Position numbers and translations under genes: made by a program
Source: Natrialbaceae archaeon Tc-Br11_E2g14
GTDB lineage: Archaea; Halobacteriota; Halobacteria; Halobacteriales; Natrialbaceae
DNA: 43,544 nt
Direction: 5' to 3'
Assembly (NCBI GenBank): GCA_001564275.1
Contig: LKND01000013.1
Coordinates: 1 to 43,544, forward strand
The notes under the pieces: generated by a model
Told to the model about the DNA's origin: nothing
Databases searched by the model: none
Seen by the model: only the letters and a program-made list of their open reading frames with translations
In this document: one piece after another, positions 1 through 43,544 of the stretch
Numbering within the stretch: position 1 is the stretch's first letter
Layout of the letters: each line of letters starts with the position of its first letter

Positions 1-1
1 C

Positions 2-259
2 TATGCGATCGCGGCCGCCAGAGGGGTCGACCCGACCGAAGTGCTGTCGCCACCCCTGTACGACGCGGTCGACGTGCCCGCGATCGAGCAGGCGTTCTTC
101 GGCTCGAGGGCCACGGACAAACCCGGTACAGACCCCGGGAGCCTCGAGTTCCGCTACGAGGAGTTCCTCGTCGAGGTGAAAGGTGACGGGTGGATCACTG
201 TCTCCGAACAGGTCGGACCGGGACGATCGGTCGACGATGAGCCCGTTGGCAGTCGGTGA
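2..259 (+). CDS. HalOD1 output domain protein, C-terminal part
   Basis: The reading frame is already open at the left edge, so the N-terminus lies outside the window. The visible 85 residues begin with an alanine-rich helix followed by GVDPTEVLSPPLYDAVD, then a segment reading FRYEEFLVEVKGDGWITV. This pattern (helix, LPPLYDxxD, then beta strands ending in a short V.V...G.I.V strand) is that of the haloarchaeal HalOD1 output domain, found in small stand-alone proteins and at the end of two-component proteins. Its function is not established; a role in signal output or regulation is inferred from domain fusions. The gene converges with the phospholipase D gene at 536-2476, with a 43-bp repeat between them. 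Confidence 0.75.
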   Translation, partial: YAIAAARGVDPTEVLSPPLYDAVDVPAIEQAFFGSRATDKPGTDPGSLEFRYEEFLVEVKGDGWITVSEQVGPGRSVDDEPVGSR

Positions 260-297
260 ACGCCGACAATCCGGATCGAAAATTCACAGGTCAGTCT

Positions 298-468
298 CTG
301 TAGTATTGGTCCTGGGCCTCGAGAGTTAGTTTTCGACAGCTGTAGTATTGGCCCTGAGATCCGACGACCTACGCTTCAATATCTGTAGTGTTGGGCTTGG
401 GGTCCGACGGCTCACGATTCAATGTCTGTAGTTTTGTCTCTGGGCCTCGAGAGTTCCCTTTACACGCC
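298..468. repeat. Four imperfect tandem copies of a ~43-bp unit
   Basis: Units start at 298, 340, 383 and 426, each opening with CTGTAGT.TTG (CTGTAGTATTGG, CTGTAGTATTGG, CTGTAGTGTTGG, CTGTAGTTTTG). The spacing is 42, 43 and 43 bases. Copies 1 and 4 share GGGCCTCGAGAGTT in the middle, while copies 2 and 3 share TCCGACG followed later by TTCAAT, so the array has an ABBA pattern. It fills most of the 276-base gap between two convergent genes. It is not a CRISPR, because there are no unique spacers between conserved repeats. It could be a protein-binding array or a decayed tandem duplication. Confidence 0.8.
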
Positions 469-535
469 ATCTCACTGAATGGACTGTCGCTCACACCCGT
501 GGCCCTCGCCACCGGGCCACTCTGGGACGCACTCC

Positions 536-2476
536 TCAAAAGTAAATCCGCTCGTCGTCCCCGACCCCGTCGTCCGGATCGTCTTCGAACCGGATTCGAT
601 GCCAGCCCAGCACCGCCGCCGCGACGAGGCCGACGGCGACGGCCGCCACCACCTCGAGGGGGAGTGGTAGTGGCCCCGAATCGCCGCCCGCCCAGTCGGC
701 AGCGAACACGTCTGCGTAGAATGCTGCCGACTCCTCGCCGTGGAGGGCCACCACGACCTCGCGGTTGTTCTCGAGGGCGTTGTCGTTCCAGTTGAGGCTG
801 CCGACGATGGCCGTCTCGCCGTCAATGACGACCCCTTTGGCGTGGATCTTCTCGAATCCCGCGTTCGACTCGACGACCCGTGCCTGGAGGGGGAGGGCTT
901 CCTCGGCGGCGCGCTCCTCGAGGTGGGCGACGAGCGCCCGGTTGTCGTCCTCGACGTACCAGCTGCCGTCGAGCAGGATGCGAACCTCGACGCCCCGTTC
1001 GGCGGCCGCGATGACCGCCTCGAGAAGGGATAGGTCCGGACCGCCGATGGCGGCCTGTTTGATCAGGAGTTCGTCTTGGGCGCCCTCGATCAGTTCGAGC
1101 AGGCGAGGTTCGGCGTTCTCCGGGGCGACCAGCAGTTCGACGGCGTCGTACTCGACGCCGACTGGCGGATGGTGTTCGTCGAACGAGCCGTTCCGTGGCT
1201 CGTCTTCGACGAAGGTTGCCGTCTCGCGATGCTCGTGCCAGGAGTCGACGTCCCATCCAGTCGCGTCGGCCCGGAAGACGGCCTCGAGGTCGGCGGCCAG
1301 GGCCGGGTCCTCGAGCACGACACCCCAGCCACGGCTCGAGCCCCCACCGAGTCCCGCGGTGTTCCAGTTTTCCGAACTGACGAGGACGGTCTCGTCGGCA
1401 ATCGCGTACTTGGGGTGGTGGAACCGATACCGCGAGTCGGTGCCGCCGAGTGCGACCACCGTCGCGCCCGCCGTCTCGAGATCCGAGAGGCGGGTGTCCG
1501 TGCGTTCGGCAGTCCCACCCACTGGGCCGGCCTCGACGAGGATTTCGACGTCGACACCGCGCTCGAGGGCGTCCTGAAGCGCGTCGGTAGTCGCCTCGGA
1601 TTCGAAGGTGTACCCCGCGAGAAGGATTCGGTCGTCCGCCGCCTCGATAACCGCCTCTGGGGGGGCCGGCGAATCGGGGAGGACGAACGCCTCGGCGGTG
1701 CCGCCATCGTAGGTGCGGGCGGGCACGCATGAGGCTCCCTTCGGCCACCACTCGCCTGTCGCCGGTTCGCCGCCACCGACCACCGGTTCGTCGGCGTCAC
1801 GGTACCAGGTGGCCGCAGTCCCAGCCCGGTCGTAGCTGATCGCATCGCGAACGGTGCCGTTCGCTAGTAGCATGATGTCGTCGCCGTCGGCCGCGAGCGG
1901 GAGGTGTCCATCGAGTTCGACCGGCTCGAGGTCGGTGATCGCGGCCGTCTCGTTGGGACTCATGGTGATGGCGACGGATCCGGAGACGGTGACGTTTGGC
2001 AGGGCGGCGCTCGCGTGCCCGTCGGTGAGCGTCCAGCCCTCGAGGCTGGTATTCGAGGGCGTCGTCAGGACGAGGTATTCGCCGACGTTGCCTTCGGTGG
2101 TCGGGTTCGGGTGGACGGCGTCGAGCCGTGGATCCGACGTCTCGCCGAAACGCTCGGGGGTGAGGGTGGTATCGACCGGGCTCGAGTGAGCGGTGTCGGT
2201 ATCGTTGGTAGATGGAAACGGCGTCTCGGCGACGACGGGACAACTAACCTCTCGGGTCACATTCCCATTGACAGAATTGTCGACTCGAATGGGGCGGTCT
2301 GGAACCGGTGTGTCGGTGACGCCTGACTCGTCACTCGAGCCGGTGGTCGTCGACCCGACAAAATCCGACGACGACTGGCCGACTGGCTGTGCCCCGACGA
2401 CGGCAGCGGACCCCGCTACCAGAAGCGCCAGGACGACCACGGCAAGAATCGGTACGATGGCCATGCCCCGGCTCAT
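536..2476 (-). CDS. Secreted lamin-tail / phospholipase D-like protein with C-terminal anchor
   Basis: 646 residues. Residues 5-30 form a hydrophobic signal segment. Residues ~115-225 resemble a lamin-tail domain (VGEYLVLTTPSNTSLEGWTL...). Two phospholipase D half-domains follow, each with an HxKx4D motif: H354/K356/D361 and H545/K547/D552, with N370-W371 and the SLNWN segment behind them. Residues ~604-623 form a transmembrane helix followed by a short acidic tail. The family uses the two HKD motifs together to cleave phosphodiesters in phospholipids or DNA; the substrate here is unknown. The architecture predicts an extracellular, membrane-tethered enzyme, and many N-x-S/T sites fit a glycosylated exported protein. 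The start fits a TATA box about 27 bases upstream. Confidence 0.88.
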   Translation of the reverse strand: MSRGMAIVPILAVVVLALLVAGSAAVVGAQPVGQSSSDFVGSTTTGSSDESGVTDTPVPDRPIRVDNSVNGNVTREVSCPVVAETPFPSTNDTDTAHSSPVDTTLTPERFGETSDPRLDAVHPNPTTEGNVGEYLVLTTPSNTSLEGWTLTDGHASAALPNVTVSGSVAITMSPNETAAITDLEPVELDGHLPLAADGDDIMLLANGTVRDAISYDRAGTAATWYRDADEPVVGGGEPATGEWWPKGASCVPARTYDGGTAEAFVLPDSPAPPEAVIEAADDRILLAGYTFESEATTDALQDALERGVDVEILVEAGPVGGTAERTDTRLSDLETAGATVVALGGTDSRYRFHHPKYAIADETVLVSSENWNTAGLGGGSSRGWGVVLEDPALAADLEAVFRADATGWDVDSWHEHRETATFVEDEPRNGSFDEHHPPVGVEYDAVELLVAPENAEPRLLELIEGAQDELLIKQAAIGGPDLSLLEAVIAAAERGVEVRILLDGSWYVEDDNRALVAHLEERAAEEALPLQARVVESNAGFEKIHAKGVVIDGETAIVGSLNWNDNALENNREVVVALHGEESAAFYADVFAADWAGGDSGPLPLPLEVVAAVAVGLVAAAVLGWHRIRFEDDPDDGVGDDERIYF

Positions 2477-2500
2477 GAATCGGTCTGGTCATCCGATCCG

Positions 2501-2508
2501 ATATAAAC
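2501..2508 (-). promoter_or_regulatory. TATA box of the lamin-tail/PLD gene
   Basis: On the minus strand the sequence reads GAGTTTATATCGG. The box is centred about 28 bases upstream of the ATG at 2476, which predicts transcription starting at or next to the start codon (leaderless mRNA), common in haloarchaea. Confidence 0.6.
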
Positions 2509-2658
2509 TCATAGACCGGTGCTCGGAACCGGTTTTGGCTCCAGACGCCCAATGGAATCGCCATCGGTTGCCACGCCTCAACGCCGACAGTGGTGACAAA
2601 GGAACGTCGTCAGCTAATCCGGAGAGCTGTTACCTGGAAGAGACTCCACCGACCCCGC

Positions 2659-3903
2659 TCAGGCGGTCGGCTCGAGTGCGGGGCCTGCCCGCTCGGCTTC
2701 GGCCTGCACGAGGTACACGCGATCGTCGTCGTACTCGGCGACGATCTCGAGCGCGCCGGCAGTCCCGATCCGGTTCAGCGCCCAGGCAGCCGAGGCGCGG
2801 GCGGTGTCGTCCTCGTCTTCGGCAAGTACGTCCGCCAGCGGCTCGATCGCGCGGGTGTCGCCGATCAGGCCGAGTGCCCGGGCGGCAACGCTCCGTATCT
2901 CCGGGTTTTCGGCAACCAGTTGGTCGGCAAGCGGCTGCACGGCGTCCTCGGCCCCGATCTCGCCGAGGGCCCTGAACGTGGCCTTCTGCAACAGCGGGTT
3001 CGAATCGCTGTCGACGTAATCAACGAGGGTTTCGACGACGTTTTCATCGGCGACGCCGATCTTGCCTAGAATTCCGATCGCATCCTGATCACGGCGACCG
3101 GCTCGCTGGAGCATGGGCTCGATGGCTTCTTCGGGGCCCATCCGCTCGAGGGCCTCGAGTGCGTGTTCCTCCATGAAATCGGAGTCGAACGTCTCGAGGG
3201 CGAGCAAGACCATCTCCACGTTCTCGCGCTTTTCGTGGACCTTCAGGGCGTGCCATTCGGGCGGATAGTCCTTGACGTGATCGAGAACGTCGTAGTATCC
3301 CTGGGCCTGGAGTTGCTGGCGTACGGAGAGATCCTCCCAGGTCTGGGCATCGTCGACGGCCTCGCCGAGGCGGTCGGCAGCAGCGAGTAGGCTTTCGATC
3401 GTTTCCGTGTCCTCGTCGGGATCGAGATCGGTCTCTTCGAGCGCCCCAGCCACGTCCTCGAGGGTGGTGACCAGGTCCGCGGCGGTGGGTTCCTCGAGTG
3501 TCAGATCGCCAGCAACGTCGACGATGTCGGTCAGATCGTCGACGAACGCGTCGACGGCCTCGACCAGGGCCGCTTCGCCCTGTTCGGTCCAGCGGGTGGA
3601 CTCGATTTCCTCGGCAGCAGCCTCGACCTCGGTGACAACGTCGTCGACGTAGGGGCCGCGGGCAGCCTCGAGGTCGTCGGCCAGCGAGTCGAGTTCGTCC
3701 TCGATTGGCGTCTCGTCGTCTTCGTCCTCGTCCACGTCGAGATCAGCCGCCTCGACGTCGGCCTCCAGCCCGTCGATGGCTGCTTCGACCTCGTCGAGGT
3801 CGGCCTCGGTTTCGGCGTCATCGAGGGCTGCCGCGATCGACTCGAGACGTTCTCGCAGTGAGTCGACCGTGAGTTCGGTCGCGTCGCCGTCGTCGTCGCT
3901 CAT
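2659..3903 (-). CDS. HEAT-repeat protein with acidic helical N-terminus
   Basis: 414 residues. The first ~150 residues are extremely rich in Asp and Glu with regular leucines, predicting helices or a coiled coil. Residues ~240-400 contain four to five HEAT/PBS-lyase-type repeats (for example LVDYVDSDSNPLLQKATFRA, LADQLVAENPEIRSVAARAL, LADVLAEDEDDTARASAAWA). Such repeats build a curved scaffold for protein-protein contacts; no catalytic motif is visible. There is no signal peptide, so it should be cytoplasmic. Nothing in the neighbourhood identifies the partner. The ATG at 3903 opens the acidic region and no better start is seen. Confidence 0.85.
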   Translation of the reverse strand: MSDDDGDATELTVDSLRERLESIAAALDDAETEADLDEVEAAIDGLEADVEAADLDVDEDEDDETPIEDELDSLADDLEAARGPYVDDVVTEVEAAAEEIESTRWTEQGEAALVEAVDAFVDDLTDIVDVAGDLTLEEPTAADLVTTLEDVAGALEETDLDPDEDTETIESLLAAADRLGEAVDDAQTWEDLSVRQQLQAQGYYDVLDHVKDYPPEWHALKVHEKRENVEMVLLALETFDSDFMEEHALEALERMGPEEAIEPMLQRAGRRDQDAIGILGKIGVADENVVETLVDYVDSDSNPLLQKATFRALGEIGAEDAVQPLADQLVAENPEIRSVAARALGLIGDTRAIEPLADVLAEDEDDTARASAAWALNRIGTAGALEIVAEYDDDRVYLVQAEAERAGPALEPTA

Positions 3904-4059
3904 GGGATCACCTGGCGGATCGTCGCCGTCGGGTGACGCTGTACCGGCTTCATACGGACTTCTCGTGTCAGGACGCTCCTAAGCGTTTCCATCTGAGCCA
4001 CCGGATTCTCGTCCGGGCGCACGATGTCGGCTGCTCCGCACACCGTGCCCACGATCCGT

Positions 4060-4794
4060 TCATTCCGGGGTTGGCGCCCCCTCATCGTCGACTGAGGATG
4101 GGTCCTCTCGCCAGTAACACCAGGGGCTCAGCGTCATATAGGCGATCCCCAGCGTCAACAGCGCGTAAGGGAACGTCTTCCCGGCTACGTTCGGTGCCAG
4201 TATCGCGAGTGCGTGGACGACGCCCATGATGAGGGCGTCCCGAACCAGCAGGTCTGGATACTGGATCGTCGACACCATGAGATAACAGAACGCGCCCGTG
4301 ATCGCCAGGATGACCCAGGGATCGTCGAGTGGTGCCCCGGCGAGGATCGCTGCCCCCAAGATCGTCGCCGCGAGGGTGGTCTGGATCCCCTCTGTGTAGT
4401 GGTCGACGGTGTCGTAGGCGGTGTACAGGCCGAGTCGGGTGACGGCAGCGGCGACGAACAGCGCACAGATCCCGGTGACCAGCGCGAGTTCGACCGTCAC
4501 CGTATCGAAGCCGATCTCGAGGCCCTCGCTGACGACGACGAACGCAAGCACGGCCGGCGCGACGGCGAACGATGCGACGTCTGCCAGCGAGTCGAGATAG
4601 GGGCCCGCATCGGTCCCGCCGTAGCGTCGGGCAAGGATCCCGTCGAGACCGTCGGCGATGGCAGCCAGCAGCATGAGTCGTGCCGCCAGTTCGATGTCGA
4701 CGAAGGCGACGACGATGGCGACGAACCCCAGGGCCGCGTTGGCGATGGTCACCGCGTCGGCGATTCCGAGTCGGCCGACGAACCGGGGGCGCAT
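4060..4794 (-). CDS. pssA: CDP-alcohol phosphatidyltransferase, probable archaetidylserine synthase
   Basis: 244 residues from the start MRPRFVGRLG. The CDP-alcohol phosphotransferase signature is complete: D48-G-L-D51-G-I-L-A-R, then G64, D68 and D72 (GPYLDSLAD). Six or more hydrophobic helices follow. In the family these aspartates bind metal and the CDP-lipid; the SFAVAPA segment after the motif is typical of the serine-transferring branch. The predicted reaction is CDP-archaeol + L-serine to archaetidylserine + CMP in the cell membrane. An in-frame start 24 bases upstream (4818) is possible, but the MRPRFVGRLG start matches the relatives I know. Substrate choice is inferred from family. 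Confidence 0.85.
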   Translation of the reverse strand: MRPRFVGRLGIADAVTIANAALGFVAIVVAFVDIELAARLMLLAAIADGLDGILARRYGGTDAGPYLDSLADVASFAVAPAVLAFVVVSEGLEIGFDTVTVELALVTGICALFVAAAVTRLGLYTAYDTVDHYTEGIQTTLAATILGAAILAGAPLDDPWVILAITGAFCYLMVSTIQYPDLLVRDALIMGVVHALAILAPNVAGKTFPYALLTLGIAYMTLSPWCYWREDPSSVDDEGAPTPE

Positions 4795-4962
4795 ACTCGC
4801 CGAGTCGGCCGGCAGCACCCTTACGTGTTTCCGTTTTCCACGACCACGGCAACTGGCGATTGACGTTACCAGGTGTGCTCACCTACGAGTCGCGATCCAT
4901 GTCAACTGGGCGATCGTGAGCGGACGCACTCGAGGCTCTCAATTGACGGCAGACCGAGCGCG

Positions 4963-4968
4963 TTATAT
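4963..4968 (+). promoter_or_regulatory. TATA box of the halocyanin gene
   Basis: The sequence GCGTTATATCC lies 23-28 bases before the ATG at 4991, the expected distance for a leaderless haloarchaeal transcript. It also helps choose this start over upstream in-frame codons. Confidence 0.6.
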
Positions 4969-4990
4969 CCGGTCATTCCTAACCTCGAAT

Positions 4991-5425
4991 ATGAACCGGC
5001 GCGTTTACCTGGCCGCCGCCGGCAGTGCCGCGGTCGCGACCGTCGCGGGGTGTACCGCCGTCGGCGAAGTGGGCGAGGACCTCTTTGGCGATCCCGAGTA
5101 CGATATCGGGATGAGCCGCAACGAATTCCTCCCCGATGACTTCGAAGCCACGGTCGGTGACACCGTCGTCTGGATGAACACCAGCGAGGCTGACCACACC
5201 GTGACCGCCATCGAGAGCTCCGTACCCGAGGGTGCCGACTACTTCGCCACCGGCGACTACGAGGACCAACAGCGTGCGGAAGCGGCCTGGCACGATCACC
5301 ACGGTGGCCGACTCGGGACGCGCGATACGTTCGAACACACGTTCGAACTCCCCGGCACCTACGACTACATCTGCGTCCCGCACGTCAGAGGGGGCATGGT
5401 GGGTCGGGTCATCGTCAGCGAGTAA
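4991..5425 (+). CDS. Halocyanin-like blue copper lipoprotein
   Basis: 144 residues. The N-terminus MNRRVYLAAAGSAAVATVAG-C21 is a Tat-like/lipobox signal, with Cys21 the likely lipid-anchored first residue after cleavage. The cupredoxin domain carries the type 1 copper ligands H69 (EADHTVTA) and C128, H131, M136 (CVPHVRGGM). Halocyanins are membrane-attached small blue copper proteins that carry electrons to terminal oxidases, or other copper enzymes. A TATA box places transcription start close to the ATG. It is a single gene, convergent with rps3ae. Confidence 0.92.
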   Translation: MNRRVYLAAAGSAAVATVAGCTAVGEVGEDLFGDPEYDIGMSRNEFLPDDFEATVGDTVVWMNTSEADHTVTAIESSVPEGADYFATGDYEDQQRAEAAWHDHHGGRLGTRDTFEHTFELPGTYDYICVPHVRGGMVGRVIVSE

Positions 5426-5586
5426 ATCCGGTCTGTCGGGGTGTCTCCTTACGGTGGCTGCAGTTCTCACGCCGTCTCCACACTCGATCGAAGCGCCTCG
5501 AGGCCGCGGCCCCGCTTCGTCCGGGCGTTCGGTCGACCAGCTACCATCCGACGGGGAACCGTCTATCGTTCCAATTGAAACGAGTT

Positions 5587-5658
5587 ACACACCCTCACAG
5601 CGAGTCGGCTCAGAACCGATTTGTCACTGGTTCTGAGCCATGGTGTCGGAGGGTGTGT
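5587..5658. repeat. Nested inverted repeat between convergent genes
   Basis: Inner arms GGCTCAGAACC (5607-5617) and GGTTCTGAGCC (5629-5639) pair perfectly over 11 bases around an 11-base loop. Outer arms ACACACCCTC (5587-5596) and GAGGGTGTGT (5649-5658) pair perfectly over 10 bases, with 9-10 unpaired bases on each side between the arms. The structure sits in the 330-base gap between the halocyanin gene (+) and rps3ae (-). It could serve as a two-way terminator or cruciform, or be the remnant of a small mobile element. No run of T follows the stem. I see no gene in 5426-5755. Confidence 0.75.
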
Positions 5659-5755
5659 GCCATGACGTTCAGTGGCTACTATCGAATGGTAACCGCTATC
5701 GCTGGATCTCCGTCACTCGAGGCCACGAAAAAGCACCGGTCGCGCGCAGTTGTCG

Positions 5756-6397
5756 TCAGCTGTCGACGGCGACGTCAGATTCGTCGACGTCGACGGCCGT
5801 GGCCTCCTCTTCGGCGATCTCGTCGGGGTGGGCCTCGACGGTCGTCTTCTGGATTTCGACCCGTCGAAGCGGGTAGATCGTCTTCGCTTCGCCGTAAATC
5901 GCCGAGGAGAGTCGCCCGTCGACGATGCTGTCGACGAGTTCCTCGAAGGTGCGCTCGGCGGCGGCCTCCTCGACCATCTGGACCATCTGCTCGCGGATGG
6001 CCTTCTCCTGGCTCGCGTCGGCCTTCTTCGTCGTGAACGCGACCGGCTGGACCTGAACGCGGTAGTCGTCGGTCGTGATGACGGTCACGTAGGCGTCGAT
6101 CTTCGAGGCTCCGCGCCGGACCAGCGAGCGCAGGTAGTCCCGGGTCAGCGAGTGGGACTTGAACTCGGTGTAGGCGGCGTCGCTGCCGACGTCGTTCACC
6201 TGGAAGGTGAGCTTGATGTTGTTCTCGCTGGCGTTGTTCGTGAGTTCGCCGAGCGTCGTTTCGATGGTTCGGTCGTAGACCTGTTCTGGTTCGTCAGCGG
6301 GGGTCTCGCCGAGCTCTTCCCGGTCGAACTGTTCGGGAGCGAGCACGGTGTACCACCGCTTCTCCTGTTTCGCACGTGAAACTGATCGTTCACTCAT
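5756..6397 (-). CDS. rps3ae: Small ribosomal subunit protein eS1 (S3Ae)
   Basis: 213 residues starting MSERSVSRAKQEKRWYTVLA, a textbook archaeal S3Ae N-terminus, with the KSHSLTRDYLRSLVRRGASKID segment and YPLRRVEIQKT near the end. It is part of the 30S subunit platform near the mRNA exit. It is the last gene of the rps15 - DHH - pcc1 - rps3ae run, and its start overlaps the end of pcc1 by 8 bases, pointing to translational coupling. Longer in-frame starts exist upstream but would extend into pcc1. Confidence 0.97.
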   Translation of the reverse strand: MSERSVSRAKQEKRWYTVLAPEQFDREELGETPADEPEQVYDRTIETTLGELTNNASENNIKLTFQVNDVGSDAAYTEFKSHSLTRDYLRSLVRRGASKIDAYVTVITTDDYRVQVQPVAFTTKKADASQEKAIREQMVQMVEEAAAERTFEELVDSIVDGRLSSAIYGEAKTIYPLRRVEIQKTTVEAHPDEIAEEEATAVDVDESDVAVDS

Positions 6398-6692
6398 GAT
6401 TGTGTGTTGTCGTCGAGTCACCACACGGTGACCCATCGTTCGCTGTCGTTCGTCCGTGCTGTGCGACCGTGGTTGCCACGTCCAGATTGACCAAATAATC
6501 GTCGACCGTCGCGTGCAGGCCACCGGTCGTCTCCCGCTCGATCGTCGTCACGAGCGTTGCCGTCCCGTCGTCGTCCGGATCGACTCGAGTCGCCATCTCG
6601 TCGGTGTTGTCCGGCGCGATCGCTGCGGCGACCAGGGTAGCTTCCGGCAGCCGACTCCGGATCGTCGCCGTTCGACTCGATCGGTCGGTCAC
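6390..6692 (-). CDS. pcc1: KEOPS complex subunit Pcc1
   Basis: 100 residues from a GTG start (VTDRSSRTATIRSRLPEATL). The GTG overlaps the TGA of the upstream DHH-like gene (GTGA). Segments such as RSRLPEATLVAAAIAPDN, ATLVTTIERETTGGLHATVDDYLVNL match the small Pcc1 fold, which dimerises KEOPS and helps make the universal tRNA t6A37 modification. In this operon position, between the DHH gene and rps3ae, Pcc1 is conserved in haloarchaea. The last ~20 residues are Thr/His-rich and unlike the family core. The long reading frame further upstream in the same phase is a shadow of the DHH gene. Confidence 0.82.
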   Translation of the reverse strand: MTDRSSRTATIRSRLPEATLVAAAIAPDNTDEMATRVDPDDDGTATLVTTIERETTGGLHATVDDYLVNLDVATTVAQHGRTTANDGSPCGDSTTTHNHE

Positions 6693-7906
6693 AGGTGATC
6701 CCTCACGCTGGTGATGATCCGCTCGTCTGAGCAGGTGTCGACCTCGTCGTCGGGTCCGGGGAGACGGATGTGCCCGCCGCGTCGGCCGACGTCGTACGCC
6801 GTCTCGATCCCGAGGTCGCGGGCGACGGCCTCGAGAGTCGATCCGAGCGATCGATCCCCCCGGGTCCGAATGGCGGCCTCGTCGTTGCCGATGACGAGTG
6901 TCGTTGGCTCCGGCGAGCGGTAGGCCGACACCAGGCGCGCGACCGTTCGAACGGGGCCATCGTCGATACCGACGGCGAAGAGGCCGTCGTACCGACCGGT
7001 CGACGCCCCCTCGATCGCCGTGTGCGCCCGTCGCCCACAGGCGCGCCAGGCATCGAGGGCCGACGTCGAGACGTCGTGGCCCATCGCGAGGGCCACACCG
7101 GTTCCCGGCTCGCAATCGGCAGTCGCCCGGAGGACGTCGGCATACCCCTCGAGCGTCACGAAGGGGACACTCCCGTCCGCCCCAGTGATCGCGTAGGGGT
7201 GCAGGAATCGACCGATCGCGGTCGCGGCGTGCTCGCTCGCCGCCGGATCCCCGACAGCCTCGAGTGCGACCAGCGACCCGATCGTCCGGTGATCGACGTC
7301 GCCATCCGTCGGGGCCGCCGGTACGGCTTCGAGTAACGCCGCGACGGCGTCCTCGTCCCCCGACCAGGGGGCCAGACACGCACCCGTGTGCGCAAGTCCG
7401 TCGACCATATCCGTCGTCGGCACGCCGACACCGGGTCGGCGCTCGATGAGGGGGTCGTCTCCAGCCAGGGCCCGCTCGAGGAGCCACTCCGTTTCGCCGG
7501 CTCCAGGGTCGATCCCCGCGGCTACGGTACCGGCGAGGGTCAACAGCGGATCGCCCGTGGCCTCGAGCGTCTTGAGGTGGTCGGCGACAGCGAGGGTCGC
7601 CGGCCGATCCGTGGCTGCGATGGAGAGGTGGGTTTCGGCTGTCGTCCCCGGATCCGTCTCCGAGTGGTCGTGCGGCCCGATCGCAACCGTCACGCCCTCG
7701 ATCTCCTCCTGCAGACGAGCGGTTCGGTCGCCGATCGTCGCGCCGGTAGTGATCTGAAACGGCGTCCCGTCTCGAGCGAGGGCTCTCGCGAGCAACCCCG
7801 CGGCAGCGATGGCGTCGCCGTCGGCCCGCGTGACGATGCGAACGAACTCGCCACTGCGGAGCACGTCGGCGTCGGTTGCCGTCGAGACGGTGCCGTCTGG
7901 TGTCAT
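6689..7906 (-). CDS. DHH-family (RecJ/Cdc45-like) protein, probably catalytically degenerate
   Basis: 405 residues starting MTPDGTVSTATDADVLRSGE, 4 bases after rps15. The N-terminal IVTRADGDAIAAAGLLARAL aligns in shape with DHH motif I (hxHxDxDGxxSAxxL) but lacks the histidine; HDHSE at ~79-83 stands where DHH should be; RRGGHIRLPG near the C-terminus recalls the DHHA1 GGGHxxAAG loop. Archaeal RecJ-like proteins act as nucleases or as Cdc45-like partners of GINS. Loss of several metal ligands suggests a structural role, which is inference. It is the second gene of the operon rps15 - this gene - pcc1 - rps3ae. Confidence 0.78.
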   Translation of the reverse strand: MTPDGTVSTATDADVLRSGEFVRIVTRADGDAIAAAGLLARALARDGTPFQITTGATIGDRTARLQEEIEGVTVAIGPHDHSETDPGTTAETHLSIAATDRPATLAVADHLKTLEATGDPLLTLAGTVAAGIDPGAGETEWLLERALAGDDPLIERRPGVGVPTTDMVDGLAHTGACLAPWSGDEDAVAALLEAVPAAPTDGDVDHRTIGSLVALEAVGDPAASEHAATAIGRFLHPYAITGADGSVPFVTLEGYADVLRATADCEPGTGVALAMGHDVSTSALDAWRACGRRAHTAIEGASTGRYDGLFAVGIDDGPVRTVARLVSAYRSPEPTTLVIGNDEAAIRTRGDRSLGSTLEAVARDLGIETAYDVGRRGGHIRLPGPDDEVDTCSDERIITSVRDHL

Positions 7907-7910
7907 GTGG

Positions 7911-8381
7911 TCAGTCGTCCTCGAAGAGTTCGACCGCGGCGTCGTAGGAGTACGTGAACTCGGGGTCGATCTCGTCGCCGCGGTAGTAGTCGACCAGGCG
8001 ACGGACCTTCGACTCCGTGTTCTGCAGCGAGCGCTTGTTCTGGTAGTCCTGTGGGTTCGCCTCGATGTGTTCACGGAGGTCGATCGCTCGCTCCATCAGG
8101 TTGCGCAGGTCCTCGGGAACGTCCGCTTTGGCGTCGTGTTCCTCGAGGATGTCGGTGACCTTCTTCCCGGTCGCGAGTTTCACGTTCGGGATCGGCGTGC
8201 CGGTCACGCCCTCGTCACGCAGTTTGAGGCCGATCTGGCTTGGATCGTGCCCCTGTTCGGCCAGTTCGACGACCCGAGATTCGATCTTCTCGGCGTCGAC
8301 GTCGCTCCACTCCGGTGGTTCGTCTGCCGTCGGCTTGTCCGAACCGGACGAGCCGCGACGGCGGGTGTGCATTCGTGCCAT
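7911..8381 (-). CDS. rps15: Small ribosomal subunit protein uS15
   Basis: 156 residues starting MARMHTRRRGSSGSDKP, the normal N-terminus of archaeal/eukaryotic-type S15, followed by the archaeal N-terminal extension (VELAEQGHDPSQIGLKLRDE) and the S15 core (LQNTESKVRRLVDYYRGDE). It binds 16S rRNA in the central domain. It heads the four-gene operon ending in rps3ae. In-frame codons before 8381 exist but lie outside the family's N-terminus. Confidence 0.97.
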   Translation of the reverse strand: MARMHTRRRGSSGSDKPTADEPPEWSDVDAEKIESRVVELAEQGHDPSQIGLKLRDEGVTGTPIPNVKLATGKKVTDILEEHDAKADVPEDLRNLMERAIDLREHIEANPQDYQNKRSLQNTESKVRRLVDYYRGDEIDPEFTYSYDAAVELFEDD

Positions 8382-8525
8382 TGCTGAGGATAGGAACCGC
8401 ACTGACCGCGAGGTGATGTATCCGGCACTGTGCCGGGTGCACTTCCGCAATCCCAAGTCGCCAACGAATCGGGCGACGAGTCAGATTTGCGGCCGTGCGC
8501 TTCCCAGTTGAGACTGGCTCGATGG

Positions 8526-8533
8526 CCTAAAAA
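8526..8533 (-). promoter_or_regulatory. Possible TATA box of the rps15 operon
   Basis: The minus strand reads CCCTTTTTAGGCC here, the only AT-rich box in the 199 bases between rps15 and the next upstream gene. It would give a leader of roughly 120 bases before the rps15 ATG. This is a weak call from sequence shape only. Confidence 0.35.
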
Positions 8534-8580
8534 GGGTTGCGACCTGTCTTTCGAGCGGGTCGTACGGTGATCGCGGCCGA

Positions 8581-9561
8581 TCAAGCTGGGGTCGCCGGCT
8601 CGTCGGCTTCGGGAACCCCTCGCTCTCGGTTTCGCTCTTCGGTGTCTGCCTCCTCGAGCAACTCCCGAAACTTCGCTGAGCGTTCCTCGATGTACTGGCG
8701 GGTCTTCGTGTCGGGCGATTCGTCCCGCGACTCGATCAGGAACGTGGTGATGACGACGGTCTTCACCCAGGGCTTTAGCAGGCCCGTATAGATCGTCACT
8801 AGGAGGCCACCGATGACGATCCAGCCAGCCAGTTCGAAGCCTGTCGAGAACCCGCTCAGGATGCCCGCGAGGGGAGTGAACGCGAGGAACAGGGCAATCG
8901 TGGCCCCGTACAGTCCCACGACGATCAGCATCGTCGACATGAGGACCGGTTTCCAGCTCTTGGCGTAGAGCACGAGTCCGTCGCTGGCCGCTCGCCAGCG
9001 GTTCTCCTCCTCGCTGAGGAACATGTGGGCGATGATGGCCTCGTCGATGTACGACGCAGCAATCGCGACTGCTCGACCCACGAACTCGATGAGTTGTTTC
9101 AGATTCGGGACGAACGAGACCAGATTCGACACGGAGAGTACGCGCCGATTGAACTGTTTGATTACCGATTTGACCACCATGTCGACGGCAAACAGCGCGC
9201 TCGCTTCCGTGAAGTGCTCTTTGACCTGCCCCGTACCGTAGGAGAGCTGATTCGACGGCGTTGCCCCCGTCTGCACGATATGAGCGATAACGGCGATGTG
9301 TCCGGCTTTCACGAGATAGAGCGCGTACCGCACGAACAGTCGCCAGGCCTTGACGAACAGCACGAAGGCGATGAGCAAGCCGACAATCGCCACCCAACCC
9401 GACACGGTCCCCGCATCGACGAAGGTGTAGGCGAGCCAGCCGATCACCCCGAAGTACGCGATCGACGCGATACCCAAAAACAGCCCGATCCCCATCCGTA
9501 CCAGCACGAAGGGCATCGTCTTGATGTAGATGCCCGTTGCCTTCGCGAAGTGCAACACCAT
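8581..9561 (-). CDS. Multi-pass membrane protein of unknown function
   Basis: 326 residues. Hydrophobic segments at ~20-45, ~55-75, ~80-97 and ~205-265 predict about six membrane helices. A central amphipathic stretch (residues ~105-180) contains NRRVLSVSNLVSFVPNLKQLIEFVG and ASYIDEAIIAHMFLSEEENRW. The C-terminal ~60 residues are charged and likely cytoplasmic. The layout is faintly reminiscent of choline-transporter-like proteins, but I see no diagnostic motif and do not assign a function. The ATG at 9561 follows a TATA box by about 25 bases. Confidence 0.8.
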   Translation of the reverse strand: MVLHFAKATGIYIKTMPFVLVRMGIGLFLGIASIAYFGVIGWLAYTFVDAGTVSGWVAIVGLLIAFVLFVKAWRLFVRYALYLVKAGHIAVIAHIVQTGATPSNQLSYGTGQVKEHFTEASALFAVDMVVKSVIKQFNRRVLSVSNLVSFVPNLKQLIEFVGRAVAIAASYIDEAIIAHMFLSEEENRWRAASDGLVLYAKSWKPVLMSTMLIVVGLYGATIALFLAFTPLAGILSGFSTGFELAGWIVIGGLLVTIYTGLLKPWVKTVVITTFLIESRDESPDTKTRQYIEERSAKFRELLEEADTEERNRERGVPEADEPATPA

Positions 9562-9584
9562 AGCTCCTGTTATTGTTGGTATCC

Positions 9585-9592
9585 TATATAAA
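9585..9592 (-). promoter_or_regulatory. TATA box of the membrane protein gene
   Basis: The minus strand reads GAGTTTATATAGG, 24-31 bases upstream of the ATG at 9561. Strong AT core and correct spacing for a leaderless transcript. Confidence 0.6.
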
Positions 9593-9761
9593 CTCGAGTA
9601 ATTTTATACATCTCTATACGAATAGAGAATTAGTCTGCGATGTCAGACCGTATTGGCAGTTGACTGGTACCCCGGCCTCGTGTGCTCGAGTTCGATTCTG
9701 GATATTCGTTCCGACTCAAAATCATGTGCCAACGTCACGCCTGCACACCAATTTCGAGGGG

Positions 9762-9768
9762 TTTATCT
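9762..9768 (+). promoter_or_regulatory. TATA box of the tRNA-Ala gene
   Basis: GGGTTTATCTACACC lies 32-38 bases before the first base of the mature tRNA at 9800, suitable for a short 5' leader removed by RNase P. Confidence 0.55.
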
Positions 9769-9799
9769 ACACCGGTCTAGAATCTGTGGTTGCAACGGC

Positions 9800-9871
9800 G
9801 GGCTCGTAGATCAGTGGTAGATCACTCCCTTGGCATGGGAGAGGCCCCGGGTTCAAATCCCGGCGAGTCCA
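9800..9871 (+). tRNA. tRNA-Ala (anticodon GGC)
   Basis: 72 bases. The acceptor stem GGGCTCG pairs with CGAGTCC (one G-T pair), followed by discriminator A at 9871. The anticodon arm CTCCC-TTGGCAT-GGGAG carries GGC in the loop. The T arm CCGGG-TTCAAAT-CCCGG is perfect. The 3' CCA is not encoded, so it must be added. There is no intron. Confidence 0.96.
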
Positions 9872-10227
9872 CTTCTCTCCGCTCGCGTTGCTCGAGTCGG
9901 TCAGTGAACTCACCGTACGTCGCAAACACCTGGCATTTGCTCAGTCCCGGCGAGCCACCAGCTCAGGAGGCGAACACGCTCACTGGTCACTCGAGTCGTC
10001 ACCACACGAGATTGCGTTGTGCAAACCGCTCGGGTGCAGGGTGGACGATTCACTGACTGTCACCTTTCACAGGGGTTCGATAGCCGAAGAATGCCCATCG
10101 AGGACGGCGGCGAGAGAGGTAGTTCGAAAACCGCCGACACGGAGACCTGAAGTGATCGAGCCTTCGATTCAGTGATGGCCGTATCACACGTCTGAAGTGT
10201 CTGCGTGCGGCCAACACGTCGGGGAGA
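9872..10227. other. Intergenic region, no feature recognised
   Basis: 356 bases between the tRNA and the SCO1-like gene. Open frames here are short, have no family resemblance and overlap in several phases. I see no strong hairpin, promoter or second tRNA, and no duplicated tRNA 3' end that would mark an integration site. Confidence 0.6.
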
Positions 10228-10908
10228 TCACGATTGGTTGACGACCGTCTCGATATCGGCGAAGACCTGTTCACGGTCGAGTGTCTCCCCGCGATAGGCC
10301 CGTTCGACGACACCCTCGGGATTGACGAGAAACGTGACGACGATGTGATTAAAATCGTAGGATTCCATGCGTTCACTTTCGTCGACCCGCTCGTACTCGA
10401 GGCCGAGTTGGGCTTCGACGATCTCGGAGGCTTCCTCGTCGTCCCCCGGACGGAGGTAATACCAGTTTCCAGCCTCGAGGTCGACGCTGTTCATCTGGGC
10501 GTTTTCCCGGAGCATGTCGGCGTCGTCACGCTCCGGATCGAACGTAATCGCGAAAAAGTCGACCGCATCGGTGAGGCCGTTTTGCGTTGTCATCGATTGC
10601 ACCTCCGCCAGCCGTCGGATTAACACCCCACACTCGGCCGGACAGGCCGCGAAGAACGTGGTGAGGATGGCCGTGGTATCCAACTGGTCGGTGTCGATAG
10701 CGGTGTCACTCAGGGGGTCGACGAGTTCGAACGAGGGAAGGGGTTCGCCGTATGCAGGGTAGGGAAGGTTGCTACTCTCTGCCCGCTGGTCGTCCGCCGG
10801 TGACAGAATAACGTCCTCGGGTTGGTCTTCGAACAGACCTGTCACACACCCTGCCAGCGCGAGTGTTCCGCCCGTTCCGAGTGCACCGAGGTAGGCTCGC
10901 CGATCCAT
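10228..10908 (-). CDS. SCO1/SenC-family copper chaperone, lipoprotein
   Basis: 226 residues. MDRRAYLGALGTGGTLALAG-C21 is a Tat/lipobox signal, so the protein should be anchored on the outer face of the membrane. The thioredoxin-like domain has C89-P-A-E-C93 (CxxxC) and H188 (FNHIVVTFLV), the three copper ligands of SCO proteins. SCO proteins deliver copper to the CuA site of cytochrome oxidase or act in thiol chemistry. An IS1341-type element begins about 50 bases upstream of its start and separates it from a SafE-like membrane gene on the same strand. Confidence 0.9.
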   Translation of the reverse strand: MDRRAYLGALGTGGTLALAGCVTGLFEDQPEDVILSPADDQRAESSNLPYPAYGEPLPSFELVDPLSDTAIDTDQLDTTAILTTFFAACPAECGVLIRRLAEVQSMTTQNGLTDAVDFFAITFDPERDDADMLRENAQMNSVDLEAGNWYYLRPGDDEEASEIVEAQLGLEYERVDESERMESYDFNHIVVTFLVNPEGVVERAYRGETLDREQVFADIETVVNQS

Positions 10909-10967
10909 ACGGGCGACTTCGGACCTCGAGGAAATAACCCGACTGGTTCAATTACCGAAATAAACAA

Positions 10968-10989
10968 CCACGGGTCGGGTGACCCGTGG
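10968..10989. repeat. Left-end hairpin of the IS1341-type element
   Basis: CCACGGGTC pairs perfectly with GACCCGTGG around the loop GGGT. Subterminal hairpins like this are the recognition structures of IS200/IS605 Y1 transposases. Confidence 0.75.
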
Positions 10990-11129
10990 CTTTTGTAATT
11001 CCCTCAGCCTATGCCGATAGCACTCCACGCGAAGCGATTTCGCGGGATGAGGGTGGGCGGTTTACAGAGCGCCCCGACCCAGACAGCCTCACCTTCCGAA
11101 CAAACGGTTGGGTTTTGCTGAATCGAGGC

Positions 11130-11180
11130 GCTAAGCCCCCTTCCTCAGCGAGCGCCGAAGGCGCGAGCAGGGAGGGGATA
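11130..11180. repeat. Right-end-like structure located upstream of tnpB
   Basis: AAGCCCCCTTCCTC ... GCGCC-GAA-GGCGC ... GAGCAGGGAGGGGATA repeats the design of the true right end at 12817-12870 (AAGCCCCACCCTC, inner hairpin, GAGTAGGGTGGGGTA). It could be the right end of an older or miniature element into which the present one inserted, or an internal regulatory RNA structure. Confidence 0.55.
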
Positions 11181-11188
11181 CAGCGTCC

Positions 11189-11237
11189 CCAGAAATCTTC
11201 GATTTCTGGTGTGCGAACGAGACGCGGTACGTCTCGT
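11189..11237. repeat. Twin hairpin 1 (upstream of the RHH gene)
   Basis: Hairpin one: CCAGAAATC-TTC-GATTTCTGG (11189-11209), 9 perfect pairs. After 7 bases comes hairpin two: ACGAGACG-CGGTA-CGTCTCGT (11217-11237), 8 perfect pairs. Both arms are related to those of twin hairpin 2 inside tnpB, but in the opposite order. Confidence 0.8.
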
Positions 11238-11306
11238 CAACGCCGCGAGAGGTTCTTGGACTATACTACCGCAGGCCCACAGGCCCACGAAACCAGAAGT
11301 GTTTTG

Positions 11307-11321
11307 TATGCAAATTGCATA
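11307..11321. promoter_or_regulatory. 15-bp palindrome upstream of the RHH-tnpB genes (possible operator)
   Basis: TATGCAA-A-TTGCATA has perfect 7-bp arms and ends 9 bases before the ATG at 11331. RHH proteins bind such short dyads, so autoregulation by the adjacent small protein is a reasonable inference. A second palindrome of the same 7-1-7 design lies before the other tnpB at 43103. Confidence 0.5.
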
Positions 11322-11330
11322 AGTTATGAC

Positions 11331-11456
11331 ATGGCAACGCGAAAGACCATTTCAATCCGAGACGACCAAGAGGAGTGGATACAGGACAACCACCTGAATC
11401 TGTCGTCGTTCGTTCAGGAGAAACTCGACGAGCTCATCGAAGAACGCGAAAACTGA
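11331..11456 (+). CDS. Small ribbon-helix-helix protein of the IS1341-type element
   Basis: 41 residues: the N-terminal RKTISIRDDQEEWIQDNH is a strand followed by a helix, then NLSSFVQEKLDELIEE forms a second helix, the classic RHH/CopG/MetJ arrangement of small DNA-binding repressors. Its TGA overlaps the tnpB ATG by one base (TGATG), so the two genes are translationally coupled. Small proteins of this type are found before tnpB in haloarchaeal IS1341-type elements; a regulatory role over tnpB is inference. The frame is open further upstream, but that part is low-complexity and lies over the twin hairpin, so the ATG at 11331 is preferred. Confidence 0.75.
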   Translation: MATRKTISIRDDQEEWIQDNHLNLSSFVQEKLDELIEEREN

Positions 11457-11904
11457 TGTATCACGCCTACAAGTATCGCCTCGAGCCATCCGACGCCCAA
11501 CGCGAGGAGTTGGACCGTCACCGCGATATCTGTAGGCAACTGTACAATCACACTCGCTATCGCCTCAACGAGTACCGAGAGAACCACGGCGAACTACCGT
11601 CCATAACCACGCTTCGGTCGGAGCTACCTGACCTCAAAAAGTGGTGGGACGACCTCAATGACGTGTACTCGAAGCTACTCCAAACTGTGGTCGAACGACT
11701 GTTCGACAACCTCAGTAGCCTTTCTGCGCTCAAGCAAAACGGCTACGGAGTCGGCCAACTCAAGTGGAAGCTACCACGCGAGTTCCGCAGTTTCACGTAC
11801 AACCAGTCTGGCTTCAAGCTCGACAAGAAGGGCGGTCAGACTGTCTTGTCCTCTCGAAACTTGCGGACATACCGATCCGGCTCCACCGAGAGATTCCCGA
11901 CGTT

Positions 11905-11954
11905 CACGAGAGCGACAGCTCTCGTGCAGCCCATCAGAAATCTCCGATTTCTGA
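11905..11954. repeat. Twin hairpin 2, in frame inside tnpB
   Basis: CACGAGAGC-GACA-GCTCTCGTG (11905-11926), 9 perfect pairs, then 7 bases, then TCAGAAATC-TCC-GATTTCTGA (11934-11954), 9 perfect pairs. The block 11902-11958 adds about 19 codons (VHESDSSRAAHQKSPISED) between REIPD and DAALKQVTL without breaking the frame. Confidence 0.82.
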
Positions 11955-12587
11955 GGACGACGCCGCACTCAAACAGGTCACGCTCAAGAAGGAGCCAACG
12001 GGAGAGTGGTTCGCCACCTTCGGTGTCGAAATCGACCGAGAGCCACCGCAAAAGCCCGACCAGCCGAAGAACGTCGTCGGTATCGACGTGGGCATCCTGA
12101 AGTACGCCCAGGACACCGACGGTCACGCGATTGAATCGGTCGACCTCTCGGACGAACGCGATCGACTCGAACGAGAGCAACGGAAACTCTCGCGCAAAGA
12201 ACACGGGTCGAACAACTACGAGAAGCAACGCCGCCGAGTGGCCGAATGCCATGCTGACCTGACGCGAAAGCGCCGGGACTTTTTGCACAAACTCTCGAAC
12301 TACTACGCTCGAGAGTACGATCTCGTGGCCGTCGAAGACCTTGACGCGAAAGGATTGATCCAACTTGACGGCAACTCTCGGAACCGTGCTGGAGCAGCGT
12401 GGGGGATGTTCTTGCGGATGCTCGAGTACAAGTGCGAACGCGAGAGTACGCATTTCGTGGCTGTCGATCCGGCTGGAACGACCAAAGAGTGTGCGGCTTG
12501 CGGTGTGTCGAGCGAGAAACCGCTGTGGGTCCGCGAACACTCGTGTCCGTCGTGCGGGTTCACCGCTGATCGGGACTGGAATGCGGT

Positions 12588-12629
12588 CGTCAGACGTAGT
12601 CTGACGGGCAGCAAACGCGTAGCGTTTGC
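12588..12629. repeat. Twin hairpin 3, in frame inside tnpB
   Basis: CGTCAGAC-GTA-GTCTGACG (12588-12606), then 4 bases, then GCAAACGC-GTA-GCGTTTGC (12611-12629); both stems have 8 perfect pairs. The block 12586-12633 (48 bases) encodes VVRRSLTGSKRVAFAT, which splits the usual DRDWNA-(A)-WNILSRG region of TnpB. Confidence 0.82.
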
Positions 12630-12696
12630 GACGGCGTGGAACATTCTTTCTCGCGGGATCAAGCAGGTAGGGGCGGGACGCTCCGAATCAACGTCC

Positions 12697-12745
12697 TCAG
12701 AATCGAAAGATTCTGATGGCCTGTGAAAATCGCTGTGCGATTTTC
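12697..12745. repeat. Twin hairpin 4, spanning the tnpB stop codon
   Basis: TCAGAATC-GAAA-GATTCTGA (12697-12716), 8 pairs, then 8 bases, then GAAAATCGC-TGT-GCGATTTTC (12725-12745), 9 pairs. The first hairpin encodes the last residues of TnpB (SESKDSDGL) and the second starts at the stop codon, within the region expected to give the guide RNA. Confidence 0.8.
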
Positions 12746-12876
12746 GAACGCCTGTGGAGACTGCGCTCCCTACGGGAACCACTTCGGTTCCTGCAAAGCG
12801 CGTCCTCGAAGCAGGAAGCCCCACCCTCAAGGAGCGAACGGCGTCAGCCGTGAGCGAGTAGGGTGGGGTAGTTCAC
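12746..12876 (+). ncRNA. Candidate right-end (omega) guide RNA scaffold
   Basis: The non-coding right end folds into GGAACC-ACTTC-GGTTCC (12775-12791), an alternative stem TTCCTGC/GCAGGAA (12788-12794 with 12811-12817), and a terminal two-part structure: outer stem CCCCACCCT (12819-12827) with AGGGTGGGG (12860-12868), inner hairpin ACGGC-GTCA-GCCGT (12838-12851). TnpB guide RNAs cover the 3' end of tnpB plus the right end and take their guide from the flanking DNA. The guide here would start at about 12877, inside the 3' end of the SafE-like gene. The role is inferred from the family; the start of the RNA is unknown. Confidence 0.6.
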
Positions 12877-13688
12877 AGCGGTTGGTAGTACGGAATGTGA
12901 GGATGAGGGAGGGGCACACCGATACTGGCCAATCCATGCTGGAGCGGAATGTACCCGAGGACAATGAACGCGACGCCGAGGACGCGGTGGAGACGGAGCC
13001 GTGTCTGGACGCTCACCGATTGAAAGAGCGTCGCGTACAGAAACAGCGATGGAATCGTCCCCAGGCCGAGTGCAGCGAGCGACGTCCCACCGGCAACCGG
13101 GGACCCGAGGATGAACGCATAGAGGTAGGCTGGATAGATGATCGGACAGGGCAACAATCCATGGGCACCACCGAGGCCGACGATCCGAACGTCGCCAACC
13201 CACTCGTCGACTCGAGCGAGCAATCGACCCTGTATGCGTGCGAGCACCGGCCCGAATACCGGCATCGAGACGCTCCCTCCGAGGGAGGTCCGTCCGGTGA
13301 GGTAGCTCACGCCGATGGCAATGATGATGAGACCGACGAGGACGCCAGCGAAGAGGTGGACGTCCGTAACCACGGTGCTTAGCGTTCGAGGGGTGACGAA
13401 CGCGACCGTTCCAGCGAGACCGAACAGCCCACCGAGCAGTGCGTAGCTCGTCGCTCGACCGAGGTTGAACAGGGCGTGTTGACGAACGGCACGAAGGGTC
13501 AAGACGTCGCCTCCTGTCCGGTCGGTCTCCGTGAGCCGGTCGGCGTAGACGGTCACCAGTGGACCACACATCCCGAGACAGTGTGCACCACCGAGCAACC
13601 CGATCAGAAAGAAGATGCCGAGACTGAGCGGTTCGACGGCCATCGGGTCGAGTGCGGGATCGTGGCACGTCTCGAGTGGTAAGGGCAT
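12873..13688 (-). CDS. SafE/DsbD_2-type membrane protein (possible copper or thiol transport)
   Basis: 271 residues from the ATG at 13688 (MPLPLETCHDPALDPMAVEP); the ATG at 13643 (MAVEPLSLG) is also possible. The first helix carries GGAHCLGMCGPL, the CxxxC signature of the DsbD_2/SafE (UreH-like) family, and a later GGAHGLLPCPIIYPAYLYA segment contains the second conserved Pro-Cys-Pro. About six membrane helices are visible. Relatives take part in copper delivery to haem-copper oxidases or move reducing power across the membrane. A SCO1-like gene lies on the same strand just beyond the IS element, which supports a copper role. The TGA stop (12873-12875) lies inside the terminal GTTCAC of the element, so the original 3' end may be altered. 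Confidence 0.8.
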   Translation of the reverse strand: MPLPLETCHDPALDPMAVEPLSLGIFFLIGLLGGAHCLGMCGPLVTVYADRLTETDRTGGDVLTLRAVRQHALFNLGRATSYALLGGLFGLAGTVAFVTPRTLSTVVTDVHLFAGVLVGLIIIAIGVSYLTGRTSLGGSVSMPVFGPVLARIQGRLLARVDEWVGDVRIVGLGGAHGLLPCPIIYPAYLYAFILGSPVAGGTSLAALGLGTIPSLFLYATLFQSVSVQTRLRLHRVLGVAFIVLGYIPLQHGLASIGVPLPHPHIPYYQPL

Positions 13689-14061
13689 TCGACGGTCGCT
13701 ACGGACGGACCGGTCAAGAGGAATCTGGTGCAGTTGTCGAATGTGTTCGAGGGGTGGGCCCGACGCGACACTCCTGTCACCCGAACCGATGGCCACGCGA
13801 TCGTCGAGACGTCTCGCAACCAGGTGGACATTGACGTGCAGTGATTAACCGGTACCACACGATCAGCGTGTCATAGAAATCCTCCACGCTTTGTCTATTG
13901 AAGTCTTGTCAAGACTCACGCGCAAAATAAAGCGCGGGAAAGTGCCACGAGGCGAAGACTGATGCAGTAGCGATCTGGGGTTTTCAGTATAGGTGACTGA
14001 TCTTGCGCGGTAAATTTGGATCACTCCATAGCTATTTGAGGACTGTTAACAAACTACACAT
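13689..14061. other. Intergenic region with a short palindrome
   Basis: 373 bases between the divergent SafE-like and Mrr/HhH genes. A perfect palindrome AGTCTTG-T-CAAGACT lies at 13902-13916, followed by GCGC-AAAATAAA-GCGC. Base composition changes here from GC-rich to AT-rich, marking the left edge of the island with the Mrr-like gene. The minus-strand frame into 13796 is open and could extend the SafE-like protein, but those residues do not look like the family. Confidence 0.5.
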
Positions 14062-15087
14062 ATGAGCAAATTCGATGAGGTAGAACTGCTTGATCGAATT
14101 CACAATTTAACTTGGCGTGAATTTGAGGCGTTTGTTGCTTCTCTTTGGGAGTTGCAGGGATGGACAACCGAGCTAACCGAGGAACGGGGTGACGAAGGAC
14201 GAGATATCATTGCCGAACGGAATCTACCGTACGATGTGGCGATCAAAATTGAAACAAAACGATGGAGCGAAGGCAATACCGTTCCCAGCCCGGATATCCG
14301 ACAATATGCCCTATTACCAGGCGATGATCTAGATCATGCTGTGATCGTGACGAGTAGTTCGTTCACAGATCCAGCCAGACGAACTGCTGCGAGACACGAT
14401 GTAAAATTGGTCAATAGTTCTCGGTTAGTTCGACTTATCCAGACACTCGATGCTGAGAATTTGTTGAATGATGATCTCTCAGTGGATGATTGGAAATATA
14501 TGGTATCTGAAAAACATTTTGATTGGATGGTGGATCATATTGAGGAAGAGGACTTGGTTGATGTTATCCCGGGCATCGGGCCAATTCGTGCCCAGCAATT
14601 GGACAAAGCCGGGGTTTATACGCTCGGCGACCTCCTTTCTGCCAATCTTGAGACACTCGCCGAGAAGACTGATCTCGCAGAGAGTACCCTTCAACGCTGG
14701 ATCAACCTTGCAATCTTCTACAAAGGTGGAGAACGCACCGATGTTATTGAGGGAATTAGCCAAGCAACAGTCGAAAAGTTAGTCGAAGCAGATGTTTATA
14801 CAGTCGATGACCTCCGATCAGCCTGTCCAAGAGAGCTAGCTGATCAAACTGATCTCCACGAGGATACACTCAAAATGTGGGTCGGTGACGCGGTGCGTCG
14901 AGACGATACAAGAGTGACCGAAATTCCGAAAATCGGCACCGAACGTGCCAAGGAATTAGCAAAAATCGGAATTCTAACAGTCAATGACCTCACAGAATCT
15001 GACCCAGATGATGTTGCGAAACAAACGGACATAGGGAGGCGTTTTCTTCAAGAACGAATTGAGTACGTACGCACCAATCACTCCTAA
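14062..15087 (+). CDS. Mrr-type restriction endonuclease domain fused to three helix-hairpin-helix repeats
   Basis: 341 residues. Residues ~13-125 form an Mrr-like nuclease domain: WREFEAFVASLWELQGW, then ERGDEGRDIIAE and VAIKIETKRW, fitting the GxDxGxD...(Q/E)xK core of the PD-(D/E)xK fold. Residues ~165-341 contain three similar modules (DVIPGIGPIRAQQLDKAGVY, DVIEGISQATVEKLVEADVY, EIPKIGTERAKELAKIGILT), each followed by a predicted three-helix segment with QTDL/KTDL. These look like HhH/DUF4332-type DNA-binding units. A role in cleaving foreign or modified DNA is inferred. Codon use (AAT, ATT, GAT, TTA common) is unlike the neighbours, a sign of transfer. It stands alone, without a methylase. 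Confidence 0.85.
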   Translation: MSKFDEVELLDRIHNLTWREFEAFVASLWELQGWTTELTEERGDEGRDIIAERNLPYDVAIKIETKRWSEGNTVPSPDIRQYALLPGDDLDHAVIVTSSSFTDPARRTAARHDVKLVNSSRLVRLIQTLDAENLLNDDLSVDDWKYMVSEKHFDWMVDHIEEEDLVDVIPGIGPIRAQQLDKAGVYTLGDLLSANLETLAEKTDLAESTLQRWINLAIFYKGGERTDVIEGISQATVEKLVEADVYTVDDLRSACPRELADQTDLHEDTLKMWVGDAVRRDDTRVTEIPKIGTERAKELAKIGILTVNDLTESDPDDVAKQTDIGRRFLQERIEYVRTNHS

Positions 15088-15326
15088 TGCTCCGGTAAGA
15101 TAGTTGTGCCAATACGATCGTGATGTGGCAGTGAACTATGTATCTGAAAATGTGTTCGTCACTAATAGAAATTGAGGATTATCTCATAAGTCTACTGGGC
15201 AGTTGGTTCACTGGCTTCAACGCGAAACAAACGAAGGTACTGTGCTGCATCTACAATTTAAGTATTGCACTGTCTTTCGTAACTACTTCTGTTCCAACAT
15301 TCTCCAGCCGGATTTCACCGAAATAA
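15088..15326. other. AT-rich spacer, no gene recognised
   Basis: The AT-rich composition continues from the Mrr-like gene. A 62-codon frame exists (15138-15326), but it lacks haloarchaeal composition, a family match or a promoter, and I do not call it. The composition returns to GC-rich near 15327. Confidence 0.5.
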
Positions 15327-15540
15327 ACCGGCTGCGAATATTTCTATGACACGCTCCACGATGGCTACCGCTGCCAAGTGGGGCGGCTTCCGGTCGTCGC
15401 CTCCCGTGATTGCCGCCCCGCGGTCGACGTTCTCCGGGAGAACTGGACAGCAGACCGCCAACGTGGAATCGACGTATCCGACCTCTCGGTGCTCGAGCGT
15501 TCAGTCTCGAGTTGGTCACTCCACACACCTGCTTTCCCTC
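15327..15540 (+). pseudogene. Possible 3' fragment of a truncated gene
   Basis: After an in-frame TAA at 15324 the frame reads FYDTLHDGYRCQVGRLPVVA, followed by SRDCRPAVDVLRENWTADRQ and RGIDVSDLSVLERSVSSW, with mostly G or C in third positions, as in real haloarchaeal genes. There is no start codon with a promoter, and the beginning coincides with the border of the AT-rich island. I read it as the tail of a native gene cut by the island. Beyond about 15540 the frame no longer looks coding. I do not recognise the family. Confidence 0.35.
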
Positions 15541-15624
15541 CCCAACCCACAGTGAGCGATCGCCTCGAGGTGCACCCCTGTTGTCGCAAACGTCGCCCCG
15601 ACAGTCGACCAAACCGCAGTGCGC

Positions 15625-16062
15625 TCACTCGTGTAGGTGCGAGCGATACCCCTTCGGCTCGAACCCGCGCCGACAGATGACGTGTTTGCGACCGACCGTA
15701 ATCGCACTGATCTGGTCGTCGGCTTCCATCTCAGTGACCACACTCGAGAGGCGCTCCTCGGTCCAGCCGGTTTCCTCGAGGATAGTGGTTTCGTCGACAC
15801 GACCGCCGCGTTTGACGAGGAGTCGGAGGATGCGGTCCTCGTCGGCGAGATCGCGTTCGTCGACCCCGTACTCGACCTGTTCCGCGTAGCTGAGTCGCTC
15901 GTTGGTGCCACCGCCTGCGTCGGGCGCGCCTGCGCTCGCGCTGGCGGCGTCGGTGCCACCGTCAGTCGACTGTGCGTCGGAGCCTGTGCCCGCGTCCGCG
16001 TTGGCGTCCGTGCCCGTGTTCCAGAGCGAGGAGAGTTTGTCTCGGAGTGATTTGAATACCAT
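15625..16062 (-). CDS. Winged-helix DNA-binding protein
   Basis: 145 residues. The N-terminal third is a low-complexity Ala/Asp/Gly/Thr linker (residues ~15-55). The C-terminal part RILRLLVKRGGRVDETTILE, ETGWTEERLSSVVTEMEADD and a closing strand pair ISAITVGRKHVICRRG form a winged helix-turn-helix of the MarR/Lrp-like kind. No ligand domain or membrane helix is seen. A transcriptional role is likely; the target is unknown. It stands alone, about 130 bases downstream of the surE/SelW-like pair on the same strand. Confidence 0.8.
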   Translation of the reverse strand: MVFKSLRDKLSSLWNTGTDANADAGTGSDAQSTDGGTDAASASAGAPDAGGGTNERLSYAEQVEYGVDERDLADEDRILRLLVKRGGRVDETTILEETGWTEERLSSVVTEMEADDQISAITVGRKHVICRRGFEPKGYRSHLHE

Positions 16063-16191
16063 TGTGTGATCACCAGGGGATGCACGCTGGGAACCGTTGC
16101 CTACTGGTGTGTAATGCTCGCACCGATATATGTGTGTGGCGACGGTACACGATTCGAGAACGTCATCGCGATTGATACGATACCCACCGCT

Positions 16192-16425
16192 TCACAGCGC
16201 TGGGCGCACCGACCGCACCACGTCGTCGGTATCGAAGGCGTCCTCGGCGACATCGAAGACCACCGTCCCGTCAACGCGCACGACGAAGACGCCGTGATCA
16301 CCAACCGTGAGTTGTGTGGCCTCGAGCGCCCCGTTCGCAAAGGCCCGGTGGATCGCCTCCTGAACGGTGAGCGCGCGTTCGAGGAAGCCACACGGGTGAC
16401 AGTATTCGATTTCGACGGTCGTCAT
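16192..16425 (-). CDS. Rdx/SelW-family thioredoxin-like protein
   Basis: 77 residues. MTTVEIEYCHPCGFLERAL has the family's strand followed by C9-x-x-C12 and a helix; GVFVVRVDGTVVFD and the final DVVRSVRP complete the small thioredoxin-like fold. Members of the SelT/SelW/SelH group are thought to be thiol oxidoreductases; here both positions are cysteine. The ATG overlaps the stop of surE (ATGA), so both are likely in one transcript. The physiological partner is unknown. Confidence 0.85.
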   Translation of the reverse strand: MTTVEIEYCHPCGFLERALTVQEAIHRAFANGALEATQLTVGDHGVFVVRVDGTVVFDVAEDAFDTDDVVRSVRPAL

Positions 16426-17297
16426 TGCTCACCCACCGAGGTGTCCGATCCCGTCTGCGGTGGCGATGACGAGTCCGTCCCCACTTTGCCCTCGAGTCGA
16501 CCGAACCGATCGGCCAGCGCCTCGAGGATGTCGGCGTCAGCGACGGCGTGGGGAACGGAGAGCGGGGAGACGCTGATTCGCCCTTCGGCGACGGCCCGAC
16601 GGTCGGTCCCCGCCGGGTCGGGGATGATACCGGGGTCCATGTTCTCCCAGACGCGGTCGGTCACCGTCAGCCCGTTCTCGGTGCGGACGGCGTCCATCTC
16701 GTAGCGGGTCGACGGGCGAGTGACCTCGATTGGGACCATGTCAACGGTATCGGGCGTCCCATCGGGAACGGGCGCGTTGATATTGAGGTAAGACACCCGG
16801 TCGAAGACGCCGGCATCGAGCGCCTCGCTGGCGAGGTACGTGGTGGCCTCGACGGCGAGGACGTACTGCTCGCGCGCTGGCTGGATTTCCTCGAACGCAC
16901 GATCGCCGGTTGGGACGTACATCGAAGTGGCGATCGCGGGGACGTCGTGGAAGGCGGCCTCGACGGCGGCACTCACGGTGCCGGAGCGGCCGAGGACGTA
17001 CTCCCCGAGGTTGGCACCCCGGTTGCAGCCGGCGACGACGATGTCGGGTTCGCCAGGGAACAGTTCGGCGAGGGCGGTGACGACGCAGTCGACCGGCGTC
17101 CCGTGAACGGCGTAGCCGAGGTCGTGGTCGGTGACGGCTACCTCGTGGGAGATGGCGCGGCCGATGGCGCTCTGGTCGGTGGCTGGCGCGACGGTGGTGA
17201 CCGAACCCAGATCGCTGAGACCGTCGTGAAGGGCCCGCAGGCCGAGACTGTCGATACCGTCGTCGTTGGTTAGCAGAATCTCGAGGTCGTCGCTCAT
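16422..17297 (-). CDS. surE: 5'/3'-nucleotidase SurE
   Basis: 291 residues from MSDDLEILLTNDDGIDS. The metal-binding N11-D12-D13-G, the TDQSAIGRAIS segment, GTPVDCV and VAGCNRGANLG are all present, matching the SurE fold that removes phosphate from nucleoside monophosphates. Residues ~260-291 form a disordered tail with no family counterpart. A longer frame upstream runs over a tandem DNA repeat and is rejected as a start. It is followed by the SelW-like gene with a 4-base overlap. Confidence 0.95.
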   Translation of the reverse strand: MSDDLEILLTNDDGIDSLGLRALHDGLSDLGSVTTVAPATDQSAIGRAISHEVAVTDHDLGYAVHGTPVDCVVTALAELFPGEPDIVVAGCNRGANLGEYVLGRSGTVSAAVEAAFHDVPAIATSMYVPTGDRAFEEIQPAREQYVLAVEATTYLASEALDAGVFDRVSYLNINAPVPDGTPDTVDMVPIEVTRPSTRYEMDAVRTENGLTVTDRVWENMDPGIIPDPAGTDRRAVAEGRISVSPLSVPHAVADADILEALADRFGRLEGKVGTDSSSPPQTGSDTSVGEQ

Positions 17298-17370
17298 ACC
17301 TGGCAGTTGGTCGGCCGGTCGAAAAGTCCACCGTTCGCGGTTGTGTTGGTCGTGACGGTGGTGCGGTAGC

Positions 17371-17466
17371 GGTGATCGCGGTAGCGGTCGTGACGGTGAT
17401 CGCGGTAGCGGTCGTGACGGTGATCGCGGTAGCGGTCGTGACGGTGATCGCGGTAGCGGTCGTGAC
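17371..17466. repeat. Four perfect copies of a 24-bp tandem repeat
   Basis: Units at 17371-17394, 17395-17418, 17419-17442 and 17443-17466 are identical; each begins GGTGATCGCGG and ends CGGTCGTGAC. A decayed partial copy precedes them (17348-17370). The array starts about 75 bases upstream of the surE start codon. The rest of the 495-base gap (17298-17792) shows no gene; CTGATCGGTCGTGG / CTGATCGATCGTGG at 17490-17522 is another small direct repeat. Confidence 0.9.
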
Positions 17467-17792
17467 GGTGGTTGAACTGTGCAGGAAGCCCTGATCGGTC
17501 GTGGGGCCCTGATCGATCGTGGCCGGCACTGAACAGACGCGGCTGGCCGGCTGGGTGGGTTTCCCGGGGCGTCAATAGCTTGCCTCACCGGGGCCACGAA
17601 GCCAGATGTGCTCCTCGAGGGTCCCTCCGCCAATGGACACGGGCCGAACCACGAGTTCACCTCCGCACACCGATTACTACAGCCCGATCGGCATCTGTGG
17701 ACGTCACATCGGCTCACTGGTGCCTTACCCCGTACTCATGACCTGCCGATTGCCGACACGCGGCTGGCGGCCGGCGGGACGGCCCCCCTCCC

Positions 17793-19295
17793 TCAGCCCA
17801 CCCGATCCACGATCGTCTCCTCATCCACGACGAGATTGTAGGCTCCCTCGTCGTCGTTCCAGAGGACGAGGACGTTCTCGAGGGCGAGCAGGTCGCCGTA
17901 CTCGGCCGCCCCGAGCGCCTCGTTCAGCCCGGTCTCGTTCGTCACCACGGCGTAGTGATCGACGGACTCGCTCCCGTCGCTGATCTTGTAGACGGGGTTG
18001 GGGTCGCCACCACGACGTCGGCTTCCCTCCTCGGCCTCGCTGAGCGACCGGCTGAGTTTCGCGACCGTGCAATCGATGCGGTTCGTCACGTGGCGGTCCA
18101 TCTCAGCCAGTTTCGCCTGCCCGCTCCCCTCGAGGCCGCCCTCGAGGCGTCGCCGCCCGTCGAGTCGCAGGATCGAGTGGGAGAACTGGACGTCGACGTT
18201 GACGAACTCGCCGTCGCCATCAGCCGCCTCGTCGAGTCGGGTCTGGAACGCGGGCACCTCGAGATCCGGACGGACGTCGAATGTCCAGGCGCGATCGCTC
18301 GGCGTCTCGCCGCCCCAGAGCCGTGGGGTTGGGCCGTAGACAGTGATCTGTCGTGTCGTGTTGCCGTCGTCGGACTTGCCCGCGTCGTCGCGCCCGCGTG
18401 GGTCGACCGAGCGCCCCTCCAGTGCCCGCTCGAGGGCGCGCAGTTCGATGCTGGCGTTCTTGTCGGCCGGGGCCATCGCGAGCAACGCGCCGCCGGGTGC
18501 GAGCCAGCCGAGTACGGTCTCGAGGACGGCCTCGGGGTCGTCGAGTTCACTCAGGACGTTACAGGCGAGAACCAGGTCGAACCCCCTCTCGGGTGCCAGT
18601 GGTGGCTCGAACGACTCGATGGGGTCGCGATGAATCGTCGGATGGACGTTCCGGCCCGCCTCCTCGAGCAGGCGCTCGAGGATTGTCGCACCTGCGCCGG
18701 GTTCGACGGCGTGGTACTCGAGCAGGGCGTCTTCGGGCAAGTAGTCACAGAGGCCCAGTGCGGGGCCACCGACGCCCGCGCCCACGTCCAGCACTCGCAA
18801 CGTCCGGCCAAGTAACTCCCGTTCGGCCAGGTCCTCGAGGGCGTACTGAATAGCTGCGTAGTAGCCTGGCAGGTGGTAGATGGCGTACCCCGCCGCCACG
18901 TCGTCGTCGTAGGTGACTGGCTGGCGGTCGAGGTAGCGAGCTTTCATGTCCCGAATCCGCGACCGAACGAGGTCGCCCGATGGACCACGGTGCCAGTCGA
19001 CGCCGTATCGTTCGACGAGGAGGTCCTCGAGGGCCGTCGCGTACCGCTCGGGAAAGCGTCGAACTGGCCCATCAGCGGCGATTTTCGCCGACACCGGGTC
19101 CGCTGGAACGGGAGTGAAGATGCCGTCCGCTCGCTCGATCAATTCGAGGTCGGGGGCCTCCTCGCGGAGCACCTGCGCCACGACGGCCGGGTGTGGCTCG
19201 CCCTCGACGTAGGTGGCGATCTCCTCGGGGTCGATCGGCCGGACCTGCCGGAGGTACTTCGCGTTCGCCCGGACGGCCTCACGACGGTCGCTCAT
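17793..19295 (-). CDS. Rsm22-like methyltransferase
   Basis: 500 residues from MSDRREAVRANAKYLRQVRP; the start overlaps the tyrA stop (ATGA). After an N-terminal helical domain (residues ~1-150) comes a Rossmann methyltransferase with RVLDVGAGVGGPALGLCDYL, LEYHAVEPG and FDLVLACNVLSELDDPE (SAM motifs I, II and IV). The LSELDD segment and the long N-terminal domain fit the Rsm22 family, linked to small-subunit rRNA methylation or assembly in mitochondria. The C-terminal third (~310-500) is less conserved and charged. The precise substrate in archaea is not known to me. Confidence 0.78.
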   Translation of the reverse strand: MSDRREAVRANAKYLRQVRPIDPEEIATYVEGEPHPAVVAQVLREEAPDLELIERADGIFTPVPADPVSAKIAADGPVRRFPERYATALEDLLVERYGVDWHRGPSGDLVRSRIRDMKARYLDRQPVTYDDDVAAGYAIYHLPGYYAAIQYALEDLAERELLGRTLRVLDVGAGVGGPALGLCDYLPEDALLEYHAVEPGAGATILERLLEEAGRNVHPTIHRDPIESFEPPLAPERGFDLVLACNVLSELDDPEAVLETVLGWLAPGGALLAMAPADKNASIELRALERALEGRSVDPRGRDDAGKSDDGNTTRQITVYGPTPRLWGGETPSDRAWTFDVRPDLEVPAFQTRLDEAADGDGEFVNVDVQFSHSILRLDGRRRLEGGLEGSGQAKLAEMDRHVTNRIDCTVAKLSRSLSEAEEGSRRRGGDPNPVYKISDGSESVDHYAVVTNETGLNEALGAAEYGDLLALENVLVLWNDDEGAYNLVVDEETIVDRVG

Positions 19296-20161
19296 CGGTC
19301 CTCCGCTGTCCCGTCGTCGATGCCGTCGACCACCCGTGGTTCCTGAAGCCGGTCCGCACCAGCCCAACGCTCACGGGCCGCCCGATAGAGATCGTCGAAC
19401 GCCTCGTCTTCCGCGTCGGCGATCCGCTGGGCGGCGTCGGCGACGGCGTCGGCCCCATCGAATGTCTGCTGGATGTCACGATAGACGCGTGGGGTCCCGT
19501 CAGTGACGTAGTGGGTCAGTTGCTCTAGCTCGGCGAAGATCGGTGTTTCGAACCCCTCGGGAACGGGGTCGGCGGCCAGGGCGAACGCCAGTACGGCAGC
19601 GTGGGCCGCGGACTGCACCGACTCCATGGCCCGATCGTGTTCGGCCGCGGTGGTCTCGACCAGTCGGTTCCCCGCCACCTCCAGCGCGCCGAGGATGCGG
19701 TCGGACGTTGGGCCAGCGGCCGCCGTCACGGTGGCGATCGATCCAGGTGCCCGCTCGGGGGCAAACAGCGGGTGCAGACTCACCCGCTCGAGCCCTGGTG
19801 TGTGCGTGGCCATCGCCTCGAGCGGGGTCGCCATCACGCCGGCGACGTCGATGACAGCTCGCTCGGCGAGTGGGCCGTAGCGCTCGACTGCGGCCTCGAC
19901 GTGGGGCATTGGGACGGCGAGACAGACGACGTCGACGGTGAGCCCAGGATCGGCCGCGGCGTCGAGGGGGTCGAGACCCGAGTCACTCGCTGGGACCGCT
20001 CGAGCGTCACCCTCGATCGACGCGGCTGCCTCGCGTGCGGCATCGGGGTCGACGTCGGCGAAGGTGAGCGCCACGGTGTCCGAGCCATCCCGGTCGGTCG
20101 ATACCAGCGTCTCTCCGATCCACCGGCCCATGGCCCCCGCACCGACGATCAGGACGTGCAT
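19292..20161 (-). CDS. tyrA: Prephenate dehydrogenase
   Basis: 289 residues. MHVLIVGAGAMGRWIGETL is a Rossmann NAD-binding start (GxGxMG). VDVVCLAVPM, AVIDVAGVMATP and ERVSLHPLFAPERAPG match the TyrA family, where the HPLFAP-like segment contacts prephenate. The reaction is prephenate + NAD to 4-hydroxyphenylpyruvate + CO2, in tyrosine synthesis. The ATG at 20161 is preferred to a GTG three bases earlier. The downstream Rsm22-like gene overlaps its stop. aroA of the same pathway lies 16 kb away. Confidence 0.88.
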   Translation of the reverse strand: MHVLIVGAGAMGRWIGETLVSTDRDGSDTVALTFADVDPDAAREAAASIEGDARAVPASDSGLDPLDAAADPGLTVDVVCLAVPMPHVEAAVERYGPLAERAVIDVAGVMATPLEAMATHTPGLERVSLHPLFAPERAPGSIATVTAAAGPTSDRILGALEVAGNRLVETTAAEHDRAMESVQSAAHAAVLAFALAADPVPEGFETPIFAELEQLTHYVTDGTPRVYRDIQQTFDGADAVADAAQRIADAEDEAFDDLYRAARERWAGADRLQEPRVVDGIDDGTAEDR

Positions 20162-20306
20162 CACCAGGTGCTACCCGCTGGCGTCGCAAAAACGGTTCGA
20201 TGGTGGTGGGGTATTCGGTGTCCTTCGGACGCTACCACGGCTGCACTCGTCGCCCACACGCCGGTAGATCCGTCCGCCCGCTCACTCGAGAAGGTGGCCC
20301 GACCGC

Positions 20307-21509
20307 TCACCCTGAAAGCTCCGCCCGCACGGCCGGCTCGAGGGCAATGGGGTAGTCCGTGAGGTTCTCGTGGCCATCCTCGGTGACGACGACCATGTCC
20401 TCGATGCGGACGCCCCCCACTGCGGGGTCGTAGAGCCCCGGCTCGATCGTGACGACGTGGCCGGGCTCGAGTTCCTCGCCGACGGGTGAGAGGCTGGGTC
20501 CCTCGTGGATGTCGAGGCCGACACCGTGGCCGGTGCTGTGGATGAAGCCGGTGTCCGTGTCCGGGTCGCTCCGCAGGGTCTCGTAGCCCGCCGCCTCGAT
20601 GACGTCGCAGGCGGCGTCGTGGACGGCTGCGCCAGTGACGCCCGCCGCGGTCGCCTCGAGGGCAGCTTCGAACGCGTCGTGAGTGACCTCGTAGCGCCGT
20701 TTCATCTCCGCGGTCGGCTCGCCCCGACAGAACGTGCGGGTCATATCCCCGAAATATTTCGTCTCCTTGTCCCGGGGGAAGATGTCGATCACGATCAGTT
20801 CGTTTGCTTCGAGCGGCCCGCTCCCCCTGTCGTGGGGGTCGGCCCCGTGTTCGCCGCAGGCGACGATGGTCTCGTCGAGGCTACAGCCCTCCCGGAGGAG
20901 GGTGATCTCGATCTCCTCCGTCACGCGCTCGCTCGTCAGGACCTCGCCGTTCCAGACGAGGTGACCGGCTTCGTCCACCTCGGCGGTCGCGATGAGCGTT
21001 TCGGCGACGGCCATCGCCCGCTGGTTGGCCACCTGGGTCTGGGCGATGGCCTCGATCTCCTCGGCGTGTTTCACCGCGCGGATGTCCCCGACGATACCGT
21101 CCCGTTCGACGACCACCTCGAGGCCGCGTTCGCGGAGGCCGTCGGCGGTGCCCGTCGGGAAGTTTCGCGGAACCGCAATCGACTCGACGCCGTGGTCGGC
21201 GAGAAACGCCTCGCGGACGCGGAGCCCGCCCTCGAACCGGCCGTGCTCGGCGGCCAGTTCCTGGGCGTCGTAGGCGGCCGTCTTGCTCACCGTATCCGCG
21301 CTAGCCTCCGAGACCGCTCGGCCGTACTCGAGGCCGGAGACGAGCAGGTGAACCGCGCCGTCTGGCGTGACGAGCGTTTGATACGGGTCAGGGGCCGAAA
21401 ATCCGGAGAGATAGCGCTGGTCGGAGTCGCTGGCGTCGTCGTCGATGAAGTAGCCGTCCAGCCCCTCGGCCTCGAGGAAGGCCGTGAGCGGTGAGCGGTC
21501 GATATCCAT
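20307..21509 (-). CDS. M24-family aminopeptidase (Xaa-Pro dipeptidase-like)
   Basis: 400 residues from [20 protein letters not shown]. Residues ~1-160 are the creatinase-like N-terminal domain. The pita-bread catalytic domain shows the metal ligands D in [10 protein letters not shown] in [10 protein letters not shown] in [15 protein letters not shown] in VTIEPGLY and E in VRIEDMVVV. The family cleaves Xaa-Pro dipeptides or N-terminal residues with two metal ions. There is no signal peptide, so it is cytoplasmic. An in-frame start 33 bases further up is not supported by the family. Confidence 0.9.
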
Positions 21510-21755
21510 GCCAGAGTCTCGGTTTTCCCGGGTAATAATCATCGGGTAACCGGAATCCCGGATAGCCGTTGAGGGACGCCACTGGAACGACGGAGTACTC
21601 GTGCCCGCAGCTGTGTGCCGGATACGCTCGAGATCGCAAGCTCCGGGGGATACACTGTCGGGACGCGGAACCGACCGTCCTGGAGGGGCCGATTTCGTCT
21701 CGATGGATGTGATGGCAGGCCAAGCGTTATGCCGCCACGGCCCTGATCTGTGCCA

Positions 21756-22850
21756 ATGAACGCGCTTTTGACCCTCGCGGCGACCCTCACACCGATGCAG
21801 GTCGTCGACCCAGCACTCGGAATCGGCCTGCTCGTCCTGATCGTGGCCGGGCTCACCGTCTGGCAGTCGGTGATCTTCATCGACGCCTACGATCGTGCGG
21901 CGCTCACGGTCTTTGGCGAGTACCGTAAACTCCTCCAGCCCGGACTGAACATCATCCCGCCGTTCGTCTCACACGTCCACCGGTTCGACGTCCGAACGCA
22001 GACGCTCGACGTTCCGACCCAGGAGGCGATCACCCGCGACAACTCCCCGGTGACCGCCGACGCCGTCATTTACATTCGTGTTATGGACGCGAAGAAGGCG
22101 TTCCTCGAGGTGGACGATTACAAGACGGCCGTCTCGAATCTCGCCCAGACCACCCTGCGTGCCGTGCTGGGGGACATGGAACTCGACGACACGCTCAGCC
22201 GGCGCGAGCAGATCAACGCACGCATCCGCACTGAACTCGACGAACCCACCGACGAGTGGGGCATCCGCATCGAGGCCGTCGAGGTTCGGGAGGTGACGCC
22301 CTCCCGAGACGTGACCCGTGCGATGGAACAGCAGACCTCCGCCGAACGAAAGCGCCGGGCGATGATTCTCGAGGCCCAGGGTGAACGCCGCAGCGCCGTC
22401 GAGCGTGCCGAGGGTGAAAAGCAGAGCGAGATTATCCGCGCTCAAGGTGAAAAGCAGAGCCAGATTCTCGAGGCTCAAGGGGACTCGATTTCCACGGTCC
22501 TTCGCGCGCGCTCGGCGGAGTCCATGGGCGAACGAGCAATCATCGATCAGGGGCTGGACACGCTCGCCACGATCGGCCAGAGCGAGTCCTCGACGTTCGT
22601 GTTGCCACAGGAGCTATCCTCGATGATTGGCCGCTACGGCAAGCATCTCTCGGGTAGCGACGTCAGCGAAGACGGGGCGGAACTCGAGAGTCTCGGGTTC
22701 GACGCCGAGACCCGCGAACTGATCGGGCTCGACGACATCGCCGAAATAATTGGCGAGATCGACGCGGAGGCGGAGGTCGACCTCGAGGCGATGGAGCGAC
22801 AGGCGAAGGCGATCACGGAGGGCAAGTCAGTCGACCCCGACGAACAGTAG
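21756..22850 (+). CDS. SPFH/stomatin-like membrane protein
   Basis: 364 residues from the ATG at 21756 (a GTG two codons before is less likely). One N-terminal membrane helix (residues ~20-40) precedes the SPFH/Band 7 domain (DAYDRAALTVFGEYRKLLQP, QTLDVPTQEAITRDNSPVTA, WGIRIEAVEVREVTPSRDV). A coiled coil follows with repeated GEKQS and EAQG units (residues ~190-250). Stomatins form large membrane-bound oligomers and are often paired with NfeD-like proteins or proteases; none is adjacent here. The C-terminal ~70 residues are acidic. Confidence 0.92.
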   Translation: MNALLTLAATLTPMQVVDPALGIGLLVLIVAGLTVWQSVIFIDAYDRAALTVFGEYRKLLQPGLNIIPPFVSHVHRFDVRTQTLDVPTQEAITRDNSPVTADAVIYIRVMDAKKAFLEVDDYKTAVSNLAQTTLRAVLGDMELDDTLSRREQINARIRTELDEPTDEWGIRIEAVEVREVTPSRDVTRAMEQQTSAERKRRAMILEAQGERRSAVERAEGEKQSEIIRAQGEKQSQILEAQGDSISTVLRARSAESMGERAIIDQGLDTLATIGQSESSTFVLPQELSSMIGRYGKHLSGSDVSEDGAELESLGFDAETRELIGLDDIAEIIGEIDAEAEVDLEAMERQAKAITEGKSVDPDEQ

Positions 22851-23105
22851 TGGGTCCGGGTTTCGACGCGAGTGTTCTCGAGTGTTCGTGACGGTGGCGC
22901 TCCCGGTGAGTCCATCTTCGATGCGTTGTTTCTGCGTGTAGGTGGCCACGTGAGGCCAGTATCCGCTCATGTCACGGCTCCCACTATTCCAATGGGGTCG
23001 ATGGCGACCGTGATCCCCGCCGCTCCCCACGACCGCTGGCTGTGAGTTCCCAGGGGTCACGCGGGGCTACTATCGGTCGTCGAACCCGCTGACTGGCGGG
23101 CACCA

Positions 23106-24170
23106 TCAGTGGCTCGCGTAGGGGTCCTCGGGTAGCTCCCGACGCTGCTGGCGATAGCGCGGGTGATCGGCGGCGTAGACGTGATCGAACATCGTTTCCG
23201 GCTCCGGATCCGATTCGGCCGCCGCCGCCTCGACGGCAGCTTGCACCCGGTCACGGGCCCGCTCGCGAAGCGCCCGTTCGTCACCTTCGCTCCAGTCAAC
23301 GGTCGCCTCGAGATACGCACGGGTGCGCTCGAGGGGGTCCTCCCAGTCCGCACGTTCGTCCTCGTCGCGGTAGACGTCGGGATCGTCGGTGGTCGTGTGG
23401 GGGCCACGGCGATAGGTGACGGCCTCGATCAGGGTTGGGCCGCCATCATCTCGAGCACGCTCTATGGCCTCGCTGACGACGTCGTAAACGGCGAGGACGT
23501 CGTTGCCGTCGACGCGGACGCCTTCGAATCCGTAGGCGTCGGCCTTCTGGGCAATGGTGGCGCTCGCGGTCTGACGCTCGCGGGGGACCGAGATGGCGTA
23601 GCCGTTGTTCTGACAGAAGAACACGGTGGGTGCGTCGAACACGCCCGCGATGTTGCAGGCCTCGTGGAAGTCGCCCTCGCTGGTCGCCCCGTCGCCGAGG
23701 CTGGCCATCGCGACAGCGTCGTCACCCTTGTACGCCGCCGCCATGGCGACACCCACGGCGTGGGGGAGCTGGGTGGCGATGGGAATCGTGATCGGGAACG
23801 TCCGAAGGTCAGCGGGGTCCTGTCTGTCGATGTAGTTCCCCCGACCCATGAGGTGATGAACGATTTCCGCCAGCTGGAGTCCCCGTGTCAGGAACATCGC
23901 GTGATCTCGGTAGGTTGGAAAGAGGATGTCCGCCTCGCGGAGGGCGGTCGCCGCACCGACCTGGGCGGCCTCCTGGCCCTGCATCGGTGCGTACGTTCCG
24001 ATGCGGCCCTGTCGGTGGAGGCTGATGGCCTTCTCGTCGAACGTCCGGGCGAGGACCTGTGTCTCGTAGAGGTTGCGGAGGGTTTCCTCGCTGAGGCCGT
24101 CGGGCGTTCGCCGCTCGTCTGCATCCTCGTCTGGCAGTACCCGCACCAGATCCTGGGCTTGACTGGCCAT
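23106..24170 (-). CDS. 2-oxoacid dehydrogenase E1 component, alpha subunit
   Basis: 354 residues from MASQAQDLVRVLPDEDADER. The thiamine-diphosphate motif runs from G159-D-G161 to N188-N189 (GDGATSEGDF ... FFCQNNG), and the MQGQEAAQVG, TYRDHAMFLTRG and YRRGPHTTTDDP segments match E1-alpha of pyruvate or branched-chain 2-oxoacid dehydrogenases. It decarboxylates the 2-oxoacid together with the beta subunit. No beta, E2 or E3 gene is nearby, unusual for an E1-alpha. A TATA-like TTTATTAG on the minus strand near 24218-24225 suggests a short leader. The substrate cannot be read from sequence. Confidence 0.88.
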   Translation of the reverse strand: MASQAQDLVRVLPDEDADERRTPDGLSEETLRNLYETQVLARTFDEKAISLHRQGRIGTYAPMQGQEAAQVGAATALREADILFPTYRDHAMFLTRGLQLAEIVHHLMGRGNYIDRQDPADLRTFPITIPIATQLPHAVGVAMAAAYKGDDAVAMASLGDGATSEGDFHEACNIAGVFDAPTVFFCQNNGYAISVPRERQTASATIAQKADAYGFEGVRVDGNDVLAVYDVVSEAIERARDDGGPTLIEAVTYRRGPHTTTDDPDVYRDEDERADWEDPLERTRAYLEATVDWSEGDERALRERARDRVQAAVEAAAAESDPEPETMFDHVYAADHPRYRQQRRELPEDPYASH

Positions 24171-24396
24171 GTGGCGTCGTTTCACCAACGTTCTATCGGA
24201 ACGAACGACACCGAGACTAATAAATAATGGCTATAAATTCGATTTACCGACGATACTTCAACTAGGTTTATACGCTGGCAATAATGCGACAGGATTTCAG
24301 ACGCGGTTCCGGCAAATACTGACGATCCCTCACTCGCTCTCGGTTCGATCCACCGCTTCCCGAACAGTTAGGCATCCCCGACGTCCATCCGGGAAC

Positions 24397-25713
24397 ATGT
24401 CCACGTGGATCGGTGACGTGTTTACGAGCGACAACGGCTGGAATCACCTCGAGGACCTCGTCGACGTCGGCAATCGGATGGCCGGTTCGCCAGGCGAACG
24501 GAAAGGGGCCGAACTGACGCGTGACGCCCTCGAGGCGGCTGGTGGCCGAAACGCCCGCCTCGAGACGTTCGACATTCAGGGCTGGGAGCGCGGCGACAGC
24601 AACATCCGGGGCGTCGACGCCGACCTCGCCCTCGATTGCATCGCGCTGCCTCGCAGTCCGTCCTCGGCGGCAACCGCCGAGTTCGTGGATCTCGGGTACG
24701 GCTTGCCCGAGGACTTCGAGGGCACCGACGTCGAGGGCGCGGTCGTCATGGTACGCAGCGACATCCCGAGTCACTACGATCGCTATCTCCACCGTCGAGA
24801 GAAGTACTACCACGCCGTCGAACACGGCGCGGCAGCGTTCGTCTACCGCAACCACGTCGAGGGTTGCCTGCCACCGACGGGCAGCGTCGGCACCGCGGAC
24901 GACCCGATCGGAGAGATCCCTGCCGTCGGCGTCTCGAGCGAGGTTGGGGCTCGACTCGCCCGCCGGTTCGAGGGTGAGGACGTGACGGTCGCAGTCGAGG
25001 CGACGATCGAGGACGCACAGAGCCAGAACGTCCACGCGGAACTCGGCCCCGACACCGACGAACGGGTCCTGGTCACCAGCCACGTCGACGCCCACGACAT
25101 CGCCGAGGGCGCGATGGACAACGGGGCGGGTACCGCGATGGTCGTCGAACTTGCGAACGCCCTCGCAGCTCGCGAGGACGAACTCGAGACCCGGGTGGAG
25201 TTCGTCGCTTACGGAGCCGAGGAGGTCGGCCTCGTCGGCTCGAGTTACCACGCCGAGCAGGCCGATCACGACGAGATCGTGGCCATCCTCAACAACGACG
25301 GCGTCGTTCGGGCGCGAACGCTGCAGTTCACCACGCACGGATTCGACGCGCTCGAGGACGCCGCCCGTTCGGTCACCGAGAGCTTCGGCCATCCGGCCGA
25401 AATCGTGCCACGTCTCGGCCCCCACAGCGACCACTGGCCGTTCACCCAGTGGGGCGTGCCGGGCTACCACGTCATGAGCACCTCCGGGGAACTCGGCCGG
25501 GGCTGGGGGCACACTTTCGCGGACACACTCGACAAGGTCGAAAAACGGGATCTCCGCGAGCAGGCCATCATCCTCACCGAACTTGCGGTCCACCTCGCCA
25601 GCGAGGACGTCCGCCCCGAACACAAGGACAGCGACGAGCTGATCGCCATGCTCGAGGAGCAGGACCTCGCCGAAGGCATGCGAATCATCGGTGACTGGCC
25701 CTACGACTCCTAA
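24397..25713 (+). CDS. M28-family zinc peptidase with PA domain
   Basis: 438 residues from MSTWIGDVFTSDNGWNHLED. The catalytic domain has the co-catalytic zinc ligands H229 and neighbours in SHVDAHD, D in MDNGAGT, E-E in YGAEEVGLVGSSY, D in ILNNDG, and H in WGHTFADTLDK. A PA-like domain is inserted at ~85-200 (EGAVVMVRSDIPSH). The family contains aminopeptidases and carboxypeptidases. No signal peptide is visible, so it is probably cytoplasmic. The frame upstream of 24397 is AT-rich promoter DNA and not coding. It is divergent from the E1-alpha gene. Confidence 0.9.
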   Translation: MSTWIGDVFTSDNGWNHLEDLVDVGNRMAGSPGERKGAELTRDALEAAGGRNARLETFDIQGWERGDSNIRGVDADLALDCIALPRSPSSAATAEFVDLGYGLPEDFEGTDVEGAVVMVRSDIPSHYDRYLHRREKYYHAVEHGAAAFVYRNHVEGCLPPTGSVGTADDPIGEIPAVGVSSEVGARLARRFEGEDVTVAVEATIEDAQSQNVHAELGPDTDERVLVTSHVDAHDIAEGAMDNGAGTAMVVELANALAAREDELETRVEFVAYGAEEVGLVGSSYHAEQADHDEIVAILNNDGVVRARTLQFTTHGFDALEDAARSVTESFGHPAEIVPRLGPHSDHWPFTQWGVPGYHVMSTSGELGRGWGHTFADTLDKVEKRDLREQAIILTELAVHLASEDVRPEHKDSDELIAMLEEQDLAEGMRIIGDWPYDS

Positions 25714-25798
25714 CGGACTCCTCGAGGGGCCACGGTCCGCCGTCCCCCGTGTTGCCGAGGGGTCGCCTTCTTTTACCACCGCGTGCCAAGGGGCGGGC

Positions 25799-27109
25799 AT
25801 GAGTCGGCATCCGACGGTGGTCGTCGCTGGCGGCGGTCTCGCGGGCCTCGTCGCCGCGCGTCACCTCGCCGAGGCCGGTATCGACGTGAGGCTGTACGAA
25901 CGACGCGACGAGGTCGGGGGTCGTGTCCGCACCATCGAGCGAGACGGTTATCGGTTCGACCGCGGATTTCAGGTACTCATCACCGGCTACCCCGCCGTCA
26001 GGGAGGAACTGGGTCTCGAGTCCCTGGCACTCAGACGGTTCGCTCCGGGGGCCGTCATTGCCCGCCCCGGCCGGCGGTCGACGCTGAGTGACCCGCTTCG
26101 GGACCCGAAGGCGCTGCCAGCGACGCTGTTCAACACCGACGTGACGCTCGGGGACAAGCTCCGGGTGCTTCGGCTTCGACGACAACTCGCCGCCACGGAC
26201 CTCGAGACGATGTTCGAGGGACCCGACCAGCCAATCGGGGATTACCTCCGCGAGCAGGGCTTTTCCGAGCGATTCATCTCGAACTTCGCCGCGCCGTTCT
26301 ACGGGGGTATCACGCTCGACCGGTCCCTCGAGACCTCGAAGCGGATCTTCGAGTACACGTTCCGCACGCTCTCGTCGGGGTCGATCGCGGTCCCCGCGAC
26401 TGGAATGGCGGCGATTCCACGTCAACTGGAGACGCGAGCGATTGCGGCGGGCGCGACGGTCGAAACGGGGACGGCCGTGACCGGGCTCGAGGTAGACGGC
26501 GCGGATCGAAACGGGGCCAGCCACCGCAGCGTCACCTGCACGCTCGAGGGCGAGACCGACCGAACGCTCGAGGCCAACGCGGTAGTCGTCGCGACGGATC
26601 CGCCCACCGCACGGGACCTGACCGGTCTCGAGGGGATCCCGACCGACGGGAAGGGCTGTGTGACCCAGTACTACGCACTCCCCGCAAAGAGCGACCTCGA
26701 GACGGGGCGGCGCCTCGTCCTGAACGCGCTCGAGGACGCCGGCCCGAACCAGATCGTTCCTCACAGTGCCGTCGCTCCGGAGTACGCCCCCGAGGATGCG
26801 ACACTCCTCAGTGCGACCTATCTGGGGGCGCCCGACGCCGATGACGAGACCCTCGGTGAACGCACGCGACAGGCACTGGGGGCGTGGTATCCCGAGCGCG
26901 TCTTCGACCACCTCGAGGTCCTGCACACCGAGTGGGTCCCCTTCGCACAGTTCGCCCAGCCTCCCGGCATCCACGACTCCCTGCCGGGACCACGCTCGCC
27001 GGACAACGGGGTCTACCTCGCCGGTGAGTGCACCAAGTGGTCATCGATACAGGGCGCCCTCGAGAGCGGGCAGGTGGCTGCGGATGCGGTGATTCGGGAC
27101 CTGTCGTAG
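25799..27109 (+). CDS. FAD-dependent amine oxidase / protoporphyrinogen-oxidase-like protein
   Basis: 436 residues from MSRHPTVVVAGGGLAGLVAA. The FAD-binding GGGLAG loop (11-16), the following RRDEVGGRVRTIERDGYRFD motif and the C-terminal NGVYLAGECTKWSSIQGALE segment are typical of the flavin amine oxidase, phytoene desaturase and protoporphyrinogen oxidase group. Substrate cannot be decided; no carotenoid or haem gene is adjacent. A CTTCTTTTACC box about 25-30 bases before the ATG is a possible promoter. The gene converges with the phosphoesterase gene, with 9 bases between stops. Confidence 0.87.
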   Translation: MSRHPTVVVAGGGLAGLVAARHLAEAGIDVRLYERRDEVGGRVRTIERDGYRFDRGFQVLITGYPAVREELGLESLALRRFAPGAVIARPGRRSTLSDPLRDPKALPATLFNTDVTLGDKLRVLRLRRQLAATDLETMFEGPDQPIGDYLREQGFSERFISNFAAPFYGGITLDRSLETSKRIFEYTFRTLSSGSIAVPATGMAAIPRQLETRAIAAGATVETGTAVTGLEVDGADRNGASHRSVTCTLEGETDRTLEANAVVVATDPPTARDLTGLEGIPTDGKGCVTQYYALPAKSDLETGRRLVLNALEDAGPNQIVPHSAVAPEYAPEDATLLSATYLGAPDADDETLGERTRQALGAWYPERVFDHLEVLHTEWVPFAQFAQPPGIHDSLPGPRSPDNGVYLAGECTKWSSIQGALESGQVAADAVIRDLS

Positions 27110-27118
27110 CGACCCCCC

Positions 27119-27910
27119 TCACAGCAGGTGGCGACACCGCTCGAGTGGGGGGAACCACCGCGGCTCGCGCGCCTCGACGTCGTAGACCGCGGGTCGGCAG
27201 TCGCCGATGTCCTGAATCAGGGGTGACTGCAGGGCGGCCCCGCGCAAGTCGTTGACGCTGACGCCAGCGGCGCTCTTCGTGAACGCCGGGAGCATCACCA
27301 CGTCCCGGCCGCGCCACTGGCCCGGCCCGTACAGCAGGCAGGGGAGTTTCCGGCCGCCGATGCTGATGGCAGGATGGTCGTGGCCGACGACGATTCGAGT
27401 GATCGCCGCCGGGTCGTCGAGTGCCGACAGGTCGGGTCGCACGTGGCCGTGACAGACGAGCGTCCCGCCGTCGGCCAAGAGCCGTTGAGAGGCGGCCGGC
27501 CCGTCGAAAACCCCCTCGAGCATCGAATCGTGGTTGCCGGGCGTGACCACGAGTTCGGCCCCCGCATCGGCGACCGCTCGCTCGAGACGGGTGACGTGCC
27601 AGTCGACGCCGTGGGGTATCGTCGAGAACGAGTGCAGGAGATCGCCCGCGATGAGGAGGGTTTCGGGCCCGGTCTCGTGGACCAGTCCCAGCAGTCGTTC
27701 GCGAACGTCGTCGCCGCCGTCGACCGGGGCCTCGACCCGGCTGGCTGCCCCCTTGCCGAGGTGACAGTCAGCGATGATGAGGGTGTCGGCGGCGGGAAGA
27801 AAGACGGCGCGCTCGAGGTACTGCACCGACGGCACGGGGTCCGGCTGATCTCGACCCGTCTGTGTGGACGGTTCGGCATCCATGTCGGCGTTCCTCGAGG
27901 GGTCAGTCAT
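27119..27910 (-). CDS. SbcD/Mre11-related metallophosphoesterase
   Basis: 263 residues from MTDPSRNADMDAEPSTQTG (an ATG at 27883, MDAEPSTQ, is the alternative). The calcineurin-like metal motifs are in order: IIADCHLGKG, IAGDLLHS, TPGNHDS, VCHGHVRPD and VVGHDHPA. The spacing and short size match the archaeal SbcD-related single-domain phosphoesterases. The biological substrate is unknown. Its start overlaps the end of artA by 8 bases, so the two are co-transcribed. Confidence 0.88.
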   Translation of the reverse strand: MTDPSRNADMDAEPSTQTGRDQPDPVPSVQYLERAVFLPAADTLIIADCHLGKGAASRVEAPVDGGDDVRERLLGLVHETGPETLLIAGDLLHSFSTIPHGVDWHVTRLERAVADAGAELVVTPGNHDSMLEGVFDGPAASQRLLADGGTLVCHGHVRPDLSALDDPAAITRIVVGHDHPAISIGGRKLPCLLYGPGQWRGRDVVMLPAFTKSAAGVSVNDLRGAALQSPLIQDIGDCRPAVYDVEAREPRWFPPLERCRHLL

Positions 27911-28922
27911 CGCCCGTCGTCGCCACGGCATCCGGATCCTCGTGACGGTCCGGGTCGGCCCCCAGCGCCTCGGCGAGGTCGTACTCGGTACCCGTGATCA
28001 CGAACAGCGCCTCCTCGAGGGGCTCGAGTACCTCCGGAAGGATCTTGATGACGATGTAGGTGATGCCCACCAGGGCGACGATCGACAACGACTGGGCGAT
28101 GAAGTTGTGGGCGACGAGGAAGGAAGTGCGACTCTCGGGAGCGCCCATGAACGTCGTCGTCACGTAGATCAGGGGATCGTACTGGAACCAGCCGTACGGT
28201 GACGCCAACGCGACGAACACGTTCCGGAGCAGATTCAAGAACCAAATAATGCCGATCGAGAGGGCGAAGGCGGCGGCCTTTCGGCGCAAGGGGGCCTTCA
28301 CGGCGGCGGTCAACCCGCCGAAGATGGCCATCGAACCGATGCCCGTGCACGCGAGGACGATGTAGGTCGTTCGGCCGGTGACGGTCTCGTCGGGATCGAA
28401 GTCGAAGCGGCTCTCGTAGCCGTTTACGCCCTCGTTGATCCCCGGGCTGTGGCCGAGGAGTTCCATCCCGAAGTGGGCCTGGGCGGCCGTCGTCTCGATG
28501 AGCCACTGGCGGGCGAAGGGAATCGTCTCCACGGGGAGGTAGATGATTCCCATGATCGCGACGGCCTTGGTGAGCAAGAGCAGGGACTGTCGGCCGCGAT
28601 AGAGGAGATAGCCCGTATACGTACACAGCGGGAGTGCCAGGAGGCTCAGGATGGTCTGGAGGGGGCTCTGCTGGTCGACGTAATAGTACGGCACCATCGT
28701 GAGCCAAAAGACGCCGAAGACGACCCAGGCCCCCGCGGCCAGGTATCGGGCTGGTTCCGGTCGCGCTTGCCACCAGAGGAGGACGGCAACGACGAACGCT
28801 CCGATCGACGTCCACGCGAGGGCATCCGTCAGCGAGAGCGGGCCGAGCAGGGCCAGCACGCCGACAGACTCGAGGTGGATCGAGGCGGTTGTCGTCGAGA
28901 GAACCGCCGAGAGGGAGACCAT
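27903..28922 (-). CDS. artA: Archaeosortase A
   Basis: 339 residues from the ATG at 28922 (a GTG six bases before is possible). Eight or so membrane helices. The exosortase/archaeosortase catalytic cysteine is C192 in VLACTGIGS, the arginine is R233 in LNLLRNVFV, and H272 in VAHNFIAQS stands at the place of the third conserved residue. Archaeosortase A removes the PGF-CTERM segment from surface proteins such as the S-layer glycoprotein and attaches them to an archaeal lipid. It is followed by the phosphoesterase gene with an 8-base overlap. Confidence 0.94.
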   Translation of the reverse strand: MVSLSAVLSTTTASIHLESVGVLALLGPLSLTDALAWTSIGAFVVAVLLWWQARPEPARYLAAGAWVVFGVFWLTMVPYYYVDQQSPLQTILSLLALPLCTYTGYLLYRGRQSLLLLTKAVAIMGIIYLPVETIPFARQWLIETTAAQAHFGMELLGHSPGINEGVNGYESRFDFDPDETVTGRTTYIVLACTGIGSMAIFGGLTAAVKAPLRRKAAAFALSIGIIWFLNLLRNVFVALASPYGWFQYDPLIYVTTTFMGAPESRTSFLVAHNFIAQSLSIVALVGITYIVIKILPEVLEPLEEALFVITGTEYDLAEALGADPDRHEDPDAVATTGDD

Positions 28923-29201
28923 ACTCACATCGAGGGATGTACCCCGGCGGTATCAATTTGACGTTGTGTGTGGGCCGAACACAACCAGGACCCGTCGCTG
29001 TCGGTGTGGGGTGACACGGGAGCGATAAGCGGTAGCACCGAGGCTCCTGGTGCGTGTTGATCTCGAGGGATCTGAGAGGCCCTCGGGGAGACGGGAGCGA
29101 GCGGAGACCGGGACGACCTCGAGGGGCCAGCGGCCAGAGGAGACAAGGGCACTCCTCAACAGATCGCGTCATTTTTCACCTCGCCATCACTACGTGAGGG
29201 C

Positions 29202-29981
29202 ATGGTCGACGTCCTCGACAACAAACGCGCGGCAACGCGATTTCGGATTCTCGTCGAAATCGCCGAGCGCCAGCCCGCCGTCAGCCAGGGTGAGATCGCC
29301 GGGGAGGTCGGAGTGACGAGTCAGGCCGTCAGTGAGTACATTCGGGAACTCGTCGACGATGGATTCGTCGAGAAGGAGGGACGGTCTCGCTACCGCGTGA
29401 CGAACGAGGGCGTCGACTGGCTCTTTCAGGCCGCCGCCGACGTTCGCCGGTTCGCCGATCACGTCACCGAGGACGTCCTGGGCGCGATGAGCGAGGACGC
29501 CGCCATCGCGACCGACACCCTCGAGATCGGCGACACCGTCTCGCTCACCCTCGAGAACGGCCTGCTCCACGCTAGCCCCGGTGGCGAGGGGCCCGCAACG
29601 GGCGTCGCCACGACCGACGCCGACGGTGGACAGGACGTCGGCGTCACGAGTTTTGAGGGCGTGATCGACCTCGAGCCAGGGTTCGTGACGGTCTGGCAGG
29701 TCCCACCGGTACGGGCCGGCGGCAGCGACGCCGCCGGCATGGATTCGATCGCTTCGGGGTGTGGGGCGACCGACCTCGTCCTGGCGACGGGCATCGAGGC
29801 CATCGTGACCCTCGAGCGGGCGGGCGTCGACCCGGCGACGACGTTCGCGGTGGGGAGTGTCGCTGCGCACGCTGCCGAACGTGGCCTCGACGTGGCCGTC
29901 GTCGCCACCACGGACGCTGTGGGTCGTGTGACCGACGTACTCCGTGACGGTGACGTGGCGTACGAGGTCCTCGAGGCGTAG
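29202..29981 (+). CDS. Winged-helix transcriptional regulator with C-terminal sensor-like domain
   Basis: 259 residues. Residues ~8-75 are a MarR-like winged helix (RFRILVEIAERQPAVSQGEI, VTSQAVSEYIRELVDDGFVE, KEGRSRYRVTNEGVDWLF). Residues ~105-259 form a separate alpha/beta domain rich in Val, Ala and Gly that ends in AERGLDVAVVATTDAVGRVT; it may bind a ligand, but I do not recognise it. It is divergent from artA (279-base gap, no gene), which could be its target; that is inference only. Confidence 0.82.
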   Translation: MVDVLDNKRAATRFRILVEIAERQPAVSQGEIAGEVGVTSQAVSEYIRELVDDGFVEKEGRSRYRVTNEGVDWLFQAAADVRRFADHVTEDVLGAMSEDAAIATDTLEIGDTVSLTLENGLLHASPGGEGPATGVATTDADGGQDVGVTSFEGVIDLEPGFVTVWQVPPVRAGGSDAAGMDSIASGCGATDLVLATGIEAIVTLERAGVDPATTFAVGSVAAHAAERGLDVAVVATTDAVGRVTDVLRDGDVAYEVLEA

Positions 29982-30052
29982 GTGCGGTGTGACACGAACA
30001 CGGGGCCACGGCTCAGGGCCGATGACTGACCCGTCACAACGCCGTCGCCTGA

Positions 30053-30670
30053 TCACTCGGCGTGCTCTCGTACCGTCGCGTAGGCGTCCTGTACCTCACG
30101 GAACGCCGCCTTGGATCCGCCGTGGTCGGGGTGGGCCTGCTTGACCCGTTCGCGGTACGCCGAACGAACCTCCTCGAGGTCGGCGGTCGGGGAGACACCC
30201 AGCGCGTCGTGAGCCCACTCGAGGCGACGCCGTCGGTCGGTTACGGGTGGCTCGCCCTCGAGTTCGGGCACCTCGAAGGGCAACCGTTCGCCGAGATGGA
30301 CGCCCGGCATCTCGTGTTCGGCGAGGATGACGTGGGTACCCGTGACGTTCTGGAGGCGAAAGAACTGATGGGCGTCGAAGGTGACCGCCACGTCACGTTC
30401 GGGCAGATAGAAGGCGACGCTGTCGTCTGTCCCTTCGAGGGGGTACTCCTCGGCGTAGCGTTCGCCGATATCCTGGAGGTACTGTCGAATCTCTCCGCGA
30501 CGGCGACCCTCACTCGAGTAGGTACTCCCGGCCTCGGCGACCCGAGCTTGCGTGGGGAAGACGCGTTCACCGACGGCGAAGATGGCTGTCGCCACGACGG
30601 TGAACACCCCACCCAGCGCGAGGCCGGCGAGGACAGCAGGCGGAATGATCTCGAGAACGCTCGCTGGCAC
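30053..30670 (-). CDS. Membrane-anchored J-domain protein
   Basis: 205 residues from a GTG start (MPASVLEIIPPAVLAGLALG). One membrane helix spans ~8-33. The middle (residues ~45-140) is a haloarchaeal domain of unknown function. The C-terminal ~60 residues are a J domain with HPD at 180-182 (AYRERVKQAHPDHGGSKAAF). J domains stimulate Hsp70/DnaK; the membrane helix suggests recruitment to the inner face of the membrane. No dnaK is nearby. Confidence 0.88.
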   Translation of the reverse strand: MPASVLEIIPPAVLAGLALGGVFTVVATAIFAVGERVFPTQARVAEAGSTYSSEGRRRGEIRQYLQDIGERYAEEYPLEGTDDSVAFYLPERDVAVTFDAHQFFRLQNVTGTHVILAEHEMPGVHLGERLPFEVPELEGEPPVTDRRRRLEWAHDALGVSPTADLEEVRSAYRERVKQAHPDHGGSKAAFREVQDAYATVREHAE

Positions 30671-30925
30671 GGATTGGGGTAGGGACCCGAGTACAAAGAA
30701 GTGTTCGCTCTATCCTGTCGACTGGTTTGGGAGGGGCTCTCAGTATCGACCACGGCGGTTCGATCCTCGTGTTGACCGACGTTCTCGGGCGACCGCGGCT
30801 GGCACTCTGGAAGTGAACGGGGCACGCTCACCAGCCCCCCGAGGCGGGTGGTGTCGTCGTTTCACGAGGAGCACCAACTCGAGGGGTGAACCCTAACACG
30901 CAGTGGTGCCTACTGCCGACCCCAC

Positions 30926-31696
30926 TCACCCGATGTATCGAAGGTCCTCGTCGCTTGGCACGTCCATTGCCTGCTGTTGGGCCTCCATCTGCTGAATCTT
31001 GCCGATGACCTCCTCCATCTCCTCGGCACGCTCGTCGAGCGTCTCGTAATCCAGGTCGAAGCCAAGCATCTCCTCGAGCACCTCCAGGACGGCACGAGCG
31101 CTCCTGGGGTCGACGAGGTAGCCACTGGTCTCACCCATGAGGCAGGTCGCCTCGAGGCCCCGGCGCTCGCCCAGTCCCAGCAGGAGTCCGGAGACGCCGA
31201 CGATGCCGCCGGCGGGTTCGTCCTCGCGGAACTCGACGCCGGCGTCCTCGAGGGGTTCGATTCGATCCTCGTGGGTGACGGCCCCGAGGACGGCGTACTC
31301 GTCGATGAGTTCGCCTGTCGGGACGCCCCCGAGGGCGTACAGTTCGGTCGCACCGAACACCTCGGCGACGTCGAGAAACGCCTCGGTCAGTTCGTAGTGG
31401 CCCGCGTTCGTCTGAGCCTGGTGATCGCCGGTCAGCACGAGGATATCCCGGCCCGCCGGTGGGCTGATGGCGTGAACCTCGGCACAGGTCAGGCTGGTGA
31501 CGCCGTCCTCGACGGTCACTTGCGGGGGAAACTCACGCGAGTAAAGCCGTCGCACCAGGGTGGCGTCGTCCGCGAACTCCTCGATGAGGTGGTCGGCGGC
31601 GAGTTTCCCGACGTGGCCGACGCCCGGAAGCCCCTCGATCAACACCGGTTCGGAGAGCTCGACCTCGGCGACTGCGTCGATATCCAGGTTGTCCAT
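30926..31696 (-). CDS. PAC2-family protein (proteasome assembly chaperone-like)
   Basis: 256 residues from MDNLDIDAVAEVELSEPVLI. EGLPGVGHVGKLAADHLIEE, ILVLTGDHQAQTNAGHYELT and ATELYALGGVPTGE are hallmark segments of the archaeal PAC2 family. The last ~45 residues form a charged coiled coil. Eukaryotic relatives help assemble the 20S proteasome; the archaeal role is not settled. It ends the operon rpl44e - rps27e - eif2a - nop10 - this gene, 7 bases after nop10, a conserved haloarchaeal order. Confidence 0.9.
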   Translation of the reverse strand: MDNLDIDAVAEVELSEPVLIEGLPGVGHVGKLAADHLIEEFADDATLVRRLYSREFPPQVTVEDGVTSLTCAEVHAISPPAGRDILVLTGDHQAQTNAGHYELTEAFLDVAEVFGATELYALGGVPTGELIDEYAVLGAVTHEDRIEPLEDAGVEFREDEPAGGIVGVSGLLLGLGERRGLEATCLMGETSGYLVDPRSARAVLEVLEEMLGFDLDYETLDERAEEMEEVIGKIQQMEAQQQAMDVPSDEDLRYIG

Positions 31697-31703
31697 GGTC
31701 CAA

Positions 31704-31883
31704 TCAGCGAACGCGACGGTTAAGAGCGCGTCGGTACTCCCCGTAGGGATCTTCGGGATCGAAGGGTGCCGGGGCGCTGTTGACAGCAGCCGCGCCACAG
31801 TCGGGACAGGAATCGGCAAGCGTGTACACCGGGCGCTCGTGGGCGTTCTCCCAGTCGGCACAGACGCGGATATCGGCTTTCAT
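31704..31883 (-). CDS. nop10: H/ACA ribonucleoprotein subunit Nop10
   Basis: 59 residues. It starts MKADIRVCADWENAHERPVY, with the zinc-binding cysteines C8, C28 (DSC) and C31 (PDC) and the diagnostic NSAPAPFDPEDPYGEYRR. Nop10 is part of the box H/ACA particle that guides pseudouridylation of rRNA. It lies between aIF2-alpha (42-base gap) and the PAC2 gene (7-base gap), the usual archaeal position. The second residue of a canonical first CxxC pair is not obvious, which is common in haloarchaeal Nop10. Confidence 0.92.
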   Translation of the reverse strand: MKADIRVCADWENAHERPVYTLADSCPDCGAAAVNSAPAPFDPEDPYGEYRRALNRRVR

Positions 31884-31925
31884 CGGTTGTCGTCTCGAAT
31901 CGTCCGCAGTGAGGCGGCGATCGGC

Positions 31926-32726
31926 TTACTCGTCGTCGGTCCGTCGCTCCCGGTGGTACTCGCCATCGCCACCCTCGCCTTCGATGGCCTCGACGGCGCG
32001 CTGGGCACTCTCCTCGAGGGCGGCCTCGGCCGCCTTGTAGTTGGGTGCACGGACCTTGATTCGGTACTCTGGGGCACCGACGTACGTCACCTCGAGTTCG
32101 ACGCCCTCTGGCACCTCGCCGTTACCTTCGGCGGCCTCGAGGGCGCTTTTGACGCCATCGACACCACTCGGTGAGGGGTTTTCGAGGTCGACGTAGCCGG
32201 TGACGTTCACGTAGGGGACCGAGACGTTTTCGCGGGCAGTTTCGACGATGGCTTCCCGGTCGGCCTCGGGCAGGTCGGTGTCCTCGAGGGCCTCGTGGCC
32301 GTGGATGGCGGCCTGCTTGAAGCCGTCGTAGAGGGTCCCGTACGCCGAGAGCAGTTCGTTCGCGATCGAGATGTACTCGTCGTCGTCGATATCCTCGCCG
32401 AAGGCGACCTCCATCCAGTTGTCGGCCTTCTGCTCGTTTTTCCACTCCTGGATCTTATCGGAGCGCTGGTGGTCGTTGACGTCCTTCAACGAGAGGTCGA
32501 TCTGTTCGTGGGACTCGTCGACGTCCAGCACCTTGCAGACGGCGATCTGACCCTCGCGGACGTGGTCGCGGACGTTCTTGATCCAGCCGCTTGCGACCTC
32601 TGAGATGTGGATCAGGCCGCGTTTGTCCTGATACTCCTCGAGGTCGACGAAGACGCCGAAGTCCTCGATCTCGTCGATCTTGCCGACGACGAGTTCGCCG
32701 GGCTCGGGCCAGCCGCTGTACTTCAT
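31926..32726 (-). CDS. eif2a: Translation initiation factor aIF2, alpha subunit
   Basis: 266 residues. [20 protein letters not shown] opens an S1 domain (residues ~10-85, with [20 protein letters not shown]), followed by the helical domain and a C-terminal alpha/beta domain ([20 protein letters not shown]). With beta and gamma subunits it brings initiator tRNA to the ribosome. Its ATG overlaps the TGA of rps27e (ATGA). A perfect twin hairpin in the end of rps27e ends 17 bases before this ATG in the mRNA and may affect coupling. Confidence 0.97.
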
Positions 32727-32941
32727 CGTGCTTCGACGGTGTCACCGGACTGCGTCCGGTTTGTCGTGGAGCGTTGCTCCACGCACTCGATGATTTCGTG
32801 GTCGATCTCGGCCTTGCCGCCGGTCGGGACGGCCAGGGTGGTGCCACAGACGGCACAGGCGACTTCCGTCGCAGCCTTGCCGAAGACGATCTGTTCGTTC
32901 TCACAGTCACTGCAGCGGACGTTGTAGTATGATCCTGCCAT
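32723..32941 (-). CDS. rps27e: Small ribosomal subunit protein eS27, with in-frame insertion near the C-terminus
   Basis: 72 residues. [20 protein letters not shown] and [19 protein letters not shown] contain the CxxC...CxxC zinc finger and the usual S27e core. Relatives I know are about 57 residues and end ...E(V/T)VEAR. Here the sequence reads [25 protein letters not shown]: 15 extra codons between the conserved E and TVEAR. The extra 45 bases (32741-32785) are two perfect hairpins. The frame is kept and the protein's normal end is intact. Start at 32941, 5 bases after the rpl44e stop; the stop overlaps the aIF2-alpha start. Confidence 0.95.
32744..32783. repeat. Twin hairpin 5, in frame inside rps27e
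   Basis: Plus-strand reading: ACCGGAC-TGC-GTCCGGT (32744-32760), 7 perfect pairs, then 4 bases, then CGTGGAGC-GTT-GCTCCACG (32765-32783), 8 perfect pairs. Same design as twin hairpin 3 in tnpB (two stems, 3-base loops, 4-base gap). It encodes most of the extra 15 residues of S27e. Confidence 0.85.
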
Positions 32942-32946
32942 GATAC

Positions 32947-33231
32947 TCACTCCTGGAACTCGAGGCGGCCGGCGCGCCATCCCTTGCGGAGGTGGGCCTT
33001 CCCACACTCGCCACAGCGGTACTTGAGGTCGGTCTTCTTCGTAGGTTTGTCACCGCTGGGGACCTTCGAGAACTTCCCGGAGTTTCCGATGCTCGAGAGC
33101 TGTCGGGCACGCTGACGGTCGGCGACCTTCTTCATGCCGGTCTGTCGGCCGGTTCGCACCTTCTCGACCTCGTGTTCGTAGTGGCCGTGGCAGTGCGGGC
33201 AGTACGTGTTGAATCGGCGTGGCATCTGCAT
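32947..33231 (-). CDS. rpl44e: Large ribosomal subunit protein eL42 (L44e)
   Basis: 94 residues starting [20 protein letters not shown], with the zinc-binding CPHC and CGEC pairs and the central [17 protein letters not shown] typical of archaeal L44e. It lies near the E site of the 50S subunit. It is the first gene of the operon continuing to rps27e, eif2a, nop10 and the PAC2 gene. A TATA box 32-39 bases upstream supports the start. Confidence 0.97.
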
Positions 33232-33262
33232 GGGTACTCTTGGAGGGGGCTATGGCACCCCC

Positions 33263-33270
33263 GTTTAAAA
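33263..33270 (-). promoter_or_regulatory. TATA box of the rpl44e operon
   Basis: The minus strand reads GGGTTTTAAACGG, 32-39 bases upstream of the rpl44e ATG, predicting a very short leader for the five-gene translation operon. Confidence 0.6.
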
Positions 33271-33604
33271 CCCGTTTGGTTCGGTTCGAAGCCGACCGCT
33301 CGCGGCTATTGGACACGCGCCCGCATCGTTGCCGATGCGTCACACACGTCCCGCAGATCACATCCGTCCCGGCGGCCCGTCGGCACGGCTTCCTCGGTGT
33401 CCTCGAGGGTGGAGACGGGATCCGCTGGTGCGTTTCCATGGATGACGACCTCGATCGTATTCGTAGCCGGCGGGCGTGCTGTAGACTTACTCGAGAGCCT
33501 CCAGACGGTTCACGCTCGTGGGAGCGACCGAACCGTGTGGAACCCGCGTCCACGCTGTTGTGTTGGGGGGGTCACATCCAGTGTGACCGACACGACACCC
33601 ACGA
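33271..33604. other. Intergenic region, no feature recognised
   Basis: 334 bases between the rpl44e promoter and the SprT-like gene. Open frames in both strands lack family resemblance. I see no strong hairpin or RNA gene. Confidence 0.5.
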
Positions 33605-34186
33605 TCACCACTCCTCACCGAGCGCCGATTTCGCGCCGCCGTAGCCGCTTTCGGCGGTCCAGGTCCGGCCGCTGTCGACGTGTTCGACGGCGTAGTCGCC
33701 GCCACAGGCCCCACACCGGTAGGCTTCCGGCGTGGTCACCGGGCTGGAGGCGCGGTGGCGCGTCGCGGTCCAGTCACATCCGGCGTCGAGACAGCACAGT
33801 CGATACCGCGGCTCGCTGAACGACGGGCAGTGTCGCGGCGCATCGAGTTCGGCCGCTCGCTCGTGAAAGCGGTCGCCGTGGCCGGCCCACCCGAACTGCT
33901 GGTACTCCCAGGCGTGGACCAGCTCGTGGCGGACCACTGCGGCGAAGGTCTTCCACTCGTAAGCCTCGTAGGCTCGCCTCGAGAGTACGATGGTTGCTAC
34001 CTCGCGCTCAGCGTCCCACCGACAGCAGCCGGCGCGTCGTTTGGCCCGTGCGGAGACGGCCCACTCGAGGTGCTCCCACTCGAGTGCTCGCCCGAGGTCG
34101 GTTTCAGCACACACCTCACGGGCGTGGATGCGAGCGCGGGCGAGGAGCTCGTCGTCGAGGGTCAGCGAGTCGGCGCTCGATGGCAC
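33605..34186 (-). CDS. SprT-like zinc metallopeptidase
   Basis: 193 residues from a GTG start (MPSSADSLTLDDELLARARI). The zinc motif H87-E88-L-V-H91 with the likely third ligand H103 (WAGHGDRFHE) is in place. A C-terminal zinc ribbon has YRLCCLDAGC and YRCGACGGDY. SprT/Spartan relatives degrade proteins crosslinked to DNA; that role for the haloarchaeal protein is inferred. Divergent from queD. The GTG is chosen because no ATG lies nearby and the frame before it does not look coding. Confidence 0.88.
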   Translation of the reverse strand: MPSSADSLTLDDELLARARIHAREVCAETDLGRALEWEHLEWAVSARAKRRAGCCRWDAEREVATIVLSRRAYEAYEWKTFAAVVRHELVHAWEYQQFGWAGHGDRFHERAAELDAPRHCPSFSEPRYRLCCLDAGCDWTATRHRASSPVTTPEAYRCGACGGDYAVEHVDSGRTWTAESGYGGAKSALGEEW

Positions 34187-34292
34187 GTGTTGGCTCGAGT
34201 GAGGCGGGCGGCTGAAGTAGGCGTTTCGGTGGTGGCCGCGTCGGCGCCACGCACCCTCAGCCTGGAACAGCCACTCGCCGATGCGTCACAAC

Positions 34293-34302
34293 GCCTAAGT
34301 AC
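34293..34302 (+). promoter_or_regulatory. Probable TATA box of the queDEC operon
   Basis: GCCTAAGTAC is centred about 26 bases before the queD ATG at 34323, fitting a leaderless transcript. The box is weak in A/T, so the call is moderate. Confidence 0.4.
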
Positions 34303-34322
34303 TCTTGAAAGAACACTCTGAT

Positions 34323-34790
34323 ATGACTCAGAGAATATCAGAGCTACGGTCGCGGCCGGACACGGCCGAGGTCGTGGGCCGCCCGCGGACACTCACGGTC
34401 GGTCGAGATCGGCCGATTCGGATCAGCACGGGCCACCGCCTGCGCCACCACGACGGGAAGTGCTCGCGCCCCCACGGCCACAACTACGAGATCACCGTCG
34501 AACTCACGGGTGAACTCACCGCAGAGGGCTGGGTCGTCGACAAGGGCGAGGTCACCGCGATCATCGACGAGTGGGATCACATGTTTCTCCTCGAGGCGGG
34601 TGATCCCCTGATCGAGGCCTTCCAGGCGGCCGGTGACGGCGACGGCGTCGTCGTCCTCGACCATCCGCCAACTGCGGAGGTGATGGCCGTAGTCCTCGAG
34701 GAGCGCCTCCTGGCTCGGCTGGACGAGACCGTCACCGACGTCACGGTCTCGGTCGCGGAAACCGGCGAGCTCTGCACTGGAGGGATCTGA
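34323..34790 (+). CDS. queD: 6-carboxytetrahydropterin synthase QueD (archaeosine pathway)
   Basis: 155 residues from MTQRISELRSRPDTAEVVGR. ISTGHRLRHH gives zinc ligand H38; C47 (GKCSRP) is the catalytic cysteine position, and H51/H53 (HGHNYE) the other zinc ligands. FSASH, usual in the family, is replaced by ISTGH. It converts dihydroneopterin triphosphate to carboxytetrahydropterin, the first special step towards preQ0 and archaeosine at tRNA position 15. First gene of queD-queE-queC, with 5 bases before queE. Confidence 0.93.
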   Translation: MTQRISELRSRPDTAEVVGRPRTLTVGRDRPIRISTGHRLRHHDGKCSRPHGHNYEITVELTGELTAEGWVVDKGEVTAIIDEWDHMFLLEAGDPLIEAFQAAGDGDGVVVLDHPPTAEVMAVVLEERLLARLDETVTDVTVSVAETGELCTGGI

Positions 34791-34795
34791 GTTCG

Positions 34796-35638
34796 ATGCC
34801 GGTGACCGAGCACCCCGACGCTGGCCCGATCGGGCGCGGGGACGAGGCCACTGCTGGGGCCCCAGAGGACGCGCTCCCGATCAACGAACTGTTCTGCTCG
34901 CTGCAGGGGGAGGGTGTCCTCGCCGGAGTCCCCTCGGTGTTCGTCCGCACCAGTGGCTGCAACCTCCGGTGTTGGTTCTGTGACTCCTATCACACCTCCT
35001 GGGAGCCGACGCACGCGTGGATGAGCGTCGACGATATCATCGCAGAAATCGCCGCCCACGAGCAGGCTGACCACGTCGTGCTCACCGGCGGCGAACCGCT
35101 GATCCACGACGCGGTCGCACCGCTGCTCGAGGCCCTCGACGACCGCGGCTATCACCTCACCGTCGAGACCAACGGAACCATCGCTCGTGACCTGCCGATC
35201 GACCTCGCCTCGATCAGCCCGAAACTCTCGAGTTCGACGCCGAGTCCCGATCGGGGACCCACGGGCGGTGGCGGGTCGTCGGTCGATCGGGACGACGGCG
35301 ACCGGGACCATACACTCGAGACCTGGGCCACCCACCACGAGGACGCGCGGATCGACCTCGAGGCGCTGGCCTCGCTGGTCGAGGCCGCCCCCTTCCAGTT
35401 GAAGTTCGTCGTCACGGGCGAGGACGACATGCCCGAGATTTGTGCCCTCCTCGAGCGCTTACGCGAGGTCACGTCGATCCCGATCCCCGACGACCGTGTC
35501 CTCCTGATGCCCGAGGGCGCGACCCGTGATGGGCTGGCCGACAGCCGTGCAGAGACGGCCGACCTGGCCCTCGAGTACGGCTTTCGGTACACGCCGCGAT
35601 TGCACGTCGACCTGTGGAACGACGCGCCGAACACCTGA
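34796..35638 (+). CDS. queE: 7-carboxy-7-deazaguanine synthase QueE (radical SAM)
   Basis: 280 residues. NELFCSLQGEGVLAGVPSVF precedes the iron-sulfur motif C55-x3-C59-x2-C62 (GCNLRCWFCDSYHT); VVLTGGEPL is the SAM-binding GGEP motif. The reaction rearranges carboxytetrahydropterin to carboxydeazaguanine. Residues ~145-175 are a Ser/Gly/Asp-rich insertion (around TPSPDRGPTGGGGSSVDRDD) not part of the core fold. Middle gene of the operon; queC starts 9 bases later. Confidence 0.95.
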   Translation: MPVTEHPDAGPIGRGDEATAGAPEDALPINELFCSLQGEGVLAGVPSVFVRTSGCNLRCWFCDSYHTSWEPTHAWMSVDDIIAEIAAHEQADHVVLTGGEPLIHDAVAPLLEALDDRGYHLTVETNGTIARDLPIDLASISPKLSSSTPSPDRGPTGGGGSSVDRDDGDRDHTLETWATHHEDARIDLEALASLVEAAPFQLKFVVTGEDDMPEICALLERLREVTSIPIPDDRVLLMPEGATRDGLADSRAETADLALEYGFRYTPRLHVDLWNDAPNT

Positions 35639-35647
35639 TCTTCACCG

Positions 35648-36604
35648 ATGCCAGCAGATAGATCCACCAACGACGACGCGGTCGATGAATCGCCACCAAC
35701 TGCACCTGCACCTGCGGCTGCGTCTGCGTCCACGCACGGACCTGTCCACGAGCGCCGCCCAGACGGGGGTGTCACGGCGGACCCACCCGGTGCGGTCGTG
35801 CTCCTCTCTGGGGGAATGGACAGCGCGACCGCGGCCTACGAGGCCCGCAACCGGGGGTACGAGGTCTACGCCCTGCACACGTCCTATGGCCAGCGCACCG
35901 AGGATCGGGAGCTCGCGTGTGCCCGTGAGATTGCGTCAGCCGTTGGCGCCCAGGACTTCCTCCAGGTAGAAACGGGCCACCTCGCGGCCATCGGCGCCTC
36001 GAGTCTGACCGACGACGAGGTCGCAGTCGAGGATGCACCGACGCTCGAGGCTGGAGAGGGTGGGGGCGAGGGGGCGCTTCAGGGTGGCGTCGGCGACGGA
36101 AGCGCTCCCGCCGGGGACCCTGACGCGGACGACGCCGAGATCCCCACCACCTACGTCCCCTTCCGCAACGCGAATCTGCTCTCGATGGCGGTCTCCTACG
36201 CGGAAGCGAACGAGTGTTCGGCCGTCTTCATCGGCGCCCACGCCGAGGATTTCGCCGGCTATCCCGACTGCCGCCCTACGTTCTTCGAGGCCTTCGAGGC
36301 CGTCGTCGACGTCGGAACCAGACCCGAGACAGACATCGCCATCGAGGCCCCGTTCGTCGAGGTCTCGAAGACGGATATCGCCGCTCGCGGGATCGACCTC
36401 GCGGTCCCCTTCGAACACACGTGGTCCTGTTACCGTGCCTCGGCCCCCGCCTGTGGCACCTGTGACTCCTGTGCGCGTCGCCTCGAGGCGTTCCAGCGCG
36501 TCGGCGTGTGCGACCCGATCGCCTACGCGGAGCGACCGAGATACGCGGGCGAAAGCGACGACAGCCCCGACAGCAACGAAACCGGCGAGAGCGACGCGCC
36601 GTAA
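35648..36604 (+). CDS. queC: 7-cyano-7-deazaguanine (preQ0) synthase QueC
   Basis: 318 residues. After a disordered Ala/Pro-rich N-terminus of ~45 residues comes the PP-loop S54-G-G-M-D-S59. FRNANLLSMAVSYAE and the C-terminal zinc cluster (SCYRASAPACGTCDSCARR) are typical of QueC. It makes preQ0 from carboxydeazaguanine, ATP and ammonia. An acidic/Gly-rich insertion lies at ~125-165 (EAGEGGGEGALQGGVGDGSA). Last gene of the operon. The ATG at 35648 is nearest to the queE stop; a later start just before the PP-loop is possible. Confidence 0.95.
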   Translation: MPADRSTNDDAVDESPPTAPAPAAASASTHGPVHERRPDGGVTADPPGAVVLLSGGMDSATAAYEARNRGYEVYALHTSYGQRTEDRELACAREIASAVGAQDFLQVETGHLAAIGASSLTDDEVAVEDAPTLEAGEGGGEGALQGGVGDGSAPAGDPDADDAEIPTTYVPFRNANLLSMAVSYAEANECSAVFIGAHAEDFAGYPDCRPTFFEAFEAVVDVGTRPETDIAIEAPFVEVSKTDIAARGIDLAVPFEHTWSCYRASAPACGTCDSCARRLEAFQRVGVCDPIAYAERPRYAGESDDSPDSNETGESDAP

Positions 36605-36626
36605 CGAGCAATTCTCGGCGTCATCG

Positions 36627-36636
36627 GTACGATATT
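36627..36636 (+). promoter_or_regulatory. Probable TATA box of aroA
   Basis: ACGATATTACG lies 26-35 bases before the aroA ATG (36662), fitting a leaderless transcript independent of queDEC. Confidence 0.45.
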
Positions 36637-36661
36637 ACGTTCGCCTCACCACTCCCCGACC

Positions 36662-37957
36662 ATGCAGGTCACCATCACGCCCTCGAGCGTCGGAGGCGTC
36701 GCTCGTGCCCCACCGTCGAAGAGTTACACCCATCGCGCGATTCTGGCTGCGGGCTACGCCGATGGGGCGATCGTCGAGGCCGCCCTCTGGTCGGCCGACA
36801 CGCGCGCCACCGCCCGTGCGGTCGAGGCTTTCGGTGGACGCGTCGACCGACGCGCAGACGGTCGCCTCGCAGTCGAGGGGGTCGACGGCGACCCCAACAT
36901 CCCGGGGGACGTCATCGACTGTGCGAACAGCGGCACCACGATGCGATTGGTCACCGCAACCGCCGGTCTCGTCGACGGCACCACCGTCCTCACCGGCGAC
37001 GGGTCGCTCCGGTCCAGACCACAGGGACCATTGCTCGAGGCGCTCGCCGACCTCGGGGCGACGGCGTTCAGCACCCGCGGAAACGGGCAGGCCCCCCTCG
37101 TCGTTACGGGTCCCATCACGGACACAGCCGTCTCGATCCCCGGTGACGTGTCCTCCCAGTACATCACGGCGCTCCTGATGGCGGGTGCGGTCACCGACGA
37201 CGGGATCGATCTTACACTCGAGACCGAACTCAAATCGGCCCCCTACGTCGACATCACTCGCGAGGTGCTCGCGGACTACGGGGTCGAAACGGCGGCAACC
37301 GGAGACGGCTTTTCGGTCCCTGGGGGTCAAGCCTACGCTCCGGTCGACGGCACGTACCGCGTTCCAGGGGACTTCTCCTCGATTTCGTACCTCGTCGCGG
37401 CCGGCACGGTCGCTGGGGCCGACGGCGAGAGCGTGACGGTCCGGGGTGCCAGACCCAGCGCCCAGGGCGACGCCGCCATCCTCGATATCGTCGAGTCGAT
37501 GGGCGGCGACCTCTCGTGGGACCGCGAGGCCGGCGAGATCGAGATTCGGGAGGCGTCCCTCGAGGGGACCACGGTCTCGGTGGCGGATACGCCCGACTTG
37601 CTGCCGACGATCGCCGCGCTCGGGGCGGTGGCAGACGGCGAGACGACGATTACGGACGCCGAACACGTTCGGTTCAAGGAGACCGATCGCGTGAGCGCGA
37701 TGGCCGAAGAACTGGGGAAGCTGGGCGTCGAAACGACGGAAACGCGCGACAGCTTGACCGTCCACGGCGAGACATCGACGCTCGAGGGGGCGACGGTCGA
37801 CGGCCGTGGTGACCACCGGATCGTGATGTCCCTGGCGGTCGCGGCGCTCGTGGCCGACGGCGAGACGACGATTCTGGGGGGCGAACACGTCGACGTCTCG
37901 TTCCCCAATTTCTTCGACGTGTGGGCCGACCTCGGGGTGGCCCTCGAGCGCGAGTAG
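36662..37957 (+). CDS. aroA: 3-phosphoshikimate 1-carboxyvinyltransferase (EPSP synthase)
   Basis: 431 residues. [37 protein letters not shown] and [19 protein letters not shown] are the phosphoenolpyruvate and shikimate-3-phosphate binding segments; [20 protein letters not shown] and [16 protein letters not shown] complete the second half. It catalyses the sixth step of the shikimate pathway to aromatic amino acids. Length and motifs are normal for the family. Confidence 0.96.
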
Positions 37958-38159
37958 CGTCCCGTTGCCGGACCGTGGTGGTCCGGGAGTCAGGGGTCGG
38001 GAATCGGGAGTGAAGAGTCGGGAATCAGGATTGAGCATTCCTCACCCTCTCGAAGGTGCCCCGACTTCCCGGGTGCCCACAGCGTGTTTGCGGTCGCGGC
38101 TGCTCGAGGGACTCTCCGCATACCGTCTGTTGTAGTAGCCACTGAACGTCATTGCACCC

Positions 38160-38186
38160 CTGATCGCCACCCGAGTCGGCGATCAG
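38160..38186. repeat. Hairpin downstream of aroA
   Basis: CTGATCGCC pairs perfectly over 9 bases with GGCGATCAG around the loop ACCCGAGTC. It is 200 bases past the aroA stop, so it is probably not its terminator. Confidence 0.6.
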
Positions 38187-38352
38187 TGTCTAAATCGGTT
38201 CAATTGTTTCTATATGCCGGCCCTCGAGCGACGGTTCCCCAACTGACACCGCGTCACGCGTTTCCGCTCCGGGCTCACCCGCCTGCCCTTCCCCGAGTCG
38301 AACGGACTCGCGTGAGTTTCGCGAGCCCGTCTTCCCGGCCCTCTGGTGCGCC

Positions 38353-38402
38353 AGTTCTGTGTGTTCCGGTTCCGTGAAGTTCTGTGTGTTCCGGTTCCGT
38401 GA
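38353..38402. repeat. Perfect tandem duplication of 25 bp
   Basis: Two identical units, 38353-38377 and 38378-38402, each beginning AGTTCTGTGTG and ending GGTTCCGTGA. No spacing and no mismatches, which suggests a recent slippage event. Confidence 0.9.
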
Positions 38403-38737
38403 TAGCCCAGCCCAGCCACGTGGCGCGCGCTGGCGAGCGGCTTCGCGGTGGGAGCCGGTCGCCGAAGTCGTGTGAGGGGCGAGCGAGCGCCGCGAGCGAG
38501 GCGGCTAGGGAGGATGAGGTTGTGGGCGGGATCGAGCGTGCCGGGGGCGTTCGGTGGCATCTTGCATATGTGGTTCACGAACCGACGTGAGGGGTGCACC
38601 ACCAGTCTCGGCCATCGACACGGGAATCACTCGGTGGTGGATGTTCCGACGCAGATTAGCCCACCCCGCTGATGCCTGCTGACTGGCCGTCACCACGCAC
38701 GCTCGAGCCAAAACTGAGGTCGACGGTTGGAACGGGA

Positions 38738-39193
38738 CTAGACCACCAGTTCCCACAGGGGCCGGATGACGAAGAACAGCGACTGGTAGGCGATGTAGAG
38801 GAAGACGAACGTCGAGGCAAAGAGCGACGCTTTCGGGCGCTCGAGGGACATCTCCTGGCGGGCTTCGACCAATCGGGACTCGAACTCGAAGAAGTCGGTG
38901 AGCATGAGTCCCAGGGCGAGGACGGTGAAGACGACGCCACCGTGGACGTGAATCGTGATGTAGTAGAACCCACCGAGTACGATCAGGACGTTCGTGACGT
39001 CGAGGGCGACGCTCCGGGAGATCGCCTCCGCACCCTCCTCGCGAGCAGTCCGGACGTAGTTGCGATGGGCGAGTGCGCGCACGAGCAGATTGACGGTGAC
39101 GAGTCCGAGCAGAACGAACTCGATGATGGCGACGCCACCGATGACCTCCTCGCCGAGGACGTCGATGGGGCCGAGCAGCGCTGGCGATAGCAT
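38738..39193 (-). CDS. Small multi-pass membrane protein
   Basis: 151 residues with four hydrophobic segments (~15-40, ~60-82, ~83-100, ~125-150). The central FESRLVEARQEMSLERPKAS loop is amphipathic. It resembles haloarchaeal membrane proteins of unknown function; no catalytic or transport motif is visible. Single gene. Confidence 0.75.
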   Translation of the reverse strand: MLSPALLGPIDVLGEEVIGGVAIIEFVLLGLVTVNLLVRALAHRNYVRTAREEGAEAISRSVALDVTNVLIVLGGFYYITIHVHGGVVFTVLALGLMLTDFFEFESRLVEARQEMSLERPKASLFASTFVFLYIAYQSLFFVIRPLWELVV

Positions 39194-39265
39194 ACCTGAA
39201 CCACGGTGATTCGACCATTAGAATTTTTCCAATGTGATCGGGGACGCTCGAGACCGATTCACGGC

Positions 39266-39335
39266 CGGTTACGGGCGGTCACGAGCAGTTACGAGCGGTC
39301 ACGAGCGGTCACGAGCGGTTACGAGCGGTCACCAG
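39266..39335. repeat. Seven near-identical 10-bp tandem units
   Basis: Units of CGGT(C/T)ACGAG follow each other without gaps from 39266 to 39335 (variants CGGTTACGGG, CAGTTACGAG, CGGTCACCAG); one more stands alone at 39345-39354. The array is in the 257-base gap between the membrane protein start and the end of the NAD-kinase-like gene. The 10-base period is close to one helical turn. Confidence 0.85.
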
Positions 39336-39450
39336 CGCAGCTGGCGGTCACGAGGGTGCTCGATCGGCCGTGAACGTCACCGCCTCGGGCTCGAACCCCG
39401 CTGGTCCGCCCGAGAACGTCGGCGGTACACTCGAGCCACCTGATCGGCGC

Positions 39451-40221
39451 TCACTCGAGAGACGGGCCACACTGTGGCGTCTCGAGGATCGCCAGCGATC
39501 GCTCGTCGTCCACGCCGACCGTGATCTCGCCGCCGAGACCCACGGTCTCGAGGTGGCGGTCGTCAGCACAGACGGCCACCGGCCCCTCGTCACGCTCGAC
39601 GGTCAGCCGCAGGTCGTCCTCGGGGAGCACCCAGTGACGGGTCTGGGTCACGAACGGGCCGACGGGCACGACGGCGAGGGCGCGCACGCTCGGGTCGAGG
39701 GACGGCCCACCAGCGGTGGCGGCGTAGCCGTGACTCCCCGCTGGCGTGGCGACGACCACGCCGTCGGCCCGAAACTGGGCCACCGGCTCCCCGCGACTCG
39801 AGAGGGCGTACTCGGAGATGTGCGCCGGTTCCTCGGTCACGAGGGTGGCGTCGAAGACGGCGAGCCCCGTCGTCGTGGGTCCCTCGACCGAGAGTCTGGG
39901 GCGGTGCTCGAGTCGGCAGGCCCCGCGCTCGCAGGCGGCGACCGCCGCCGGCAGTGCCTCGAGCGAGAGCGAGGGGAGGCCGGCGATATCGACGGGCAAG
40001 ATCGGAGCGGGTGTCGACTCGAGGGCGGCGAGTGCCCGGAGAGCGTCCGCGCCGAGCGCCACGATCAGCCCGGGATCGGCCGTCTGGACCGACGCCGCGG
40101 TGCCGACGACCGTCCGGTGGGCCTCGGGTGGCCACTCCTCGGGGGTCACGGCGCTCGACGTCACCTCTGCTGTCACGACCCCGAGGGGGGCATTGCGCTC
40201 GAGGATCCACCCGTCGTCCAT
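39451..40221 (-). CDS. NAD kinase-like protein with altered active-site motifs
   Basis: 256 residues from MDDGWILERNAPLGVVTAEV. The C-terminal half has the ATP-NAD kinase signature ADGVVVATPAGSHGYAATAG followed by GPSLDPSVRALAVVPVGPF. The N-terminal GGDGT motif is replaced by ALGADALRAL, and the usual NE pair is replaced by AVFDATLV. NAD kinases phosphorylate NAD to NADP; with these losses this may be a divergent paralogue with changed or lost activity. Divergent from thrC. Confidence 0.75.
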   Translation of the reverse strand: MDDGWILERNAPLGVVTAEVTSSAVTPEEWPPEAHRTVVGTAASVQTADPGLIVALGADALRALAALESTPAPILPVDIAGLPSLSLEALPAAVAACERGACRLEHRPRLSVEGPTTTGLAVFDATLVTEEPAHISEYALSSRGEPVAQFRADGVVVATPAGSHGYAATAGGPSLDPSVRALAVVPVGPFVTQTRHWVLPEDDLRLTVERDEGPVAVCADDRHLETVGLGGEITVGVDDERSLAILETPQCGPSLE

Positions 40222-40569
40222 GCTCGGCAATTTCCGTGGCCAACCAAAAACGTGCGGTTCCGTCGATCGCACTGGCGGTTGCACCTGGTGGTCGCGGGTG
40301 CTGGGACACCACCGTGATTTATATCTCGTGTCTCAACCAGCCGCCACTCTCGGGTCTCGAGGCCCGAGTCCGTCGACCCGTCTCGAGTCCTCAGACCACC
40401 ACTGTGGACCCTTGCGAGAACCCCGCTGAGGAGCCGGCCGCCGCTCAGAACCATTGCTACAGTATATGAAGTGTAACACTACGAAATCGATATCAACTAC
40501 ACGAGCTGGAGTGACCGCACAGCCTTCCCCAATGAACAGGGATTAGACCCAGCCGATACAACCGCCGGT
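40222..40569. other. Divergent promoter region between the NAD-kinase-like gene and thrC
   Basis: 348 bases. GTGATTTATATCTCG (40314-40328) and ACAGTATATGAAG (40460-40472) are TATA-like boxes. Just before thrC, GGGATTAGACC (~40541-40551) is a weak box at the right distance for a leaderless transcript. No gene or strong hairpin is seen. Confidence 0.45.
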
Positions 40570-41769
40570 ATGAACACGACCGACGCCTTCGTCGGCCTCG
40601 AGTGCATCGAGTGCGGCGAGATTCACGACGCCGAAACCGCCACCCACCGCTGTCCCGACCCAGAGTGTGGCGGTATCCTCGACCCGACGTACGACTACGA
40701 CGCGATCGATCTCGACCGGGCGACGCTGGCGGCCCGCCCGTTCGACTCGATGTGGCGCTACGAGGAACTGCTCCCGTTCACCCGCGAGTCGGCAGTCACG
40801 ATGGACGAGGGGGCGACGCCGCTGGTCGAGTGCGACAACCTCGCCGACGAACTCGGTGTCGACCGCGTCGTGTTCAAGGACGAGGGTCGCAACCCGACAG
40901 GCACGTTCAAAGACCGCGGACAGACCGTGGCGATCACGGCGGCAGCCCACCACGGTGCGAGCGACGTCGCCCTCGCCTCCGCCGGGAACGCCGGCCAGGC
41001 CGCAGCCGCCTACGCGGGTCGCGCGGACCTCGAGGCCCACGTCTTTCTGCCCGCCAGGGCAGGATTCACAATGAAGGCGATGACGAACGTCCACGGCGGC
41101 GACCTCACCGTCGTCGGCGGTCGCATCGGCGACGCCGGAGCCGCCTACGACGACGCCATGGCCGAACACGACGACTGGTACTCGGTGAAGACCTTCGTCA
41201 CGCCCTACCGCCACGAGGGCAAGAAGACGATGTACTACGAGATCCTCGAGCAACTCGACTGGGAGATTCCGGACGCCATCGTCTACCCGACGGGGGGTGG
41301 GGTCGGCATCGTGGGCATGTACAAGGCCGCCCAGGAGTTCGAGCAACTCGGGCTCGTCGACGGGATGCCCGGCTTTTACGCCGCCCAGGCGACCGGCTGT
41401 CAGCCCATCGTTGAGGCGTTCGAGGGGGGGCTCGACCGGCACAATCCGGTCGAGTATCCCGACACGATCTGTGGGGGCATCGAGATTCCCGATCCCGGCG
41501 CGAGTCCGTGGATCCTCGAGGCCCTGCGCGAGAGCGGGGGCGGCGCCGTGGCAACGGACGACGAGGCAATCCTCGAGGCGGCCATCGCCGTCGCGAAGGG
41601 CGAGGGTCTCGAGATGGCCCCGACGTGTGCGGCGGCCGCGAGCGGGGCCTGGGAACTCGGTGATCGCGGGGAGTTCGACGACGATGACACCGTCGTCATC
41701 CTGAATACGGGGACCGGAAACAAAGACGCTGACGTGTTGCGCAGTCACCTGATGGGCAAGGGCATTTGA
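40570..41769 (+). CDS. thrC: Threonine synthase
   Basis: 399 residues. An N-terminal zinc-ribbon-like segment has cysteines C12, C15, C28 and C33 (LECIECGEIH ... RCPDPECGG). The pyridoxal-phosphate lysine is K114 in NPTGTFKDRGQTV, and the phosphate-binding loop is YPTGGGVGIVGMYKA. It converts O-phospho-homoserine to threonine. Length and motifs fit the archaeal type. Confidence 0.95.
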   Translation: MNTTDAFVGLECIECGEIHDAETATHRCPDPECGGILDPTYDYDAIDLDRATLAARPFDSMWRYEELLPFTRESAVTMDEGATPLVECDNLADELGVDRVVFKDEGRNPTGTFKDRGQTVAITAAAHHGASDVALASAGNAGQAAAAYAGRADLEAHVFLPARAGFTMKAMTNVHGGDLTVVGGRIGDAGAAYDDAMAEHDDWYSVKTFVTPYRHEGKKTMYYEILEQLDWEIPDAIVYPTGGGVGIVGMYKAAQEFEQLGLVDGMPGFYAAQATGCQPIVEAFEGGLDRHNPVEYPDTICGGIEIPDPGASPWILEALRESGGGAVATDDEAILEAAIAVAKGEGLEMAPTCAAAASGAWELGDRGEFDDDDTVVILNTGTGNKDADVLRSHLMGKGI

Positions 41770-41856
41770 GGGGCCGACCGTTCCCGGACCGTCGGGCCGG
41801 AGCAGGCAACGACCATGGACTGCAGGACGACCGGTCGCAGGATTGCAACCCCTCGC

Positions 41857-42156
41857 TCACTCGACTGCCAGCGAGTAAGCGATGATCGAGAAGCCAACGA
41901 GGACGAGCAGACTCTCGATCAAAATCCCGACCGCGAGTGACACCTCGAGCACCTCGAAGAGCAGGCCGGCGAGAGCCACCCCGAGGGTGGCGATCCCGAA
42001 ACCGGCCGCGAGCAGACCTAAGGCACGACGTCTGGTGCGGCGGTAGGCCTTGAACGCGAAGAACGTGATCGCCCCGCCGAGGCCGAGGATCAACGTCTTG
42101 ACGACGGCGATGGCGATCGTTACTTCCACCCCGCCAGCGATGGTGTGTGGGCTCAT
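41857..42156 (-). CDS. Small membrane protein paired with an HTH regulator
   Basis: 99 residues with three hydrophobic segments (~10-35, ~45-70, ~73-97) separated by an Arg-rich loop (KAYRRTRRRALG). The ATG overlaps the stop of the upstream HTH gene (ATGA). This pair (winged-helix protein then a ~100-residue membrane protein) is frequent in haloarchaea; its function is unknown. Confidence 0.78.
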   Translation of the reverse strand: MSPHTIAGGVEVTIAIAVVKTLILGLGGAITFFAFKAYRRTRRRALGLLAAGFGIATLGVALAGLLFEVLEVSLAVGILIESLLVLVGFSIIAYSLAVE

Positions 42157-42530
42157 ACGCCCTCGCGCACCTCCGACCAGAGATCGGCCAACCGTTCTTC
42201 CGTCGTCCGTTCGGGGCGATCGACCGTCGCCGAGAGCCTCCGGTCGTCGTCCAGGCCCAGCTGAATCTCGGTGAACGCCACGCGGTAGGTGCTGGCGTGG
42301 TGGCCATCCGGTCGAATCTCGGTCGATTCCTCGAGCAGCGTTGCCTCACTCAGCAACTCGAGTTTGCGGTACAGCGTCGACTGTGGGATGTCACAGTGGT
42401 CGGTGAGTTCTGCGGCAGTCATGGGTTCCTCGAGATGGCGAATAATGGTTCGGCAGTCGGGATCGTCGAGCGCGGAACAGATGGCCGCGGCATCGGGGGC
42501 AGTATCCGAATCGGACGATTCCCGGGCCAT
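42153..42530 (-). CDS. ArsR/TrmB-like winged-helix regulator
   Basis: 125 residues. AAAICSALDDPDCRTIIRHL, PMTAAELTDHCDIPQSTLYR and KLELLSEATLLEESTEIRPD form a winged helix, with the wing ending in HASTYRVAF. The C-terminal ~35 residues (DDRRLSATVDRPERTTEERL) may contribute to dimerisation. It is co-transcribed with the small membrane protein gene. Confidence 0.83.
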   Translation of the reverse strand: MARESSDSDTAPDAAAICSALDDPDCRTIIRHLEEPMTAAELTDHCDIPQSTLYRKLELLSEATLLEESTEIRPDGHHASTYRVAFTEIQLGLDDDRRLSATVDRPERTTEERLADLWSEVREGV

Positions 42531-42580
42531 TCATCGAACCCTTAGGAGATGGGGAATAAAGACTCAGCGGTTGCCAAGCG

Positions 42581-42970
<390 letters not shown>

Positions 42971-42983
42971 ACAGCGAGAGAAT

Positions 42984-43001
42984 CCCACCGTTTACGGTGG
43001 G
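42984..43001. repeat. Right-end hairpin of the tnpB remnant
   Basis: CCCACCGT-TT-ACGGTGGG, 8 perfect pairs with a 2-base loop, 13 bases after the tnpB remnant's stop codon. Typical right-end structure of an IS1341-type element and likely part of its former guide RNA. Confidence 0.65.
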
Positions 43002-43088
43002 CGTGAATCGCGTCGCTGGACGACACAATCAATCGTCGATGGTAGGCCGGATATTCCACGCTAATCCACACCATTAAGTAGAATTAGC

Positions 43089-43103
43089 TACATAGGCTAT
43101 GTA
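43089..43103. promoter_or_regulatory. 15-bp palindrome overlapping the tnpB start
   Basis: TACATAG-G-CTATGTA has perfect 7-bp arms and its last base is the A of the tnpB ATG. A TATA-like CATTAAGTAG lies just upstream (43072-43081). It may be an operator or the left-end hairpin of the element. Confidence 0.5.
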
Positions 43104-43544
43104 TGGCGGTTGAGGTCACGCGCACCTACGTTGGTTCCATCCAGAACCACCAACAGGTGTGCGATGGCCTCGACTCGCTCGGAGACTCCGCCTCGAAGAT
43201 CTGGAACGTCGCACGCTGGACAGCCGACCGTATCTGGAACGCAACAGGCGAAATCCCAGATGAAGGGGCGCTGAAAGCGTATATGAAGAACCAAGCGTGC
43301 TGGAAAGACTTGAACGCACAATCCAGTCAGAAAGTCATCGAAGAACTTTCTGACGCTTTCCAGTCGTGGTTCGACCTGCGACAGAAAGACCCAGAGGCGA
43401 ATCCACCCGGCTACCGCAAACACGGCGATACTCGACCCAAGAGTACGGTCACGTTCAAAGCAGACGGGTTCAAACACGACTCCGAGAACAACCGCGTCCG
43501 ACTCTCGAAAGGCTCGAACCTCAAAGAAAACTGGTCGGACTTCA
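43103..43544 (+). CDS. tnpB: tnpB, IS1341/IS605-type RNA-guided endonuclease, N-terminal part
   Basis: 147 residues are visible before the window ends. MAVEVTRTYVGSIQNHQQVC and SASKIWNVARWTADRIWNAT are the N-terminal helix-turn-helix region, followed by YRKHGDTRPKSTVTFKADGF and NRVRLSKGSNLKENWSDF, the start of the RuvC-flanking barrel. The frame is intact as far as seen. It belongs to the same subfamily as the remnant just upstream (42581-42970). Confidence 0.9.
   Translation, partial: MAVEVTRTYVGSIQNHQQVCDGLDSLGDSASKIWNVARWTADRIWNATGEIPDEGALKAYMKNQACWKDLNAQSSQKVIEELSDAFQSWFDLRQKDPEANPPGYRKHGDTRPKSTVTFKADGFKHDSENNRVRLSKGSNLKENWSDF

Follow-up and report, generated by a model that had tools for sequence, protein, structure and literature searches.

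The 45-nt segment close to the 3′ end of the ribosomal protein gene rps27e, within the 43.5-kb stretch of DNA analysed here (the window), is very probably one copy of a dispersed, non-autonomous haloarchaeal repeat of two hairpins, which enters protein-coding genes and persists where the roughly 15 codons that it contributes in frame do no harm. We refer to this repeat as the E-unit. The features of the locus are as follows (the names of the two flanking genes are our reading of the sequence).

31926–32726, minus strand: aIF2-alpha gene, native flank
32723–32941, minus strand: rps27e (eS27), 72 aa; its stop codon overlaps the start of the aIF2-alpha gene
32741–32785, minus strand: 45-nt insert (E-unit) encoding 15 residues, absent in six of the six congeners with the gene
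32765–32783, minus strand: hairpin 2 of the family model, 8-bp stem and 3-nt loop, first in coding order
32744–32760, minus strand: hairpin 1 of the family model, 7-bp stem and 3-nt loop, second in coding order
32947–33231, minus strand: rpl44e, native flank

The rps27e insert and its empty site in congeners

The insert adds its 15 codons in frame, and its two perfect hairpins are spaced by 4 nt. A sequence-only reading of the window had described just such twin hairpins (stems of 7 and 8 bp, 3-base loops, 4-base gap), and both this architecture and the coordinates it gave proved exact to the base. Five pairs of perfect hairpins occur in the window, compared with three summed over 20 dinucleotide shuffles; the other four of the five lie in a tnpB locus near 11–12.7 kb. 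Random synonymous versions of the insert, 200,000 in number and drawn with the codon usage of the window, yielded a 7+7-bp pair 59 times and stems totalling at least 15 bp nine times. The folding z-score of the 71-nt region was modest (−2.0; 5 of 200 shuffles folded equally well). No clear target duplication of the kind seen with MITEs flanks the insert, the best candidate being GAG vs GAC.

Long S27e tails first gave us the impression of an ordinary, lineage-specific C-terminal extension with hairpins as a by-product of its codons, and other haloarchaeal S27e extensions without such hairpin structure do exist (e.g., L078, L079 and L102). The recoding results, the occurrence of the unit as a family in unrelated genes, its single reading frame and a leave-out model that recognizes the insert with 62 bits (see below) overturned this explanation, which we now regard as extremely unlikely. 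A tandem duplication of the last 15 codons was dropped by eye; little besides TVEAR matches.

The S27e proteins of the Natronosalvus congeners G111–G115 and G117 have 57 aa, end in ETVE(S/A)R and are without exactly the 45 bases (6/6 with the gene found). Whether close relatives miss precisely this segment had been posed as a check by the sequence-only reading, and they do. G116, a genome of 66% completeness that gave no S27e match, stands outside this count. Among 125 genomes of the family searched, only the window and G120 matched over the full length with no stop interrupting the frame ahead of the tail, and the G120 tail differs from that of the window. A tree was built from the two flanking genes for 140 of the 192 S27e loci, after those with identical or unreadable flanks had been removed; it groups the window with G117 (SH-aLRT 96), and the flanks of rps27e are therefore native. 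At this site, the last strand would close with the VEQR of the unit where the native protein has TVESR, and the native TVEAR, pushed outward, would serve as the new C-terminus. AlphaFold2, run with an alignment of 31 sequences, gave a confident S27e core with its last strand at residues 49–57 and pLDDT values below 50 at residues 61–67, which is consistent with a flexible tail of predicted poor order. In solved eS27 chains, the match to the S27e profile reaches residue 57 at most. The tail may be a surface peptide that is tolerated and serves no necessary function.

The window belongs to a draft genome of 136 contigs with a completeness of 91%, whose origin from a metagenome we infer, and such a genome invites the question of an assembly error. 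The insert is, however, in frame, and the same site is filled in 12 other genomes. Moreover, the rps27e copy is the sole E-unit in its genome, both by strict pattern and by blastn, so there is no repeat that could have confused the assembler. We give hardly any credence to an assembly artefact.

E-units in other haloarchaeal genes

Copies of the E-unit were searched with the pattern GGACNNNGTCC, 3–8 nt, CGNGGAGCNNNGCTCC. It matched in 53 of 392 sampled Halobacteriales genomes, with up to 11 matches in one genome, and the reversed pattern gave no match in the same 392 genomes; these genomes and the listed loci are a sample rather than a full census. Besides the window, 69 loci were read (20 + 50, one repeating a known unit). 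With identical units counted once, there were 74 distinct matches, 65 of a 34-nt single form and nine of a 35-nt form; the latter mostly span two tandem units and do not enter the counts of frames and pairs. The rps27e unit has the architecture of the family, with stems of 8 and 7 bp, 3-nt loops and 4 nt between the hairpins.

One predicted frame (c1) is open through the unit in all 65 distinct single copies, that of the window included, and the peptide encoded in this frame resembles (V/A/E)ExxS(T/A/S)xxRTxSGD. About two dozen unrelated genes act as hosts. By BLASTP, the loci fall into 25 host clusters, which is a slight overcount with L380 and L388 clustered by the wrong frame. Pfam names for the hosts include Metallophos (Mre11-like by our own reading), Aconitase, DapB, ACAS_N + AMP-binding, PEPcase, HisKA/HATPase, PIN, molybdopterin oxidoreductase and Glyco_hydro_68. 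The domain match of the host often encloses the unit; an Aconitase match over residues 19–484 contains it near residue 261, and a PIN match over 28–158 contains it near residue 45. Set beside other members of their clusters, at least two hosts (L351 and L406) seem to lose the host reading downstream of the unit, so harmlessness does not extend to every copy. In the histidine kinases L376, L377, L379, L361 and L362, the 15-codon unit forms tandem arrays beside the N-box.

We built a covariance model (R1) from 59 E-units, all located in genes other than S27e. It matched the window unit at 32739–32788 with 62 bits (E 1.2e-14 for 43.5 kb; E-values are rough), aligned over model positions 1–50 of 50 with all 15 pairs formed. 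Two weak matches were also noted in the window, at 29790–29841 on the plus strand (20 bits, E 0.0012), where the ORF reads unlike the unit peptide, and at 7642–7699 on the minus strand (18 bits, E 0.004). Unconnected with the model, tandem repeats lie in the window at 17346–17489 (period of 24 bases) and 39261–39340 (period of 10 bases). The in-frame insertion of a palindromic element into an essential gene, as proposed by the sequence-only reading, is borne out by the empty site in the congeners, the multi-copy family and the one frame shared by many genes, and agrees with the predicted poor order of the tail.

Among the 59 non-S27e units, 98.5% of the pair cells are standard pairs. Changes on both sides of a pair were found in 68 cells, compared with a shuffled mean of 21.9 (none of 500 shuffles as high) and with at most 13 in slid controls. 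Three outer stem pairs vary on both sides. Covariation is visible at just these three because the search pattern allowed variation in the outer pairs alone and kept the inner stem bases constant. The closing pair, one of the three, joins base 2 of codon 1 with base 1 of codon 6. In the tally of pairs and tags, which took in 64 of the 65 distinct single units, the closing pair was T-A in 25, C-G in 21, A-T in 15 and T.G in three (61/64 Watson-Crick), and the coupled residues were V..T in 25, A..A in 19, E..S in 15, V..A in three and T..A in two. When each host cluster had one vote, the closing pair was Watson-Crick in 22 of 23 clusters, a value reached by none of 100,000 shuffles. Since both bases of the variable stem pairs change together and thereby couple residues, it is the pairing of a nucleic acid that is maintained in E-units, and not the peptide alone, as judged from the aligned copies.

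Stems preserved through paired changes would also be expected if the hairpins acted in RNA, tuning the translation of rps27e or coupling it to the overlapping aIF2-alpha start, and if they were kept for that; the position of the unit just before the overlapping start codon fits such a role. Other hosts, however, carry the unit inside coding regions, often in a domain match, so there is no common downstream start, and the operon of the congeners manages without it. We consider a role in RNA improbable. Following our reading as a mobile repeat, the unit would have moved as DNA, and selection would have removed copies that were out of frame or in protein cores. As for the route, our preferred guess is that an IS200/IS605-type (HUH) transposase works in trans on the hairpins and transposes the unit as a single strand.

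Tails at the S27e site and the tnpB locus

Including the window, an S27e tail at the same site was found in 13 genomes of four families (two in f1, three in f7, four in f14 and four in f17), and the whole 72-position S27e profile was matched in 12 of the 392 sampled genomes. The tails of the other 12 genomes are related to that of the window and mostly eroded. Against 28 chosen S27e loci, the model from non-S27e units scored 59.3, 53.9, 44.1 and 38.7 bits for the f17 tails and less elsewhere: 33.8 and 26.5 bits in f7, 21.8 and 16.9 in f14, and 21.1 in G120. Within these 28 loci, L050 (Halalkalicoccus paucihalophilus, f14), L118 and L122 gave no model match at the S27e tail, and the six congeners gave none at rps27e. 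The sequence-only reading had known of no such element in an archaeal ribosomal protein. The repeat in rps27e is confirmed, but its uniqueness does not hold, with related S27e tails in 12 more genomes. Despite these further tailed genomes, most related species do not carry the same segment without hairpins, the finding that had been named in advance as pointing to an ordinary C-terminal variant.

The tail might also have arrived with a piece of rps27e from a long-tailed haloarchaeon by homologous recombination rather than as a new insertion, in which case the identity of the repeat would still hold. The presence of a tail at one site in 13 genomes of four families speaks for such an exchange, as does its patchy distribution: on the flank tree, nine changes are needed and at least six are forced (a count that excludes L078 and L079, which are other kinds of S27e extension). 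On the other side, the flanking genes are native, and the window unit is nearest to units in a histidine-kinase gene and an EthD-type gene (43/50 and 42/50 identical), whereas the two f17 S27e units compared share 36/50 and 34/50 positions and rank 49 and 58 of 63. Taken together, we hold arrival by recombination to be rather unlikely. Because four families are occupied and the window copy is nonetheless closer to copies in other genes than to those in f17 S27e, we think that the S27e site was probably hit more than once, as a favoured site, with transfer or old inheritance as the less likely readings.

At 10960–12875 the window contains an IS605-type tnpB locus with a frame break near 11845 and four twin-hairpin insertions. 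Filled and empty sites were compared for the S27e and tnpB units only; the latter were aligned with seven plasmid TnpB loci, and the insertions were clean.

11189–11237, plus strand: unit A (CGTCC family), upstream of tnpB; absent from four comparable TnpB loci (L204, L205, L207 and L210)
11905–11954, minus strand: unit B (CGTCC family), inside tnpB; absent in six of seven TnpB loci, same site in L206 (Salinigranum marinum)
12588–12629, plus strand: unit C (compact family), inside tnpB; absent in seven of seven compared loci
12697–12745, plus strand: unit D (CGTCC family), near the tnpB 3′ end; absent in seven of seven compared loci

The loop of unit B (window 11934–11954) reads TCC vs GGA in L206, its reverse complement, as if the tip of the hairpin had been inverted. 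The CGTCC family matched in 102 of 125 Natrialbaceae genomes and the compact family in 51 of 125, and the reversed-pattern controls for the two families gave none among the matches listed. The first hairpin was perfect in 56 of the 73 distinct CGTCC copies read. In-frame CGTCC units occur in L308 (ORF matching tRNA-synt_1b), L292 (QRPTase) and L225 (siroheme decarboxylase domain), and further copies lie in transposase ORFs or in apparently intergenic DNA. In a TrpB-like ORF (our own reading), a second CGTCC unit apparently brings a stop. In L227, L228, L283, L286 and L294, the CGTCC units share one site after gcaaaaa, apparently between genes. Of the viral carriers considered, 23 contigs matched the CGTCC family, none with a second hairpin, and these matches were taken as chance. 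Membership of the rps27e unit in the CGTCC family was rejected, as it fails both the CGTCC tag and the CAGAA..TTCTG pattern of the first stem and has only the twin-hairpin architecture in common with it. Two compact tnpB-type units (L311 and L298) matched the E model weakly (26.8 and 26.6 bits), so the compact tnpB-type units may be distantly linked to the E-unit.

A broader view is that several twin-hairpin families enter housekeeping proteins in frame throughout the order, that the stem dictates which residues co-occur, that they spread through single-strand transposition with IS200/IS605-type enzymes and that rps27e was hit independently in several families. We advance this tentatively, as its likelihood falls somewhat short of even. 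If true, coding palindromes, with counterparts throughout the haloarchaeal order in genes such as rps27e, would represent a general way for proteins to acquire surface peptides. With V..T, A..A and E..S coupled by base pairing, E-units offer a clean and testable example of a nucleic-acid structure that shapes a protein sequence. Since haloarchaea are amenable to culture and manipulation, experiments can address the movement of such elements and the expression of their peptides, both long-standing questions. Work on haloarchaeal annotation, proteomics and phylogeny should allow for E-unit inserts.

Comparison with known systems

No in-frame palindromic elements in haloarchaeal genes were found among the matches listed in a search of open-licence literature by titles and the openings of abstracts. 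To the sequence-only reading, the present analysis adds the repeat family in non-ribosomal genes and the conserved stem pairing.

Double-hairpin elements of fungal mitochondria consist of two short adjacent hairpins and are described as mobile. They differ from E-units in residing in organelle genomes, and the likeness is one of architecture, drawn by description.

Among the haloarchaea themselves, PATEs and 52-bp core-deleted IS605 remnants of Haloquadratum are short and transposase-free, have two near-terminal palindromes and are perhaps mobile in some cases. Compared by description, and in the parts of the source available to us, they are, unlike E-units, not presented as in-frame coding inserts.

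The CGTC-tagged REP superfamily, as described by Di Nocera (2013), comprises short palindromes that carry an unpaired CGTC on one side; some of them lie in genes, and none has a dedicated transposase. Its members are reported for bacteria (five phyla), are mostly extragenic and have one hairpin per unit, with dimers, and loops of 4–5. A possible counterpart of this tag follows hairpin 1 in 50 of the 64 E-units, where GAC and then G or A correspond to CGTC (27 units) or TGTC (23) on the opposite strand, with other sequences in 14; the window unit has TGTC, the first T of which is host sequence. Unlike the mostly extragenic REPs, all 65 single E-unit copies lie in open frames.

According to PMC2996958, which cites Suyama, Lathe and Bork 2005, coding palindromes are also found in Wolbachia and in the archaeon Methanocaldococcus jannaschii. 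The palindromic elements of the latter resemble the E-unit in being archaeal and in having coding potential, although their host is a methanogen.

Finally, the Rickettsia palindromic elements are described as repeats of about 150 bp that lie in frame within a wide range of unrelated housekeeping genes, usually where the protein is unstructured. The sequence-only reading had likened the rps27e insert to them, and this likeness extends to the whole E-unit family, the copies of which stand in frame in many unrelated protein genes. In contrast, the E-unit is 45 bp long, forms two separate hairpins, keeps one fixed frame and belongs to haloarchaea, and the two are alike by description rather than by sequence.
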